Source: Flectobacillus major DSM 103 (GTDB taxonomy: Bacteria > Bacteroidota > Bacteroidia > Cytophagales > Spirosomataceae). Taken from it: a DNA stretch of 64,000 nt. The notes below the pieces were generated by a model. It had not been told where the DNA came from. It searched no databases and was given only the letters and a program-made list of their open reading frames with translations. The DNA lies in assembly GCF_000427405.1 (NCBI RefSeq), contig NZ_KE386491.1:3729812-3793811 (forward strand). The letters are read 5' to 3'. This document shows positions 1 through 64,000 of the stretch, piece after piece. A program made the translations under genes and the position numbers. Each line of letters starts with the position of its first letter. Position 1 is the stretch's first letter.

Positions 1-705
<705 letters not shown>

Positions 706-1113
706 AAATCTCTTTAAATGTTAAGTTGTTCGTCTGTCTATTCTTTTTAAAAGAATCTCATAACGCACAACCTGTCCTTAGAATGTCGTATTATTCTTTT
801 ACTTCTCTTATCAGTTTCTCAAAGAACTCTTCCTCTTAATCAACTTTTTTACAGTCTCTTAAAATTTGATGCCAAATCTCTTCCGATTTAACTACCCTTA
901 TCCGTCGTTGGGAGTGCAAAATTCCGATTTTTTTTTCTTTCTACCAAACTTTGACAGGAAAAAAAACGATTTATTTTAAACAAAAAAGATAACTATTTGT
1001 TTTTTAGAACATTACGAACGAATATTTTTTGTATTTATTTACTACGTTTTTACAGTGTACATCAAAAATGATTCTCATAATACTAATATTGTGTAGTCGA
1101 AGACCTAATTATA
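706..1113 (-). promoter_or_regulatory. rRNA operon leader and upstream region, with candidate rrn promoter at 917-948
   Basis: This gene-free stretch lies upstream of the 16S gene. On the minus strand a TTTG (945-948) is followed after 20 nt by GAATTTTG (917-924). This differs by one base from the Bacteroidota -7 consensus TANNTTTG and has the usual -33 TTTG spacing. It would place transcription start near 910 and give a leader of about 205 nt. The region upstream of it (950-1080) is very AT-rich, as UP elements often are. The promoter call is an inference from pattern; the rest of the stretch holds no gene that I can see. Confidence 0.4.
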
Positions 1114-1155
1114 GCAAAAGCCCGAATAGGTTATTATCCATACTCGGGCTTTTAT
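1114..1155 (-). terminator. Rho-independent terminator after P5C dehydrogenase
   Basis: AGCCCGA (1119-1126) pairs with TCGGGCT (1143-1150), with A and T runs on the two sides. On the minus strand it follows the stop of the P5C dehydrogenase gene by about 20 nt and would also separate that gene from the rRNA promoter region. Confidence 0.75.
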
Positions 1156-1171
1156 TTACTATATAGTATTT

Positions 1172-2800
1172 CTATTCCGCTAGGAATGGGTATTTATAAT
1201 CTAATGGTGATACAAAGTTCTCTTTGATAGTTCTTGGAGAAACCCATCGTAATAAATTAAGTGATGAGCCTGCTTTATCATTTGTACCTGACGCTCTGCC
1301 ACCACCAAAAGGCTGTTGCCCAACAACTGCCCCTGTTGGCTTATCATTCAAATAGAAATTACCTGCAGCATTCTTTAATTTTTTGGTAGCTACTTCAAGT
1401 GCATATCTATCTTGAGCAAATATAGCCCCAGTAAGTGCATAAGGAGAAGTAGTGTCTACTAGTTCGAGGGTTTCTTCAAATTTTTCGGCATCATATACAT
1501 ATATAGTAAGTACAGGGCCAAAAATTTCTTCAGACATTGTTGTGAATCTTGGGTCTTTGGTCAGTACTACTGTTGGTTCTATAAAATACCCTTCTGATTT
1601 ATCATATCCTCCGCCAGCAATAATCTCGACATCTTCGCTATTTTTAGCTAGTTCAATATAACCAACAATTTTATCGAAAGCTTTTTCATCAATAACAGCA
1701 TTGACAAAATTAGAAAACGTTTCGACACTCCCTACCTTTATCTCAGATAAGAATGTTTTGGCATATTGCCATGTTTCTTCCCAAATAGTGTTGGGAATAT
1801 AAGCACGAGAAGCCGCAGAACATTTTTGTCCTTGATATTCAAATGCTCCACGAACCAATCCTACTGCCAATGCTTGTGGGTTGGCCGATTGATGAGCAAC
1901 TACAAAATCCTTTCCTCCAGTTTCGCCTACAATACGTGGGTATGACTTATAAATATGAATATTTTCGCCTATTGTTTTCCAGATATGTTGGAATACTTTT
2001 GTACTACCTGTAAAATGTACCCCTGCAAAATCTGGATGTTTGAATACGATATCGCCTGTAAGTGGCCCATCGGTATAAATCAAATTAATTACGCCATCGG
2101 GTAGGCCAGCCTCTTTTAATATCTTCATTAATACGTAGGCCGAGTAAATTTGTGTTGGTGATGGCTTCCAAACTACAACATTACCCATTAAGGCAGCAGA
2201 AGCAGGAAGATTACCTGCAATAGCTGTAAAATTGAATGGTGTTACAGCAAATACAAATCCTTCGAGTGGACGATATTCTAGTCTATTCCAAACAAATTCT
2301 GACGACTCAGGCTGTTGTGCATATATTTGGGTAGCAAAGTAGGCATTGAATCTTAGAAAATCTATCCATTCACATGCCGAATCTATTTCAGCTTGATAAG
2401 CATTTTTTGACTGCCCTAACATAGTAGCAGCGTTTAGCTCCATTCTATATTTGGTAGCAGATAAATCAGCGGCTTTTAGAAATATTGATACACGGTGTTC
2501 CCAAGATAGGTTAGCCCATTGCTCTTTAGCTTCCAAAGCCGACTCTATCGCCTTATTCACATGGCTTTCGTCGCCTTCATAATAATAGCCTAAAATATGT
2601 TGGTGCTGATGTGGGCTAGTTAATGGAAGTTTTTTTCCTTCCTTGATTTCCTCAGAACCAATAAACATAGGAATATCCAATACTTGCGATTTCATTTCGG
2701 CAAGTTTTGCTTGTAATGCTACTCTTTCCTTGGAATTGGGAGCGTAGCCAAAAATTGGTTCATTTTTAGGACTTGGTACGTTAAAAAAACCTGTGGACAT
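1172..2800 (-). CDS. pruA: L-glutamate gamma-semialdehyde (1-pyrroline-5-carboxylate) dehydrogenase
   Basis: This NAD-dependent aldehyde dehydrogenase oxidises glutamate semialdehyde to glutamate, the second step of proline catabolism. The 542-residue length fits the stand-alone P5CDH (ALDH4) type, not the PutA fusion. Visible features are the proline-rich fold motif VTPFNFTAIAGNLPA near 186-200, FTGSTKVF near 263-270, the general-base glutamate in VGETGGKDF (E293), the catalytic cysteine in YQGQKCSAASR (C327), EEIFGPVL, and a C-terminal PFGGGRASGTNDKAG. The ATG at 2798-2800 gives a full-length N terminus. No proline dehydrogenase gene is adjacent. A strong terminator follows. Function is by family; the substrate call is firm because of the ALDH4-like length and QKCSA motif. 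Confidence 0.93.
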   Translation of the reverse strand: MSTGFFNVPSPKNEPIFGYAPNSKERVALQAKLAEMKSQVLDIPMFIGSEEIKEGKKLPLTSPHQHQHILGYYYEGDESHVNKAIESALEAKEQWANLSWEHRVSIFLKAADLSATKYRMELNAATMLGQSKNAYQAEIDSACEWIDFLRFNAYFATQIYAQQPESSEFVWNRLEYRPLEGFVFAVTPFNFTAIAGNLPASAALMGNVVVWKPSPTQIYSAYVLMKILKEAGLPDGVINLIYTDGPLTGDIVFKHPDFAGVHFTGSTKVFQHIWKTIGENIHIYKSYPRIVGETGGKDFVVAHQSANPQALAVGLVRGAFEYQGQKCSAASRAYIPNTIWEETWQYAKTFLSEIKVGSVETFSNFVNAVIDEKAFDKIVGYIELAKNSEDVEIIAGGGYDKSEGYFIEPTVVLTKDPRFTTMSEEIFGPVLTIYVYDAEKFEETLELVDTTSPYALTGAIFAQDRYALEVATKKLKNAAGNFYLNDKPTGAVVGQQPFGGGRASGTNDKAGSSLNLLRWVSPRTIKENFVSPLDYKYPFLAE

Positions 2801-2881
2801 TTGATGAAGTTTTAGTTTACATGGTAAAGTTACGGAGTTGTTTTGGTTATACCAACTACTGCTATAACACAGTAGTTTAGT

Positions 2882-3802
2882 TTAAAGGGTTAAGTAGGGA
2901 AGTATTTTTTGGAAGGTTTTTTCATCTAATAATTTCACTGCTAATAAATCTTTGAAGGATTCAAATTTTCCGTGTTGATTTCGGTAATTGATGATTGCTT
3001 TTGCTATGTAAGGTTTTAAATAAGGATGTCGAAATTGTTCGAATGAAGATTCATTAATATTAATTTTTATTGTACTAGGGTTCTTTAGTGTTGCATATTT
3101 CTTTACTTCTTGTATTACTGCAGAATCTAGGCCGTACACTTCGTAGAGTTGGTCGATGGCATAGAAACCTCCTAACATATCTCTATATTTAATAATGCGT
3201 TGAGAAAGCTTACTGCCTATTCCTTTTAGTTTTATTAGGGTTGTGGTATCGGCATGATTCAAATCAAAGCTTGTAATAACGGGCTTGGTCTGAGTAATAA
3301 CCTTTAACTTATTATTATCGATAGCCTCTGATTGTGGAATCGTAATGTAAGGTTCTAATTGCAAATAGAGTTCTTCGGGAAAACCATAGATTTTCTTGAC
3401 ATCAGCTTTTTTACGGAAAATACCACCACTATTACGGTACTTCTCTATTCGTTTTGCTAACCAAAGAGGTATTCCTAATGCCGATAGGGCATCAACCGAA
3501 GATTCATTCGGATTGAAGTCATGTAATTGAATTACTTTTATGACCTCAGAATGCTCATTTTTAAAACTATTTGAATAGCTTTTCTGAGGTTTATCCACAA
3601 GTTCTAAATGAGCTAAGATTGTTTTCACATTTTGTTTGTCGATTAATAAAGAAGAACTTTCTTGTCTGGTGTTTATTTGCCATATAATAAAATGGCTAGT
3701 TACTAACACTATAAAGAGGAATATCATTACCAAAAAGCCTTGCATTTCGATTTTAGTGAAGCCAAAAAAACTTTGAATGTAGAACTGAATTTTCTCTTTC
3801 AT
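2882..3802 (-). CDS. Membrane-anchored helix-hairpin-helix (ComEA-like) protein
   Basis: The protein has about 306 residues. A single transmembrane segment near residues 20-42 (GFLVMIFLFIVLVTSHFIIW) is followed by a periplasmic or exposed region with several HhH modules: VDALSALGIPLWLAKRIEKYR, DTTTLIKLKGIGSKLSQRI and SFEQFRHPYLKPYIAKAIINYR. HhH repeats of this spacing occur in ComEA-type DNA receptors and in the Bacteroidota helix-hairpin-helix domain family. I infer non-specific DNA binding, perhaps in DNA uptake, but no competence genes other than comF (23 kb) are near. I chose the ATG at 3800-3802; a longer frame to 3850 begins with TTG and adds 16 unconvincing residues. Confidence 0.75.
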   Translation of the reverse strand: MKEKIQFYIQSFFGFTKIEMQGFLVMIFLFIVLVTSHFIIWQINTRQESSSLLIDKQNVKTILAHLELVDKPQKSYSNSFKNEHSEVIKVIQLHDFNPNESSVDALSALGIPLWLAKRIEKYRNSGGIFRKKADVKKIYGFPEELYLQLEPYITIPQSEAIDNNKLKVITQTKPVITSFDLNHADTTTLIKLKGIGSKLSQRIIKYRDMLGGFYAIDQLYEVYGLDSAVIQEVKKYATLKNPSTIKININESSFEQFRHPYLKPYIAKAIINYRNQHGKFESFKDLLAVKLLDEKTFQKILPYLTL

Positions 3803-4006
3803 GTGTAGGTAGAATTGAAGGTGAATAGATGAAAAAAAATACTTTATCAAAATAAAATTCTGTATTTCATCAAGATTGAAATAATTTTGTGCAATGTATT
3901 GTACGTCAATTTGTAAATACTGTTTTTAACTAGACGACAAATCGTAAGTTAGGTGTCTTAAAAATACAAAAGAAATCCTAATTTATTTTAACCAAAAAAC
4001 GAATTT

Positions 4007-5317
4007 ATGATACTCTATAGTACCAAACACGAAAGTCCTGATGTGTCTTTGGAAGAAGCTGTGTTTAGGGGATTACCTCCTGACAACGGTTTGTACATGC
4101 CTTATGAGATACCAACCTTACCTACATCTTTTTTTGAAAAAATAGAGAACTTGAGTATTTCGGAAATTGCCTTTGAGGTAACAAAGGCTTTATTAGGAGA
4201 TGATATTGCCGATAATGACTTACAACAAATCATTGCTTCGTCAATCAACTTTGAAGCTCCTTTAGTAGAAATCGAAAAAGATACCTTTGTCTTAGAATTG
4301 TTTCATGGGCCATCTATGGCATTCAAGGATTTTGGTGCTAGGTTTATGGCTGCTTTGATGTCATATTTTTTACAGAAATCACATCAAGACATTCATATTC
4401 TTGTGGCTACTTCTGGCGATACAGGTGGTGCTGTAGCCCAAGGCTTCTATAACACTCCGGGAATCAAAGTAACTATTTTGTATCCTAAAGGTAAGGTTTC
4501 GGATATTCAGGAAAAACAACTTACTACTTTGGGGGGCAATGTTACGGCTCTGGAAGTAGATGGTACATTCGATGATTGCCAGCGTTTGGTAAAATCGGCT
4601 TTCTTGGATACAGAATTATCATCCAAATACAATTTGGCATCGGCCAATTCTATCAATATTAGTCGATTAATTCCTCAGTCTTTTTATTATTTTAGTGCTT
4701 ATGCACAACTCAAAAAGCTAGGATATTCAAAGCCGCTCGTATTCTGTGTACCAAGTGGTAACTTTGGCAACCTTTCGGCTGGACTAATTGCCCAGAAAAT
4801 GGGATTGCCCGTAAAGATGTTTATAGCTGCAACTAATGTTAATAACATTGTTCCTAACTATTTGGCAACTGGTATTTACGAACCCAAACCATCAAAAGAA
4901 ACGATTTCTAATGCAATGGATGTAGGGAATCCATCAAATTTTGTTCGTATGCAAATTTTGGCTGGAGAGCAATATACTGAAGTTATCAAACATATTGTTG
5001 GCGACTTTAGTGATGATGTTGCAACAAGGGCTACGATGAAAGAAGTTTTTGAACGCACAGGCTATGTAATGTGCCCTCATACAGCAGTAGCTTACAGAGG
5101 GTTGAGTTCTTATGTACAACATCAAGGTGAAGAGGTTAGCGGAGTATTGCTATCAACGGCACATTATGCCAAGTTTTTGGATGTAGTAGAAGAAACCTTA
5201 TCAACCAAAGTAGCAATTCCTGAAAGATTATCAGCATTGTTGTCGAAAGAGAAAGTAGCAATACCAATGAGTACCGTTTTTAGTGATTTTAAGAAGTACT
5301 TACTTTCATTATCATAA
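4007..5317 (+). CDS. thrC: Threonine synthase
   Basis: This PLP enzyme converts O-phosphohomoserine to threonine. The 436 residues match the family. The N terminus MILYSTKHESPDVSLEEAV is typical. The PLP lysine is in GPSMAFKDFG (K107), and the phosphate-binding SGDTGGAVAQGF lies at 136-147. A second conserved stretch, PSGNFGNLSAGL, lies near 250. It stands alone here: thrA and thrB are not adjacent, unlike the usual thrABC cluster. A TAATTTTG box (3882-3889) fits the -7 consensus but has no good -33 partner. It ends in a strong shared terminator. Confidence 0.95.
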   Translation: MILYSTKHESPDVSLEEAVFRGLPPDNGLYMPYEIPTLPTSFFEKIENLSISEIAFEVTKALLGDDIADNDLQQIIASSINFEAPLVEIEKDTFVLELFHGPSMAFKDFGARFMAALMSYFLQKSHQDIHILVATSGDTGGAVAQGFYNTPGIKVTILYPKGKVSDIQEKQLTTLGGNVTALEVDGTFDDCQRLVKSAFLDTELSSKYNLASANSINISRLIPQSFYYFSAYAQLKKLGYSKPLVFCVPSGNFGNLSAGLIAQKMGLPVKMFIAATNVNNIVPNYLATGIYEPKPSKETISNAMDVGNPSNFVRMQILAGEQYTEVIKHIVGDFSDDVATRATMKEVFERTGYVMCPHTAVAYRGLSSYVQHQGEEVSGVLLSTAHYAKFLDVVEETLSTKVAIPERLSALLSKEKVAIPMSTVFSDFKKYLLSLS

Positions 5318-5356
5318 AAACAATAGGCTGTCAGCAAACTGACAGCCTATTGTTTT
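5316..5356. terminator. Bidirectional terminator between thrC and the acyl-CoA synthetase gene
   Basis: A perfect 18-bp stem (AAAACAATAGGCTGTCAG at 5317-5334 with its complement at 5339-5356) closes a CAAA loop. It lies between two convergent stop codons, with A/T runs on both sides, and so can serve both genes. The minus-strand stop at 5355 lies inside the stem. Confidence 0.9.
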
Positions 5357-7127
5357 ATAAGTACATTGATTCAATTTGTTGACTATATTTTGAATGAATC
5401 ACTTTTCTTTTAAGTTTGAGTGTTGGGGTAAGTTCGCCACCTTCTATCGAGAAAAGTTTTGGAATTAGTACTACTTTCTTGACTTGCTCATATTTGGCAA
5501 CATTATTCATCAAATGTTTGACATCGGCATCAAATTTCTCTAGCACTTTAGGGTTTTTGATGATTTGCTCATTGGATGAATATTCAATTTCGTGTTTGGT
5601 GCACCATTCTTTCAAAGCATTGAATTCTGGAACAAGCAGAGCCGATGGGAATTTTTGCCCTTCTCCTACAACAATAGCTTGTTCTATCAAAATAGACTCT
5701 TTGAGTTTGTTTTCGAGTAATTGTGGTGCCACATACTTACCTCCTGATGTTTTGAAAATCTCTTTTTTTCTATCGGTTATTTTCAGGAACTGTCCTTCTA
5801 CAAATTCGCCAATATCGCCAGTATGAAACCAGCCTTCGCTATCGATAACCTCTTGAGTAGCTTCAGGCTTATTATAATAACCTTTCATGATACTTGGTCC
5901 TTTTACTAATATTTCGCCATCTTCAGCAATTTTTACTGATACATTTGGCAAAACAGAACCAACACAACCTACTCTAAAATTGGTAATGATACTTGATGAT
6001 ATTACTGGCGAGGTTTCGGTGAGGCCATACCCTTCCAAAATAGGAATACCTGCCGCCCAAAAGATTCTTGCTAAGCGAGGCTGCAAAGCCGCAGAACCAG
6101 AGGCTACCAGCTTGATATTGCCACCGAGTGCTTCTTGCCATTTACTGAAAATAAGTTTTCTTGCTATTGCTAACTGCGTATTGTACCACCAACCCATATC
6201 GGCCATTGGATCATATTTTAGGCCAAGGTTCAAAGCCCAAAAGAATAAACTCTTTTTTACACCAGTCAGTTCATATCCTTTAGCTACAATTTTATCGTAC
6301 ACTTTTTCCAGTAAACGAGGAACAGTTGCAAATACATGTGGCTTGATTTCCTTTAGGTTATCGGCTATGGTTTCCATACTTTCGGCATAATAAGTAGACA
6401 CCCCATAGCGCATATACACATATACATCGGTACGCTCGTAAATATGACAAAGCGGTAAAAAGCTCAAGGCTCGGTCTGTTTCTTCTAGTTCAAGGTGCTT
6501 CCCTTCTATTAGCCCTTCTACGTTGGCTATAATGTTGCGGTGAGTAAGCATAACCCCTTTAGGTTTGCCTGTTGTACCAGAAGTATAAATAAGTGTTAAT
6601 AAATCGTCGGACTGAACGGCATCCATATAGGGCTGTAGTTGAGCAATATCTTGCCCTTTGGCCAAATCTGTTACCTCAGACCAGTGTTTTGCCCCTTTAA
6701 TATTATCGAAAGTATAAATTCCTTCAACCTCGGCAAGCGAAGCGGTAGCATCTTTGGCTTTTGATAATAAAGATTGGTCTGAAACAAAGACAAACTTTAC
6801 GCCTGCATCAGCAAAAATATACTGATAATCCTCCATAGTAATGGTTGGATACATTGGTACAGAAACAGCTCCAAGTTGTTGTATTCCTAACTCGACAAAG
6901 TTCCATTCTGGACGATTATTGGAAATTATCGCAATTTTATCGTCTTTCTTGACCCCTAATTGCAACAAGCCCAAGCTTACCTGATTAACAATATCGATAA
7001 CTTCTTTTGCTCCATATTTTCTCCACTGGCCATTTTGCTTATTAGCAAAAACATCTTCTTTATTTAGTGGTAAAACACATTTGTATAGCAAATCGAAAAC
7101 TCTAGTGATGGCAAGATTACGTTTCAT
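5355..7127 (-). CDS. fadD: Long-chain fatty-acid--CoA ligase (AMP-forming)
   Basis: This adenylate-forming enzyme activates long-chain fatty acids to acyl-CoA. The 590 residues fit the FAA1-like (COG1022) class. Motifs: A3 P-loop YTSGTTGKPKG at about 181-191, EGYGLTETSPV near 373, GWFHTGDIGE near 437, DRKKEIFKTSGGKYVAP near 455-470. I start at ATG 7125-7127; the frame extends seven codons to a TTG at 7148, which is less likely. A CAAAGATA (7202-7209, minus-strand TATCTTTG) fits a -7 box about 75 nt upstream. It is monocistronic and converges on thrC. The gene symbol is by family only; chain-length preference cannot be read. Confidence 0.88.
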   Translation of the reverse strand: MKRNLAITRVFDLLYKCVLPLNKEDVFANKQNGQWRKYGAKEVIDIVNQVSLGLLQLGVKKDDKIAIISNNRPEWNFVELGIQQLGAVSVPMYPTITMEDYQYIFADAGVKFVFVSDQSLLSKAKDATASLAEVEGIYTFDNIKGAKHWSEVTDLAKGQDIAQLQPYMDAVQSDDLLTLIYTSGTTGKPKGVMLTHRNIIANVEGLIEGKHLELEETDRALSFLPLCHIYERTDVYVYMRYGVSTYYAESMETIADNLKEIKPHVFATVPRLLEKVYDKIVAKGYELTGVKKSLFFWALNLGLKYDPMADMGWWYNTQLAIARKLIFSKWQEALGGNIKLVASGSAALQPRLARIFWAAGIPILEGYGLTETSPVISSSIITNFRVGCVGSVLPNVSVKIAEDGEILVKGPSIMKGYYNKPEATQEVIDSEGWFHTGDIGEFVEGQFLKITDRKKEIFKTSGGKYVAPQLLENKLKESILIEQAIVVGEGQKFPSALLVPEFNALKEWCTKHEIEYSSNEQIIKNPKVLEKFDADVKHLMNNVAKYEQVKKVVLIPKLFSIEGGELTPTLKLKRKVIHSKYSQQIESMYL

Positions 7128-7298
7128 ACTTTTCGCCTGTTGATTCAAACACGTTCTTATTTATGTACAATTATAACAACAATTTATTATAATCATTTAC
7201 CCAAAGATAACAGGTTTAGCTATTTAAAAATAGTATGCAAGCATAATTTTTTTAAATTATTTTTAGATTTAATACTGGTATAAAATAGTATTTGAAAA

Positions 7299-7330
7299 AC
7301 AAAAAAGGGTATTTTTTACGAATACCCTCA
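7299..7330 (-). terminator. Terminator after the M48 peptidase gene
   Basis: AGGGTATT (7306-7313) pairs with AATACCCT (7321-7328), followed on the minus strand by a T tract. It lies 9 nt past the stop codon at 7339. Confidence 0.75.
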
Positions 7331-7338
7331 TGATTATC

Positions 7339-8406
7339 TTAATGATTTTTGACTATTATATCTTCGGTTTTTCCGTTTGAATAAATGTATTGGAGTTCTA
7401 CTTCAGGGTATACATTTTCTTCTAGTAGAATAAAGTTACCTAATTCGGTCATTTTATCGTTATCAAATTTTCCTGCGAAATATTCGCCATCTCTAAAATA
7501 AAATACACCTCGACCGTGACGAACGCCATTTTGGTATTCGCCTTCATACATTTTACTTCCATCTGCATAATAATGAATTCCGAACCCATGACGTTTTCCA
7601 TTTTTCCACATTCCTTTATAGCTTCCTTGTGTTTTGTGGATAAAATACCCTGTACCATTACTACAGTTTCCTGAAATACAGCCTAGTTGTACACTTTTGT
7701 TAGTAACTTCTGGCTCTATTGTGGATAATTCAAGGGGGTCTTGAGGTTGGGGTATTATACTATTTTCTTGAGGCGTTTCAGCTGTATATCTTGTATCCTT
7801 TCTTTTTTCTTCTTCCCAGCCTTTGGCAATAGCTGCAAGACGCTGAGAGCGTGGAGGGTGGGTACTTGTCCATGTCTCTTGCTGAAAATGGTTCATCGCT
7901 AATTGGGCTTCTTCAAGGGTGGCACCCATTCGGTATAAACACGCTCCTGAAAATTCATCGGCTTCGAGTTCTTTTTTATGTTGGCTTCCTTGATTATTGG
8001 TAGGGTGATAGTATACTAAGTGCCCTACTTCATGAGCTAAAATCGATATAGCAGCCCAGTCTTTGCTAGTAATCTGTTCTACGCGACTCAAAAAGTTTTT
8101 ATCATATATAATATGTGGAACGCCCTCTATTAATGTAGCATAGCAATTATCGGTTTCGGGACATTCTATCATTTTGAAAGGATTTCGAGATAGGTTCATA
8201 GACTCTGTAATTTTCTTAACCACCTTCTCGGCTCTACCTGTAGACATATAGGCTTGGGTTTGTAGGCTGCTACATATATCTGTATTTTTAACAGCTTTGC
8301 CAAAATAATGGCATATAAATACCTTTGGAGGAGTTTGTGCTTGAGTGGTGTGTAAAGCCAAACACAATAGAGATAGACAGAGTAATCCTATGCTTGAAGG
8401 TTTCAT
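7339..8406 (-). CDS. Secreted M48-family zinc metallopeptidase with C-terminal MORN repeats
   Basis: The protein has 355 residues. A signal peptide covers about residues 1-24 (hydrophobic LLCLSLLCLAL, TQAQ cleavage). The peptidase core has the zinc site ILAHEVGHLVYYH (HEVGH 125-129) and the downstream ELEADEF (146-152), which supplies the third ligand, as in M48/Ste24/HtpX-like soluble proteases. After a linker, residues ~250-330 hold MORN repeats (GSYKGMWKNGKRHGFGIHYY, YEGEYQNGVRHGRGVFYF, YFAGKFDNDK). The export signal suggests a periplasmic or outer-membrane quality-control role, but this is inference. Several TTATCCACA DnaA boxes lie inside and beside the gene (7635, 7720, 8476). The fusion of M48 and MORN is unusual. 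Confidence 0.82.
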   Translation of the reverse strand: MKPSSIGLLCLSLLCLALHTTQAQTPPKVFICHYFGKAVKNTDICSSLQTQAYMSTGRAEKVVKKITESMNLSRNPFKMIECPETDNCYATLIEGVPHIIYDKNFLSRVEQITSKDWAAISILAHEVGHLVYYHPTNNQGSQHKKELEADEFSGACLYRMGATLEEAQLAMNHFQQETWTSTHPPRSQRLAAIAKGWEEEKRKDTRYTAETPQENSIIPQPQDPLELSTIEPEVTNKSVQLGCISGNCSNGTGYFIHKTQGSYKGMWKNGKRHGFGIHYYADGSKMYEGEYQNGVRHGRGVFYFRDGEYFAGKFDNDKMTELGNFILLEENVYPEVELQYIYSNGKTEDIIVKNH

Positions 8407-8481
8407 GGAAGTATTTGATTGAATTTACAGATGCTTTGTAAAGTTTATTCATTCAAAATTCCCTTCTTGGTTGGCTGTGGA

Positions 8482-8513
8482 TAAAAAAGAAGGTCTGGTA
8501 CAGACCTTCTTCA
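8482..8513 (-). terminator. Terminator after the TPR gene
   Basis: AAGAAGGTCTG (8487-8497) pairs with CAGACCTTCTT (8501-8511) around a GTA loop, with a T run downstream on the minus strand. It directly follows the TPR gene's stop and abuts a DnaA box at 8476-8484. Confidence 0.85.
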
Positions 8514-8528
8514 ATACGAATTATAGTA

Positions 8529-10358
8529 TTAGTTTATTGTGTCGCCACGAAGATTTCTAAATCTTTTTCTAGCCTCAGAGCCAAATATACTTCCAGGATA
8601 TTTGGTTAAAAGCTCTTGATACAGTTTCATGGCTTTTGAAAATTCATTCTTTTTTTCTTGGTAGGTCTTGGCAAGAAGAAATAAAGCATCGTCGCCAAGG
8701 ATGTCGGAAGGGTACTTATCCACAATTTTTTCTAATTGTTGAATACCTGCATCTATATTACCTTCTTTTAAATAAGTGCTTGCCATTAGATACAAAACTT
8801 CGTCTTCGAGTGGGTGTCCTTTGTGGATAACTAACATTTCTTTCATTTTGGCTATGGCTTCATCATTTCGATGCTGAAATAATAACAGCTCAATATTGGC
8901 ATAATCTTGCATAGCTACTTCATTGCTATCTAAACCCGTATTATCTTGTATTAATAAGCTCAGATTCATTGCATCGTTGGCTATTTCTCTTGTTGTAGCC
9001 TGTTTTAGAATATCTAATACCTCTTTGGCCAAATCAAAATCACCTTTATAATAGGCTAATTTTGCATTTCGTAGCTTTGCATCATACCCTAGTGGGCTAT
9101 CTTTCTGTGATTTTTCTACTTGTGAATATAATAAGGTAGCTTCCCAAGGCTCTGATTTCAAAATATAGATATCTCCTAGGTCTAGTTTGCACTTATCCAC
9201 AAAGAGCCTATCGCCTGTGGATAACTTTATAGCCAACTCTAAAACAGCAACCGCCGTATCTTTTTCGTTTAGGTAAAACGCATATAATAGCCCTTTACTT
9301 CTCATAGCTTCAAGGGTTCGTTGATTAACGCCTAGTTCGTTCAACAATTTGGTGTATTCGTTGATAAGAATTCTAATATCATTTCGATTCACTGGATATG
9401 TGTTTTTTACGACTTCTTCTTTAGAGTTTATCAACAATCTTCGCCAAAGTGGATAATTCTGTAATTTGGGATATTCTCTTACTAAGTATTCAAATATCTT
9501 TCCTGCATTTAAAAAGTCTTTATTTTGGTAGGCCACAAAACCAAGGTCGGCCACCTGAGCTCCTTCACGTTTGTAACGCTTGTCCATAGCTCGTGCTTGT
9601 ACAAATGCCTTGAAGAATTCTTTCTTTTGGGTAAGGTGCCAAATGAGCATTTCATTGTAATAAGGTTCATCAGGAAACTTCTGTACATAATTGTACAAAA
9701 CCTTTTCCAATACCTCTATTTCTTTGTCTTCTTTGACTTCATCTTGTAAAATAGCCTGAAGTAGCTCACGGTTTTCGATAGGATGTCCAAAATTTAGGTA
9801 TTCCTCAAGCATTTCTTGAGGTTTACCAAGCAGTCGGTACAACCTCCCTACTTGGAGGGCAAACTTGCTCTTATCCTTGAAGTATGCTCTATTTTGCTCT
9901 ATCAATTGTATAGCTAAATCGTATTGGCTTTGGTTTGTGAGTTCACTAACCAACTGCATCGTTAAGGCATCATCTATCTTGGCTTTTTCAAAAGCCATAT
10001 TAAATTGTTTTTGAGCTTCGTCTTTCTTCTCAATAAACGTTAATAGCTGAGCATAATCAATGATATAAATTGGATTATTTTCAGACCATTTGATTTGCTT
10101 TTTCAAAAACTTTTCTGCTTCCGAAAAATCTTTAAGCTTCACCAAGGTTTGTAAATAGGCTTTGTGGATACTTTGTGCAGATTCTTTATTTTTTGCCAAT
10201 TTTTGAAAAATAGCTTTTGCCTTTTCATATTCTCCAGCTTTGACATATTCTAAACCCAGTTCAGCATCTTGAGCTAAAGTTTTCAAAGTGACTCCAATCA
10301 GACAGGTTACCAACAACAATATTCTTAACGATACCAATTTTAGATGCTTCATATTCAT
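8529..10358 (-). CDS. Exported tetratricopeptide-repeat protein
   Basis: About 609 residues from ATG 10356-10358 (another ATG follows two codons later). The frame opens 19 codons earlier, but only the later start gives a normal signal peptide (LVSLRILLLVTCLIGVTLKTLAQ). The mature part consists of helical repeats of TPR type, e.g. GLEYVKAGEYEKAKAIFQKL near the N terminus and VLYLMASTYLKEGNIDAGIQ and ALFLLAKTYQEKKNEFSKAM near the C terminus. The last repeats resemble the Bacteroidota YfgC/BamD-like periplasmic TPR proteins. It probably scaffolds an envelope complex; no partner can be named. Five exact DnaA boxes occur within or beside it, and the putative origin lies immediately upstream. Confidence 0.8.
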   Translation of the reverse strand: MNMKHLKLVSLRILLLVTCLIGVTLKTLAQDAELGLEYVKAGEYEKAKAIFQKLAKNKESAQSIHKAYLQTLVKLKDFSEAEKFLKKQIKWSENNPIYIIDYAQLLTFIEKKDEAQKQFNMAFEKAKIDDALTMQLVSELTNQSQYDLAIQLIEQNRAYFKDKSKFALQVGRLYRLLGKPQEMLEEYLNFGHPIENRELLQAILQDEVKEDKEIEVLEKVLYNYVQKFPDEPYYNEMLIWHLTQKKEFFKAFVQARAMDKRYKREGAQVADLGFVAYQNKDFLNAGKIFEYLVREYPKLQNYPLWRRLLINSKEEVVKNTYPVNRNDIRILINEYTKLLNELGVNQRTLEAMRSKGLLYAFYLNEKDTAVAVLELAIKLSTGDRLFVDKCKLDLGDIYILKSEPWEATLLYSQVEKSQKDSPLGYDAKLRNAKLAYYKGDFDLAKEVLDILKQATTREIANDAMNLSLLIQDNTGLDSNEVAMQDYANIELLLFQHRNDEAIAKMKEMLVIHKGHPLEDEVLYLMASTYLKEGNIDAGIQQLEKIVDKYPSDILGDDALFLLAKTYQEKKNEFSKAMKLYQELLTKYPGSIFGSEARKRFRNLRGDTIN

Positions 10359-10857
10359 ATATCTCAATTTTAGGATTCTCGAATCATTCTTTTTCCAACT
10401 TTGACTTTTCAACACAACATTAATTTAATAATATTTATTTTTTAAATTTTTTAAAAGAAAAGAAATCTACTATTCTTATTATGCTGTGGATTTGTGGATT
10501 ACTTTCGTGGAAATTTTTTTTTCACGTTCAAATGTTCATAAGTATTTTTTTATACACATTAAAATAGGTATTTATTAACTATTAACTATTTGATTATTAA
10601 TTAATTAACATTAATGGATAGTTATCCACATCCTTAGTGTGTGGATAAACAGCCTATTTTTGATGTGTGCTTATTTCGGGGATAATTGTGGGCAATGTAC
10701 TGTATAACTTGTATAGTTATGCACGTTGATTAAAGCTAGAATATTGTTTCCACAATGTCTTAAATTCTATCCACAATTTTTGTACCTATTTTTGGGGTAC
10801 TTATCCACACTTTTTCCCTATTCATTCACGTGTTTTGGGGAGTTATCCACAGCAATA
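10359..10857. other. oriC: Candidate replication origin (oriC): AT-rich region with DnaA-box cluster
   Basis: This is a 499-bp stretch without a convincing gene. Its right part holds exact DnaA boxes at 10622-10630 (+), 10640-10648 (-), 10801-10809 (+) and 10843-10851 (+). One-mismatch boxes lie at 10493 (TGTGGATTA) and 10767 (CTATCCACA). Directly left of the first pair is a very AT-rich tract (10550-10615) with the direct repeat ATTAACT-ATTAACT and TTAATTAATTAACATTAA, suitable as an unwinding element. A further exact box is just inside the next gene (10958). mnmG lies 3 kb away and a 16S operon 10 kb away, both common near origins. No dnaA gene is in the window, so the call rests on the boxes and the AT tract. 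Confidence 0.65.
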
Positions 10858-12507
10858 CTACTTTTCACCGATTTGGAAGTCAAAACCCGACAATTCAAAG
10901 TTCTGTTTGAGCTTAATCTTGTCTTTTATGTACATAATATCTTCGGGAAGTATGTTTTTATCCACATTTCCAGCATCCCATCTTTGATTTTTGTTATCAT
11001 CAACGATTAATCGTATCATATATATACCAGGCTTGACAAAATCGAAGGTATAACTACTGGTGTTATTGTGGATAACTTGTCGTTCTACTTCTTTTTTCTC
11101 GTTGAGAAGCTGTACGATAAAGTTTTTATTGTGTGGATTAGTCACTTTACCCTCAATAAGGCCATAATTTTCGGGATCTCTGATAGGGTTAATTTGTTTA
11201 ATCACTTTATTGGTATCGTTTTCCACAGAGATAAAGCTATTGGTTGGAATTGTAATTTTGACTACCTCTTTGGCTTTAGGGGCATTATCTATTTTGAATT
11301 TCAATTCTGTTTTTTCGTCATTCCATTGTAGATAACTTTCTTTCAGTTCTACTTTTTTGAGGGTATCGTTCAGTATTTCGATTTTTGAAATGTCGAATGT
11401 TTTGATGGGTTTACTAAAAGTGATTTTATAGCCAATCTCTTTTAAATCCACATCTTTTCCATTTTGTGGATAAATGTCGTATTTGAAATCATCTTTGATA
11501 CTTTCTTCTTTTTTAGCTTTTATCTTGAATTTGATTTTTTGACTGAATTCAAAGCTTCTATCAAGTGAATCGATTACAATTAAATTGACTTTGGTGGTAT
11601 CTGTGGATAAGTTTCTAGTATTAAATATTCTTAACTGATTCGCCTCGTTTTGTTGATAAGTCAGGCTGTCGGATGGTTGAGCAAATTGAATCTTTGCTTT
11701 TTTTATCCCTCTATTGAAATCTATATAATAGTACGAAGAAGTTGCACGAGTTTTTAGAATCTTAACGGGTGAGTTATCCACTTTGGCTAAGTTGATATTG
11801 AGGTTACTTAAATTTTTGGTAAGCAGGATTGTGTCTTTGATAATACCGATTTTTTCTTTTGTTTCCTCATATAATAGGTTGTTATTCACATCGGTAATGG
11901 CATATACTCTATATTTTCCAGTAGCAATATTTTCTATTTTAAAATTGCCACTACTGTCGGTTTTGGTAAAATAGTAAGGTTTTATTTTGGCTGGTCGCAG
12001 CGTGTCGGAGTATTTATAAAGCCCCACAGTAGCATCTAGTACACCTTTGTTTTCGATAAGGTCTTTTACATTTCCCTCTATTTTCAAAGAATCAATCGTT
12101 GAGCCAGTACTAAAAACGATTCTGATATTTTTGGCGGGATTTCGTTCGGTAATATCTTTAAAAGCTTCTCTGAAATTAAGACTATAGGTAGTACTATCTT
12201 TGAAGGGCTCTTCAAAAGTTAATCTAACACCTTTGGGAAGATTTTTGGAATTATAGAACCCCTCGATTGCAGGAGTTATCAACAATTGTTGTTGGATATT
12301 GTCGACATTGATGTATTCGTCAAATTGTAGTTCAATGATTTTGCCTTTGAAATTCTTGGTTTGATTTTCGGGAAAGCTTTTAACCAATTTAGGAGACAGT
12401 GTATCTTTTTTACCGCCTGTAGGTGCTACTACCTGTGCACAACTAAATAACATTTCTGTTATTATGAATCCGAGAAAAGTTATCAAGACTATGTTAATTG
12501 CTTTCAT
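10858..12507 (-). CDS. Lipoprotein with bacterial Ig-like (Big_5) domain
   Basis: 549 residues. The N terminus is a lipoprotein signal with lipobox MLFSC (C23) followed by AQVVAPTGGKKDTLSP, a hallmark opening of a conserved Bacteroidota lipoprotein family. Residues ~38-115 match the Big_5/SbsA Ig-like pattern (PKLVKSFPENQTKNF, IELQFDEYINV, ITPAIEGFY, LTFEEPFKDSTTYSLNF). Next comes a carboxypeptidase-regulatory-like segment (GNFKIENIATGKYRVYAI, near 185-205), and the protein ends with a second such segment (YTFDFVKPGIYMIRLI). It is probably on the outer membrane; the role is unknown. Exact DnaA boxes at 10958, 11067, 11465 and 11602 lie inside the coding sequence. The upstream intergenic region (12508-12728) has a second box cluster. 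Confidence 0.82.
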   Translation of the reverse strand: MKAINIVLITFLGFIITEMLFSCAQVVAPTGGKKDTLSPKLVKSFPENQTKNFKGKIIELQFDEYINVDNIQQQLLITPAIEGFYNSKNLPKGVRLTFEEPFKDSTTYSLNFREAFKDITERNPAKNIRIVFSTGSTIDSLKIEGNVKDLIENKGVLDATVGLYKYSDTLRPAKIKPYYFTKTDSSGNFKIENIATGKYRVYAITDVNNNLLYEETKEKIGIIKDTILLTKNLSNLNINLAKVDNSPVKILKTRATSSYYYIDFNRGIKKAKIQFAQPSDSLTYQQNEANQLRIFNTRNLSTDTTKVNLIVIDSLDRSFEFSQKIKFKIKAKKEESIKDDFKYDIYPQNGKDVDLKEIGYKITFSKPIKTFDISKIEILNDTLKKVELKESYLQWNDEKTELKFKIDNAPKAKEVVKITIPTNSFISVENDTNKVIKQINPIRDPENYGLIEGKVTNPHNKNFIVQLLNEKKEVERQVIHNNTSSYTFDFVKPGIYMIRLIVDDNKNQRWDAGNVDKNILPEDIMYIKDKIKLKQNFELSGFDFQIGEK

Positions 12508-12611
12508 GTGTATATGTTGAAAACTTTGTTGATAAACGGTGTTAATGTGTATAACTTTTGGTTTATCGTGAGTATTGTTTTAAAATGAACGATATATGAT
12601 ATTTTTTATCC

Positions 12612-12651
12612 ACAAAAATAAACCCTCGATGATAATTATTCATCGAGGGTT
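12612..12651 (-). terminator. Terminator after the methyltransferase gene
   Basis: AACCCTCGATGA (12621-12632) pairs with TCATCGAGGGTT (12640-12651) around a 7-nt loop. On the minus strand it is followed by a T-rich tract (TTTATTTTTG) that overlaps a DnaA box at 12606-12614. Confidence 0.88.
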
Positions 12652-12728
12652 GTTGATAATTCTGTTGATAAGTCAAATTTAGCATTTATTTTTAGGAAGC
12701 CATCTATCTATTTCTGAATTAACACTAA

Positions 12729-13622
12729 TTAACTTTTCTTTTTCTCAAATATGTAAATGATACTCGAATAGTTGTTATCGTTCTTCTCTCCTACCCCATT
12801 CGACTTGAGTCCGTTGAGAAAAGCTCCTATGTAGTTTGTTTTTCCTGTTTGGTATTTACTCGAAAGCATACTTACATAAAATGAGTCAAATTTCATAGGA
12901 AGATGCTTGACCAGCTCAAAGCCATGTGCTGCAAATAGCTGCTTGATGGTATCTTTTGAGAAATGGTATAAATGTCGAGGTACATCGTATGCCGCCCAAC
13001 TTTCTTGATAAACCGAAGCGTCATAAGATTGGTAGTTGGGTACTGCAATAATAACTTTTCCGTCGTTTTCTATTTTATTGAAAAGCCAGTCGATAGTTTC
13101 GTTTAATAAATGTACGTGTTCTAGCACGTGCCACATTGTTATGATATTGAATTTTTGGTTGGTGAAAGCCGTGAGTACTTCAGAGGCTATTGAGGTATGA
13201 GTGATTTCTTCGGCTAGTTTACGGGCATCGTCGCTGGGTTCGATACCATTTACTTGCCAGCCATCTTCTTTGGCCGTATTCAAAAACATGCCAGTTCCAC
13301 AACCCACATCCAAAAGTTTTCCTTTAGTATGATAAAGGCTATTGATAAGCTTCACTTTATCGAGTAGCGTAATTTTACGAACTTGGTGATAAATTTTTGC
13401 GACAATTCCTTTGGATGTATTGCTATGTGAAATATAGGCTTCGGACTGATAGTACTTACCTATTTCGGTAGCATTGGGTCTTGGATTGGTAAATTTAAAA
13501 CCACAGGCAGTACACGCAACAATATTAAAAGCTTCGTGACTAACGGTATGGTCTTTACAAGTAATGAAATGGGTTGTTGTTGTATTTTTACAAACAGGAC
13601 ATTCTTCTATATATTCCAGCAT
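12729..13622 (-). CDS. Class I SAM-dependent methyltransferase with N-terminal zinc ribbon
   Basis: 297 residues. The N-terminal ~45 residues carry two CxxC pairs (CPVC at ~9-12, CTAC at ~37-40) forming a probable zinc ribbon, followed by the GFKFTNPRP junction common to this Methyltransf_23 family. SAM-binding motif I is LLDVGCGTGMFL near 99-110 with the acidic end of strand 2 in GIEPSDDA. Motif II-like ITMWHVLEHVH follows. Such proteins often sit in cell-surface glycan loci, but the neighbours here are housekeeping genes, so the substrate is unknown. A CAAATATA (13654-13661) matches the minus-strand -7 box. It lies downstream of mnmG, separated by mnmG's terminator. Confidence 0.85.
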   Translation of the reverse strand: MLEYIEECPVCKNTTTTHFITCKDHTVSHEAFNIVACTACGFKFTNPRPNATEIGKYYQSEAYISHSNTSKGIVAKIYHQVRKITLLDKVKLINSLYHTKGKLLDVGCGTGMFLNTAKEDGWQVNGIEPSDDARKLAEEITHTSIASEVLTAFTNQKFNIITMWHVLEHVHLLNETIDWLFNKIENDGKVIIAVPNYQSYDASVYQESWAAYDVPRHLYHFSKDTIKQLFAAHGFELVKHLPMKFDSFYVSMLSSKYQTGKTNYIGAFLNGLKSNGVGEKNDNNYSSIIYIFEKKKS

Positions 13623-13668
13623 TGTTTTTCAATTTACTTTTTTGATATTTTGGCAAATATACTAAAAG

Positions 13669-13710
13669 AAAAAGACCTGTAAGTGAAAATAAAACTTACA
13701 GGTCTTTTCT
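13669..13710 (-). terminator. Terminator after mnmG
   Basis: AAAAGACCTGTAAGT (13670-13685) pairs with ACTTACAGGTCTTTT (13694-13708), a ~15-bp stem with A/T flanks, 15 nt past the mnmG stop. Confidence 0.88.
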
Positions 13711-13722
13711 ATAAAGCAAGGG

Positions 13723-15585
13723 TTATCGTCCCATGAATACCATTAAAACTGATATGTCTGATGCCGATACACCACTGATACGAGAAGCTTGTCCGATAGT
13801 AGCGGGTCTGATTTTGCTTAGTTTTTGTCGTCCTTCAATTGAAATTGCAGAAAGTTTTCCATAATCAAAATCTTGAGGAATAGATAGGTCTTCTAATTTT
13901 TGAAGTTTATCGACCATCTGTTGTTCCTTTTCTATATAGCTTTCGTATTTAACATTGATTTCGGCCTGTTCCAATATTTCACTATCAAATTGTTCTAAGA
14001 AGGTAGTAATATCTTGGCTTAGACTTTTGATATTTTCAAGATTGACATTGGGTCTTCTTAATAAATTCAATAAAGTAGTACCTTCTTTCAATCGAGCTGT
14101 TCCTAGAGCTTCTAGTTGGTCGTTGACATCGTCGGGTTTTACTTTTTTGAATTTTAGCTCATTGACAAGTTGAGCTGTTTTTTCTTTTTTGTTTTTTACC
14201 TTTTGTAATCTTTCGTCCGAAGCTAATCCTATAGTATATCCTTTTTCTGTTAGACGAATATCGGCATTGTCTTGGCGAAGGAGCGTTCTGTACTCGGCTC
14301 TTGAAGTAAACATACGGTATGGCTCTTCTGTACCTTTGTTGATAAGGTCGTCGATAAGTACGCCAATGTAAGCTTCAGAACGAGACAAAACAAAATCTTC
14401 TTTGTCTTGAGCTCTTTGATGTGCATTTATTCCAGCCATTAATCCCTGACAAGCAGCTTCCTCATAACCTGTAGTTCCGTTGATTTGGCCTGCAAAGAAA
14501 AGATTCTTGATTAATTTTGTCTCTAAAGTTTGTTTTAACTGGGTTGGAGGGAAATAATCGTATTCAATTGCATAGCCCGGTCTAAACATTCTTACGTTTT
14601 CAAAACCTGGAATTTTTTTCAAAGCAGCATACTGTACATCTTCAGGCAAAGACGTAGAGAATCCATTAACATATACTTCTACTGTATTCCATCCTTCAGG
14701 TTCTACAAAAATCTGATGTCTTTCTTTTTCTGCAAATCGATTAATTTTATCTTCTACCGATGGGCAGTATCTTGGGCCAAGGCCTTTTATTCGTCCTGCA
14801 AACATTGGTGATTTGTCGAAACCTGTTTTTAACACATCATGCACTTCTTGGTTGGTATAGGTAATCCAACAGCTTCTTTGCTCATTTAAGGGTTTTGTAT
14901 CTAAATAGGAGAATTTAGCAGGATTTTCGTCGCCTTTTTGTTCTTCCATTTTTGAATAGTCGAGGCTTCGGCCGTCTACTCGTGGAGGAGTACCTGTTTT
15001 CATTCTGCCAGCTTCAAAGCCCAACTCTACAAGTTGTTCGGTAATACCAGTGGCTTTTCCTTCCGCTGTGCGGCCGCCACCAAAATTCTTTTCACCAATA
15101 TGTATTAAGCCATTGAGAAATGTACCATTGGTAAGAACAACCGATTTTGCTCGGAATTCTATCCCTAATTGTGTTTTTATTCCTATAACCTGATTATTTT
15201 CCACCAATAATCCCGAAACCATTTCTTGCCAGAAATCAACATTAAGGTTTTGTTCTAATGCCAAACGCCATTCTTCAGCAAACCTCATGCGGTCCGACTG
15301 GCACCGAGGAGACCACATAGCTGGCCCTTTTGAGCGGTTTAGCATTCTGAACTGAATCATGGTTTTGTCAGAGATAATTCCCGACATACCACCTAGTGCA
15401 TCTACCTCTCTTACGATTTGTCCTTTGGCAACACCACCCATTGCAGGATTACATGACATCTGTGCAATGGTGTTCATATTCATTGTAATCAACAATACTT
15501 TTGAACCCATTGTTGCGGCTGCATGAGCGGCTTCGCATCCTGCATGCCCTGCACCTACCACTATTACATCATAGTTATTATACAT
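13723..15585 (-). CDS. mnmG: tRNA uridine-5-carboxymethylaminomethyl(34) synthesis enzyme MnmG (GidA)
   Basis: This FAD enzyme works with MnmE to modify the wobble uridine of several tRNAs. The 620 residues match the family. It shows the dinucleotide-binding motif VVGAGHAGCEAAHAA (9-23), MSCNPAMGGVAKGQIVREVD (~43-62), the GidA signatures GPRYCPSVEDKI and AGQINGTTGYEEAA, and the conserved C terminus KLSKIRPATIGQASRISGV. The ATG at 15583-15585 gives the expected N terminus. mnmG lies next to the origin in many bacteria, and here it is 3 kb from the DnaA-box cluster. mnmE is not in the window. Confidence 0.97.
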   Translation of the reverse strand: MYNNYDVIVVGAGHAGCEAAHAAATMGSKVLLITMNMNTIAQMSCNPAMGGVAKGQIVREVDALGGMSGIISDKTMIQFRMLNRSKGPAMWSPRCQSDRMRFAEEWRLALEQNLNVDFWQEMVSGLLVENNQVIGIKTQLGIEFRAKSVVLTNGTFLNGLIHIGEKNFGGGRTAEGKATGITEQLVELGFEAGRMKTGTPPRVDGRSLDYSKMEEQKGDENPAKFSYLDTKPLNEQRSCWITYTNQEVHDVLKTGFDKSPMFAGRIKGLGPRYCPSVEDKINRFAEKERHQIFVEPEGWNTVEVYVNGFSTSLPEDVQYAALKKIPGFENVRMFRPGYAIEYDYFPPTQLKQTLETKLIKNLFFAGQINGTTGYEEAACQGLMAGINAHQRAQDKEDFVLSRSEAYIGVLIDDLINKGTEEPYRMFTSRAEYRTLLRQDNADIRLTEKGYTIGLASDERLQKVKNKKEKTAQLVNELKFKKVKPDDVNDQLEALGTARLKEGTTLLNLLRRPNVNLENIKSLSQDITTFLEQFDSEILEQAEINVKYESYIEKEQQMVDKLQKLEDLSIPQDFDYGKLSAISIEGRQKLSKIRPATIGQASRISGVSASDISVLMVFMGR

Positions 15586-15722
15586 GATTGTTTATTATTT
15601 TCTACTTTGTTGTGACACTGTATTTGTATGAAATTACCTCAAGCTGTATTATTGGTATTGCTAATTGATAATTTAGAATATTTTTGTTTTGAGGATATAT
15701 ATTGCTTTATTATACTATCTAC

Positions 15723-15772
15723 TCGTGAAATTTATGAAATGTTCCACGTGGAGACTTTTTGTGTTTTCACGA
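15723..15772. promoter_or_regulatory. Concentric dyad resembling a ParB parS site
   Basis: The centre is TGTTCCACGTGGAGAC (15740-15755), whose first 11 bases equal the B. subtilis type parS (TGTTCCACGTGAAACA). The core TCCACGTGGA (15743-15752) is a perfect palindrome. Around it, TCGTGAAA (15723-15730) and TTTCACGA (15765-15772) form a second perfect inverted repeat with exactly the same centre (15747.5), and each contains the parS half-site CGTGAAA/TTTCACG. It lies between mnmG and ybeY. No parA or parB gene is in the window. It could instead be an operator. Confidence 0.45.
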
Positions 15773-15783
15773 AAGGTTATTCA

Positions 15784-16200
15784 TTAGCTAAATTGTTGTA
15801 AATAAAAATTTTCTTTCTCACGCATTCCTAGCTCATCTTCGTCCGAGTGGTCGTCGTATCCACAAAGGTGAAGTACACCATGTACCAATACCCTGAGTAT
15901 CTCATTGGCAAAGCCAGTACCAAGCTCTTTGGCGTTATCTTCGACTCTTTCTACACTAATAAATATATCACCTTCAATAACCGTTTCGTCCTCTGAGTTA
16001 TCGAAAGTAATAATATCAGTAAGAGTATCGTGATCTAAATACTCAACATTAATCTGGTGAAGATAGTTGTCTGAGCAAAAGATATAGTTGAGATTACCCA
16101 TCTTAAAGCCTTCACTTTCAGCAACTTTTTTTAACCACGATTTTGTCTTCAGCTTTTGTTGAAGCGTAAAATCTACGTCTTCATTAAAAAATGTAATCAT
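15784..16200 (-). CDS. ybeY: Endoribonuclease YbeY (rRNA maturation factor)
   Basis: 138 residues, slightly short as usual for Bacteroidota. The family acts in 16S 3'-end processing and ribosome quality control. The metal site is in LVHGVLHLCGYDDH: H107 and H111 are in the normal HxxxH position. The third canonical His position (H-x3-H-x5-H) is taken by D117, with a His next to it (H118). So the third ligand is either shifted by one or replaced. The central TDIITFDNSEDETVIEGDIFIS stretch (61-82) is characteristic. It lies upstream of mnmG in the same direction (about 200 nt apart, with the parS-like dyad between them). Confidence 0.92.
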   Translation of the reverse strand: MITFFNEDVDFTLQQKLKTKSWLKKVAESEGFKMGNLNYIFCSDNYLHQINVEYLDHDTLTDIITFDNSEDETVIEGDIFISVERVEDNAKELGTGFANEILRVLVHGVLHLCGYDDHSDEDELGMREKENFYLQQFS

Positions 16201-16395
16201 AATATATAATATCTGTTTTGAGATGAATGTATGAGTCGAGAGGCAAACTTCAATCTTTCTCTTTCAAAAATCCCTAAGATTGAAATGTAGCATGAAAAAT
16301 AATTACAAAGATACGATATAAATTCGAGGTAGTGAAAATCAAACAATTATAACAATAATTTGTAAATTAGAATTGGAAATTAACCCTATTTTAAA

Positions 16396-17646
16396 ATGAA
16401 AATATTTAACCACTTTACACTAATTACTCTTTTTCAATTATGCCCATTAATGCTAACCATTGCCCAAAAAGATAACCTAAGAAGAGACGATAAGTACTAC
16501 GACACTGGATTGCCCAATAATTGTGACAAAGTACTGTATGCTGTATCGCAAAGAGGGGCTATCATTAATTTGGGGACACACGACAATTTGGTAGATCATT
16601 TAGTCATAGAGGCTCTCCTACCCTTTCGCTGCAACGCTATTGCCAAAAGTCTAAATAATAAAATCTTTGCTGTTCAAGCCGATAAAAGTACAGAACAGAT
16701 AGTTTATGAATATAATTCGATAGCAAAGAATGGAAAATTTACCAAATGGGTATTGCCAGCCCATGATGATGGTGGCTGGATTTCGGCAGGGACTGACACT
16801 AAAGGAAAGCTGTATTTTGGCACAACAACTATGCGAACAATGGTAAGAATCGATTTGCGGAAAAAAGAAGTTGATGTGATTTGGGGGTCGAAAGATAAAA
16901 TTAAGGGCGGTGAAAGAATGACTTGTTATGATGGATGTAACTTTTATATCAATGAAAGAGATGAAATTATGATAAAGGAAAACAAAAAAAATAGTAGCTA
17001 TAGAATATCGCAGTATCCTAGCTTGGTATTGACTGAACAAAAAAAATGGAATAATCAATTTAATAACATAGTATGCAATGATTGGTACGAATACCGAAAT
17101 ACCAAAGATGAAGCTGTCTCGATATTTGCGACAAGAGACGGAATTGTGCAAATAAATGATAATCGATTAAAGCATATTCAACTTGATACGCTCAAATATG
17201 GAATATTAACGGATATAGCAGGTTGTGAAAGTTATGAGAGGCGTTCTCCATATATAGTGATTAATGAGAAAAAAGAGAAACTTATTTTAGAAGCTATTGC
17301 CAAAAAAGAAAATATTCGACTAGATAGAATTCTGTTTAAACAAGGCGAATCCAAAATTCTGACGGGTTCTTATGATGAGCTAGATGAATTGGTTGCTATT
17401 TTACAGAAAAATAAACAGATAAAAATTGTTTTAGAAGGACATACCGATATTTCGGGAAATCCAGAGGATAATGTTTTATTATCTTTAGAACGAGTCAATG
17501 CCTGTAAAGATTACCTAATATTGCAGGGAATCGATAAATCTAGGCTACAAGTAATGGGCTATGGAGGAAGTCGACCTATCAAAAAATTTGGAACAGAAGA
17601 AGAAAGAGCTATCAATAGAAGAGTTGAAATTAAGGTAATAGAATAA
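16396..17646 (+). CDS. OmpA-family protein with a unique N-terminal domain
   Basis: 416 residues with a signal peptide (~1-23: FTLITLFQLCPLMLTIAQ). Residues 300-416 form a peptidoglycan-binding OmpA_C domain: FKQGESKILTGSYDELDELV, VLEGHTDISGNPEDN, LSLERVNACKDYLILQGID, YGGSRPIKKF and the final INRRVEIKVIE. The region ~25-290 is not one I recognise; it mentions no clear repeats but has a possible beta-propeller feel (AVSQRGAIINLGT, VLPAHDDGGWISAGTDTKGK). It probably links the outer membrane or a surface complex to peptidoglycan. It is followed directly by an intergenic repeat element. Confidence 0.8.
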   Translation: MKIFNHFTLITLFQLCPLMLTIAQKDNLRRDDKYYDTGLPNNCDKVLYAVSQRGAIINLGTHDNLVDHLVIEALLPFRCNAIAKSLNNKIFAVQADKSTEQIVYEYNSIAKNGKFTKWVLPAHDDGGWISAGTDTKGKLYFGTTTMRTMVRIDLRKKEVDVIWGSKDKIKGGERMTCYDGCNFYINERDEIMIKENKKNSSYRISQYPSLVLTEQKKWNNQFNNIVCNDWYEYRNTKDEAVSIFATRDGIVQINDNRLKHIQLDTLKYGILTDIAGCESYERRSPYIVINEKKEKLILEAIAKKENIRLDRILFKQGESKILTGSYDELDELVAILQKNKQIKIVLEGHTDISGNPEDNVLLSLERVNACKDYLILQGIDKSRLQVMGYGGSRPIKKFGTEEERAINRRVEIKVIE

Positions 17647-17913
17647 ACATAAATAGTGATTGTTATTGAATAGAGTTTTCTCTAGTAAGATACAATGCTT
17701 TGCGGCTAAATATGTTTCATTTTGACACTTAATATGAAAAAGGCGGTCGAAAAACTAATTTCGACCGCCTTTTTCATGAATAGTAGCTCAATCTTTCTTA
17801 TTTGAGCAAATAATAAACCTCTTCAAAGTTTACTTGATAGCCTTATGAATCCCAACAAATACCAATAGGTGGTCTCTTTTAATATTACCTATAATTTGGA
17901 ATGATTCATGTTT
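17645..17913. repeat. Intergenic TIR/hairpin element, copy A (degenerate)
   Basis: This element fills the space between two convergent genes. The hairpin core is ATGAAAAAGGCGGTCGAAA (17734-17752) with its complement at 17759-17777. To the right it has GAATCCCAACAAATACCAA (shared with copy C) and the end AATTTGGAATGATTCATGTTT (17893-17913), a diverged form of the 21-bp terminal repeat of copies B and C. The left end (AAACATAAATAGTGATT) is only weakly related. The hairpin loop is in the same orientation as in copy B, although the flanking module is on the other side. Confidence 0.65.
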
Positions 17914-17914
17914 A

Positions 17915-20900
17915 TTATTGAATCTTCTTGAAATAGGAATCCACTTGTTGTTTGTAATAAGGGTTCAGATTTGGAGGAACCGTTTTGAGTAATTCAGTTT
18001 GTTTTTGCTTGTCTTTTACATACTGCTGAAATTGAGGAGGCACACGGCGTTCATAGTTTTTGGCAGTTTCAGACTTTCTTTTTTGGTCTTCTTCCTGTTC
18101 TTTTAATGCTTTTTCCGATTCCAACAAACGAGTCAATAGTTCTTGCTGACGTTTGATTAGTTCGGGGTTCAAGCGTTTATTTACAAGGTCTGTTTCTGTT
18201 TCTTCCATTTTCTTGATAAGGTCTTTTACCTCATCACCTAGTTTTTTACCTTGTTCTGTACCTTTGGCATTATCCATCATTTGTTGGAGCATCTTCCTAA
18301 TTTGTGCCTGTTCACGTGCCATTTTAGCCAATTCTTCCGATATACCTCCCTTTCCTTGGCTTCCTTTCTGCATGGTTTGTTGCATTTGTTGATTAAGATT
18401 CTTCTGACTTTCACCCATGCCCTTTTGCTGACCTTTGCTTTTACTTTTTCCTTTGCCCGAGCCAGTCATCATCATTTGCTGATTTTGTTGCATTTGCTTT
18501 TGAACATCCGATAACAACAAAGCAAGGTTATTCATTGAGGTCATGGCAAATTGTTGCTTAGCATTGGTCATAGACATTTTACGTTCTTTAATGAGCTTGA
18601 CGGCCTCGTTCATATAGGTTTTCATATTACCCATTTCGCGAGTAACAAAAGTTTCTATTTGTAATACACGTTTTGACAAAGTGTATAAACTATCTTCAAT
18701 GACTTTGGCATCGTCTTGAAGCTTGATTTGTTCTTGAGATAATTTAATAAAGCGAGGGTCTGAAGGCGATATTCCTCTAAAATCCTTCATAAGGTTTTCT
18801 TGGTCGAACGAAAGTTTTACCAAATTTTCGAGTATTTCACGAAGCTGTTCTATATTTTCCTCATTCTCCTTCATTTCGCTTTGCTGCTTCATTTCCTGCA
18901 GTTTTTGGGCAAGGCTTTTCATTTTTTTAGCAGCTTTCTTTTGTTTTTCGGCAGCGGCCTTATTATCGCCTTTATCCATTTTTTGCTCAGAATCCTTTTG
19001 ATCTTGTGAAATATCCTCTTGTTGTTCCTTATTCATATCGAGCGGGTCAGCGTTTTTAATCTCTTTATTAAGCTCTTCTGCGTCTTTGAGGTCTTTTTTA
19101 GTATCGTTAAATTCCTTGCTAAGTTTGTCTTGCTCTTTTTTCAAGGCATCATTTTGTTCTTTTTTTTCAGGGCTATTATCTGATTTTTTATCAAGTTCCT
19201 GATTTTTCTCGGCAAGATTTTCTTGCTTTTCAGCCTGTTTTTCTAAATCCTTGATAGCCTTATCGATTTTTTGGTCGAGCTGTAGTTTTTTGAAAAGGTT
19301 TTGCATACGTTCAAGTTCCTTTTCCATATTACGCTCTTTGTTGCGAAGCCTATCCATCTGCTCTATTAGCTTATTATCTTCAGGGTTTTGCTCCAGCATC
19401 TTTTTCAGTTCCTCATACATTTTCTGGGCTTCGGGGTCGAGCAGCTGATTCATCATTTTCTGAAGTGCTTCCATTTTTTGTTGCATTTCAGGCTTTTGTT
19501 CGTTGAAGCGTTGTTGTTTGTCCGTTAGGTTTTGGTTTTGTTCTTGCAACTTTTTGATTTCATTAATCAGCTCCTCTTTCTTTTTAGCAAGCTCTTCTAC
19601 TAATTTTTTATCTTGAAAATCAAGTTCTTTTTTATTCTTTAGTCTATTTTCCAGGGCTGCTAATTCCTTTCTTAGCTTTTGTGCTTTTTCTATGGTTTTG
19701 TCTAATTGAGCTTCGGTTTTATCGACTGTATTTTCGATTTCTTTATTAATATCCTTTTTGCTTGGTACAGCATAGTTTAATACCTGTGAGCGGGTTGATT
19801 TTGGCCCATTTACGCCATCATTATCCCATACCTGAACAAAGTACTCGATACGGTCGGAAGGATTCAATTTAAGGCTATCTAAAGCCCATTGGTGATAGAA
19901 ACTCTGAATCGTTTGGGTTTTATTGACAGGCAAGCCAAAAGAAGCATAATTTGCCGTCATAGGCTTACCATCGCGAATTACCTTATAAAATACAGCAAGC
20001 TTACTAAGGCCATAGTCGTCGGCAATATTCCCGCCCAATACCATGAAATTATATAGGGTCGAGTCTTTGTACTGTTCAAGGCTGAGTTGTGGGAATTTAT
20101 CAGGAATAACGCTGATATTGAAACTAATGCCTTCTTTAGCATCAGTATATTGGTTTTTTAGAATAACTTGATAATTACTTGATTTGCTGGCTTTTAATGA
20201 AAAGTCAAAACCACCACCCAATAATTTTCTTTTAGCGGCATAACGTTTTTTGTCTCCTTCAAATACCAATAGAATAGAATCGGTATCGGTAACGTTAAAA
20301 TCCCATTCAATCAGAGTACCCTCAGGAACGGTTATATTTCCGATATTCTGGAGACTTTCAGACGGTTTGCTGAGATAATTAGGGTAATTGAGGTTGATGT
20401 CGAAAAATGCAAGGCTAGGTTTGTTGACAAGTTCTACTTCATAATTACCTGATTTAAAGCCTGCTGCTTCAAATTGAAAATCGATATTGCTTTGTACCTT
20501 AGAAAAAGTAAAAGAATAATGTCGACTGTCGATAGACTCCATTTTGAGTTTACGGTCTTTGTGCAGAATATATACACTTTCAGGAATGGTATTTCCTTGA
20601 AGGGTTAATTTAATCGTAAAGTCTTCATTCTTAAAAGCTTGAAGCGATTTGTTGTCGAGCATAAAGCTAAAAGGTGCTTCTTCTTGATACTCATTTTTGA
20701 AATTGACAATACGTTCGGTACTTTTTGAAAAGAAAGCAGGATACAGCAACAAAACACCTACTATCAAAAATGTAGGAATTGCTAAATATTTGAGGTATCG
20801 TTTGTTATGGTCAATCTTGATAGCATCTGCAAACTTGATGATGGCTAATTGTTGCGATTTTTGTTGGATAGAAGCAGCAAGAAGTTCGTTTTGCTCTTGA

Positions 20901-21262
20901 TTGAGTGCCTTCGACAACTGCAAGGTATTGAGCAATTTATCGGATACTTCTGGAAAATACTTTCCTATTTGCTCGGCAGCTTGTTCGTTAGACAATGGTT
21001 TTTTTGCTCCATAAAGAAAAACTAGAGGCTTTATAACCCAAAAAAACATTGAAATGCCAAAAGCCATAATAAACCCAAAGAACAAAAATGCTCGGAAGGT
21101 AGAGCCAAAATGGCCAAAATATTCGAGGGTATTAAAAACCAAAAAAGCGGACAGAATTACTGCCGCTGAAAATATAATACCTTTAACGAGGCGATTGAGG
21201 TAAAATTTACGTTTATATTCCTCAATTCGCATTAATAGAGAGGCAATAGGAGAATTTGTCAT
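17915..21262 (-). CDS. DUF4175-type giant membrane-anchored coiled-coil protein
   Basis: 1115 residues. The N terminus has two transmembrane segments (~28-47 GIIFSAAVILSAFLVF; ~58-82 AFLFFGFIMAFGISMFFW) and a third at ~163-180 (YLAIPTFLIVGVLLLYPAFF). A beta-rich region (~185-500) follows. Then about 500 residues of nearly continuous charged coiled coil rich in Q, K, E and M (e.g. KKKEELINEIKKLQEQNQ), with repeated QQMQQ/GKGKSKSKGQ low-complexity patches near 915-960. This layout matches the Bacteroidota DUF4175 family, whose role is not established. It may span the periplasm. The gene ends against repeat copy A. The antisense frames seen across the coiled coil are composition artefacts. Confidence 0.8.
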   Translation of the reverse strand: MTNSPIASLLMRIEEYKRKFYLNRLVKGIIFSAAVILSAFLVFNTLEYFGHFGSTFRAFLFFGFIMAFGISMFFWVIKPLVFLYGAKKPLSNEQAAEQIGKYFPEVSDKLLNTLQLSKALNQEQNELLAASIQQKSQQLAIIKFADAIKIDHNKRYLKYLAIPTFLIVGVLLLYPAFFSKSTERIVNFKNEYQEEAPFSFMLDNKSLQAFKNEDFTIKLTLQGNTIPESVYILHKDRKLKMESIDSRHYSFTFSKVQSNIDFQFEAAGFKSGNYEVELVNKPSLAFFDINLNYPNYLSKPSESLQNIGNITVPEGTLIEWDFNVTDTDSILLVFEGDKKRYAAKRKLLGGGFDFSLKASKSSNYQVILKNQYTDAKEGISFNISVIPDKFPQLSLEQYKDSTLYNFMVLGGNIADDYGLSKLAVFYKVIRDGKPMTANYASFGLPVNKTQTIQSFYHQWALDSLKLNPSDRIEYFVQVWDNDGVNGPKSTRSQVLNYAVPSKKDINKEIENTVDKTEAQLDKTIEKAQKLRKELAALENRLKNKKELDFQDKKLVEELAKKKEELINEIKKLQEQNQNLTDKQQRFNEQKPEMQQKMEALQKMMNQLLDPEAQKMYEELKKMLEQNPEDNKLIEQMDRLRNKERNMEKELERMQNLFKKLQLDQKIDKAIKDLEKQAEKQENLAEKNQELDKKSDNSPEKKEQNDALKKEQDKLSKEFNDTKKDLKDAEELNKEIKNADPLDMNKEQQEDISQDQKDSEQKMDKGDNKAAAEKQKKAAKKMKSLAQKLQEMKQQSEMKENEENIEQLREILENLVKLSFDQENLMKDFRGISPSDPRFIKLSQEQIKLQDDAKVIEDSLYTLSKRVLQIETFVTREMGNMKTYMNEAVKLIKERKMSMTNAKQQFAMTSMNNLALLLSDVQKQMQQNQQMMMTGSGKGKSKSKGQQKGMGESQKNLNQQMQQTMQKGSQGKGGISEELAKMAREQAQIRKMLQQMMDNAKGTEQGKKLGDEVKDLIKKMEETETDLVNKRLNPELIKRQQELLTRLLESEKALKEQEEDQKRKSETAKNYERRVPPQFQQYVKDKQKQTELLKTVPPNLNPYYKQQVDSYFKKIQ

Positions 21263-21397
21263 AGTTCGAAACGCTTCTGCGGATTTTATAACAATGCTTT
21301 ATCCAAAATCATGCTAAATATTGGCAAAATCAATGATTGAAAGTAAAGGGATAGTATTTTGTAAGAAAAATTACCCTAAATAGGTGTTGAAAAACGA

Positions 21398-22159
21398 TTA
21401 ATCTATTTCGACAAGAGCTGGACAATGGTCAGAGTGTTTTGCTTCGGGCAAAATTAAGGCTCTTTTCAAACGACCCTCAAGTGCTTTACTAGCACAATGG
21501 TAGTCGATACGCCAACCCAAGTTTTTTTGCCTTGCCCCTGCCCTAAAGCTCCACCAGGTATAATGATGAGGTTCTGGATTAAAATGGCGAAAAGTATCAA
21601 TAAAACCACTTTCCAAAAAGCCACTCATCCATGCTCGTTCTTCGGGAAGGAATCCTGAGCTATTGGCATTGGATTTCGGGTTATGAATATCGATGGCTTG
21701 ATGACAAATATTGTAGTCGCCCGAAATAATCAAATTGGGAAAATTAACTTTGAGCTGGTCAATATATTGCTGAAAATCAGCGAGCCATTGAAACTTGAAA
21801 TCCTGACGCTCTTGGCCACTCGACCCCGAAGGCATATACACAGACATCAACGAAAAATCTTCAAAATCAGTACGTAATACACGCCCTTCACGGTCATAAA
21901 TTTCAATTCCACAGCCATATTCAACATGTTTAGGCTTTATTTTAGTGAGAATTGCTACACCCGAATACCCTTTTTTCTCTGCCGAGTACCAATAAATATG
22001 GTAGCCGAGGTCTTCAAACAATTGTTTTTCTATTTGATTTTCATCAGCTTTTACCTCTTGCAAGCAAATCATATCTGGATTAGCTGCTTTTAACCAATCA
22101 ACAAACCCTTTGGTAATAGCCGAGCGAATGCCATTTACATTATAAGTTATTATTTTCAT
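21398..22159 (-). CDS. xth: Exodeoxyribonuclease III (AP endonuclease)
   Basis: About 253 residues from the ATG at 22157-22159, which yields the canonical MKIITYNVNGIRSAI; the frame runs ten codons further but with no family-like sequence. It cleaves DNA 5' to abasic sites and has 3'-exonuclease/3'-repair activity in base excision repair. Motifs: NVNG, ICLQEVKA (metal Glu), VYMPSG, ISGDYNICH (catalytic Asp and Asn), WSFRAGARQKNLGWRIDY, and KHSDHCPALVEID (Asp-His pair) at the C terminus. The gene is followed by about 130 nt before the DUF4175 start. Confidence 0.95.
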   Translation of the reverse strand: MKIITYNVNGIRSAITKGFVDWLKAANPDMICLQEVKADENQIEKQLFEDLGYHIYWYSAEKKGYSGVAILTKIKPKHVEYGCGIEIYDREGRVLRTDFEDFSLMSVYMPSGSSGQERQDFKFQWLADFQQYIDQLKVNFPNLIISGDYNICHQAIDIHNPKSNANSSGFLPEERAWMSGFLESGFIDTFRHFNPEPHHYTWWSFRAGARQKNLGWRIDYHCASKALEGRLKRALILPEAKHSDHCPALVEID

Positions 22160-22253
22160 AAAATACACTATCTGAAGAGAGCTTGGCAAGCTTGTTAGTT
22201 TTAGGTAGCCCCAAAACTAACAAGTACCTAACAATTTTGGAATAATTACAATT

Positions 22254-22604
22254 TTAAAATACTTCTTTCTCAAAATACTCAATCACATGAGCTTTCAAAA
22301 GTTTTTCTTGTTCAAGCATATTCACAAATGGAAGCTTTTGTACAAGCTCCCAATGTGGCCAGCCATCTTGATCGAGCCCTTTTAATTCATAAATACCCGA
22401 AAAGCTCAATACCTTACAAATAGCAATGTGCATAAGGTCTTGTTTTTCTTCTTTGGTAAAAAATCTATGGCCTTTACCGAGTTCCTGAACACCAATTAAA
22501 AAAAGGACAGCATTGAGGTCGGCAGGACGTTTGCCCAGAATTTGCTCAAGTTTGTCGAGGAGAATATCCCAACTTTGACTGAGGTTTTCTATTTCTAAAT
22601 CCAT
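22254..22604 (-). CDS. Conserved hypothetical protein
   Basis: 116 residues, no signal peptide, acidic helices (DLEIENLSQSWDILLDKLEQ) and an aromatic-rich C-terminal half (GLDQDGWPHWELVQKLPFV). I recognise it only as a small cytosolic protein of Bacteroidota genomes without known role. It lies between xth and an AhpD-like gene, all on the minus strand (45 nt from the latter), so it may be cotranscribed with them. I trust the frame because composition and spacing are gene-like. Confidence 0.65.
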   Translation of the reverse strand: MDLEIENLSQSWDILLDKLEQILGKRPADLNAVLFLIGVQELGKGHRFFTKEEKQDLMHIAICKVLSFSGIYELKGLDQDGWPHWELVQKLPFVNMLEQEKLLKAHVIEYFEKEVF

Positions 22605-22649
22605 TGTGTGAAAGCCTAAAATACCTATAAAACACGATATTAAAGCTAT

Positions 22650-22994
22650 TTATTGTTCTTGATGAAGAGCCTCCCAATATTCTACAGCTCTTCTTAAATG
22701 AGGAATAACGATAGTACCACCAATCAAGGTTGCTACCGAAAAGATTTCTTGCATTTCGGCATCTGTTACACCCAATTCGTAGCATTTGCCAAGATGATAC
22801 TTCACGCAGTCGTCGCAACGCAAAACCATAGAACACGAAAGTCCCATCATTTCTTTGGTTTTTTCAGACAAAGCACCCTCGGCATAAGTATTGGTATCGA
22901 GATTGAAAATTCTTTTGATTACTTTGTTATCAGAGGAAAGAATTTTTTCATTCATTTTTCCTCTATAGTCATTAAAATCTTTAACTAAACTCAT
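22650..22994 (-). CDS. Carboxymuconolactone decarboxylase-family (AhpD-like) protein
   Basis: 114 residues. The signature is LRCDDCVKYHL (near 53-63): a redox CxxC followed four residues later by His, as in AhpD alkylhydroperoxidases. The rest (TKEMMGLSCSMV, GVTDAEMQEIFSVATLIGG) is typical of the CMD superfamily. The presence of both cysteines and the His suggests peroxidase-type chemistry, not true lactone decarboxylation. Likely a small cytosolic oligomer acting in oxidative stress. Confidence 0.88.
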   Translation of the reverse strand: MSLVKDFNDYRGKMNEKILSSDNKVIKRIFNLDTNTYAEGALSEKTKEMMGLSCSMVLRCDDCVKYHLGKCYELGVTDAEMQEIFSVATLIGGTIVIPHLRRAVEYWEALHQEQ

Positions 22995-23126
22995 GGTCTT
23001 AATTTGTTTCTGAATAAATATGATAAATTTGAGACAGCGAAATGCTAAAATACAAATAAAACGGCTGAAAGCCTGATGTTTCGGGCAAAGTCATAGCGTT
23101 TTTAACCAACAATAGATTCTACAAAG

Positions 23127-23810
23127 ATGTTCAAAGCCTTTCTTAATTTGATTTTGCCCATAACCTGTTGTGGCTGTTCTGAGCCATTATCTTTTGGAGA
23201 AACACATTTGTGTACCCATTGCCGTTTTGAGCTTCCCAAAACCAATTCTCATATAGAATTTTACCCCAAACTGGTACATAAGTTTGCTGGTCGGGTAAAT
23301 CTAAAATATTCATGGGCTTATTTGAAATACACCAAAGGCGGTATAGTGCAGCATATTATGCACAGTATTAAGTATGGAGGTAATCAGGCATTGGGTGCCA
23401 TGCTAGGTGCTTGGTATGGAGCAGACCTTAAAGCCAGTGGTTTGGGCAACGAATTTGACCTTATTATTCCTGTGCCTTTGCATCGCAAGCGATTATTGGA
23501 ACGAGGCTATAATCAATCGGCTTGTATTGCTGAAGGTATTGGGCAGGGATTGTGTATTGAAGTAAACGAAAAAGCGTTAATTAGAAAGCAAGCTACGGTA
23601 TCTCAAATCCATAAAAAAAGGATAGAGAGATTTGAAAATGTACAAGATGTATTTGAAGTAGTACAACCCCATGAAATCAAGGGAAAACGAGTGGTTATTG
23701 TTGATGATACCCTTACTACAGGAGCCACCTTAGAGGCCTGCGTATTGGCCTTACTTGAGGCCAAGCCCCTAGATATATCTGTTATCGTACTGGCACATGC
23801 CGAACTATAA
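23127..23810 (+). CDS. comF: ComF family phosphoribosyltransferase-like protein
   Basis: 227 residues. The N-terminal zinc finger has CCGC (~12-15) and CTHC (~29-32). The central part includes AYLKYTKGGIVQHIMHSIKY. The PRTase core has LIIPVPLHRKRLLERGYNQS and the PRPP-binding loop VVIVDDTLTTGATLEA (~190-205). ComF homologues act in DNA uptake during natural transformation in Gram-positive and Gram-negative species. The HhH protein at 2.9 kb is the only other candidate uptake factor here. Convergent with the gldJ-like gene and sharing its terminator. Confidence 0.92.
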   Translation: MFKAFLNLILPITCCGCSEPLSFGETHLCTHCRFELPKTNSHIEFYPKLVHKFAGRVNLKYSWAYLKYTKGGIVQHIMHSIKYGGNQALGAMLGAWYGADLKASGLGNEFDLIIPVPLHRKRLLERGYNQSACIAEGIGQGLCIEVNEKALIRKQATVSQIHKKRIERFENVQDVFEVVQPHEIKGKRVVIVDDTLTTGATLEACVLALLEAKPLDISVIVLAHAEL

Positions 23811-23811
23811 A

Positions 23812-23856
23812 TAAAAAGGGCAAACCCCATACAGAATGAAGTTTGCCCTTTTTTAA
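23812..23856. terminator. Bidirectional terminator between comF and the GldJ-like gene
   Basis: AAAAGGGCAAAC (23814-23825) pairs with GTTTGCCCTTTT (23841-23852), followed by TTAATTTT. It lies between two convergent stop codons. Confidence 0.88.
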
Positions 23857-23867
23857 TTTTATAGGTC

Positions 23868-25115
23868 TTATTTGTTAGTACCAGCCCTAATCATAGCACA
23901 ACGGAAACCGATTGTTGCTGTTGACGAATCTTGGTCTAAATAACGACGTGTTCCAGGAGCCAGCCAATAAGCTACATCAGCCCATGAACCACCTTTATAA
24001 ACACGTGATTTGTTGTCAATCATCGAGTTGTTATTCTTTCTATCGTAGTTTTTAGCATTATCCAAGAAATCATTTCTACGAATAGGGTTTAAGTCGTTCA
24101 TGTCTTCATAAGATAATGGACGATACAAGTCATATACCCATTCATTTACGTTTCCTGCCATTTGGTAAAGCCCAAAGTCATTGGGTGGATAGAAATATAC
24201 TTCTGTCGTAATAATAGCTTTATCATTAGATTTTCCAGCAATACCAGCATAGTCACCACGGCCACGTTTGAAGTTGGCAAGCATCTGGCCTTTTTGTTTA
24301 CCTCTTGACGAACGCATAGAAGGGCCGTCCCAAGGATAAATACGCTGATTGGTTTGGTTTTCATCTTCGTATTGAGTCCCAATCATAGCTTTGGCAGCAT
24401 ATTCCCATTCTGCTTCGGTAGGAAGGCGATAAGCTGGCAAAACAATACCCGATTCGATAGGTAAACGTTGACCTGCTGTAAAAGCTGGTGCGGCTTTTGT
24501 TTCGGCTGCAGCTTTACCTTTACGACCTTTTGTAGATGTTTTTTTACTACTTTTTGCATTTTTAAGAGCAAGATCGTTGTTTACAGCGGCTGTTCTCCAA
24601 GAACAATAGTCGGTAGCTTGAGTCCAAGACACACCCACCACAGGGTACATCCGGAAACCAGGGTAACGAAGGTATTGTTCGATATAAGAGTCGTTGAATG
24701 CTAGCTCGTCTTTCCAAACCAAAGTGTCGGGGAGAGCCGATTCATAAAATTCTTGAGAAGAATCTTTTTGAACAGCATTCAAGTATTCGAGGTAGTGAAC
24801 ATTGGCAATTTCTGTTTCATCCATATAGAATGATTGTACAGAAACCGTTCTTTCGAGGTTGTCGCGGGTGTTGATAACATCCTCTTCCAAAGCCCCCATT
24901 GTAAAACGCCCCCCCTCAATAAACACGAGGTTGGGGCCTGTTGGCTGGCCTTTAAATTTTTTATCTACTTGGAAACCACCTTTTTTGTTGTAAGAAATCC
25001 CAGTAGCTGTACTGTTTTTCCCTAGCTTAACACTATCAGGTTTTTTGCTTTTGCAGCTACTTACTAAGGCAATACCCATTAGTAATACTGCTGCTGATTT
25101 GAGAGACAATTTCAT
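23868..25115 (-). CDS. gldJ: Gliding motility / T9SS lipoprotein GldJ-like (SUMF1 fold)
   Basis: 415 residues, lipoprotein with lipobox ALVSSC (C21). The fold is that of formylglycine-generating/SUMF1 proteins (FIEGGRFTMGALEEDV, DETEIANVHYLEYL, YPVVGVSWTQATDYCSWRTA, YRLPTEAEWEYAAKAM, GGSWADVAYW, GFRCAMIRA). The segment ALPDTLVWKDELAFNDSYIE is more like GldJ than GldK. GldJ is an outer-membrane lipoprotein that supports gliding and type IX secretion. The region ~190-215 is a K/A-rich insertion (KSSKKTSTKGRKGKAAAETK). A CAAAATTA (25180-25187) fits a minus-strand -7 box 65 nt upstream. GldJ rather than GldK is my judgement. Confidence 0.8.
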   Translation of the reverse strand: MKLSLKSAAVLLMGIALVSSCKSKKPDSVKLGKNSTATGISYNKKGGFQVDKKFKGQPTGPNLVFIEGGRFTMGALEEDVINTRDNLERTVSVQSFYMDETEIANVHYLEYLNAVQKDSSQEFYESALPDTLVWKDELAFNDSYIEQYLRYPGFRMYPVVGVSWTQATDYCSWRTAAVNNDLALKNAKSSKKTSTKGRKGKAAAETKAAPAFTAGQRLPIESGIVLPAYRLPTEAEWEYAAKAMIGTQYEDENQTNQRIYPWDGPSMRSSRGKQKGQMLANFKRGRGDYAGIAGKSNDKAIITTEVYFYPPNDFGLYQMAGNVNEWVYDLYRPLSYEDMNDLNPIRRNDFLDNAKNYDRKNNNSMIDNKSRVYKGGSWADVAYWLAPGTRRYLDQDSSTATIGFRCAMIRAGTNK

Positions 25116-25277
25116 TTCTTAGATAATTGGATTGTCGTGATATGATTATGAATTACGTAAATCTACATTTGACTAAACACAAAATTAGTGTTTTTGGTAT
25201 AAAAACCTTTTGTAATAGGCAATTTGTTTGTGCTTTTCCTAAAATGTTTTTGCCTTACACTTAGGCTCTTCGAGGAA

Positions 25278-28200
25278 TTATCGTGCAATAATGTTGGTTA
25301 AAATAGCATTCAACTCGTCGATAGAGGTTATTTTTTCAAAAATCAACATGATACGCCCTTTGGCTTCTTTCATCGAACATTTCTTAGAGTTGACTTTAAT
25401 ATAATCAAGAATCTTGCCAAAAACTGCTGATTTATAATACCTTTCGTTCTGGGAAGAAACGAAGAAACACTTTAAGTTATTATTCTTGAGTAATATTTTT
25501 TCGATTCCTAGCATTTCGGCTTTCCATCTAACACGCACAATATCAATCATATCGTTGACTTCAGGTGGAATCGGCCCAAATCTATCCAATACTGATTTTT
25601 GGAAATTTTGAAGGTCTTCTTCCGATTTCATATCGTCGAGTTGAGTATAAAGCGAAAGCCTCTCCGAAATACTGCTAACATATTGTTCTGGAATAAGTAC
25701 TTGTAAGTCAGTTTCTATTTGGCAGTCAACTTTCAATTTTTGAGCCGTTTCAGACAAATCTTGTTCAAATAAAGCTCTGAATTCATTTTCCTTTAATTCC
25801 TGAACTGCTTCATCCAAAATTTTATGATACATTTCATAACCAAGGTCTGTAATAAAGCCACTCTGTTCGGCTCCAAGTAGGTTACCCGCCCCACGAATAT
25901 CTAAATCTCGCATAGCTACTTTGAAACCATCGCCCAAATCCGAAAACTCTTCTAATGCTCCCAATCTTTTTCGGGCATCGGTTGTAAGCAATGATAAGGC
26001 AGGGGTTAGCAAATAACAAAAAGCCTTTTTATTTGAACGCCCTACCCTACCCCGCATCTGGTGCAAATCAGAAAGCCCAAAGTGATTGGCATGGTTGATA
26101 ATCATGGTATTGGCATTTGGAATATCTAAGCCTGATTCTATGATATTGGTAGAAACCAATACATCATAATGCCCTTCTATAAAGCCCATCATTACTTTTT
26201 CGAGCTTTTCGCCATCCATTTGTCCATGAGCAATCCCTATTTTGGCATCGGGAACAAGCCTCAGTATTGTATTAGCTATTGATTCTAATTCGCCAACACG
26301 ATTATGAACAAAATAGACTTGACCACCACGTTTTAGCTCATAACTAACAGCATCACGAATAAGAATATCGTTAAAAACATGTAGTTCGGTCGTAACAGGC
26401 TGACGGTTGGGCGGAGGTGTTGCTATTACCGACAAATCACGTGCTCCCATAAGCGAAAAATGAAGCGTCCTTGGAATTGGCGTGGCTGTTAGGGTAAGCA
26501 CGTCTATATTTACCCGCATTTCTTTGAGGCGGTCTTTTACTTTTACTCCAAACTTTTGCTCTTCGTCAATAATCATCAAGCCAAGGTTTTTGAAAAGTAC
26601 GTCTTTATTAACAATACGGTGCGTACCAATCAGAATATCGGTTTGGCCATTGGCTACCCTTTTGAGGGTTTCTTTGATTTGTTGGGTCGATTTAAAACGG
26701 TTGATATATTCTACACGACAAGGAAAATGCTCTAGTCTATCTCTGAAAGTTCTGAAATGTTGCATGGCTAGTACCGTTGTAGGTACTAAAATGGCCACTT
26801 GTTTGGAATCGGCAACGGCCTTGAATGCCGCACGAATAGCTACTTCTGTTTTGCCAAAACCTACATCTCCACAAACCAACCTATCCATTGGGTTAGGTTT
26901 CTCCATATCGGCTTTTACGTCGGCTGTTGCCTTAGCTTGGTCGGGGGTATCTTCATAGATAAATGACGATTCGAGTTCGGCTTGAAGGAAACTATCGGGC
27001 GAAAAAGCAAACCCTTTGGCCATTCTGCGTTGTGCATAAAGGGCAATAAGCTCTTTGGCAATATCCTGAACTTGTTTTTTTACCCTAGATTTTTTGTTTT
27101 CCCATTCTGGCGAACCCAATTTTGACATGGTTGGGGGACCACCTTCACGGCCAGAATATTTAGAAATTTTGTGTAAAGAATGAATCGAAACCATCAATAC
27201 GTCATTGTCTCTAAATATAAGCCTAATAGCTTCCTGTTCGGATTGCCCAACGGTTACTTTATCGAGTCCCGCAAAACGCCCAATTCCGTAGTCGACATGG
27301 GTAACATAGTCGCCCACTTGTAGCGATTTTAGTTCTTTAAGAGTAAGAGCTTTTGATTTTGAATATTTGCTTTTTTCACGAAAACGATGAAATCTATCAA
27401 AGATTTGGTGGTCGGTATAACAAGTAATTTTGTTTTGTTCATCAATAAAACCTTCTCTCAACGAAATATTGAGAGGCTGAAACCTTACATTCTGGTCTAT
27501 TTCTTCAAAAATCGTGGTGAGTCGTTCTAACTGCCGATGCGATTCGGACGAAATGATGTTGGTAAAATGAAAACCTTGATGCTCTCGTAGGTTATCGGCA
27601 AGGCGTTTAAAATCTTTGTTGAATGAAGGCTGTACTTTTGCTTGATAAAGCAGCTTTTCAGTTCCAGTTTTAAAATAAAATCTTTTTCCAAACTCAACAG
27701 TACCAAATGTTTTTATCTGATTAAGAAAACTTTTGCGGGTTTCAAAAAGTTGGTTGGGGTCGGAAACTACCTGAATACCGCCACTTCGAGCCAAAATTTG
27801 CTGCAAATTAGTTTCTACTTTTTCAAAACATTTCTCAACGATTTCCAAAGTCATTTCTACATCCTTAAACCAAAGACGGGTATTTTCGGGGAAAAAACTC
27901 AAAAAAGGTTCTCTGGTTTCTTGAATCAATTTGGTTTGCACATCAGGAATAATATTGATTCTAGAAACAGATTCTACCGATAATTGGGTTTCGGGGTCGA
28001 AAGTACGAATACTTTCGACTTCATCGCCAAAGAGGTCGATACGGTAAGGTAGCTCGTTGGCATAGCTAAAGACATCTATGATACCACCCCTAATAGAAAA
28101 CTGGCCAGCTTCAAAAACAAAATCTGTTTTTTCAAAATCATAACTGCTTAGCATTTCGGCCAAAAATGCCGTGTCTAGTTTTTCGTTGATAGAAACAGTA

Positions 28201-28643
28201 AGGGTATTTTTGAGCAGAGAACGTCGGTTAATAACCTTTTCAGAAAGAGCTTCAGGATATGAAACAATGATAATACCTTCAGATTTGGGGTTATTGTTGA
28301 GCTTATTTAATACCTCGGCACGCATCAAAACATTGGCATTGTCGATATCTTCGTACTGATAAGCCTTTTTGTAAGACATTGGAAAAAGTAGGGGTATTTC
28401 GTCGCCAAGCAAACTTTGTAAGTCGTTGATGAAATAGGCAGCTTCTTCACGGTCGGGCAAAATGAATAAATGCGACTGACTGGTATTTTGGAGGTATAAC
28501 GATGCGGCCAAAATAGCGTCCAAACTTCCCATTAATCCTTTAACTTGAATATGTGGATATTGAGAAATAGACTTGAGTTGCTCCGAAATCATTTGCACAA
28601 AACTGTCTTCACGGTAGAGCTTTAGGAAATCTTTAACGAGCAT
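25278..28643 (-). CDS. mfd: Transcription-repair coupling factor
   Basis: 1121 residues. Mfd displaces RNA polymerase stalled at lesions and recruits UvrA. The N-terminal UvrB-like part includes FVFEAGQFSIRGGIIDVF. The RNAP-interacting domain has LKSLQVGDYVTHVDYGIGRF (~445-465). The helicase part has Walker A GDVGFGKTEVAIRAAF (~588-603), motif II as DEEQKFGVK (~690), LTATPIPRTLHFSLMGARD, and motif VI QMRGRVGRSNKKAFCYL. The C-terminal TRCF domain ends in ...INAILTNIIAR. The 62-nt gap to the stem-loop upstream suggests independent transcription. Confidence 0.97.
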   Translation of the reverse strand: MLVKDFLKLYREDSFVQMISEQLKSISQYPHIQVKGLMGSLDAILAASLYLQNTSQSHLFILPDREEAAYFINDLQSLLGDEIPLLFPMSYKKAYQYEDIDNANVLMRAEVLNKLNNNPKSEGIIIVSYPEALSEKVINRRSLLKNTLTVSINEKLDTAFLAEMLSSYDFEKTDFVFEAGQFSIRGGIIDVFSYANELPYRIDLFGDEVESIRTFDPETQLSVESVSRINIIPDVQTKLIQETREPFLSFFPENTRLWFKDVEMTLEIVEKCFEKVETNLQQILARSGGIQVVSDPNQLFETRKSFLNQIKTFGTVEFGKRFYFKTGTEKLLYQAKVQPSFNKDFKRLADNLREHQGFHFTNIISSESHRQLERLTTIFEEIDQNVRFQPLNISLREGFIDEQNKITCYTDHQIFDRFHRFREKSKYSKSKALTLKELKSLQVGDYVTHVDYGIGRFAGLDKVTVGQSEQEAIRLIFRDNDVLMVSIHSLHKISKYSGREGGPPTMSKLGSPEWENKKSRVKKQVQDIAKELIALYAQRRMAKGFAFSPDSFLQAELESSFIYEDTPDQAKATADVKADMEKPNPMDRLVCGDVGFGKTEVAIRAAFKAVADSKQVAILVPTTVLAMQHFRTFRDRLEHFPCRVEYINRFKSTQQIKETLKRVANGQTDILIGTHRIVNKDVLFKNLGLMIIDEEQKFGVKVKDRLKEMRVNIDVLTLTATPIPRTLHFSLMGARDLSVIATPPPNRQPVTTELHVFNDILIRDAVSYELKRGGQVYFVHNRVGELESIANTILRLVPDAKIGIAHGQMDGEKLEKVMMGFIEGHYDVLVSTNIIESGLDIPNANTMIINHANHFGLSDLHQMRGRVGRSNKKAFCYLLTPALSLLTTDARKRLGALEEFSDLGDGFKVAMRDLDIRGAGNLLGAEQSGFITDLGYEMYHKILDEAVQELKENEFRALFEQDLSETAQKLKVDCQIETDLQVLIPEQYVSSISERLSLYTQLDDMKSEEDLQNFQKSVLDRFGPIPPEVNDMIDIVRVRWKAEMLGIEKILLKNNNLKCFFVSSQNERYYKSAVFGKILDYIKVNSKKCSMKEAKGRIMLIFEKITSIDELNAILTNIIAR

Positions 28644-28683
28644 GATTTAAGGAAATAAGAAAGTATGAAAGACAAAACACCAT

Positions 28684-28728
28684 TAGCCACAAAGACCCAA
28701 ATACCGAATATTTGAGTCTTTGTGGCTA
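28684..28728 (-). terminator. Stem-loop after the PD40-OmpA gene
   Basis: TAGCCACAAAGAC (28684-28696) pairs with GTCTTTGTGGCTA (28716-28728); ATA/TAT arms extend the stem. It lies between the OmpA-type gene's stop (28769) and mfd. The T run after it is weak, so a terminator is probable but not certain. Confidence 0.65.
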
Positions 28729-28768
28729 TGTATATTACAAAAATAACGGGAAAAAGCGGGAAAAAGTT

Positions 28769-30409
28769 TTAATTCTTCAAAATCTCAAATTCTACCCGTC
28801 GGTTAATGGCCTGATTTTCGGGAGTATCGTTTGCTACTTTTGGCCTGTTTTTGCCATATCCTTTGGCAGTGATGCGTTCGGGGGCAATACCACGGCCAAG
28901 TAGGTAGGTGCGTACAATATCGGCTCGCTCTTGCGAAAGGCGGTTATTGATTTCGTCTGTGCCTACGTTGTCTGTATGTCCACTGATTTCGGTGGTAATA
29001 CGACTATTAGTTTTGAGAAAATCAGCAATACGATTTAGCTCTGGATAAGACTCAGGACGAAGAGCTGCTTTTCCAAACTCGAAGAAGATGTTATTCATTG
29101 TTACTTTTGTACCTGCCTCAATAGGAGCTACAGCTATATCTTTACCTTCTATTTCAAGGTATTTACCATTGATTTTACTGAGGTCGATATTTTGCGAGCT
29201 ACCCACATATCCTTCTATTTGTGTGGTAATACCATAGTTTTTGCCATAAGGCAATACAATTTTGTAAATACCACTAATAGGGTCGGGGCTGGCTTGGCCA
29301 AGTTCTTTTCCTGTAGTTAAATCTTCATAAATAATTTTGGCATTTTTAGGTACTTTACCTGTTTTGCTATCTATCAGTTTTCCCGAAACTAATACCACTG
29401 GGTCTGATTTGGTATTTTCAGGCTTGTCTGCAGGTTTTTTACTAGCCAAAATAGAAGGGTTGTTGGCTGGTTGAGCCTGAATGGGGCTGCTCTGCGAAAC
29501 ATCTAGTTTAAGGCGGAAAATATCTTTTTTGCCAAGCGACCCTTTGCCAGAAATAAAATAAGCATAATCGCCAGAAGCAGGAATGGTATAATAAGCGTCA
29601 TATTCCTCGGTATTGATAGGTTCACCAATATTTTGAGGTTCAGTCCAATGAATCCACGTATCGTCTTTTCTCTTAGCAACATAAATATCATTACTACCCT
29701 TGCCCCCTTCACGATTGCTTGAGAAATAGAGTGTTTTGCCGTCGGCAGCTAGGAAAGGGGTGGTTTCGGTACTATTGGTATTGATGTCATCGCCAAGATT
29801 CATTGGAGTAGACCAAGTGCCATCATTTTCAAGGAAAGAAGCATAAATATCGTCTTCATCTGAGTTCTTTTTTTCGGAAAAAGCCATTAATAAAACCTTT
29901 CCATCGGCCGATAGAAAGCCATATTCGTTTTTCCCACGACTCAAACGTTCATATTTAGGCACGTCTATTTTTTTGGGAACACTCCAGCCCGTTTCAGTTT
30001 TTTTGGCAATCGAAAAACCACGAGTTTCATACTGGCCATTTACATAAGACCCCTTTACCAAGATGGTTTGGCCATCGGGCGAAATACTCAGAATACTGTT
30101 ATATTGGTCTCGATTAAGGGTTTCGGGCATTCGGCGAGCGTTGGTCCATGCCCCCATTGTGTTTTCCGAAAACCAAATGTCTTGTGAACCCGCAATTTGT
30201 TCAGAGCCATTGACACCGTACTTATTTTGAGGGTGATTTTTGCGACCAAAATAAAGGGTTTTTCCATCAGGAGCCATCACAGGGTTCAGTTCAGAATATT
30301 CGGTATTAACCGCCGTACCAAGGTTTTCGGGTTTGTTTTGAGCGAGAATATCGGTCATCGAAACCGTGCCAACCAGAAGGTAAGCGAGTATGTTGTTATG
30401 GTTTTTCAT
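28769..30409 (-). CDS. PD40 / regulatory-like / OmpA_C envelope protein (PorE-like architecture)
   Basis: About 546 residues from ATG 30407-30409; the frame opens 15 codons earlier without a signal. The signal peptide is HNNILAYLLVGTVSMTDILAQ. Next are WD40-like PD40 repeats (NPVMAPDGKTLYFGRK, SISPDGQTILVKGS, FLSADGKVLLMAFSE, FLAADGKTLYFSSNREGGKG, SNDIYVAKRK). A carboxypeptidase-regulatory-like domain (~345-420, VSGKLIDSKTGKVPKNAK) follows, then an OmpA_C domain (NNIFFEFGKAALRPESY, SGHTDNVGTDEINN, INRRVEFEILKN). The order beta-propeller, CRD, OmpA is that of PorE of the type IX secretion system. With a GldJ-like gene 5 kb away this is suggestive but not proof. Confidence 0.83.
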   Translation of the reverse strand: MKNHNNILAYLLVGTVSMTDILAQNKPENLGTAVNTEYSELNPVMAPDGKTLYFGRKNHPQNKYGVNGSEQIAGSQDIWFSENTMGAWTNARRMPETLNRDQYNSILSISPDGQTILVKGSYVNGQYETRGFSIAKKTETGWSVPKKIDVPKYERLSRGKNEYGFLSADGKVLLMAFSEKKNSDEDDIYASFLENDGTWSTPMNLGDDINTNSTETTPFLAADGKTLYFSSNREGGKGSNDIYVAKRKDDTWIHWTEPQNIGEPINTEEYDAYYTIPASGDYAYFISGKGSLGKKDIFRLKLDVSQSSPIQAQPANNPSILASKKPADKPENTKSDPVVLVSGKLIDSKTGKVPKNAKIIYEDLTTGKELGQASPDPISGIYKIVLPYGKNYGITTQIEGYVGSSQNIDLSKINGKYLEIEGKDIAVAPIEAGTKVTMNNIFFEFGKAALRPESYPELNRIADFLKTNSRITTEISGHTDNVGTDEINNRLSQERADIVRTYLLGRGIAPERITAKGYGKNRPKVANDTPENQAINRRVEFEILKN

Positions 30410-30478
30410 TCCAAAAATAGCGTGCTTGAATAACGAATGATTAATATTAGGCAAAACGAATAGGCGTAAAAAAGATTG

Positions 30479-31060
30479 TTAGGCTTTATCAATCCACTTA
30501 CCAACAGGGAAATCTGGGTAGTCGGCTTGTTCCATTCTATTGAGTAAGCTTTCAAAATTATCATCAATAAAAAGCATATCGAGGTTTACTTGTTTCAAGA
30601 AACCCTCCTCAACCATCTTGGCCATCATTTGAATAAGTGGGTCAAAAAAGCCATTGACATTCAATAAGCCTACAGGCATTTGATGGAGGCTGAGTTGCTT
30701 CCAAGTAAGTATTTCAAAAAGCTCGTCGAGTGTACCCCAGCCACCAGGCAAAGCAACAACGCCATCCGAAATTTTGGCCATTAATTGTTTGCGTTCGTGC
30801 ATCGTTTCTACCACATGCGTTTCGGTAAGACCAGTATGTTGTACCTCCCACTTTTCCATAAATGATGGAATCACACCTATCACCTTACCCTTATTGGCTA
30901 ACACCGCATCAGCAATCGTACCCATGATACCAACGCTTCCAGCACCATAAACTAATGTTTTATCTTTATCTGCTAATGTTTTTCCTGCTTGGGTAGCAGT
31001 ATTTTTATAAATTTCATTGAAGCCTAACGACGAGCCGCAATACACTAAAATATTTTTCAT
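30479..31060 (-). CDS. LOG-family (TIGR00730) nucleoside 5'-monophosphate phosphoribohydrolase
   Basis: 193 residues. The lysine-decarboxylase-like Rossmann signature is ALPGGWGTLDELFEILTWKQ near 103-122; the catalytic Glu and Arg residues lie in the GTxxE and METMHERKQLM parts. The N-terminal VYCGSSLGFN is also characteristic. LOG proteins hydrolyse cytokinin- or nucleotide-type N-glycosidic bonds and are often mislabelled as decarboxylases. It is 78 nt downstream of the epimerase gene on the same strand. Confidence 0.9.
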   Translation of the reverse strand: MKNILVYCGSSLGFNEIYKNTATQAGKTLADKDKTLVYGAGSVGIMGTIADAVLANKGKVIGVIPSFMEKWEVQHTGLTETHVVETMHERKQLMAKISDGVVALPGGWGTLDELFEILTWKQLSLHQMPVGLLNVNGFFDPLIQMMAKMVEEGFLKQVNLDMLFIDDNFESLLNRMEQADYPDFPVGKWIDKA

Positions 31061-31137
31061 GCTGAAAAGTTTGTGTGACTAAATTGAATAATATATTAAG
31101 AAACACAAAATAAGCTCTTTTCTGGAAAGTGTAGAAA

Positions 31138-32049
31138 TCAATGCGATAAAATATCGTTAAGTGCCAATGATAGGTCTTCAAATTGGTACACAAAGTCGGT
31201 CTCTTTTTTGATACGATTATTAAGTACATAATTACCTCCTAGTACCAAACAGGCTAGTTCTCCAAATACTAGCTTTAATGCAAAAGCAGGTACATTGGGA
31301 AGCCATAATGGACGTTTTAATACCTGTGCAGATAATCGAGTGAGCGTTCGGTTGGTTGCTGGGTTAGGAGCTACTGCATTATATATTCCCTTCATTTGTT
31401 CATCAAACAGCGATTTGATAAATAATTTACACAAATCATCAATATGAATCCATGACTGAAATTGCTTGCCAGTACCAAGTGCCGCTCCAACGCCCCACTT
31501 AATTGGAAGGGTGATTTTGGGCAATGCTCCTCCTTGATTGCTCAGTACAATACCTATTCTAAGTTTGGTAGTACGAATGCCCAAAGTTGCTATTGTATCG
31601 GCTGAGGCTTCCCAAGCAAGCGTACATGTGGCCACAAAATCATGACCATGTGGGTATTCTTCCGAGATACGCTCCTCGCCAGTATCAGCTCCATAATAGC
31701 CAATACCCGAAGCCGACACAAACGCCTTGATATGATGCTTGAGTGAACCAAGCTTTTTAGCAATAAGCTCAATGGAGGCTGTCCGTGAAAAGATGATTTC
31801 TTGTTTTCGGGCGTCTGTCCAAGGCTTATCAGCAATACCAGCTCCTGCCAAATGAACCAAATAGTCGGCCTGAAGTAAAGCCTCGTCGTCGATGATTCCT
31901 TTGGCTATATCCCAATGATAGGTTTTTACTTGCGTATTGGTATTAGTAGGAGTACGACTTAGGTGCGAAACCGTATGACCTTGAGCTATTAGTAGGGCTG
32001 TTAAACGGCTGCCTACAAGTCCAGTACCACCTGTAATGAGTATATTCAT
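31138..32049 (-). CDS. TIGR01777-family NAD-dependent epimerase (YfcH-like)
   Basis: About 303 residues from the ATG at 32047-32049, which gives MNILITGGTGLVGSRLTALL; 26 extra codons upstream look like non-coding sequence. The NAD site is GGTGLVGSR (~7-15). The short-chain dehydrogenase core includes SASGIGYYGADTGEE. LRIGIVLSNQGGALPKI and the C-terminal DUF1731 part (LPNVPAFALKLVFGELACLV, GGNYVLNNR) are typical. The reaction is not known for this family. Upstream is a 463-bp regulatory region with two inverted operator-like sites. Confidence 0.9.
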   Translation of the reverse strand: MNILITGGTGLVGSRLTALLIAQGHTVSHLSRTPTNTNTQVKTYHWDIAKGIIDDEALLQADYLVHLAGAGIADKPWTDARKQEIIFSRTASIELIAKKLGSLKHHIKAFVSASGIGYYGADTGEERISEEYPHGHDFVATCTLAWEASADTIATLGIRTTKLRIGIVLSNQGGALPKITLPIKWGVGAALGTGKQFQSWIHIDDLCKLFIKSLFDEQMKGIYNAVAPNPATNRTLTRLSAQVLKRPLWLPNVPAFALKLVFGELACLVLGGNYVLNNRIKKETDFVYQFEDLSLALNDILSH

Positions 32050-32139
32050 GATTGAAAGGGTTGTTTTTAAGATAACAATATCATTAGCTAAGAGTTTGAG
32101 CGAAATGTAATAAATATTGATTTTCAATAAGTTATATTT

Positions 32140-32328
32140 CGATTAAACGTTCAGTCGAGTATTTGATAAAGATTTCTATCAATAGGCCTTTGGCCAATGC
32201 CGTTAAAACAGACAATGCTCTATTCTTCATGAAGCTAAAGGTACTTTAGGTGAGGGTAATATGCCTATAAAATATATCATAAATAGCGTTATTTCGATTG
32301 ATTTATTATAGAATGAACGTTTGGTCGG
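32140..32328. promoter_or_regulatory. Two opposed TetR-type operator-like sites in a 463-bp intergenic region
   Basis: The intergenic stretch 32050-32512 contains CGATTAAACGTTCAGTCG (32140-32157) and, inverted, GAATGAACGTTTGGTCG (32311-32327; complement CGACCAAACGTTCATTC). They share CGA-YY-AAACGTTCA-KTC and are themselves partial dyads. A third dyad, TAGGTTAAACCTA (32360-32372), lies nearby. They sit between the divergent epimerase and acyltransferase genes, so a single repressor could control both. I see no gene in this stretch. The AAACGTTC core is typical of TetR-family operators in general, but the regulator is unknown. Confidence 0.4.
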
Positions 32329-32512
32329 TATATATTTTATTTGTCTTTAGATGGCAAAATAGGTTAAACCTAACAAGTTGTAGAATTGCTTCAATTTGCT
32401 AAAGCCATATAATTTTATCAAAAAAATATCTATCTTCGATTTTGGGATAAGTGCCCAGACAGGTTATAGGGTTATCCAAATAGATTCATCTCAAAACTGC
32501 TAATTAAAAAAA

Positions 32513-33319
32513 ATGAAGCTGCATATCAAGAGTTTTTTATCTATGTTTGATGTTTTTGGTATTTTGGAAAGAGACCCATTTGGCAATTCCATGATAGTAA
32601 AAAGAATCATCATGTTTGTATTAGGTTGGATTACTTATGGGCGGTTGCGGGTATATAACAAAACCCGAATTTCGGGTACAGAACATTTAGAAAATTTACC
32701 ACAAACAGGCGTATTATTTCTATCCAACCATCAAACCTATTTCATGGATGTAATATGTTTGTATCATGTTTTCTTTAGTGTAAAATGGGGCTTTCGTAAT
32801 TCGATTAATTTCCCAGTATATTTGTTGGCCCCTAGGTCACGACTATTTTATGTAGCGGCTTCCGAAACGATGAAAGAAGGAGGTTTGTTGCCACGTATTT
32901 TCTCGCAGGCTGGAGCTATTTTGGTGAATCGCTCGTGGCGAGCCAAAGGGCAGAATGTACAAAGAGAGGTAGATTCTTCGGCCAATGACAAAGTTGGAAA
33001 AGGATTAAAATATGGCTGGGTTGTTAGCTTTCCGCAAGGAACAACCACTCCTTACGCCCCACTTCGTAAAGGAACGGCTCATTTAATCAAGGCTCATAAC
33101 CCTATTGTTGTGCCTGTTGTAATTAACGGTTTTAGAAGGGCTTTTGATAAAAAAGGATTGCTTTTCAAAAAACGTAATACAACGCTGTCTGTAACATTTA
33201 AAGCTCCTATCAGGTTTGACCCAGATATGTCTACCGACGAAATTATGCACATATTAAGAGAACAAATAGAACAGCGTATTCCTGTTGAAAAATTGAAATG
33301 GAGACACGAAGAATCGTAA
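32513..33319 (+). CDS. PlsC-like lysophospholipid acyltransferase (1-acyl-G3P acyltransferase family)
   Basis: 268 residues. Motif I is LSNHQTYFMDVICLY: the His and Asp are separated by five residues (HX5D), not the usual four. Motif III reads FPQGTTTPYAPLRKGTAHL instead of the FPEGTR form. LVNRSWRAKGQNVQRE and VPVVINGFRRAF occupy the positions of the other motifs. One hydrophobic segment near the N terminus (IIMFVLGWITYG, ~24-36) probably anchors the protein. It sits 4 nt upstream of recO and is likely cotranscribed with it. Function is by family; the altered motifs make the acceptor uncertain. Confidence 0.82.
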   Translation: MKLHIKSFLSMFDVFGILERDPFGNSMIVKRIIMFVLGWITYGRLRVYNKTRISGTEHLENLPQTGVLFLSNHQTYFMDVICLYHVFFSVKWGFRNSINFPVYLLAPRSRLFYVAASETMKEGGLLPRIFSQAGAILVNRSWRAKGQNVQREVDSSANDKVGKGLKYGWVVSFPQGTTTPYAPLRKGTAHLIKAHNPIVVPVVINGFRRAFDKKGLLFKKRNTTLSVTFKAPIRFDPDMSTDEIMHILREQIEQRIPVEKLKWRHEES

Positions 33320-33323
33320 TGGT

Positions 33324-34010
33324 ATGTTGAATAAATCAAAGGGAATAGTTATCAATTATGTAAAGTATAAAGAAACGTCTATTATCGTGAAGATTTATAC
33401 TGAAGAGTTTGGTATTCAGACCTATATCGAAAATGGTGTGAGAAGCTCAAGGTCGAAGAATAAAATTGCGTTGTTTCAGCCTTTAACTCTCTTAGATTTG
33501 GTGATTTATCATAAAGAAGGAAAGGATATTCAACGTATTGCCGAAATAAAATGTAATCATCCTTTCCATGAAATTCCGTATCAAATAGCCAAGTCTTCTA
33601 TTGCCATGTTTATTACTGAAATACTGGTAAAAACCCTGAAAGAGGAAATGGCCAATAAGCAATTATTTGCTTTTGTGAATGATTCGATTGTGTGGCTTGA
33701 TGAAGCCAAAGATCATTTTCAAAATTTCCATTTACAGTTTTTACTGAAGCTGTCGGCGTATCTAGGCTTTCTGCCTGAAACAGCTCAAGAAATGGCCGAT
33801 GAATTAGCTTTACACGGACTGACCATCCAAGACAAGTCTGTTGTTATTGCTATCGAATCGCTATTGGTATCAGAATATGACAGGCCTCCCCTATTAACAC
33901 TTACTCAGCGAAATACTATTTTGGCAATAACGCTCCAATGGTTTCATTTGCACATAGAGTCGATGGGCGAAATAAAGTCTTTGGCGGTATTGAAGGAGAC
34001 TCTCCATTAG
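33324..34010 (+). CDS. recO: DNA repair protein RecO
   Basis: 228 residues. RecO loads RecA with RecF and RecR and anneals SSB-coated strands. The N-terminal OB fold is typical ([54 protein letters not shown]), with the helical middle part ([30 protein letters not shown]). No zinc-finger cysteines are visible, as often in Bacteroidota RecO. The gene starts 4 nt after the acyltransferase and its 3' end overlaps the convergent lptB gene by 4 nt. Confidence 0.93.
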
Positions 34011-34738
34011 ATTTTTCTTTTTAGCTCAAAATGTTTCCCTAAGTAAAGTCTTCTTACTTGTTCGTCATCGGCCAATTCTTGTGGAGTGCCTGCCTTGAGG
34101 ATTTTTCCTTCAAAAAGTAAATAGGCACGGTCGGTAATCGACAAGGTTTCGTCGACATTGTGGTCGGTAATAAGAATACCGATATTACGAAATTTTAGCT
34201 TAGCCACAATACCTTGAATTTCTTCAACAGCAATAGGGTCAACTCCCGCAAAGGGTTCGTCCAACAAAATAAATTTAGGGTCTACAGCCAAAGCCCGAGC
34301 AATTTCGGTACGCCGCCGCTCGCCCCCCGACAATACTTGACCCAAGTTTTTTCTTACATGAGTTAGCGAAAACTCTTCTAAGAGTTGTTCGGTTTTCTCT
34401 TTTTGTTCTTTCTTCGAAAGACTTGTCATTTCCAAAACAGCTAAGATATTCTCTTCTACCGAGAGGGTTCTAAATACCGATGCTTCTTGAGCCAAATAGC
34501 CTATACCTAGCCTAGCACGTTTATACATGGGTAGGTCGGTTACATCTATATCGTCGAGGTAAACTTTGCCAGAGTTGGGTTTTACTAAGCCAGTAGCCAT
34601 ATAAAACGACGTTGTTTTGCCTGCTCCATTGGGGCCAAGCAAGCCTACAATTTCGCCTTGTGCTACTTGATAACTTACGTTGTTGTTGACCAAACGCTGT
34701 CCGTATTTCTTAACTAAATTCTCTGTTCTGAGTATCAT
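34007..34738 (-). CDS. lptB: LPS export ABC transporter ATP-binding protein
   Basis: 243 residues. LptB powers the LptBFG complex that extracts lipopolysaccharide from the inner membrane. Walker [19 protein letters not shown] (~35-52), Q-loop region [18 protein letters not shown] signature [15 protein letters not shown] (~137-151), Walker [20 protein letters not shown] (~157-175), and the switch histidine in [11 protein letters not shown] (~190). Strong overall LptB/YhbG character. LptF and LptG are elsewhere. Its start codon lies about 250 nt inside... upstream of the recJ stop side (34774), so recJ and lptB could be cotranscribed (35-nt gap). Confidence 0.93.
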
Positions 34739-34773
34739 ATTTTGTCTTGGATGGAAATAAAATCATATTAACG

Positions 34774-36489
34774 CTAATCGTTGTCAAACTTTATATCTTT
34801 CAACATCAGCTGAAAGCTTTTCTTACCTTGCCACTCGTTGATTTCTATGGTATAGCAAATCGAGAAAGTAGGCGTAGTTTGGAGTCGTTCAAAGAAATCG
34901 TCGACCATACCAAAACCTACGCAGGTAAAGGCAGGAGAGCCTTCTTGATAAGCATTGAATTTAAGATGCTTTTCTTTCATTTTCATGGGCACACCATGAA
35001 TTTTTACATGCTTACTCACAAATACAGGAGTCATATTGAGTGGGCCAAAAGGCGACATCTGACTCATGATTCGGTAGAATTTATCTGTAATAGCCGAAAG
35101 GGGCAAATTCAAATCTACCTCAATCATGGGCGAAAGTTGTTCGGGTAAAATACGCTGTGCTACGATTTCCTCAAATTTTCTACGGAAATTTTCTACTTCC
35201 GAAATCTCCAACGATAATCCAGCAGCAAACGTATGTCCACCAAATTGAATCAAATGTTCGGAACAGGCTTCTATTGCTTCATAAACATCAAACCCTGGTA
35301 CAGACCTAGCAGAACCAGCGGCTTGGCCATGCGATTCGGTAAGAATAATGGTGGGGCGGTGGTATTGCTCGATACAACGGCTTGCCACAATACCAATAAC
35401 CCCTTTATGCCATTTTTCGTTGAATAGAACCGTACTTTTAGCAGAAACAAACGCTTCGTTGGCCGAAATCATTTCGAGGGCTTCGCCTGTAATAGCAGTA
35501 TCAAGTCCTTTGCGGTCGATATTATGTTTACTAATAATTTGGGCAAAATCGGTTGCCTCCTCATCGTTTTCAGATAAAAGAAGGTTAACGGCATCGTAGG
35601 CGTGTTTGATTCTACCAGCTGCGTTAATTCTTGGGCCAAGGCCAAAAACCACTTTGGTAATATCCATTTTACCTTCTAAAGATGCCGACTTAATGAGGGC
35701 TTTCAATCCTGTTCTTGGCAAGGTGTTGAGCTGTTGCAAACCAAAATAAGCCAACACCCGATTCTCGCCAACAATAGGCACAATGTCGCACGAAATACTG
35801 GTTACAACTAAATCCAGATAGGGCAATAGTAAACTTTCTGAAATGTCATGTACTTGGCAATAAGCCTGCAAAAGCTTGAAGCCAACCCCACAGCCCGTTA
35901 GTTCTTTGAAAGGATAGCCACAATCATCTCGCTTGGGGTCTAGTACTGCCACAGCAGGCGGTAGGTCGCTGTCGGGACGGTGGTGGTCACAAATAATAAA
36001 ATCAACGCCATGTTCTTTAGCCCATTGTACCTTATCTGTCGACTTGATTCCACAGTCGAGGCTTACAATGAGTTTAAAGCCATTTTCGTAAGCATATTCA
36101 ATCCCCTTTTGCGAAACGCCATATCCTTCGGTATAGCGGTCGGGTATATAAAACTCAAGATTTTGATAAACATTTTTATGTAAAAAGCCATAGAATGTTG
36201 CTACCGAGGTAGTACCATCGACATCGTAATCGCCATACACCAAAATTTTCTCTTGTCGTTCAATCGCCTCGGTAAGTCTAGCTACAGCCTTATCCATATC
36301 GGCCATAAGGAATGGGTTATGCAATTGGTCTAAACTTGGACGAAAAAAGGTTTTGGCTTCATCAAAAGAAGTAATACCTCGCTGTCCTAGAAGTGTAGCA
36401 ATTTCGGGCGATATCTGGATAGTTCGCACCAATTCTTCTACCGTATTATTGGATGGGTTAGGCTTAAATATCCAACGTTTTTCTACCAT
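34774..36489 (-). CDS. recJ: Single-stranded-DNA-specific exonuclease RecJ
   Basis: About 571 residues from ATG 36487-36489 (MVEKRWIFKPNPS); an ATG seven codons earlier is unlikely. A 5'-3' ssDNA exonuclease of recombination and repair. The DHH motifs: VYGDYDVDGTTSVATFYGF (~83-101), LIVSLDCGIKS, and FIICDHHRPDSDLPPA (~164-179). DHHA1 has LTESHGQAAGSARSVPGFD and QFGGHTFAAGLSLE (~395-455), followed by the OB-type C-terminal domain. A promoter with -33 ATTG and -7 TAACTTTG is visible upstream. Confidence 0.95.
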   Translation of the reverse strand: MVEKRWIFKPNPSNNTVEELVRTIQISPEIATLLGQRGITSFDEAKTFFRPSLDQLHNPFLMADMDKAVARLTEAIERQEKILVYGDYDVDGTTSVATFYGFLHKNVYQNLEFYIPDRYTEGYGVSQKGIEYAYENGFKLIVSLDCGIKSTDKVQWAKEHGVDFIICDHHRPDSDLPPAVAVLDPKRDDCGYPFKELTGCGVGFKLLQAYCQVHDISESLLLPYLDLVVTSISCDIVPIVGENRVLAYFGLQQLNTLPRTGLKALIKSASLEGKMDITKVVFGLGPRINAAGRIKHAYDAVNLLLSENDEEATDFAQIISKHNIDRKGLDTAITGEALEMISANEAFVSAKSTVLFNEKWHKGVIGIVASRCIEQYHRPTIILTESHGQAAGSARSVPGFDVYEAIEACSEHLIQFGGHTFAAGLSLEISEVENFRRKFEEIVAQRILPEQLSPMIEVDLNLPLSAITDKFYRIMSQMSPFGPLNMTPVFVSKHVKIHGVPMKMKEKHLKFNAYQEGSPAFTCVGFGMVDDFFERLQTTPTFSICYTIEINEWQGKKSFQLMLKDIKFDND

Positions 36490-36539
36490 GAAAATATTTT
36501 TATGAATCAAAAATTTCCTTTAAAAATCTAAAGTAGTTA

Positions 36540-36571
36540 CAAAGTTAAACCTTGTTATTTGGCATTTCAAT
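36540..36571 (-). promoter_or_regulatory. Bacteroidota-type promoter of recJ
   Basis: On the minus strand ATTG (complement of CAAT, 36568-36571) is followed by 20 nt and then TAACTTTG (complement of CAAAGTTA, 36540-36547), matching TTTG-N19/21-TANNTTTG with one mismatch in the -33 box. It places the start site about 45 nt before the recJ ATG at 36489. Confidence 0.6.
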
Positions 36572-36710
36572 TAATTAAGCTCTTTTAAAGAAAATTAACG
36601 TTTAGTTAAAAACAATTAGATTGAAGTATATTAGGCAATAAATCGTCGAAAGTCTATACTTTTGCAGAATTTTAATCAACTCTTTCCCACTTCAAAATCA
36701 GATTATTAGC

Positions 36711-38054
36711 ATGAAAAAAGTAGTATGTGCATGCGTTATTGCTCTATGGTGTTTTTGTGATATAGCTTTTACTCAGAATCAAAATTGGTCTCTTCATTTT
36801 CAACAAACGGTTATTTCTCAGCATAAACCGTCTTTTAAAGTTCCTTATGAAGGAGCAAACAGCTTGTCAGATACAGCCGAAACACAAACCTCTTTAACTA
36901 CTACCATATTTATAGGCCGAAGGCTTTGGTCAGGAGCGGCTCTTTTTATCAACCCTGAATTGGCGGGTGGTAGTGGCCTTTCACAAGCCCGAGGCATTGC
37001 TGGTTTTACTAATGGCGAATGCTTTAGAATAGGTAACCCTGCTCCTGCGATTTATATGGCTCGTATGTTTATTCGTCAAGATATTGCCTTGTCTGATGAG
37101 CGAAATGGAAAACTCGGTAAGCACGTAATCGGAGAGCAACACGCTTATCCTACTGGTAAAGAGGATGATGGTATTAATAGTATTGCTGGCGAACGACCGC
37201 TCAATCGACTAACATTTGTACTTGGTAAGTTTTCGATAGCTGATTTTTTTGATAATAACCTTTATGCACACGACCCTCGAACCCAGTTTATGAACTGGTC
37301 ATTAATGGCCAATGGAGCTTGGGATTATCCTGCCAATACAAGAGGATACACTTGGAATGCCTTGCTAGAGTATGTTCGTGAAAAATGGGCTGTGCGTGTG
37401 GCCACATCGCTTGTACCTACCTATGCCAACGGCCCTACACTAAACTGGAGTTGGTCTGGCAACCAGTCAAATACCCTAGAAATAGAAAAAAGTACCAATA
37501 TCATGGGCTTGGTAGGAAAAGTACGAGTGCTAGGATTTTATACAACAACTATTATGGGTAGTTATGATTTGGCTGCTCAAATGACCTCGCCCGATATAAC
37601 TGCTACACGAGCTACTGGTAGAAATAAATATGGTGTTGGTATCAATTTGGAACAAGCTGTAGCCAAAGATGCGGGGGTATTTTTTCGGGCGTCTATCAAC
37701 GATGGCAAAAACGAAACATGGGCTTTTACTGAAATAGACCAAGCTATTAGTGCAGGGTATGTCAATACCAATCCTTTTGGAAGACAAGATGATTCGTTTG
37801 GTCTAGCGGTAGCATTGAATGGTATATCAAAAGAACACCGTAATTACTTAAATAAAGGAGGGTATGGGTTTATTATTGGCGATAGTAAATTGCCCAATTA
37901 TGCTGCCGAAACCATAAGTGAAATCTATTATTCAGCCAAAATTACTGACTGGCTAACCCTTTCTCCCAATTATCAATTTATTATGAATCCTGCCTATAAT
38001 AAAGACCGTGGCCCAGTACATGCCTTTGCGTTGAGGGTACATTCCGAATTTTAA
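36711..38054 (+). CDS. Carbohydrate porin (OprB-like)
   Basis: 447 residues. A signal peptide is visible (VVCACVIALWCFCDIAFTQ). The mature protein has the alternating pattern of an outer-membrane barrel and ends in Phe (...ALRVHSEF). Family marks: IFIGRRLWSGAALFINPELA, GLSQARGIAGFTNGE, RLTFVLGKFSIADFFDNN, NGAWDYPANTRGYTW. OprB-type porins take up sugars; a fucosidase gene follows 300 nt later, suggesting fucose- or glycan-related use. A TACTTTTG (36657-36664) matches the -7 consensus about 47 nt before the ATG; no clear -33 box is visible. Confidence 0.88.
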   Translation: MKKVVCACVIALWCFCDIAFTQNQNWSLHFQQTVISQHKPSFKVPYEGANSLSDTAETQTSLTTTIFIGRRLWSGAALFINPELAGGSGLSQARGIAGFTNGECFRIGNPAPAIYMARMFIRQDIALSDERNGKLGKHVIGEQHAYPTGKEDDGINSIAGERPLNRLTFVLGKFSIADFFDNNLYAHDPRTQFMNWSLMANGAWDYPANTRGYTWNALLEYVREKWAVRVATSLVPTYANGPTLNWSWSGNQSNTLEIEKSTNIMGLVGKVRVLGFYTTTIMGSYDLAAQMTSPDITATRATGRNKYGVGINLEQAVAKDAGVFFRASINDGKNETWAFTEIDQAISAGYVNTNPFGRQDDSFGLAVALNGISKEHRNYLNKGGYGFIIGDSKLPNYAAETISEIYYSAKITDWLTLSPNYQFIMNPAYNKDRGPVHAFALRVHSEF

Positions 38055-38357
38055 TATTCGATCTCTTTATTTTGCTTGCTAAAGGCACAAGAAGGTTTTA
38101 GGCAATTGCTCAGAAGCCATTTTGTGCTATAGTATCAATTGATTGCGTGCACTGTTATATCAAATTTCTGAATAGGGTTAAAAAAGGCTTTGTATTTCAT
38201 TCATAGAAGTGGAATAAGGCTCATAAATTCGAAATTTTTTAACCCCTCAGATATCATTAATTGGGTATTTTAAAAGTCTTTTCTCTTTACCAAAAGAAGC
38301 TGTTTTATCGTTAAATTAGCTTTCCCAATTTTCCTCAATATTAAAACTATCTATTTC
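38055..38357. other. Intergenic region with no clear feature
   Basis: 303 bp between the porin and the fucosidase gene. I see no gene, no strong hairpin, and no good -33/-7 pair; TAGCTTTC near 38316 is a one-mismatch -7 box at the right distance from the fucosidase start. Whether the two genes are cotranscribed cannot be read. Confidence 0.5.
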
Positions 38358-39698
38358 GTGAAAAAAATTACAAGAATCCTTCAATGGGGTTTGATGATTG
38401 TTCTTGGAGGACAGTTATCGCTTGCCCAACAAACTAACGTGCCTCATTCGTTACAAGAAAGAATGCAGTGGTTTCAAGATGCCAAACTTGGGGTATTTAT
38501 CCACTGGGGTATTTATGCCGTAAAAGGAGTAGATGAAAGCTGGAGTTTTTATAATAAAAAAATCAGTTATAAAGATTATATGAGTCAGCTCAATGGCTTT
38601 ACTGCTAGCAAGTACAATCCCGAAGAATGGGCTGCTCTTATCAAAGAAAGTGGGGCTGGTTATGCTGTACTTACAACCAAACATCACGATGGTGTAGCTT
38701 TGTGGCCCACCAAAGAAAACCATTATAGCGTGGTAAAGAACGCTCCTGCTAAAAGAGATTTACTCAAACCATTTTTTCAAGCTCTTGATAAATATGGCAT
38801 TAAGCGGGGGGCATATTTCTCGCTTATCGACTGGAGTCATCCCGACTACCCTGCTATTACACGAGATAGCAACCGTTATAAAATGGAAAATGATCCTGCT
38901 CGTTGGCAAAGATTCCAAAAGTTTTTGCATGCCCAAATTGCCGAACTAAATACCAATTATAAGCCCGACTTATGGTGGTTTGATGGCGAATGGGAGCATA
39001 ATGCTAAAGAATGGCAAGCTGAAAAAATCAATGCTAGTATTCTTCAGGCTAACCCTTGGGCTATTAGCAACGACCGATTACAGGACTTTGGCAATTATGA
39101 AACCTATGAGCAAACAATACCTCCAACCAAACCCAAGAAATTTCCATATTGGGAAGCCTGTATGACTTCTAATTTGAATTGGGGCTATCATCCCGACGAT
39201 ACCAATTATAAAACGCCTTATCAAGTGATTTCTATTTTTGCCGATGTAATTAGCAATGGCGGTGTGTATTTGTTTGATATAGGCCCCAAAGAAGATGGTA
39301 CAATTTCTACCGAACAGGTACATTTATTGAAAGAACTTGGTAAATGGAATAAAAAACACAAAGAAGCCATTTTTGGTACATTGGCAGGTATTGAGGCTGG
39401 TCATTTTTATGGCCCCACAACCATTGCCAAAGATTCAACTACCTTGTACTTATTTTTGCAACCTAATACCAGCGGACAAGTTATGCTAAAGGGACTTGAC
39501 AATACCATCAAGAAAATACGTGTAGTGGGTACAAATCATCTGTTGACCCACCAAGTACAAAGTAAAATGACATGGGGAAATGTACCAGGAATTGTCTACA
39601 TAAATATACCTGCCGAGGTCAATGACCAATACATGACTGTACTAGCGTTGGAGTTAGATAAGCCCCTGAAAATGTATAAAAGTGATGGCGAAAAATAG
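38358..39698 (+). CDS. Alpha-L-fucosidase (GH29)
   Basis: 446 residues. A signal peptide (~1-25, GLMIVLGGQLSLAQ) exports it. GH29 marks: QWFQDAKLGVFIHWGIYAV near 36-54, AKYAVLTTKHHDG-like GYAVLTTKHHDGVALWP, and PDLWWFDGEWEHN with the probable nucleophile Asp209. The C-terminal part adds a beta-sandwich (VYINIPAEVNDQYMTVLAL). The start codon is GTG (38358), supported by the signal peptide that follows directly (KKITRILQWGL). It releases terminal L-fucose from glycans; with the porin upstream it points to use of fucosylated material. A strong terminator follows. Confidence 0.9.
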   Translation: MKKITRILQWGLMIVLGGQLSLAQQTNVPHSLQERMQWFQDAKLGVFIHWGIYAVKGVDESWSFYNKKISYKDYMSQLNGFTASKYNPEEWAALIKESGAGYAVLTTKHHDGVALWPTKENHYSVVKNAPAKRDLLKPFFQALDKYGIKRGAYFSLIDWSHPDYPAITRDSNRYKMENDPARWQRFQKFLHAQIAELNTNYKPDLWWFDGEWEHNAKEWQAEKINASILQANPWAISNDRLQDFGNYETYEQTIPPTKPKKFPYWEACMTSNLNWGYHPDDTNYKTPYQVISIFADVISNGGVYLFDIGPKEDGTISTEQVHLLKELGKWNKKHKEAIFGTLAGIEAGHFYGPTTIAKDSTTLYLFLQPNTSGQVMLKGLDNTIKKIRVVGTNHLLTHQVQSKMTWGNVPGIVYINIPAEVNDQYMTVLALELDKPLKMYKSDGEK

Positions 39699-39798
39699 TA
39701 AATCTATTTAGATACAAAGACCGAATTACAGATACAGTACGGCTAAACAAGCATTAAATTAAACCTAAAACTTTTATAAGCATTTATACGGCTTTAAC

Positions 39799-39855
39799 TA
39801 AAAAAAGCTAGGTAGTTGGGCTCTATAACAGAACCCAACTACCTAGCTTTTTTTT
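39799..39855. terminator. Bidirectional terminator between the fucosidase and nfu genes
   Basis: A 20-bp perfect stem (AAAAAAGCTAGGTAGTTGGG, 39801-39820; complement 39834-39853) with A and T runs on both sides. It serves two convergent genes. Confidence 0.92.
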
Positions 39856-39875
39856 AGTGGCTTTTTGATTAGCTA

Positions 39876-40469
39876 TTAAACACCTTCGGCTACTACTTCT
39901 TTCACCTCAGGAACCATTCTTGTAAGTAAATTTTCAATACCAGCCTTCAAAGTCATTGTAGAAGAAGGACAGCCCGAGCAAGAGCCCTGTAATAATACTT
40001 TCACAGTACCCTCGTTGAACGAATGAAAGTTGATTGCTCCACCATCAGATTCAACAGCAGGACGAACATATTGGTCTAAAACAGCCTTGATTTTCACAAC
40101 AGTATCTGAATCTGGCTCGCCCGACGAAGCGGTTTCATGAGCTTTGATAGTAGATTGAGTGAAAACTTCTTTTTTATCTTCAAAGAATTTTTTCAAAAAT
40201 TGTTTTAAGTTAAATAATTGGTCTTCCCATTTTGTTTCTTCGTCTTTGGTAATTGTAACGAAGTTAGATGAGATAAACACTCTTCTCACAAAATCAAATC
40301 CGAAAATCTCAACAGCCAAAGGTGAGTTTTTATCTTCTGCAATAGCTTCTGATGGCGTTGCATAGTCAAAAGACGCTCCTTCTGGAACTAATTCAAAATT
40401 GAAGACAAACTTCATTGAATTAGGATTGGGCGTTGATTCTGTATAAATAAATATTTGTGATTTTAACAT
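39876..40469 (-). CDS. nfuA: NifU-like iron-sulfur cluster carrier (Nfu)
   Basis: 197 residues. The N terminus is a Nfu_N domain (TESTPNPNSMKFVFN, ~10-24; AVEIFGFDFVRRVFISSNFVTI). The C-terminal NifU domain carries VDQYVRPAVESDGGAINFHS-like VLDQYVRPAVESDGGAI and LLQGSCSGCPSSTMTLK with the cluster-binding CxxC (~160-163). It passes Fe-S clusters to target enzymes. A CAAAATTA at 40521-40528 matches the minus-strand -7 box 52 nt upstream; it overlaps the start region of the divergent gene. The symbol is by family. Confidence 0.9.
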   Translation of the reverse strand: MLKSQIFIYTESTPNPNSMKFVFNFELVPEGASFDYATPSEAIAEDKNSPLAVEIFGFDFVRRVFISSNFVTITKDEETKWEDQLFNLKQFLKKFFEDKKEVFTQSTIKAHETASSGEPDSDTVVKIKAVLDQYVRPAVESDGGAINFHSFNEGTVKVLLQGSCSGCPSSTMTLKAGIENLLTRMVPEVKEVVAEGV

Positions 40470-40546
40470 GATTCCTTCGTAATTTGTTTATTGGACTTGG
40501 TTGTTCTAACAAATACTATTCAAAATTAGTTTGGAATTCTGGATAA

Positions 40547-41914
40547 ATGCACAATGTTTTTCGTAAAAAAAAAGAGATAGCCCTTTATACCTCTGGAATA
40601 TTTACTTGTCTGGGATACGCCCTATTGGCGTATACAGTGAAAAGAAGTCACTTTGGCGAGCTATTTATTATCATAAGTTTGTTGTTTGGGTTATATATAT
40701 GGATAGTTAACCACTCTGAAGGGTCTATGCGGGTATTGCTCCGATTGGCCTTTATTGTTAAAGGAGTTTGGCTATTGGCCACTCCTGCCCTATCCGACGA
40801 CTTTTATAGATTTCTTTGGGATGGTAATATGCTGGTTATGGGGCAAAACCCTTACGCTATTTTACCCTCAGCTTATCCCAATCTTCCATATTTTACAGAG
40901 CTCAATTCGCCTAACTATTATACAGTATATCCACCAGTGAATCAATTTATTTTTGGTTTGGTAGCTTGGCTATCTTGTAATAATACACTAATAGGTATTG
41001 TTACACTAAGAGTATTGATACTGCTGGCCGACTGGGGGAATATTTATTGGATAAAGAAAATAGCTAGCCGACTAGGCTTGTCACCAAGAATAGTTTTGTG
41101 GTATGCTTTTAATCCGCTTATAATTGTTGAGCTAATAGGAAATCTACATTTTGAAGCTATTATGATTTTTTTTCTTTTGGGAATGTTCTATCGAGTTCTC
41201 AAAACAATGGAATCGCCTAAAACATGGCGATATACAAACGGAATATCAATAGCCTTATGGTACAGTTTGGCTGTATCGACAAAGCTAATCCCATTATTAC
41301 TTGCACCAGTATTGATTCGGTTTTTGGGTTGGTCAAAAGCCTTTTTTATATTAGCGGTGTCGGGCATCATATTTGCTTTGGCATGGATACCATTGATAGA
41401 TTCACAAGTTATCCACAATGTATGGTCGAGTGTGGATTTGTATTTTCAAAAATTCGAGTTCAATGCTTCCATCTATTATATCATACGAGCATTGGGTTTT
41501 TGGTTGACTGGTTTCAATATAATCCAGTGGTCGGGCGGAGGCTTAGGAATAGTTTCTTTGGTGTGTATACTCCTATTAGCTTGGGGCAAATATGATTCAA
41601 TAATAATAAAAAATACCACTAAACTTTCAGAACAAATATTTATCATAGCCTTATTTAGCTTTAGTACTTACTATTTCAATGCCACGACGGTTCATCCTTG
41701 GTATATTACCACAATCGTAGTATTTAGTTTGTTCACGTCTTACCGATTTGTGCTGATATGGTCTTGGGCTACCATGATGTCGTATCATGCGTATCGCCAA
41801 AGTGTTGTTAATGAGGATGTTTACTGGATTGTTTTAGAATATTGTATTATTTTTGTAGTGCTTTCTTATGAGCTGATTGTCAGAATATTAGAGAGTAAAC
41901 ACTACCAAAAGTAG
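40547..41914 (+). CDS. Polytopic GT-C-type glycosyltransferase (mannosyltransferase-like)
   Basis: 455 residues with roughly ten transmembrane helices (e.g. IALYTSGIFTCLGYALLAYT, LFIIISLLFGLYIWI, IVSLVCILLLAW, FIIALFSFSTYYF). The first large loop has ALSDDFYRFLWDGNMLVMGQ, the double-acidic SDD/D-type motif of GT-C enzymes, followed by NPYAILPS and YTVYPPVNQ. Such enzymes use polyprenyl-phosphate sugars on the outer face of the inner membrane. The donor and acceptor are unknown. It is divergent from nfu with overlapping control regions (77-nt gap) and contains one exact DnaA box (41409). Confidence 0.78.
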   Translation: MHNVFRKKKEIALYTSGIFTCLGYALLAYTVKRSHFGELFIIISLLFGLYIWIVNHSEGSMRVLLRLAFIVKGVWLLATPALSDDFYRFLWDGNMLVMGQNPYAILPSAYPNLPYFTELNSPNYYTVYPPVNQFIFGLVAWLSCNNTLIGIVTLRVLILLADWGNIYWIKKIASRLGLSPRIVLWYAFNPLIIVELIGNLHFEAIMIFFLLGMFYRVLKTMESPKTWRYTNGISIALWYSLAVSTKLIPLLLAPVLIRFLGWSKAFFILAVSGIIFALAWIPLIDSQVIHNVWSSVDLYFQKFEFNASIYYIIRALGFWLTGFNIIQWSGGGLGIVSLVCILLLAWGKYDSIIIKNTTKLSEQIFIIALFSFSTYYFNATTVHPWYITTIVVFSLFTSYRFVLIWSWATMMSYHAYRQSVVNEDVYWIVLEYCIIFVVLSYELIVRILESKHYQK

Positions 41915-42022
41915 TTTTTTTGTTGGGAATCCCTCCGATTATGCCGAACTTAGTAGAGTGATTTTCGAATACTAATGTTAAAATGGCATTAGCGTACAAA
42001 CCGTAAAAATTAGCTAATACAA

Positions 42023-43924
42023 ATGTTAGATATTATTCAACTGCTTCCTGATTCGATTGCGAACCAGATTGCTGCTGGGGAGGTTGTTCAGAGGCCGGCC
42101 TCGGTGGTGAAGGAGTTGTTAGAGAATTCCATCGATGCAGAAGCCACCCAAATACAGCTTATTATAAGAGAAGCAGGCAAAACACTGATTCAGGTAATAG
42201 ACAACGGCAAAGGAATGTCCGAAACTGATGCCCGAATGTGTTTTGAGCGTCATGCCACTTCCAAAATCCGTACCTCCGACGATTTGTTTAAAATCCGAAC
42301 AATGGGTTTTAGAGGCGAAGCTATGGCCTCTATTGCAGCGGTTTCGCAGGTTGAACTCAGAACTCGCAGAAGCACCGAAGAATTAGGCACGCTGGTACGT
42401 ATCGAAGCTTCAGAGCTAAAAGCCCAAGAAGCGGTGTCGACTATGGAAGGGAGCAATATTCAGGTGAAAAATCTCTTTTTTAATGTACCCGCTCGACGCA
42501 ACTTCCTCAAATCGAACCCCGTTGAAATGCGTCATATCATCGAGGAGTTTCAGCGTGTGGCATTATCCAATCCTAAAATTGCTTTTACCTTATATCATAA
42601 CGATGCCGAAATTTATAATTTGCCTTCAGGAAAACTAAGCCGCAGAATTGTAGATTTATTTGGTAAATCGTACCGTGAGCAATTGGCTTCGTGCGAAGAA
42701 GAAACATCGTTTGTAACCGTTCATGGTTTTGTTGGTAAGCCCCAATTTGCCAAAAAAACTAGAGGCGAACAGTTTTTCTTTGCCAATAATCGGTACATCA
42801 AAAATAGCTATTTGAACCATGCCGTAATGACTTCCTTTGAAGGACTCATTCCTGAAGGTTCGCATCCTTTTTATGTATTGTTTATTGAAATAGACCCTGT
42901 TCATATTGATATTAATGTACACCCTACCAAAACAGAAATCAAGTTTGACGATGAACGAACGGTATATGCTATTGTTCAGGCGGCCGTTAGAAAAGCCATG
43001 AGCCAGCATAACTTGACCCCTTCGTTAGATTTTGATACGGATGTCAATTATACCAATCAGTTTTTCTCATTTAGTAATACGCCTTTTCCAAGCAAAATGA
43101 ATGGCTCGGAAAGTATTGGAAGAACCGAAACAACTTTTTCTCAGCCCGAACCTTCGCCACGAGAAAAGTCTAATTTGACCAATTGGAATAAACTTTATGA
43201 AGGACTAAACCGTTCGGCCGATGATTTTGACCAACAACCCAAACAACAAAGTGGGCTTGACTTTGGCTCGGATTATCAAGAGCAGCAACCTTTTACCCTC
43301 AAAAGTAAAGCCAATGATATTGCCGATTCTCGTCCACAACGAACTTCGCAAGATTCGGATGCTACTACTTTCCAAATTCATAATCGGTATATTATCTCGC
43401 AAGTAAAGTCGGGAATGTTGCTCATAGACCAACGGGCGGCTTATGAACGGATTTTGTACGAAAAGTTTGCTCAGCACTTACAAAAAAATAATGGGGCATC
43501 ACAACAATTGCTATTTCCGTCTACCATTAAATTAACCTCTGCCGATTTTCATCTATTGGTAGAAATACAGGATGAAATCAAAAATTTAGGCTTTGATTTA
43601 AGCGTAATTGGGCACGATTCATTTATTGTGAATGGTATTCCTGCCGATTCGCCCGATGAAAACGAGCAAGAGCTAATAGAAGGATTATTAGAGCAATTCA
43701 AAAGAAATGAAGCTGAATTACATTTAGACAAAGCCGAAAACTTGGCAAGAGCCATGGCCAAACGCTCGGCAGGCCGATTTGGTGTTAGTAGACTAACCAA
43801 CCAAGAAATGAATACATTGGTTGAGCAACTCTTTGCATCGTCAACACCAAGTTATTCACCAAGTGGCGATCTTACTATGAAAATTTTGGGATTGGCAGAA
43901 ATGGCTAATTTATTTTTAAAATAA
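42023..43924 (+). CDS. mutL: DNA mismatch repair protein MutL
   Basis: 633 residues. N-terminal GHKL ATPase: IANQIAAGEVVQRPASVVKE, LLENSIDA (E34 and N35 catalytic region), DNGKGM (~60), TMGFRGEAMASIAAVSQ (~93). The linker region is 330-440. In the C-terminal domain the endonuclease motif DQHA(X)2E(X)4E is altered to DQRAAYERILYE (D469), and the later metal motifs are also missing (AKRSAGRFG, YSPSGDL). The protein is therefore probably a non-nicking MutL like that of E. coli, though no MutH is visible. It is 3 nt upstream of an M28 peptidase gene. Confidence 0.96.
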   Translation: MLDIIQLLPDSIANQIAAGEVVQRPASVVKELLENSIDAEATQIQLIIREAGKTLIQVIDNGKGMSETDARMCFERHATSKIRTSDDLFKIRTMGFRGEAMASIAAVSQVELRTRRSTEELGTLVRIEASELKAQEAVSTMEGSNIQVKNLFFNVPARRNFLKSNPVEMRHIIEEFQRVALSNPKIAFTLYHNDAEIYNLPSGKLSRRIVDLFGKSYREQLASCEEETSFVTVHGFVGKPQFAKKTRGEQFFFANNRYIKNSYLNHAVMTSFEGLIPEGSHPFYVLFIEIDPVHIDINVHPTKTEIKFDDERTVYAIVQAAVRKAMSQHNLTPSLDFDTDVNYTNQFFSFSNTPFPSKMNGSESIGRTETTFSQPEPSPREKSNLTNWNKLYEGLNRSADDFDQQPKQQSGLDFGSDYQEQQPFTLKSKANDIADSRPQRTSQDSDATTFQIHNRYIISQVKSGMLLIDQRAAYERILYEKFAQHLQKNNGASQQLLFPSTIKLTSADFHLLVEIQDEIKNLGFDLSVIGHDSFIVNGIPADSPDENEQELIEGLLEQFKRNEAELHLDKAENLARAMAKRSAGRFGVSRLTNQEMNTLVEQLFASSTPSYSPSGDLTMKILGLAEMANLFLK

Positions 43925-43927
43925 TTT

Positions 43928-44941
43928 ATGAAAACATCAAAAATTGCTTTTGGCTTATTGGCTATATTTTTATTTTCAGGTGTAGCGGTTTATTTTAAAT
44001 CTTGCCAGACCAAAACAGAAACTAGCGAAAGCCAAACGCCCGAAACGGCTTTGTTGCCAGCTCCTACTTTCAATGCCGATTCAGCCTATTATTTTGTGAA
44101 TACACAAGTAAGCTTTGGGCCAAGAGTACCCAATACCAAAGCTCATAAAGCCTGTGCTGCATGGCTAGTAAGCCAGTTGAAAGGATATGGCTGTGAGGTA
44201 ACAGAACAAAAATTTGTAGCAACTACTTACGACGGCAAAAAACTTGATGCTGTCAATATTATAGGTTCGGTAAACCCTTCGGCTCCTAAACGAATCGTAC
44301 TTGCTGCCCACTGGGATTCTCGTTCTATTGCCGACAAAGACAATCATGACAAAGATAAGCCTATTGATGGTGCCAACGATGGTGCAAGTGGTGTGGGTAT
44401 ATTGTTAGAAATAGCCCGAGCTATTAAAACAGCTCAAAGTAAACCCAATGTAGGAGTAGATATTATTCTTTTCGATGCCGAAGATACTGGCGAGCCAGAT
44501 GGATACAGTGGCCCAGCTACCGAAAATGTTTGGTGGTGTTTGGGTTCTCAGTATTGGGCTGCACATAAGCACAAAGACAACTACCAAGCCTATTATGGTA
44601 TATTGTTAGACATGGTTGGTGCTAAAGGGGCGATGTTTCCACACGAAGGAATGTCAATGCAATACGCTCCAATGATTGTAAGAAATATCTGGGATATTGC
44701 TTCACGACTAGGATATAGCTCGGTATTTATTGACCAAGATGGTGGTGCATTAACCGACGACCACGCTTTTGTTAATGAAGTGGGTAAAATACAAATGATT
44801 GATATTGTTGAGCTACGCCCCAACGACCCTAAAACTTTTGGGGCATATCATCATACTCATGGCGATAACATGAGTATAATTGATAAAAATACCCTAAAAG
44901 CAGTTGGCCAAACAGTATTAACAGCCCTTTATCAAGAATAA
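43928..44941 (+). CDS. M28-family zinc peptidase / glutaminyl cyclase-like protein
   Basis: 337 residues. A hydrophobic N-terminal signal or anchor (IAFGLLAIFLFSGVAVYF) is followed by KSC at ~26; the lipobox is imperfect. The catalytic domain shows VLAAHWDSRSIADKDNHDKD (zinc His and Asp region), IDGANDGASGVGILLEIA, IILFDAEDTGEPDGY, and near the C terminus YHHTHGDNMSII. This fits M28 peptidases and the related glutaminyl-peptide cyclotransferases; I cannot decide between them. It starts 3 nt after mutL and is probably cotranscribed with it, with its own terminator at the end. Confidence 0.87.
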   Translation: MKTSKIAFGLLAIFLFSGVAVYFKSCQTKTETSESQTPETALLPAPTFNADSAYYFVNTQVSFGPRVPNTKAHKACAAWLVSQLKGYGCEVTEQKFVATTYDGKKLDAVNIIGSVNPSAPKRIVLAAHWDSRSIADKDNHDKDKPIDGANDGASGVGILLEIARAIKTAQSKPNVGVDIILFDAEDTGEPDGYSGPATENVWWCLGSQYWAAHKHKDNYQAYYGILLDMVGAKGAMFPHEGMSMQYAPMIVRNIWDIASRLGYSSVFIDQDGGALTDDHAFVNEVGKIQMIDIVELRPNDPKTFGAYHHTHGDNMSIIDKNTLKAVGQTVLTALYQE

Positions 44942-44974
44942 ACAACCATGAGATACATAGCATAAAAAAGATAT

Positions 44975-45022
44975 AAAGCCCCAAACACTGATAAAAAAGC
45001 AGTTTGGGGCTTTTTTTTACCT
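44975..45022 (+). terminator. Terminator after the M28 peptidase gene
   Basis: AAAGCCCCAAAC (44976-44987) pairs with GTTTGGGGCTTT (45002-45013), followed by TTTTTT. Confidence 0.9.
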
Positions 45023-45105
45023 AAAATTCAAAAGGCTTTCTTAATACACTCAAAGGATAAAAATAACTTTCTTACCTTTGTGAATCTTTTTCAATCAACG
45101 ACCAA

Positions 45106-46203
45106 ATGGAACAAACAGAACAACTAAAACTCGTATTTCTTAACGATGTACATACTTCTTTAGGGGCAAAAATGGTACCTTTTGCAGGATATTCAATGCC
45201 TGTATTATACACCAACTTGATTCAAGAGCATCATGCCGTTCGCAATGCTGTAGGCGTTTTTGACGTATCGCACATGGGCGAGTTTATTGTAAAAGGAGAG
45301 CGTGCAACAGAGTTTTTACAATATGTTACCTCCAACGATGTATCGGCTTTGTACGATGGTAAAGTACAATATTCTTGTTTGCCCAACGACAAAGGCGGTA
45401 TTGTTGACGACCTTTTGATTTATAGAAGAACCGAAAATGAATATTTCGTTGTAGTAAATGCCTCAAATATCGACAAAGACTGGAATTGGATGCAAAGCCA
45501 TAATTCTTTTGGGGTAGAGATGCAAAATATCAGCGACGAAATCAGTTTGTTTGCTGTACAGGGGCCTAAAGGCGTGGCAACTATGCAAAAATTAACGGAT
45601 TTGGATTTAGGCTCGATGGAATACTATACCTTTAAGGAAGGTACAGTTGCAGGTATCGAAAATGTATTGATTGCTACAACAGGATACACTGGTGCAGGAG
45701 GAATGGAGGTATATGTCAAAAATGAATATGCCAAAGTAATGTGGGATGCTATCTTTGCTGCAGGCGAAGAGTTTGGTATTGTACCTGTAGGCCTAGGGGC
45801 TCGTGATACACTACGTACCGAAATGGGCTATTGCTTGTATGGTAACGATATCGACGATACTACATCGCCTATCGAAGCAGGCTTGGGTTGGATTACCAAA
45901 TTCAACAAGGAGTTTGTGAATGCTGCTTTTCATAAGCAAATAAAAGAAAATGGCCCTACCAAAAAATTAGTGGCTTTTGAAATGATAGATAGAGGTATTC
46001 CACGTCAGCATTACGAAATTATGGATGCTACGGGCAATATTATTGGCGAAGTAACCTCAGGAACACAATCGCCATCGCTTAGTAAAGGTATTGGCTTGGG
46101 CTATGTAGCCACAGAATTTAGTAAATTAGGAACCGAAATTTATATCAATATCCGAAACAAATATTTGAAAGCTCAAGTGGTAAAACTTCCTTTTTTGAAG
46201 TAA
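45106..46203 (+). CDS. gcvT: Glycine cleavage system T protein (aminomethyltransferase)
   Basis: 365 residues. GcvT transfers the one-carbon unit from the H-protein aminomethyl group to tetrahydrofolate. Signatures: [115 protein letters not shown] (45073-45080) matches the -7 box 26 nt before the ATG. The rest of the glycine cleavage genes (gcvH, gcvP) are not nearby. Confidence 0.96.
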
Positions 46204-46211
46204 TCACTTTC

Positions 46212-46300
46212 AAAAGTTTACCATAATAACAAAAGCATTGGGCAAGAAGCCTTCAGGCCAATTACCCGATAAAAGCGGTTGTTATGGTAAGCTTTTTATT
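46212..46300 (+). terminator. Long imperfect stem-loop after gcvT
   Basis: AAGTTTACCATAATAAC (46214-46230) pairs with GTTGTTATGGTAAGCTT (46278-46294), two mismatches in 17 bp, then TTTTATTTTAG. The inner region has a smaller imperfect hairpin (GGGC...GCCTTCAGGCC). It could be a terminator or a relic of an inserted element. Confidence 0.6.
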
Positions 46301-46330
46301 TTAGCATATAAATAAGAACAGCATAAGTGT

Positions 46331-47035
46331 ATGAAAACAATTGATGTTTGCTTAACTCCAGAATTATTACACCTCCATAATATTGAAAACTCAATTGTGG
46401 TAGTTGTCGATATTTTCAGAGCTACTTCGTGTATGACCACCGCCTTTGCCAATGGAGTTGGCTCTATTATTCCTGTTGCAACTATCGACGAATGTGTGTC
46501 ATATCAGCAAAAAGGGTATCTGGCTGCTGCCGAACGTGATGGAAAAACACCTGATGGTTTTGATTTTGACAATTCTCCATTCAGCTATATGGTCGACAAA
46601 GTAAAAGGTGCAACAATTTGTGTTACTACTACCAACGGAACTTTGGCTATTACCAAATCAAAGTCGGCAGTGAAAGTAATGGTTGGGTCATTCCTGAACC
46701 TAGGTGCTTTGTCAAGCTATCTTAAAGAGCAACAATATGATGTACTGGTGTTGTGTGCAGGCTGGAAAGGTAAACCTAATTTGGAAGATACACTTTTTGC
46801 AGGGGCATTGGTAGAACGCCTCAAAGACGAATTTATCATAGAAGAAGATTCGGCCTTGATGGCTTTGCGTCAATACCAAGGAGCTAAAGATGACCTGCTT
46901 TCGTATGTGGCGTCGTCGTCGCATGTACGAAGGTTACAACGTTTGGGTATCCAGAAAGATATTGCCTATTGTCTCCAACAAGATTTGTACGATGTATTGC
47001 CTGTTTTGAGGGGGAATGCTTTAGTAAATATGTAA
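46331..47035 (+). CDS. comB: 2-phosphosulfolactate phosphatase (ComB family)
   Basis: 234 residues. The family signature is VVVVDIFRATSCMTTAFANGV (~23-43), followed by EDTLFAGALVERL and SSSHVRRLQRLG near the C terminus. ComB dephosphorylates 2-phosphosulfolactate to sulfolactate with Mg2+. The rest of coenzyme M biosynthesis is not expected here, so the sulfolactate may serve another purpose (see findings). The gene is between gcvT and mscS and has no partner enzyme beside it. The identification is by family resemblance. Confidence 0.85.
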   Translation: MKTIDVCLTPELLHLHNIENSIVVVVDIFRATSCMTTAFANGVGSIIPVATIDECVSYQQKGYLAAAERDGKTPDGFDFDNSPFSYMVDKVKGATICVTTTNGTLAITKSKSAVKVMVGSFLNLGALSSYLKEQQYDVLVLCAGWKGKPNLEDTLFAGALVERLKDEFIIEEDSALMALRQYQGAKDDLLSYVASSSHVRRLQRLGIQKDIAYCLQQDLYDVLPVLRGNALVNM

Positions 47036-47055
47036 GAAAACCGTATTGATGTTTT

Positions 47056-47092
47056 CCTTCAGGGGGCTGTCTACAAAGGCAGTCCCTTTGTT
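47056..47092 (+). terminator. Possible terminator after comB
   Basis: AGGGGGCTGTC (47061-47071) pairs imperfectly, with wobble pairs, with GGCAGTCCCTT (47079-47089), followed by TGTTATG. The T run is short, so confidence is modest. Confidence 0.45.
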
Positions 47093-47207
47093 ATGAAAGC
47101 TTATTTGATACAAGATAATACCTAACTAACCCCTAAAAAGGTAAATGTGACCAAACGATGCTAAATCGTCAGAAGAAGGAACTATTAAACTATAAAACCT
47201 TCGTAGT

Positions 47208-48026
47208 ATGAATGTAGATATTGCATCTCTCAAAGAACAACTTCTAGTAGGCTTTACCCAATATGGGGGCAAAATTTTGTTAGCTATTTTAGCCTTTTCG
47301 GTAGGGCGTGTCGTTATTGGTAAACTTTCAAAGTTGCTATTGAGCAAAATGAATAGTAGTCATATCGACAAAGATGTACAGCCTTTCTTAATTTCTTTAA
47401 TTACAGTAGGTCTCAATGTGATGTTGTTGCTAAGCTGTGCGGGTATTTTGGGTATTCAAACCACCTCGTTTGTAGCAGTGTTGGGTGCTGCAGGTTTGGC
47501 TGTTGGCTTGGCTTTGCAAGGTAGTTTAGCCAATTTTGCAGGTGGTGTACTTATCCTTATTTTCAAACCATACCGTGTTGGCGATTTGATTTCGGCAGCG
47601 GGTTTTACAGGACACGTCGAATCTATTCAGATATTCAATACCGTTTTGGTAACACCCGACAACAAAACTATTATTTTGCCCAATGGCCAATTAGCTACCG
47701 CTCCTATTACTAATATATCTGGCAAAGGGGTTATTCGAGTAGATATGGTTTTTGCTGCTGGAAATCAAAATGATCTGGCTACCCTCAAAAAAGCCCTAAG
47801 TAAAGCTGTAAACTCATGTGAATCAGCTTTGAAAGACCGTGCTCATGATATATTATTAACCAAAATGACCGAAAATGCACTTCATTTTGATGTACGTGTT
47901 TGGACGGTATCAACCAAATATTGGGATACTTATTATGGAATGCACGAAGCCGTAAAAGCACAATTTGATGCTCACCAAATTCAAGGGCCACAAATCAAGC
48001 TAACAATCAATGATTTGAAAATCTAA
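47208..48026 (+). CDS. mscS: Small-conductance mechanosensitive channel (MscS family)
   Basis: 272 residues, the short MscS type. Three N-terminal helices (~18-35, ~60-82, ~90-118); the pore helix has the Gly/Ala-rich LGAAGLAVGLALQGSLANFAGG, followed by ILIFKPYRVGDLI and IILPNGQLATAPITNISG in the beta domain. It opens under membrane tension to release solutes during osmotic downshock. Its 3' end lies 28 nt before repeat copy B. Confidence 0.93.
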   Translation: MNVDIASLKEQLLVGFTQYGGKILLAILAFSVGRVVIGKLSKLLLSKMNSSHIDKDVQPFLISLITVGLNVMLLLSCAGILGIQTTSFVAVLGAAGLAVGLALQGSLANFAGGVLILIFKPYRVGDLISAAGFTGHVESIQIFNTVLVTPDNKTIILPNGQLATAPITNISGKGVIRVDMVFAAGNQNDLATLKKALSKAVNSCESALKDRAHDILLTKMTENALHFDVRVWTVSTKYWDTYYGMHEAVKAQFDAHQIQGPQIKLTINDLKI

Positions 48027-48053
48027 ATTAAAGCTGTACGAAAGATTAAATAC

Positions 48054-48215
48054 AACAGGAATCATCCCGAATTTTGGGATAATTTAAAATAGTGCCTTCT
48101 TGTTTGTGTTTATTGGGAAAAAAGCACACAAATGTTAGGTATTTATTGAACAAGGCGGTCGAAAAACTAATTTCGGCCGCCTTGTTTGATTTAGAAATTC
48201 GGGATGACTCATGTT
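48054..48215. repeat. Intergenic TIR/hairpin element, copy B (162 bp)
   Basis: Left end AACAGGAATCATCCCGAATTT (48054-48074) and right end AAATTCGGGATGACTCATGTT (48195-48215) form a 21-bp terminal inverted repeat with two mismatches. The centre is a hairpin AACAAGGCGGTCGAAA / TTTCGGCCGCCTTGTT (48149-48186). A sub-terminal segment shared with copy C is in reverse orientation (TTTGTGTTTATTGGGAAA, 48103-48120). It lies between the convergent mscS and LytTR genes. Confidence 0.75.
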
Positions 48216-48284
48216 TGAGGTTTTAGTACCAATGATTTAGTAAATTTTGGGTCATAAGTTTATTGTATTAGTTACCATAAGGGT

Positions 48285-48593
48285 TTAAATGATACCACGT
48301 CTACGTCGTGAAATAGGTAAGATTTGCTTATTGGTCAATTCTACAAAATCTCTGCTGACCGATGTGATAAAATTGCGATTAACAATATACTTACGATTGA
48401 TTCTAACAAAGCTATCATCAATTTTGGTATGTACTGTTCCTAGCGTTTGGGCAATAACCGTTTTTTTGCCTGTAATAAAATGAATGAACGTATAATTAAT
48501 ATCGCCTTCTAAGAAGAGAATATCAGAGGTTGAAAAATAAGCTTTTCTACCAATAACAGAGCGGGTGGGAGACAGAAAGTTCTTCATAAACAT
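48285..48593 (-). CDS. Stand-alone LytTR DNA-binding domain protein
   Basis: About 102 residues from ATG 48591-48593 (a second ATG two codons later is equally possible; the long frame to 48635 begins with TTG). The LytTR pattern is DILFLEGDINYTFIHF, QTLGTVHTKIDDSFVRINRK, YIVNRNFI, FVELTNKQILPISRRRRG. It binds DNA through a beta fold. There is no receiver domain, so it lacks the usual histidine-kinase input. It is beside a PAS-LuxR regulator. Confidence 0.82.
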   Translation of the reverse strand: MFMKNFLSPTRSVIGRKAYFSTSDILFLEGDINYTFIHFITGKKTVIAQTLGTVHTKIDDSFVRINRKYIVNRNFITSVSRDFVELTNKQILPISRRRRGII

Positions 48594-48792
48594 GTAGGAG
48601 CTATTAATGTTGTAAGAATATTTAGATAGACACAAATATCATGATACCAATCGTTTGTTCAAATACTCAATATTTAGTATTTATAGCCTTATTTTTATGA
48701 TTTTGACACTAATTATTGGTATGATATTGTATCAAGTAAAATTACTGCTAGCCAATACCTCCATGCAATAGCCCTTTGTAGTCATCTTGTCT

Positions 48793-49593
48793 TTATATCC
48801 AACCATTAACCAAACTGGTTTTGATAAGCTCGGCAGAAGAGAAGCAGCCCATTTTTTTTAGCATATTTTTACGATGATTTTTAACAGTATGCTCGCTCAG
48901 ACATAGGTCGTCGGCAATTTGTTTACTACTGCGGCCTTCGGCCATTAGCAATAGTACTCTTTTTTCAGAAGCCGAAATAGGATTCTCGTTTTGCTGATTA
49001 CTAGGTTTAAATTTTGTTTTAATTTTTTTGATGTCATTGTCATCGCTGGTGTCCAGAATATAGTGGGTAAAAGCCTTGTCGGGTTTAAGGTTGGATATAT
49101 CGGTGATAATATTCAAAAAATAAATTGGTTGCATTTCTTCATTGAAAAGAATCGGGATACTCTGCCCCAGAATATGAATAGATTCTCTGTTTTTTACTTT
49201 GAACTCGGCCGTAAAATTGGCTTTTATGTAGGGTCTGTTTTGTGGAGGTTGTTTGTATAAATAGTCAAAATAGTCGATTCCGCCCTTTATGAGCTTGATG
49301 AGGTCGGGCAGATAATAGGCTTTCAAGATAAAACTGTACCTTTTACCTACAACTTCCTCTGGTTGGTAGCCAAGCATTTTATAGAAAGAACCACCCGCCT
49401 TGATAATTTCCATATTCACACTATCGGCAATCACATAACAGTAGGTATCAATAGAATGATAAATTTTGAGATATTCATCTAATTGAAAATTCTCTTTAGA
49501 ATGAATCGTACTTTTTTTACCCAAAGCCCTTTGAGCAAAAGAACTAAACTGCTGATACGTTTTGTGTAATTCTTTAAAAAGTTTAATATTCAT
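48793..49593 (-). CDS. PAS domain / LuxR-type HTH transcriptional regulator
   Basis: 266 residues. Residues ~48-165 form a PAS sensor domain (YHSIDTYCYVIADSVNMEII, GSFYKMLGYQPEEVVGKRYS, IITDISNLKPDK). Residues ~200-266 are a LuxR-type HTH (ISASEKRVLLLMAEGRSSKQ, IADDLCLSEHTVKNHRKNML, KKMGCFSSAELIKTSLV). The signal is unknown; there is no clear redox or flavin motif. It lies upstream of the LytTR gene on the same strand, about 160 nt away, and is divergent from the cupin gene. Confidence 0.87.
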   Translation of the reverse strand: MNIKLFKELHKTYQQFSSFAQRALGKKSTIHSKENFQLDEYLKIYHSIDTYCYVIADSVNMEIIKAGGSFYKMLGYQPEEVVGKRYSFILKAYYLPDLIKLIKGGIDYFDYLYKQPPQNRPYIKANFTAEFKVKNRESIHILGQSIPILFNEEMQPIYFLNIITDISNLKPDKAFTHYILDTSDDNDIKKIKTKFKPSNQQNENPISASEKRVLLLMAEGRSSKQIADDLCLSEHTVKNHRKNMLKKMGCFSSAELIKTSLVNGWI

Positions 49594-49748
49594 AGAGCTT
49601 TGATAATTAACTTAGTAATGTGTTATTAATTAGGCATAGAACAAATATAATACTATCCTTATCTAAAATTGGGGCTAGTGTAATTATTAAAAGGTGAATA
49701 ATTCAAAATGAAAACTTCTTACCTTTGTCCAATAAATAAAATACTCTT

Positions 49749-50270
49749 ATGAACCTAAATCTCTCTCTTACTTCAAGCAAAGCTGAAGTTTTTGAACAAA
49801 TCGCCGCAGAGCTTTCTTCATTAGGCTTCAATGTTGTTAAACAAGACCAAACTCGCCCTTGGGGTGGTTTTTTTGTTATCGACGAAACCCAAGCAGCCGC
49901 ATTTGCTGCTACGTATTTCCCACATTTAGAAATGTCGGAAATTCAAATTACCAATAAACTAAGTCCCAAAATTTTGGTGGTTGCTCCAGAAAAACGCCTT
50001 TCTTGGCAATACCACTTCCGCCGTGCCGAAATATGGAAAGTAATAGCAGGCACAACAGTTGGGGTAAAAATTAGTCCAAATGACGAAGAAGGAGATGAAA
50101 TAAAACAACTAGAATCAGGAAGTTTTATTCAGATGGACAAAGGCGAACGCCACCGCTTAATTGGTCTTAGCTCGTGGGGGGTCGTAGCCGAAATTTGGCA
50201 ACATACCGACCCAGAACAACCTTCAGATGAGGATGATATAGTAAGATTACAAGATGACTTTGGTCGTTAA
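49749..50270 (+). CDS. Cupin protein related to type II mannose-6-phosphate isomerase
   Basis: 173 residues. The cupin C-terminal part (PEKRLSWQYHFRRAEIWKVI, MDKGERHRLIGLSSWGVVAE, IWQHTDPEQPSDEDDIVRLQ) has the same pattern as the cupin domain of PMI-GMP proteins, including the His/Glu metal cluster. The N-terminal RPWGGFFVID is also shared. It may isomerise or bind a sugar phosphate. A TACCTTTG box (49720-49727) lies 22 nt before the ATG. A terminator (50278-50315) follows. Confidence 0.75.
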   Translation: MNLNLSLTSSKAEVFEQIAAELSSLGFNVVKQDQTRPWGGFFVIDETQAAAFAATYFPHLEMSEIQITNKLSPKILVVAPEKRLSWQYHFRRAEIWKVIAGTTVGVKISPNDEEGDEIKQLESGSFIQMDKGERHRLIGLSSWGVVAEIWQHTDPEQPSDEDDIVRLQDDFGR

Positions 50271-50277
50271 TACATTG

Positions 50278-50315
50278 AAGCCGTTCTGGAGGGAAAAAAA
50301 CTCCAAACGGCTTTA
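50278..50315 (+). terminator. Terminator after the cupin gene
   Basis: AAGCCGTT(C)TGGAG (50279-50291) pairs with CTCCAAACGGCTT (50301-50313) around an AAAAAA-rich loop with a one-base bulge, then TATTTG. Confidence 0.85.
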
Positions 50316-50459
50316 TTTGTATAGTTATATTTATTAAAAAAATAGTTATAATATGGGAATTCCCCTAAAATCCACTAATACAAGTCATTAACCGCTTATC
50401 CTAGCCTTTTTCCAGTCATACTTTTTAGCCTCCCCTTTCTTACCAAAGTTCTAAAAAAC

Positions 50460-50502
50460 TTTGAACCTTTTGAAAGTTTCCATAGTTTTGTCTTTGGAAA
50501 CT
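50460..50502 (+). promoter_or_regulatory. Promoter and overlapping operator of the RND efflux operon
   Basis: TTTG (50460-50463), 19 nt, and TAGTTTTG (50483-50490) exactly fit the Bacteroidota -33/-7 consensus. An inverted repeat AGTTTCCA (50475-50482) ... TGGAAACT (50495-50502) is centred on the -7 box and would be occluded by a bound dimer. A third copy of the AGTTTCC half-site follows at 50517. The tetR-like gene starts 80 nt downstream, so self-repression is likely. Confidence 0.75.
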
Positions 50503-50580
50503 ATTCAACCTCTAAAAGTTTCCCGCATCGTTTTGACGGCTATCTACCACTAAAATTTTATAAAAAACATTTAATTCAGC

Positions 50581-51189
50581 ATGGATATTAAAGATAGAAT
50601 CATCGAACAAAGTACCACTTTGTTTTTTCGTTATGGCATCAAATCTATAACGATGGATGATATTGCAAAGGAGCTTGGGATTTCTAAAAAGACTATTTAC
50701 CAGCATTTTACAGATAAAGACGATGTTGTATATCAGGTATTTTTAAACTTTTTTGAAAAAGATAAATGCGAATACCTACAGCTAGAGTGGATGGTCAATA
50801 ATGTTATCGAAAAAATGGTGAGGTCTATGAAAATGGCCGAGCAGTCATTTAAGGAAGTAAATCCATCGTTGATTCATGACCTCAAGAAATATCATCCAAG
50901 AGCATGGAATTTATTTTTGGAATATAAACAAAACTTCGTTCTTGAAAGCACCAAACAAGACCTTCAAAAAGGGATAGATGAGGGCTTATTTAGAAGTGAT
51001 TTACAGCTAGAAATAATCGCAAGGCTGCACCTGGGGCTAATAGAGGTAGGGTTTGACTACCAAGCGTTTCCTCCCAACCGTTTTTCTTTTATTGAAGTTC
51101 AATTAACATTTTTAGACCATTTTATCAGGGGCATTGTCTCAGAAAAAGGACTTATTGCCTACTTACAATACAAAGAGCATATTCAGTAA
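50581..51189 (+). CDS. TetR/AcrR-family transcriptional regulator
   Basis: 202 residues. The N-terminal HTH is DRIIEQSTTLFFRYGIKSIT, MDDIAKELGISKKTIYQHFT (~4-44), followed by a helical ligand/dimer domain. It heads an operon with a TolC protein, an MFP and an RND pump and is the likely repressor of the operon. The overlapping promoter/operator at 50460-50502 supports this. The inducer is unknown. The intergenic gap to tolC is 55 nt. Confidence 0.93.
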   Translation: MDIKDRIIEQSTTLFFRYGIKSITMDDIAKELGISKKTIYQHFTDKDDVVYQVFLNFFEKDKCEYLQLEWMVNNVIEKMVRSMKMAEQSFKEVNPSLIHDLKKYHPRAWNLFLEYKQNFVLESTKQDLQKGIDEGLFRSDLQLEIIARLHLGLIEVGFDYQAFPPNRFSFIEVQLTFLDHFIRGIVSEKGLIAYLQYKEHIQ

Positions 51190-51243
51190 CCATTGCCATA
51201 ATCAACATATTGATTTTAATATTTTACTAATTAACAAGTCAAA

Positions 51244-52593
51244 ATGAAAACTAAACTTACAAGTAGCGTGCTGGCTTTCAGTATATTGCTCACTTCGGTT
51301 GTCTCCCTTGCCCAGCAAAGTTACTCGCTCAAAGAAGCGGTAGATTACGCAGTGAAAAATCACTCGAATGTAAAAACAGGCCAAATAGACATACTCACTG
51401 CCGAAGCTAGGGTAAATGAGATAAAGGCTATGGGGCTACCACAATTGAATGGGAATATTGGATATACCAATAACCTTATTATTCAACGTGTTTTTATTCC
51501 TGCCAAAACCTTTGACCCCAATGCCAAAGATGGTGACGTTGTAGCCGCCGAATTTGGGGTACGTAATAGCGGTAATGCTGGTGTTAATTTTAGCCAGTTG
51601 CTTTTTGATGGCTCGTACACACTTGGCCTAAAGGCTGCCGATGTTTATAAAGAGCTATCCAAAAAATCGTTGGTTCAAACCAAACAACAAGTAGCCGAAA
51701 ATGTTATGAAGGCTTATTACGGTATCTTGGTAAATCAGGAAAGGCTACAAATCTTGCAGCTTAATATGGGACGTTTGGATTCTTTGTACAACCAAACCAA
51801 AGCGATGAACCAACAGGGGTTTGTCGAAAAAATAGATGTACAAAGGCTGGAAGTTCAGAAGAATAACCTCAATATCGAATACAAAAATGTTGAGCGTTTA
51901 CAAGAGTTGAGTTATTATTTGCTCAAATACCAAATGGGCCTAAAACCTCAAGAAGAGGTAGTCCTAACCGACAAGCTGAGTGCTGTGAATATCAATGAGT
52001 TTATACCAGAACACGAAACCACGTTTCAATACGCCGACCGTATAGAGTACTCGATTCTCCAAACCCAAGACCGCCTGGCACAGCTAGACCTCAAAAATCA
52101 AAAAGCAGGTTATTTGCCAAAAGTTACTATGAATGGTAGTTATGGGTATAGTGCAGGTCGCCCACAGTTTACCGACCTCATTACCAAGCCTTGGTTCAAT
52201 GCAGCCACCTTAGGTGTTGCTATCCAGATTCCTATTTTCGATGGATTTGCGAAGAAATACAAAATTATCCAATCTCAAAATGCTTTAACAAAGCTCAAAG
52301 AAGGGTTTAATTTCTTAGAAAGCTCTATCGACTTCCAGATTAAGCAAGGGCAAATTACTTTGAAAAACGCCTACGAAACCCTACAAGAACAAAAGCTTAA
52401 TATGGAGCTGGCCAAAGAAGTGGTACGTGTTAGCAAAATCAAATACGAACAAGGGGTAGGCACAAACCTAGAATTAGTGAATGCAGAGTCGTCTTATAAA
52501 GAAGCTCAAACAAATTACTATACTACATTATATAACGTGTTGATTGCTAAAGTTGACTTGGACAAAGCAAAAGGCAAACTATTTACAGAATAA
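51244..52593 (+). CDS. TolC-family outer-membrane efflux protein
   Basis: 449 residues. Signal peptide (TSSVLAFSILLTSVVSLAQQ). Two OEP repeats: EAVDYAVKNHSNVKTGQIDI, and later NMELAKEVVRVSKIKYEQGV followed by TNLELVNAESSYKEAQTNYY. The long helices form the periplasmic tunnel and the beta parts the outer-membrane channel. It works with the adaptor and RND pump encoded next (33 and 73 nt gaps). Confidence 0.92.
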   Translation: MKTKLTSSVLAFSILLTSVVSLAQQSYSLKEAVDYAVKNHSNVKTGQIDILTAEARVNEIKAMGLPQLNGNIGYTNNLIIQRVFIPAKTFDPNAKDGDVVAAEFGVRNSGNAGVNFSQLLFDGSYTLGLKAADVYKELSKKSLVQTKQQVAENVMKAYYGILVNQERLQILQLNMGRLDSLYNQTKAMNQQGFVEKIDVQRLEVQKNNLNIEYKNVERLQELSYYLLKYQMGLKPQEEVVLTDKLSAVNINEFIPEHETTFQYADRIEYSILQTQDRLAQLDLKNQKAGYLPKVTMNGSYGYSAGRPQFTDLITKPWFNAATLGVAIQIPIFDGFAKKYKIIQSQNALTKLKEGFNFLESSIDFQIKQGQITLKNAYETLQEQKLNMELAKEVVRVSKIKYEQGVGTNLELVNAESSYKEAQTNYYTTLYNVLIAKVDLDKAKGKLFTE

Positions 52594-52625
52594 TCCCAAC
52601 ATTAAAATCTGAAAAATCGCAAGAT

Positions 52626-53738
52626 ATGAAAATCAAATACTTAGCATTATCATCTGTCGTTTTATTAGCCGCTTGTAATAAACCTACCGACAAAAAAGCT
52701 GAATTAGAAGCTCTCAAAACTCAGCGTCAAGAAATTGAGGCAAAAATCAAACAACTTGAAAAAGAAGTTGGTGGTGTAGCCAAAAAAGAAGAACAAAAAA
52801 TTGTTACAGTGGCTGTTAGCCCTATCCTAGCCCAAAGCTTCAAACATTTTGTAGAGGTACAAGGCTTGGTAACATCCGATAATATTGTACAGGTAACCCC
52901 ACAAATTAGTGGTCAATTGACCAGTATTTTAGTTTCGGTAGGACAGTCTGTAAAAAAAGGACAACTTGTTGCTACTATCGACAACAATGTAATGAGAGAA
53001 TCTTTGGCCGAAATCAAACAACAATTGGATTTGGCTACCACTTTGTTCAATAAGCAAAAAGCTCTTTGGGATCAACAAATTGGTACAGAAGTACAATACC
53101 TTCAGGCCAAAGCCAACAAAGAATCTTTGGAAAAAAGAATCGTAACAATGGAAACTCAATTGGCTATGACCAAAGTGTATGCTCCAATGTCGGGAACAGT
53201 AGAGGTAGTTCGCCAAAAAGTAGGTGAAATAGGAATGCCTGGCTCTCCTATTTTTCAGTTGGTAAATTTGGGCAACTTAAAAGTAGTCGGAAAAGTAGCC
53301 GATACTTATTTGGGTTCTGTAAAACGTGGCGATGCCATGAATGTCAAGTTTCCTGATATAAACAAAGAGCTGAATACTCAGATTGGTGTTGTTGATGCCC
53401 TTGTTGACCCAGTTTCGAGAACATTTGGTGTAGAAGCCAAAATCCCGAATCTTGGAGGATTGTTGAAGCCCAACCAAATTGCCATTATCAATATCAACGA
53501 TTTGTCGAAAGCCAATTCAATTGTAATTCAACAAAACTTGATTCAAAAAACCGAACTAGGAGATATTGTTTATGTAGCTGTTACCGAAAATGGTAAAAAG
53601 GTAGCTCGTGGCCGCAAAGTGAAGTCTGGCTTGAGCTATAACGGAACTATCGAAATTACAGAAGGCTTAAATGCTGGCGATTTATTGATTACACAAGGTT
53701 ATCAAGACCTCGTAGATGGAACTCCAGTAAGTTTTTAA
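52626..53738 (+). CDS. RND efflux periplasmic adaptor (MFP), lipoprotein
   Basis: 370 residues. Lipobox VLLAAC (C17). A coiled coil (DKKAELEALKTQRQEIEAKI, KQLEKEVG) follows. The lipoyl/barrel-sandwich hybrid (VTPQISGQLTSILVSVGQSV, KKGQLVATIDNNVM, KVYAPMSGTVEVVRQKVGEI) and the beta-barrel and membrane-proximal domains complete the HlyD/AcrA fold. It bridges the inner-membrane pump and the TolC channel. Confidence 0.93.
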   Translation: MKIKYLALSSVVLLAACNKPTDKKAELEALKTQRQEIEAKIKQLEKEVGGVAKKEEQKIVTVAVSPILAQSFKHFVEVQGLVTSDNIVQVTPQISGQLTSILVSVGQSVKKGQLVATIDNNVMRESLAEIKQQLDLATTLFNKQKALWDQQIGTEVQYLQAKANKESLEKRIVTMETQLAMTKVYAPMSGTVEVVRQKVGEIGMPGSPIFQLVNLGNLKVVGKVADTYLGSVKRGDAMNVKFPDINKELNTQIGVVDALVDPVSRTFGVEAKIPNLGGLLKPNQIAIININDLSKANSIVIQQNLIQKTELGDIVYVAVTENGKKVARGRKVKSGLSYNGTIEITEGLNAGDLLITQGYQDLVDGTPVSF

Positions 53739-53810
53739 TTGACTCATAGGCATTAGAAACCCCTCTTGCCTATAGCATTTTGCTTAAAGCATTCTATTCA
53801 AACATTAAAA

Positions 53811-56800
53811 ATGGAAAATAAAGATAACGATATACAAGAATTACCACACGGAAGTGGTGGTATTTATAAAATGATTGGCTGGTTGGCCAGCAATCAAACA
53901 ACGGTATATATTTTTACTTTCATGGTATTTTTGGCAGGATTAGGTATTTATAATAGCCTTCCCAAAGAACAATTCCCTGATATTAAAGTACCGCAGATTT
54001 ATGTACAAACGGTTTATTTTGGAACAACTCCTGCCGATATAGAAAACGTAATCAACAAGCCTATTGAAAAGCAGTTGAAAACAATTTCGGGGGTAAAACG
54101 CATCAAATCCAATGCACTACAAGATGTATCGGTAATCTTGGTAGAGTTCAATCCCAACGTAAAAGTGGAGGATGCCTTACAGCGTGTGCGTGATGCAGTA
54201 GATAAATCGAAAAAAGATTTACCTCAAAAACTTGACTCTGGCCCTACTGCTCAGGATGTAAACTTTTCAGAATTTCCTATTATGAACATCAACTTAGCAG
54301 GAAATTACCCCCTCGAAAAGCTGAAAGATTATGCAGAAGAACTACAAGACCAGATTGAAGGGTTGCCCGAAATTACCCGTGTCGATATTATTGGGGCTTT
54401 AAAACGTGAAATTCAAATCAATCTTGACCTTTATAAAGCTCAAGCCTCGGGTTTAGCCTTTAGCGATATTCAAATGGCCGTACAGGGCGAGAATATCAAC
54501 GTTTCGGGTGGCGACCTCAACGTCGATGGAGTACGTCGTACACTTCGTGTAAAAGGTGAATTTAAGAATGTAGAGCAAATCCAGAATATTATGCTTCGCT
54601 CGTCGTCGGGTGCTATGATTCGTCTGGGCGATGTAGCCGAGGTTGTCGATAGCAACGAAGAACGCCAAGATTTTGCTCGTTTAGATAACCGTGCGGTGGT
54701 TACGCTCAACGTTATAAAAAGAAGTGGTACCAACTTGATTTCGGCTTCAGAGCAAATCGAAAAGATTTTGGAAGAATACAAAGAAAATCGTTTGCCTCAA
54801 GGCGTAAAAGTACAAGTAACAGCCGATTCATCGGAGCGTACCAAAGCCGACTTAGACGATTTGATTAATACCGTAATCCTAGGGTTTATCTTTGTGGTAT
54901 TGGTATTGATGTTCTTTATGGGTGTTCGTGATGCCATTTTTGTAGGTTTATCGGTGCCATTATCGGCTTTGATTGCCTTTATTCCTTTATATTTTTCTGG
55001 GTTCACTCTGAACACCATTGTGTTATTTGCCTTCTTGTTGGGCTTGGGTATTGTGGTAGACGATGCCATTGTGGTAATCGAAAACTCTCACCGTATTTTC
55101 AACCAATTCCGTAAGCTAAGTATTATCGAAGCCGTAAAATTGGCAGCATCAGAAGTATTTTTACCAGTATTATCGGGTACACTTACAACAATTGCACCAT
55201 TTGTACCATTGTTGTTTTGGCCAGGTATTGTGGGTGAATTCATGAAATTTTTACCAATAACTTTGATTTATACTTTATTTGCATCGTTGTTGGTTGCTTA
55301 TGTAATGAACCCTGTTTTTGCTGTTTCATTCATGAAACGTCACGACGAGGAAACACACCACGTTGAAGGAATCAAAACCCTTCGTAAGCCTTTAATTGTA
55401 TTAGGTTTGTTGGCAGTTGTGGGTTATGTAATGAGTTTTGGCTTAGGTAATTTCTTTGTGTTCATTGCTGCTTTGTATGTGTTTAATCACTTTGTATTAA
55501 CACCAAAGATTATTGTTCCATTCCAAGAAAAAGCTCTTCCAGCTTTCAAAAACTGGTATCAAAGCATTGTATCTTGGGTAATTACAGGATACCGTCCAGT
55601 ATTCATGGTAATTGCAATGTTTGGGTTGTTGGTATTTACCTTTGTGATGATGGGTATTGTTCAGCCAAAGGTGATATTCTTCCCTAGTGGCGACCCCGAC
55701 TATGTGTATGTTTACCACGTAATGCCAGTGGGTACAGATGCCCGTACAACCGACTCGGTAACAAAAATTATTGAGAAAAAGGTTTTTGATGTTATCAAGA
55801 AAAACCATGCAGAACAAGCCGTTAACTCGGTTATATCGAACGTTGGTAAAAATGCAGGGGACCCATTTAACCCCGATCGCTCAAATACTCCACAAAAATC
55901 GAAAGTGACTGTAGCTTTTGTCAAAAAAACTGAGCGTGGTGATATTTCTTCTGAAAAGATTCTACAAGAAATTCGTGCGGAATTAAAGAAAATTCCATTG
56001 CCTGGTTCTGAAATTTCGATAGAAAGAGAACAAAATGGCCCACCAACAGGAAAGCCTATTGCGGTAGAAATTGCAGGTGACGATTTTGCGGTTCTTCAAA
56101 AACTAGAAAAAGAAGTACGTGAAAAAATCGAGAAATCGGGTATTCAGGGTATCGACGAACTAAAAAGTGACTTGATTACCAATAAGCCTGAAATTATCGT
56201 AGATGTTGACAAACAAAAAGCACAGCGTGAAGGGATTTCTTCATCGCAGATTGCCTTGGCTATTCGTACAGCGTTGTTTGGTTCTGAGATTTCTAAATTC
56301 CGTGACGATAAAGATGAATACCCGATTCAGTTGCGTATCAAAGAACAAGACCGCAACCAAATAGAGAAACTCTTGAGTATGAATATTACTTATCGTGATA
56401 TGACCATGGGTGGAGTATTGCGTAAAGTACCTTTAAACTCGGTGGCCAATATTAGCTATTCAACTACTTTTAGCCAGATTAACCGCAAAAATCAGCAACG
56501 GGTTATTACCTTGGGGTCGGATGTTGTTATTGGTTATAACGCCAACCAAATTGTAGCTCAGATTCAAGATTTGGTAAAAGAAATGGATATTCCTAGTGGA
56601 TACACTGTAAGGATGGGTGGCGAGCAAGAAGAACAAGCCGAAACAGCTAACTTCCTTAGCGTAGCTTTCCTTGGGGCTATTCTATTGATTTTCTTGGTAT
56701 TGACTATTCAGTTTAACTCTATCTCAAAACCAATCATTATTTTCGGTACTATTTTATTATCATTGATTGGTGTATTGCTTGGCTTCATGGCATTTGGTAT

Positions 56801-57230
56801 GACTTTCTCTGTAATTATGTCGGGGGTAGGTATTATTGCCTTGGCGGGTATTGTGGTAAAAAATGGTATTCTATTAATTGAATTTACCGACGAGCTAAGA
56901 AGCAGAGGCTATGGGCTGAAAGAAGCAATCGTTGAGGCTGGAAGTGTACGTTTAACACCTGTATTATTAACTGCATCAGCGGCTATTTTAGGGCTTGTTC
57001 CATTGGCTGTAGGTTTGAGTATCGACTTCGTTGCTATGTTCACAGAATTTAACCCACATATTGCTTTTGGAGGTGATAGTGCTGTATTCTGGGGTATTTT
57101 AGCATGGACAATTATCTTTGGTTTGAGTTTCTCGACTGTCCTAACCTTAGTAATTGTACCTTGTATGTATTATATCAATGAACGGGTGCGTACTAAGTTT
57201 TTTAAGAAAAAAACAGTAGAAGAAGTATAA
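53811..57230 (+). CDS. RND-family multidrug efflux permease (AcrB/MdtB-like)
   Basis: 1139 residues from ATG 53811 (the frame opens at a TTG at 53766, unlikely). Twelve predicted membrane helices and two large periplasmic loops. Conserved: PKEQFPDIKVPQIYVQTVYF, SGVKRIKSNALQDVSVILVE, TM4 proton relay GLGIVVDDAIVVIENSHRIF, and IALAGIVVKNGILLIEFTDE in the C-terminal half. It uses the proton gradient to export drugs or metabolites. The stretch near residues 525-580 has an extra hydrophobic region between TM6 and TM7. The stop codon (57228-57230) overlaps the left end of repeat copy C by 2 bp. Confidence 0.94.
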   Translation: MENKDNDIQELPHGSGGIYKMIGWLASNQTTVYIFTFMVFLAGLGIYNSLPKEQFPDIKVPQIYVQTVYFGTTPADIENVINKPIEKQLKTISGVKRIKSNALQDVSVILVEFNPNVKVEDALQRVRDAVDKSKKDLPQKLDSGPTAQDVNFSEFPIMNINLAGNYPLEKLKDYAEELQDQIEGLPEITRVDIIGALKREIQINLDLYKAQASGLAFSDIQMAVQGENINVSGGDLNVDGVRRTLRVKGEFKNVEQIQNIMLRSSSGAMIRLGDVAEVVDSNEERQDFARLDNRAVVTLNVIKRSGTNLISASEQIEKILEEYKENRLPQGVKVQVTADSSERTKADLDDLINTVILGFIFVVLVLMFFMGVRDAIFVGLSVPLSALIAFIPLYFSGFTLNTIVLFAFLLGLGIVVDDAIVVIENSHRIFNQFRKLSIIEAVKLAASEVFLPVLSGTLTTIAPFVPLLFWPGIVGEFMKFLPITLIYTLFASLLVAYVMNPVFAVSFMKRHDEETHHVEGIKTLRKPLIVLGLLAVVGYVMSFGLGNFFVFIAALYVFNHFVLTPKIIVPFQEKALPAFKNWYQSIVSWVITGYRPVFMVIAMFGLLVFTFVMMGIVQPKVIFFPSGDPDYVYVYHVMPVGTDARTTDSVTKIIEKKVFDVIKKNHAEQAVNSVISNVGKNAGDPFNPDRSNTPQKSKVTVAFVKKTERGDISSEKILQEIRAELKKIPLPGSEISIEREQNGPPTGKPIAVEIAGDDFAVLQKLEKEVREKIEKSGIQGIDELKSDLITNKPEIIVDVDKQKAQREGISSSQIALAIRTALFGSEISKFRDDKDEYPIQLRIKEQDRNQIEKLLSMNITYRDMTMGGVLRKVPLNSVANISYSTTFSQINRKNQQRVITLGSDVVIGYNANQIVAQIQDLVKEMDIPSGYTVRMGGEQEEQAETANFLSVAFLGAILLIFLVLTIQFNSISKPIIIFGTILLSLIGVLLGFMAFGMTFSVIMSGVGIIALAGIVVKNGILLIEFTDELRSRGYGLKEAIVEAGSVRLTPVLLTASAAILGLVPLAVGLSIDFVAMFTEFNPHIAFGGDSAVFWGILAWTIIFGLSFSTVLTLVIVPCMYYINERVRTKFFKKKTVEEV

Positions 57231-57427
57231 CATGAGTCATTCCAAATTTAGTAAATTGTGAATGAGTGATTCTGAAAACATAAGTTATCTCGAATTTTTA
57301 GAACTAACAAGGCGGTCGAAATTAGTTTTCGACCGCCTTGTTGATTAATAGCACGATGGTCTACCTCGTGAATCCCAGTAAATACAAACAATTTTAAACT
57401 ATCCCAAAATTCGGGATGACTCATGTT
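57229..57427. repeat. Intergenic TIR/hairpin element, copy C (199 bp)
   Basis: Left end AACATGAGTCATTCCAAATTT (57229-57249) and right end AAATTCGGGATGACTCATGTT (57407-57427) are inverted repeats (two mismatches in 21). The centre is the hairpin AACAAGGCGGTCGAAA / TTTTCGACCGCCTTGTT (57306-57342). The segment GAATCCCAGTAAATACAAAC (57370-57389) is shared with copy A and, inverted, copy B. It lies between the convergent RND and S41 genes and starts at the RND stop codon. Confidence 0.78.
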
Positions 57428-57538
57428 TGATATTAATCTACTAAATAACTTATTTTTAGACACCTACTATTACGTCTCTATTGCTGCAAAGTAGGCACAA
57501 AGAAGAAGTACTCATTACTCAATTTAGAATAAGGATTA

Positions 57539-58555
57539 CTAATTGAATTCTAAAAAGGCTCTTTCCAAAATACTATCTATATTATTTTCTTCATCTTTGG
57601 CCGAGATATTTATTTTAATATCGGGGCTAACCCCATTTTCTATATCTTGTTTTTGGCTATTAGAAAACGCCATAGCTGAAAAGCGGTACAACCAGCCGTT
57701 GAGCAACTCTCCGCCAATAGGCCCAGCTCCTCCGCCTCCTGTAATATCGCCAACCAAAACAACATTTTTTTGCTCGGACATAGCCGAAACAAACATATTT
57801 GCAGCACTAAATACCCGTCTATTGGTAAGTACCACCACTTTTTTATAAAAAGGAGTACCCGAAGGCTCAACATACACAGGGGTATATGCTTTAAAATCGT
57901 TGGGTTCTTCGCTATTTTTACTTCTGGTATAGCCAATTAAGGTTTTTTGCGAAACAATATGTTTCATCAGTGTTTTGATATTTTCTACTGACCCCCCACT
58001 ATTATCTCTTACATCAATAATAAGGCCTTTGGTATTTACAAAGTCCTGAAAAATGGTATCCCATTCGCTATCTTTCAACGAACTCGAAAAACTACCATAG
58101 TAGAGATAGCCAATATTTTGCGGAAATACGATATGGCGTATTTTTTGTCCATAACCAATTTTTAAATACTGATTGGTTAAAATACTATCATTAAAATTAC
58201 GAGCATACCCTCGCAATAAACCTTGATTAGAATAATAAGTATAAGAAAAACGTGTATTCGGAATTTGGAGGTTTACGTGTCCATCCTTTAGCTCGTTCAT
58301 CATTTGGCTCATAACTGTAAAAAAAGCCTCTTGGCTAAGACTATCATTTACCCTAGCATAATATTTAGTATGAATAGCATTCCAGTCAATATGTTTTAAC
58401 TCAAAGTAGCAATATTTATCATGAATCGTTTTCCAGAGTAATTCAAAGTTATACACATTGGTATTTTGTTCATCGGGCGAAATCAGCAGGCGTTCGCAGC
58501 CAGTACATACAAGCGTAATGAGTAGTATTAACCTATATTTCATATTTTGGAGCAT
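57539..58555 (-). CDS. S41-family (C-terminal processing) peptidase, lipoprotein
   Basis: 338 residues (ATG 58553-58555; an ATG four codons later, 58543, is equally good). Lipobox LVCTGC (C20). The tricorn/C-terminal-peptidase part shows GYLYYGSFSSSLKDSEWDTI, KGLIIDVRDNSGGSVENIK, the nucleophile region VVVLTNRRVFSAANMFVSAM, and VLVGDITGGGGAGPIGG. No PDZ domain is seen, as in short S41 members. It lies 5 nt after the barrel-protein gene's stop, so they are cotranscribed. Confidence 0.88.
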   Translation of the reverse strand: MLQNMKYRLILLITLVCTGCERLLISPDEQNTNVYNFELLWKTIHDKYCYFELKHIDWNAIHTKYYARVNDSLSQEAFFTVMSQMMNELKDGHVNLQIPNTRFSYTYYSNQGLLRGYARNFNDSILTNQYLKIGYGQKIRHIVFPQNIGYLYYGSFSSSLKDSEWDTIFQDFVNTKGLIIDVRDNSGGSVENIKTLMKHIVSQKTLIGYTRSKNSEEPNDFKAYTPVYVEPSGTPFYKKVVVLTNRRVFSAANMFVSAMSEQKNVVLVGDITGGGGAGPIGGELLNGWLYRFSAMAFSNSQKQDIENGVSPDIKINISAKDEENNIDSILERAFLEFN

Positions 58556-58560
58556 AAATG

Positions 58561-59376
58561 TTAAAAAATAATCACTTTGCCAAGCACCAATGAAGTATTC
58601 CCAAAGCGTAGTTCAGACGGTTTATCAAAAGATTTGAATTGCCAGTCAATTCCTAATCGCCAAGCTGTTTGGCGGAGCGAGTGTTTGGCATTGGGTTTAT
58701 TCTTAAAAGCAAAATCAAAGTACGTTTTATTCTGAACCAATAAAAAATGATTGAGGCTACCCACATAAATGTATTTTCCTAAGTTGCGGATTAACTCTTC
58801 TTTAAAGTAGGCATCATGGGCATACCCCGAGCGTCCCAATACACTAATAATAGGAATATTAAGGGTATTTTGGAATAAAATAGGATATTGCAAAACACTA
58901 AAGCTTTTGGCATAAACAAGTGCCAAACCAATATGCGAGCCTGCATCTACCGACACCTCGTTGTTGCCATAGCCAAGTTTGTATATATCCGACACACGCG
59001 AGGCAAAAGCAAGGTTGGCAAAGCCTCCTATATACAATGAAGAGCTAGGCTGTTGAACAACTTGGTAGTGTTGGGCATAGTGTAATTGAAACTCAAAACT
59101 CCATATTTGCAGTGTTCGGGAGGTTTGTGGAATACCTAAACGAAGTGTGGATAACTTTGTGGATAACTTTTTGCCTTTTTTAGCATTATAGCTCATTTCT
59201 GCCCCAATTGAGGGTAATTGATACCTAATTGGGCTTAAAAAATTGTCTCTAAACGTTGTAGAGCCTATTTTTAATAAAAAAGCCTTAGATTGGGAAAATG
59301 GAAGTGTATCAGCCGAAATTTGTGCATAACTTCTTCCTAGACTACCACAAAGCAATAAAAACAGTACAAATCTCAT
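58561..59376 (-). CDS. Putative outer-membrane beta-barrel protein, unknown function
   Basis: 271 residues. Signal peptide (FVLFLLLCGSLGRSYAQ). Alternating-residue strands and a C-terminal aromatic (VLGKVIIF) suggest a small barrel. I do not recognise a family. It heads a two-gene operon with the S41 peptidase. Two exact DnaA boxes 12 bp apart (59146-59154, 59158-59166) are in the coding sequence and encode a repeated KLSTKLST. Confidence 0.65.
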   Translation of the reverse strand: MRFVLFLLLCGSLGRSYAQISADTLPFSQSKAFLLKIGSTTFRDNFLSPIRYQLPSIGAEMSYNAKKGKKLSTKLSTLRLGIPQTSRTLQIWSFEFQLHYAQHYQVVQQPSSSLYIGGFANLAFASRVSDIYKLGYGNNEVSVDAGSHIGLALVYAKSFSVLQYPILFQNTLNIPIISVLGRSGYAHDAYFKEELIRNLGKYIYVGSLNHFLLVQNKTYFDFAFKNKPNAKHSLRQTAWRLGIDWQFKSFDKPSELRFGNTSLVLGKVIIF

Positions 59377-59638
59377 CCTTTTTAATCGAATTCATCGAGT
59401 ATTATGTCATCAATAGAATTTTGAAAGAAATCAATTAGTGGTAGTAAAAGAAAACGGAATATCTTCCTTGAAGATTGTTATTTTTAGGCAATTTTCAGTG
59501 TTAAAATCATCATAACACAGCCTTGAACAACTACTTGCTAGGAAAATATTCCGTTAAATTATATAAAATGGCAATGACAAACTATTTTATTGCCAAGAGA
59601 AGCAAAATTTTAGGATAGTATATTATGATTGGGCTTAT

Positions 59639-60340
59639 TTAGCATTCGCCTGTTTCAATATCACAACTATTGTTTTGGGTTTCTACTGTTACTGCTATTT
59701 CTTTGATAACTTGTTGAAGGGCCTCTTCAAATACCTCGCTTGGTTGTGCCCCCGACAAGGTATATTTTTTGTTGATAATATAAAACGGAACTCCGCTTAC
59801 ACCCAATTGCCTGAAATAGTGCATTTCTTCTTTTACTTCGTCCGAACCCCTATCTGAAGCTAAAATAGCCAAAGTTTTTTCAGACGGCCAGCCTATTTGT
59901 GTCAAAATAGCAACCAAAACATCTTTATCGGTCAAATCTAGCTTATCAATAAAATAGGCTTTCAATAGAGCTTCTTTTAATACTGCCTGTTGGCCATTTT
60001 CGGCAGCTACAGCCAAAAGTCGGTGTAAATGGAAAGTATTAATAGCTTTTGGGAGTTGCTCAAAGTCGAAATCAAGCCCCGTTGTTTGGCCTGCTTGCTC
60101 AACTTGATAAAATTTTTGTAAATAACCATCCCCAAATCTATTTTGTGCGTATGTATTGAAGTCTACTCCTTCTGAAGGAACAGAGGGGTCTAATTGAAAA
60201 GGGTGATATATAATTTGCACATTATCAGAAATTTGCGTATTTTCAATAGCCTTTTCAAGTCTACGTTTTCCTATGTAGCACCAAGGACATACTACATCAG
60301 AAACAACATCTATTCTAATGGTTGGTTTTTTGTCAGTCAT
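59639..60340 (-). CDS. DsbA-family oxidoreductase (FrnE-like)
   Basis: 233 residues without a signal peptide, so cytosolic. Active site CPWC (C18-C21) in SDVVCPWCYIGKRRLEKA. The rest follows the FrnE/2-hydroxychromene-isomerase-like DsbA pattern (HPFQLDPSVPSEGVD, GVSGVPFYIINKKYTLSGAQ, PSEVFEEALQQ). The C-terminal CDIETGEC adds a second Cys pair. FrnE proteins are dithiol oxidoreductases linked to oxidative stress in other bacteria. The flanking 262 bp to the barrel gene carry no gene that I can see. Confidence 0.9.
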   Translation of the reverse strand: MTDKKPTIRIDVVSDVVCPWCYIGKRRLEKAIENTQISDNVQIIYHPFQLDPSVPSEGVDFNTYAQNRFGDGYLQKFYQVEQAGQTTGLDFDFEQLPKAINTFHLHRLLAVAAENGQQAVLKEALLKAYFIDKLDLTDKDVLVAILTQIGWPSEKTLAILASDRGSDEVKEEMHYFRQLGVSGVPFYIINKKYTLSGAQPSEVFEEALQQVIKEIAVTVETQNNSCDIETGEC

Positions 60341-60491
60341 AATGAGTTAATCTGTTTTTTTCAAAACACCTAATCTTCTTTTTAAATTCCTACAAATACA
60401 TTTTGCATAGTTGGTTTGTTGAAACAATCTAGTAATCAAATAGTTAATATAAATGTTTAGTCTGTTTCATTCTTGATAAATTCTAACGAAT

Positions 60492-61076
60492 ATGAGGAAA
60501 TTGTATTTTTATGTTTTTGCGGCTCTTTTATTGATGAGTGCATGTACTCGAAACAGTTTTCAGGTTGGCTCTGCTTGCCACCGAGAAATTGAAGACGAGG
60601 TTTTTAAACCTAATTATGAGTCTTTCACCTGTATTGAAAAACAATTTACAGTGATGGATACGACCTACAAGTTTGAGGCCGTTATCGACGAAATAGATAC
60701 CCAAATGCGGCTTAGGGGGTATTTAGACACCAAGGAACGCCCCAACCTTATTGTATTCTATGCACTGTTTCCGAGTGATGTTAATTTATCTGTACTTCAA
60801 CGTTCTTTTCGGGGGTTAGGTAAAGAAAACATGAATGAAGAACTCAAAAGAGTAAAGCTACGTAAGGGAACTCTGCTACTACAATTTGTTGAAAATGATA
60901 CTAACCGCCCGATTTGGATGGGTTATGCGGCTGGTATTGCTCAACAGCCTACCAATGTTATCGACGAAAAGGCTTTGAGAACAGCCACTCGACAAATTTT
61001 TGATAATTATAGAATCTTTGCCAAAAATTACTTGGCAGGAAAGCCCACTTCGAGCATGGTAATTGCCAGCAAATAA
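60492..61076 (+). CDS. DUF4136-like lipoprotein, paralogue 1
   Basis: 194 residues. Lipobox LLMSAC (C18). The DUF4136-like core is visible: VIDEIDTQMRLRGYLDTKER, PNLIVFYALF, VKLRKGTLLLQFVEN, RPIWMGYAAGI. It is closely related to the next gene in layout and motifs, so a tandem duplication is likely. Function unknown. An A/T-rich hairpin (61102-61130) separates the two genes. Confidence 0.78.
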   Translation: MRKLYFYVFAALLLMSACTRNSFQVGSACHREIEDEVFKPNYESFTCIEKQFTVMDTTYKFEAVIDEIDTQMRLRGYLDTKERPNLIVFYALFPSDVNLSVLQRSFRGLGKENMNEELKRVKLRKGTLLLQFVENDTNRPIWMGYAAGIAQQPTNVIDEKALRTATRQIFDNYRIFAKNYLAGKPTSSMVIASK

Positions 61077-61101
61077 GCCTTAACAAATACCATACAAATA
61101 A

Positions 61102-61130
61102 ATGAGCCTACATTACAGGGGCTCTTTTTT
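61102..61130 (+). terminator. Terminator after DUF4136-like gene 1
   Basis: GAGCC (61104-61108) pairs with GGCTC (61120-61124), then TTTTTT; a short stem with a strong T run. Confidence 0.65.
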
Positions 61131-61233
61131 ATTTTTTTAATTAGAATAGTGCAAAAAAATCTTGCAATGTTAAAAAATTGTTAAATATTTGTGTCCTGTA
61201 CATTAAATGTTTGACAATAACCCCAATAGCAAG

Positions 61234-61758
61234 ATGAAAAGGATATTCGCATTATTGGTAATAGCCTATTTGGCAGGAGCTTGTAGCAGACAAAAGTTTG
61301 CTGTACAAGCCAACAATGACCATGTAATGAGTCATAATTTTAATCAAACATATCAGGTAATCATTAGCCAAAGCGAATCGCTATTGGCTACCCAAAATCA
61401 ATCGGCTATTTTGGAAGAGATAGACAATCAAATGAAAGCAAGGGGTTTTCGTAAATCAGAGCAGTCTCCCGATATTATTATTGTTTTTTCTTTGTATGAA
61501 AATAAGTTGAAAATTAAGGATAGTCGCAAACTTGATGAAGACCTTCCCGAATACTCGACCCGTAGAGTAACCCTCAAAGGCGGAACACTCATGATTCAGA
61601 TGATAGATGAAAACCTCAATAAATCTATTTGGTTGGGTATGGCATCGGGTTTTCTGAAACCTAAAACAACCTTAGAAGAACGACAAATAAAAGCACTTAC
61701 TAGAAGTATTTTGGACGAATACAAAACGGTAGCATACGGTTATTTGCCCAGAAATTAA
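61234..61758 (+). CDS. DUF4136-like lipoprotein, paralogue 2
   Basis: About 174 residues from ATG 61234 (lipobox YLAGAC, C17; an ATG nine codons earlier is less likely because it pushes the signal peptide inside). The motifs parallel paralogue 1: LEEIDNQMKARGFRKSEQSP, DIIIVFSLYE, VTLKGGTLMIQMIDE, KSIWLGMASGF. Its role is unknown, probably in the outer membrane. Confidence 0.78.
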   Translation: MKRIFALLVIAYLAGACSRQKFAVQANNDHVMSHNFNQTYQVIISQSESLLATQNQSAILEEIDNQMKARGFRKSEQSPDIIIVFSLYENKLKIKDSRKLDEDLPEYSTRRVTLKGGTLMIQMIDENLNKSIWLGMASGFLKPKTTLEERQIKALTRSILDEYKTVAYGYLPRN

Positions 61759-61776
61759 TTGCAGCAATAAACTGTT

Positions 61777-61816
61777 GAGGAGGCTGTTTCATCTTGATGA
61801 GATAGCCTCCTTTTTA
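61777..61816. terminator. Bidirectional terminator after paralogue 2 and the DUF985 gene
   Basis: AGGAGGCTGTTTCATC (61778-61794) pairs with GATGAGATAGCCTCCT (61796-61811) with one mismatch, then TTTTATTTA. It sits between convergent stops. Confidence 0.85.
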
Positions 61817-61817
61817 T

Positions 61818-62330
61818 TTATCGAGTGAGCAACGAAATGATGCTTTGGTACTGAGGGTATAAATCGATGAGTGTAGCCCTATCGGCTAATTCAAAGCCAT
61901 CAAAATCAAAACCAGGGGCAACCGTACAGCCCACCAACGAATAAGGGCTATTGATATGGGGCTTTGATGCAAACCAACAACCCGCAGGTACAACAGCCTG
62001 AAATACTTCGTCGTGGTCAGGGTTGTTTCCTAGTTTTATGATATTCAATACGCCATTTTTATCAATCACATAAATATCTAATGGCCCACCAGCATAAAAA
62101 TGCCACATTTCATCAGACTCAATTCGATGAAAAGCCGAAAAATGATGATTTTCTAAAAGAAAATAAATACCTGTCGAAAAGCACCTATTGCCTTTAAACC
62201 TTTGGGGAAGTACCGATTGTGGAATATTTTCGGAAGAACGATACGTTTCGGCAAAATATCCGCCCTCAGGATGCGACAACATATTAAATTTTTCTACCCA
62301 ATAGCGAGCATTTTTAAGAGAATTTTCCAT
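61818..62330 (-). CDS. DUF985 cupin protein
   Basis: About 170 residues from ATG 62328-62330 (MENSLKNARYWVEKF); the frame opens 18 codons earlier with no family-like sequence. Cupin signatures of this family: LSHPEGGYFAETYRSSENIP, FSTGIYFLLENHHFSAFHRI, SDEMWHFYAGGPLDIYVI, AVVPAGCWFASKPHI, GCTVAPGFDFDGFELAD. The family probably binds sugars or acts on small ligands; the role here is unknown. Confidence 0.88.
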   Translation of the reverse strand: MENSLKNARYWVEKFNMLSHPEGGYFAETYRSSENIPQSVLPQRFKGNRCFSTGIYFLLENHHFSAFHRIESDEMWHFYAGGPLDIYVIDKNGVLNIIKLGNNPDHDEVFQAVVPAGCWFASKPHINSPYSLVGCTVAPGFDFDGFELADRATLIDLYPQYQSIISLLTR

Positions 62331-62521
62331 GAATACAAAATTATTGTGTGGAGGTAATAGTATTTTTAATAAATTTTTAAACAAGCTTGCAACATTCCTT
62401 TAATGGGTGGTGTCATTACCTCGAAAATCAGCAAATTGTTATTCGTCACAAAAATTCATCGTTATGAAAATCAAACGATTAACCATTCTGAAAAATCTCT
62501 AACGAATAACATTATAAAACA

Positions 62522-63067
62522 CTGGAACAAACACTTTACATAGACCGACATCTACATTTGGTTGAGGCTTGCCGCAGGGGCGAACGCAAGGCTCAGTATG
62601 AAATATATCGGCTTTATGCTAAGTCGATGTTTAATGTTGCTGTCAGAATTCTAAACCACGTGGGAGAAGCAGAAGACGTTCTGCAAGATGCATTTTTGGA
62701 TGCTTTTACCAAAATTAATGATTTTCGACAAACTAGCACCTTTGGGGCTTGGCTCAAGCAAATTGTAATCAATAGAGCCTTGAACCAACTCCGACAGCGA
62801 AAAGCCGAAATTATTGATATAGAAGGAGTAGCCGACGATGTAGAAGACGAAGTATATGACGACGAAGCAATAGACTGGGAGGTGGCTCGTTTACAGCAGG
62901 CTATCCATCAATTGCCCGACGGATTTAGAACCGTACTAAGCCTATATCTTTTTGAAGGATACGACCATGAGGAAATTGCCGAGATTTTGGGCGTAGCTGA
63001 GTCTACCTCACGTACGCAATATATCAGAGCTAAAAAACGACTTTTAGAAATTTTAAAAAAGGCATAA
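62522..63067 (+). CDS. ECF-type RNA polymerase sigma factor
   Basis: 169 residues from TTG 62558, about 181 if it starts at CTG 62522. Sigma region 2 (AQYEIYRLYAKSMFNVAVRI, EAEDVLQDAFLDAFTKINDF) and region 4 (LPDGFRTVLSLYLFEGYDHE, EIAEILGVAESTSRTQYIRA) are typical. There is no in-frame ATG before the conserved sequence: 62510-62557 is open to a stop at 62507 and would read LEQTLYIDRHLHLVEACRRG from CTG, which resembles the start of related sigma factors. A rare start codon may limit its level. A putative anti-sigma gene follows. Confidence 0.85.
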   Translation: MEQTLYIDRHLHLVEACRRGERKAQYEIYRLYAKSMFNVAVRILNHVGEAEDVLQDAFLDAFTKINDFRQTSTFGAWLKQIVINRALNQLRQRKAEIIDIEGVADDVEDEVYDDEAIDWEVARLQQAIHQLPDGFRTVLSLYLFEGYDHEEIAEILGVAESTSRTQYIRAKKRLLEILKKA

Positions 63068-63135
63068 TCGACATTGCCATAAAGAAGATTTGATATTGTA
63101 AATCGCTTTTCGGAATTATAGATATGTTATAGAAT

Positions 63136-63738
63136 ATGATGAATCATTCAAAAAAAGCTTCAAATCGCTTAGAGCGTTTCGTAAGAGATAATCGAGATGA
63201 GTTTGAAAACTTTGAACCATCGGTAGGATTGTGGGATAAAATAGAACAACATTTGCCCGCCAACCAAGATGAAACCAAAACGGTTAAAAAAAATAATATT
63301 ATCACCATTATCCCTGATGTACAGCGATACTGGCGAGTAGTGGCTACTGTTGCCTTAGTTTTGGGAATTAGCTCTGTGTATTTTTTTAGAAAACAGACCG
63401 AAAGCTCAGACCTTATCGTAAATCAGGTAAACCCTCAGTATAGCAAGCAAATGGTACATTATGCTAACCTTATCGAAACCAAACGTGATGAAATAAAACA
63501 AATAGCCACCAACGAGCCAGCCCTTTATAAAGAGTTTTCGGAAGAGATCGAGAGGCTCAACCACGACTACCAAAGCCTGAGAGCGGAATTGCCCCAAACC
63601 CCCAATCAGGAAGAGTTAGTGAAAGCAATGATTCAAAATCTGCAAGTACAATTAGATATTTTGAATCAACAGTTATCTATTATTCACAAAGTTAAAGAAG
63701 CAAAGAAAAATCATGGAAAGATTATTCAAAATATATAA
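63136..63738 (+). CDS. Putative anti-sigma factor (single-pass membrane protein)
   Basis: 200 residues. The N-terminal cytosolic ~65 residues (SNRLERFVRDNRDEFENFEP, VGLWDKIEQHL) precede one membrane segment (VVATVALVLGISSVYFF, ~73-89). The rest is a long periplasmic helical region (SEEIERLNHDYQSLRAEL, VQLDILNQQLSIIHKVKEA). The position just after an ECF sigma gene and the single transmembrane helix suggest it holds the sigma factor, but no ZAS (anti-sigma zinc) motif is visible. It overlaps the start of the next gene by 26 nt. Confidence 0.7.
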   Translation: MMNHSKKASNRLERFVRDNRDEFENFEPSVGLWDKIEQHLPANQDETKTVKKNNIITIIPDVQRYWRVVATVALVLGISSVYFFRKQTESSDLIVNQVNPQYSKQMVHYANLIETKRDEIKQIATNEPALYKEFSEEIERLNHDYQSLRAELPQTPNQEELVKAMIQNLQVQLDILNQQLSIIHKVKEAKKNHGKIIQNI

Positions 63739-64000
63739 AAATGTATTTGTGCTGATTTTTGGGGTGTCGTATGGCATATTAGCACAAAATACGGTCGATG
63801 GGAATTTGCGTGCAAGTACCACCAATACCCGTGAAATAAAAACTATGACTATTAGCAGTACGGGTCAGGTAACTATCAATAACAATAGAAGTGTCAAGCA
63901 ATCCCAAGCTAATTGCCTTGTTATTACTGAGGGCGAAGCTGCTGGCTTAGGTAATGCCGAAAAACGCAAAACTATTTTGAAAACCTATCAAGTAGATGCC
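63713..64000 (+). CDS. Exported protein of unknown function (3' end beyond window)
   Basis: An open frame from ATG 63713 runs to the right edge (at least 96 codons), overlapping the anti-sigma-like gene by 26 nt in another frame. It begins with MERLFKIYKNVFVLIFGVSY and GILAQ, a signal peptide. After that comes NTVDGNLRASTTNTREIKTM and a beta-rich region (TISSTGQVTINNN). The overlap implies translational coupling with the putative anti-sigma gene. The family cannot be told from this fragment. Confidence 0.65.
   Translation, partial: MERLFKIYKNVFVLIFGVSYGILAQNTVDGNLRASTTNTREIKTMTISSTGQVTINNNRSVKQSQANCLVITEGEAAGLGNAEKRKTILKTYQVDA

Follow-up and report, generated by a model that had tools for sequence, protein, structure and literature searches.

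A very probable chromosomal oriC distant from dnaA in Flectobacillus major, with DnaA boxes extending into its flanking genes

The 64-kb window analysed here, one whole stretch of the Flectobacillus major DSM 103 genome, contains a 5-kb cluster of DnaA boxes that very probably marks the chromosomal oriC of this Cytophagales (Bacteroidota) genome, as judged from its sequence features. A first-pass annotation of the window had proposed a probable origin at this place. The proposal is strongly supported by a flip of the GC skew, by the position of the cluster in relatives, and by a conserved sequence module. The features of the locus are listed in Table 1.

Table 1. Features of the candidate origin region (window coordinates)
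Feature	Position	Strand	Details
M48-peptidase/MORN gene	7339..8406	-	Pfam; exact boxes 7635, 7720
Exact box between the M48/MORN and TPR genes	8476..8484	-
TPR-repeat protein gene	8529..10415	-	Pfam; exact boxes 8716, 8822, 9193, 9216
DnaA box in the TPR gene	9193..9201	+	encoded by F-V-D-K
Intergenic core of the candidate oriC	10416..10857	.	73% AT; exact boxes 10622, 10640, 10801, 10843
AT tract adjoining the trio-like repeat, probable unwinding element	10420..10475	-	10425-10475 is 90% AT
Trio-like repeat	10467..10481	-	TAA TAA GAA TAG TAG; 2 nt past the second tandem box
Two head-to-tail DnaA boxes, putative module platform	10484..10501	-	TAATCCACA + AATCCACAG
Second AT-rich stretch in the core	10560-10620		87% AT
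Big_5-domain (Ig-like) protein gene	10858..12507	-	Pfam; exact boxes 10958, 11067, 11465, 11602
Intergenic flank	12508..12728	.	1 exact box, 4 near-boxes
Terminator-like hairpin amid the 12.5-kb boxes	12621-12651
mnmG (gidA), marking the origin region by synteny	13723..15585	-	Pfam GIDA

Cluster of exact DnaA boxes

The window contains 20 exact sites when both forms of the box, TTATCCACA/TGTGGATAA, are scanned. Sixteen of them lie within 7635–12614, and the remaining four are at 3591, 41409, 59146, and 59158. This recount agrees with the 16 sites in about 5 kb, against four elsewhere, that had been counted by eye. Dinucleotide-shuffled versions of the window contain a mean of 0.52 exact boxes and two at most, matching the earlier expectation of less than one per window, and none of 100 shuffles reaches 20. 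The locus thus carries a box cluster well above chance, as is expected of an oriC. Across the 6.22-Mb genome, a scan of the kind suggested as a check finds 94 exact boxes and places 16 of them in the cluster. The runner-up groups, defined by spacing, have only three sites each; one example, at 3562542–3562649, has a fourth exact box about 1 kb off.

Ten of the 16 boxes are located in three coding frames (two, four, and four) and six are intergenic, so the statement that most boxes lie inside three protein genes stands. The denser centre described at 10.48–10.96 kb is indeed intergenic, but the intergene spans 10416–10857 and the box at 10958 belongs to the next gene. The near-boxes described at 12.53–12.67 kb are present. 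Nearby, pairs and triplets of boxes occur repeatedly with their spacing conserved.

Assignment of the origin

Sampled GC skew (10-kb samples every 100 kb) changes sign at the cluster. The raw minimum of the cumulative skew is at 26.4 kb in the window, about 16 kb from the core, on a curve that is nearly flat over 10–40 kb. At fourfold sites, analysed by gene strand, the stretch from 12.7 to 40 kb fits better as lying to the right of the origin, with leading and lagging genes differing little on that side (−0.20 vs −0.24), and the skew is consistent with a change at the box cluster. Taken at face value, the raw minimum of the cumulative-skew plot, which had been suggested as a check, speaks against the cluster as the origin; the flat curve and the fourfold-site skew reduce its weight. 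The skew switch expected of an oriC is seen in the samples and agrees with the strand-corrected data. The skew maximum falls between about 1.64 and 1.94 Mb, not opposite the origin, and the replichores are unequal. Samples for the skew curve and for the permutations described below exclude L091 (overlap) and the C7 stretches.

The dnaA gene, whose product has the GGRDHST signature, is at C6:562, about 1.7 Mb from the cluster. The first 110 kb and the last 41 kb of its contig are free of exact boxes, and an origin beside dnaA is rejected for want of an exact box nearby. Origins at the raw skew minimum (26.4 kb) and at the gene-orientation switch (about 36–40 kb) are likewise rejected, on the strand-corrected fourfold-site skew and on the lack of a box group at these places. 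Two further scans are uninformative. The parS marker has 0 matches in the genome with an assumed consensus of B. subtilis type, and a promoter scan finds 30 matches vs 24 in shuffles.

The box cluster holds its place in relatives, the conserved position expected of an oriC, with a minority of loci lacking exact boxes. Exact boxes are missing from three of 20 relatives' loci (G017, G021, and G024), and the core span is devoid of them in 17 of 80 named loci. In G007, which no longer has the Big_5 gene at this place, a gene that looks mnmG-like in sequence still adjoins the cluster; the box-rich intergene sits between the TPR gene and the methyltransferase-/mnmG-like genes.

Putative unwinding module in the core

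The core intergene contains, on the minus strand, a conserved module that is putatively of the unwinding type. An AT-rich element (10425–10475) lies next to the tandem boxes, as an oriC would require. The second tandem box is identical in five of six aligned sequences, G008 being one base off, and the first in four of six, with G001 and G002 each one base off. The tandem-box/trio pattern is present at 26 of the 95 distinct loci of relatives (96 loci with the window; L212, wrongly treated as a duplicate, probably owing to its N runs, is left out), at 225–509 bp beyond the Big_5 match, and has 0 matches in 856 kb of background samples from the same genome. Core box positions are conserved in four congeners.

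The basal unwinding system (BUS) of B. subtilis and many other bacteria combines tandem DnaA boxes with DnaA-trios, as outlined in PMC8287927. The module agrees with the sequence rules outlined there (tandem boxes, a short spacer, and at least three.A. trios). It has a pair of head-to-tail boxes, the first of them 11 nt away from the trio, and trinucleotides with a middle A followed by AT-rich DNA. Unlike the BUS as presented in that source, the trio here is short and degenerate (five units), dnaA is distant, and the strand opening is putative.

Dispersed boxes and a proposed mechanism

Outside the cluster, the density of exact boxes falls from about 43 per Mb within 250 kb to 5–7 per Mb beyond 1 Mb. 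With the cluster excluded, 47 of 72 dispersed boxes lie within 750 kb (p = 3e-11), vs about 10 predicted from the far density. The reversed control pattern places 13 of 66 sites in this range; it is also uneven, and densest far from the origin. Among 910 permutations with at least eight sampled copies, TTATCCACA displays the strongest near-origin bias (13 copies near, including four in this window, and one far; p = 1e-4, uncorrected for the 910 permutations). The permutations do not support composition as the cause of the gradient; the density is graded toward oriC beyond composition, as expected of titration sites. In two congeners, the rest of the origin contig has 80 and 51 boxes per Mb (20 and 8 boxes) vs about 16 elsewhere. 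The gradient is weaker or non-significant in other complete genomes than here (p = 0.002 in G024, 0.008 in G006, 0.049 in G007, 0.086 in G028, and 0.16 in G033), and the densest box region of G028 and G033 is away from the assumed origin.

The boxes are graded over hundreds of kilobases, which argues for titration. An origin combined with DnaA titration, one of the arrangements previously suggested, appears to fit well, and the spread of the boxes is best read as having this role. We consider it probable that the locus is an oriC that opens through the tandem-box/trio module and is surrounded by flanking and dispersed titration sinks. DnaA would bind the tandem boxes at 10484–10501, spread over the trio-like repeat to the AT tract at 10420–10475, and so open the duplex. 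Assembly would be helped by the remaining core boxes, from 10622 to 10851. The flanking-gene boxes, together with the sparser ones reaching about 0.75 Mb to either side, would be early-replicated sinks that take up DnaA right after initiation and delay re-initiation. More tentatively, and with considerable doubt, selection in this genus may have written a DnaA-titration gradient into origin-proximal genes, with passive sinks that replicate early mainly setting the timing of initiation.

The lineage gives the initiator-titration model a sharp prediction: synonymous removal of the coding boxes should shift initiation timing and leave the proteins and the core origin untouched. The assignment also puts a long distance between dnaA and the oriC of this Cytophagales genome, and the conserved unwinding-type module may help to locate origins across the order.

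Plasmid work on the oriC of C. hutchinsonii reportedly exists. A literature search over titles and abstract openings, with few subscription papers, found no study of an oriC flanked by a box array in the Cytophagales. Enrichment of boxes near the origin is already documented for E. coli and B. subtilis, and the present case is a strong variant. In E. coli and Salmonella, box density is described as peaking around oriC, above permuted motifs, and as persisting without oriC (PMC12371093). The peak at the origin and the excess over permuted motifs recur here. The present gradient concerns a single exact 9-mer that rises about 6–8-fold from far to near, whereas the E. coli study mainly uses a broader motif set; unlike that case, there are an additional 16 sites in 5 kb, ten of them coding. 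B. subtilis has oriC-proximal DnaA-box clusters (DBCs) outside oriC, whose joint removal is described as causing early initiation (PMC5295017). The locus is similar in having several boxes clustered near oriC. It differs from the DBCs described there in forming a continuous 5-kb array through the flanking genes, together with a gradient.

Boxes in the flanking genes

Synonymous resampling predicts 0.13 boxes in the TPR gene, 0.28 in the Big_5 gene, and 0.05 in the M48/MORN gene, vs four, four, and two observed. The ten coding boxes thus compare with a summed expectation of 0.46, or 0.68 when each gene's own codons are shuffled. Boxes arising as a by-product of protein repeats are ruled out by their occurrence in several frames and on both strands. 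The TPR gene may truly start at an internal ATG.

These counts weigh against the leading alternative, an ordinary oriC whose coding boxes are relics or by-products of near-box drift in AT-rich genes and have no separate role. This reading is unlikely: the coding boxes are about 20-fold over synonymous resampling, lie in several frames and on both strands, and have no counterpart in 19 of 21 other window genes tested, which contain zero boxes. It gains from one gene outside the cluster (58561–59376), which likewise has two boxes vs 0.01 expected, and from the poor conservation of several flanking boxes. Those at 11465, 11602, 7720, and 8822 are exact in none of four congeners, those at 10958 and 11067 are each retained in three of four, and one box of the four congeners is missing from this genome.

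The box at 9193–9201 is retained across several genera and lost in Dyadobacter. Of the 13 sequences that share VDK, the window being one of them, 12 have the box exact, and it ranks top for conservation among 370 overlapping codon windows, compared in 15 chosen sequences including the window, making it the best-conserved codon stretch among those tested and a point against relics. A wider set is less favourable: among 21 distinct loci of relatives that code VDK, 13 have the box. The protein alignment comprises 16 sequences (L011, L017, L015, L020, L021, and L023–L031 left out). Dyadobacter speaks for relics: the FVDK site has been re-coded, the box being gone from all seven loci coding VDK, and in seven Dyadobacter loci no exact box lies more than 415 bp from the Big_5 end. 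Against relics, the excess runs on for hundreds of kilobases and is specific to the TTATCCACA 9-mer. If the titration reading is true, Dyadobacter, with core-confined boxes and no flanking array, would let the clade serve as a natural experiment for titration.

The E. coli datA and DARS elements are clusters of boxes that either reduce active DnaA or restore it; they are described as compact, non-coding, and away from oriC (PMC5835720, PMC5295017). Dense boxes near the origin, and pairs and triplets with conserved spacing, invite a comparison with these clustered boxes. It is nevertheless very unlikely that the flanking boxes form such an element, altering the nucleotide state of DnaA instead of acting as a passive sink, given that they spread over 5 kb, turn over, and follow no constant compact layout within the genus; unlike datA and DARS as described in those sources, no such compact element is shown at the locus.

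The 12.5-kb group

A bipartite origin, also suggested in the first-pass annotation, would have functional groups at 10.5–10.9 and 12.5–12.7 kb looping around the Big_5 gene. The boxes do concentrate locally at these two places, and such an arrangement is compatible with the titration account, with which it may overlap. It is not supported by the second group and seems highly improbable: 12508–12728 contains no match to the unwinding-module pattern, most of the 80 named loci lack an exact box at that end, and in G007 the Big_5 gene is 2.3 Mb off while the box-rich intergene stays put. The sites are mostly near-boxes (TTATCAACA at 12527, 12651, and 12663; TTATACACA at 12546), with a single exact box at 12606, and vary between congeners. 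In favour of a bipartite origin, the near-boxes at 12527 and 12546 are retained in G001–G003 and that at 12651 in all four congeners; G004 has four exact boxes at this end, where two Arcicella loci each carry a single one.

DnaA boxes within and between genes

The exact DnaA-box 9-mer TTATCCACA occurs 20 times in the 64 kb, 16 of them within 7635-12614, as tallied in the first-pass annotation; shuffling predicts 0.52 for the window. Sites with at most one mismatch number 63, against 19.7 expected. Expectations for coding boxes were derived from 500 runs each of synonymous-codon resampling, using the codon usage of other window genes, and of own-codon shuffling. Among 21 other window genes tested, two carry exact boxes, one with a single box and one outside the cluster with two against 0.01 expected. 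A pair can therefore arise by chance or in some other way. The coding boxes lie on both strands and in several frames.

Features of the DnaA-box cluster, with positions in the window
Feature	Position	Strand	Exact boxes	Expected (resampling; shuffling)	Remark
M48/MORN gene	7339-8406		2	0.05; 0.03	
TPR gene	8529-10415		4	0.13; 0.24	
Big_5-domain gene	10858-12507		4	0.28; 0.40	
Intergenic boxes			6		
Box 9216	9216				exact in 4/4 congeners
Box 10958	10958				exact in 3/4 congeners
Box 11067	11067				exact in 3/4 congeners
Box 8716	8716				exact in 1/4 congeners
Four further boxes	7720, 8822, 11465, 11602				exact in 0/4 congeners
Putative unwinding module	10501-10467	minus			TAATCCACA-AATCCACAG-CA-TAATAAGAATAGTAG, then AT tract
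AT tract of module	10425-10475				90% AT

Of 13 sequences that share VDK (window counted), 12 have an exact box 9193, and the box ranks first among 370 overlapping codon windows, whose median identity is 0.23. When the set is widened to 21 distinct VDK loci, 13 keep it exact; the other eight comprise one congener with one mismatch and seven Dyadobacter loci with different valine or aspartate codons at the site. The loci of the congeners hold 11-16 exact boxes each, and one box present in four congeners is missing from the window. The whole array is a genus trait, and single sites turn over.

Elsewhere in the window, two exact boxes 12 bp apart (59146-59166) lie in a coding frame reading LSTKLST. 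The origin contig of the congener G001 contains a box pair of the same spacing.

A putative unwinding module

The layout of the module is consistent with the rules of the basal unwinding system (tandem DnaA boxes plus DnaA-trios) as set out in PMC8287927. Besides the window, 26 of 95 further distinct loci match its pattern. The matches sit in the intergene, 225-509 bp past the 3' end of the Big_5 match, the sole exception being an extra match in one locus (L114). No match was found in 856 kb of own-genome samples. The second box group, at 12.5-12.7 kb, does not contain the module pattern and flanks a terminator-like hairpin on both sides. The locus reads, by its sequence, as a predicted origin of standard logic. 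From established knowledge of DnaA, the protein would bind the boxes and open the trio/AT tract.

GC skew and the position of dnaA

The window spans C6:3729812-3793811 of a 5,432,081-bp contig (C6). In 10-kb samples taken once per 100 kb, GC skew is negative at 2.2-3.73 Mb, with a single exception (+0.017 at 2.5 Mb), positive from 3.76 Mb past the contig end to ~1.64 Mb, and of both signs at 1.68-2.16 Mb. The sampled cumulative minimum falls at the window. Over the contiguous 250 kb around the window, the raw cumulative minimum lies at window position 26.4 kb (-1055), counter to a naive reading of the origin at the cluster; the curve is almost flat over 10-40 kb (-991 to -980). Between 12.7 and 40 kb, the 11 genes on the minus strand have a skew of -0.31 at fourfold sites. 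Lagging genes (-0.30 on the left, -0.24 on the right) come closer to this value than leading genes do (-0.13 left, -0.20 right). The six plus-strand genes of this interval show -0.18, like right-side leading genes. Therefore, the skew change point fits the box cluster; to the right, the contrast is modest.

The skew maximum (C6:1.64-1.94 Mb) does not face the origin, with replichores of ~3.3-3.6 and 1.8-2.1 Mb, and a short block of negative skew lies at C6:1.68-1.72 Mb. The off-centre maximum and the negative block perhaps reflect a recent rearrangement.

The dnaA gene (L001, C6:562-1047) is located at the contig start, ~1.7 Mb from the origin locus round the circle, a distance that depends on C6 being circular, as we infer. 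Its product carries the signature GGRDHST, which we take to be typical of the DnaA box-binding domain. Numbering from dnaA would put the oriC label in the wrong place for such genomes.

Conservation of the locus in relatives

Among the best 80 of 550 matches to the Big_5 protein, the closest named relatives are an unclassified Cytophagales bin, Arcicella, Siphonobacter, Rhodocytophaga, Emticicia and Runella, which places the host within this order of the Bacteroidota. The boxes of the core intergene and its edges hold position in the alignment of four congeners, and many genera across the order retain a box group beside the 3' end of Big_5. Of the 80 named loci, 17 lack exact boxes in the core span; these include loci from Pedobacter, Rufibacter and Pontibacter, and some are truncated. 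Exact boxes are likewise absent from 3 of 20 relatives' loci in a smaller comparison.

In another relative (G007), the box cluster is found at 6.62 Mb, well away from the Big_5 gene at 4.32 Mb. The cluster adjoins a TPR gene, found by tblastn, and methyltransferase-, mnmG- and DUF4175-like genes, recognized from sequence. Skew is noisy, but changes from negative to mostly positive near 6.62 Mb. Because the cluster is still accompanied by TPR and mnmG-like genes, with Big_5 far off, the putative origin stayed in their company and the Big_5 gene departed. The G007 Big_5 gene (L212, L213), moved by 2.3 Mb, aligns in two pieces.

Seven Dyadobacter loci (L123, L125-L128, L154, L157) hold 3-6 exact boxes each, none farther than 415 bp from the end of Big_5. 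In the same seven, the FVDK site is re-coded. These loci may reflect a trade-off of core against flank.

A megabase-scale gradient of boxes

The 6.22-Mb genome contains 94 exact boxes, versus 81 sites for the control, the box pattern read backwards. Outside the cluster, the chromosome carries 72 boxes, and 47 of these are no more than 750 kb from the locus (p = 3e-11); for the control, the figure is 13 of 66 sites. The control is also unevenly spread, with its peak density far from the origin. Box density is 43/Mb at 100-250 kb, then 34, 18 and finally 5-8/Mb past 750 kb. In sampled DNA, all 1680 permutations of the box show no mean near-origin bias (ratio 0.95), and TTATCCACA has the strongest bias of the 910 testable ones, with 13 sites near (4 from the window) and 1 far. 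Two draft congeners contain 80 and 51 boxes/Mb on the remaining origin contig, versus ~16 elsewhere. The gradient is weaker, or not significant, in other complete genomes of the family or order.

Flanking and dispersed boxes may titrate DnaA, as established knowledge of the protein would predict. Boxes are enriched near the origin in E. coli and Salmonella, according to PMC12371093, and joint removal of box clusters in B. subtilis leads to early initiation, according to PMC5295017. As far as our searches show, the clade, the strength of the gradient in one exact 9-mer and the array in flanking coding DNA are new to the literature.

Around 20 origin-side places, 28 boxes were examined, 17 in open frames (several frames) and 11 between. 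One triple (3977974/3977989/3978001) is spaced identically to a triple in the congener G004 (C7:107176/107191/107203), the two being matched by spacing only. The three boxes of the former lie in an intergene, inside a 36-bp span (L233, C6:3977974-3978009). The gene that follows presumably encodes a UDP-GlcNAc 2-epimerase.
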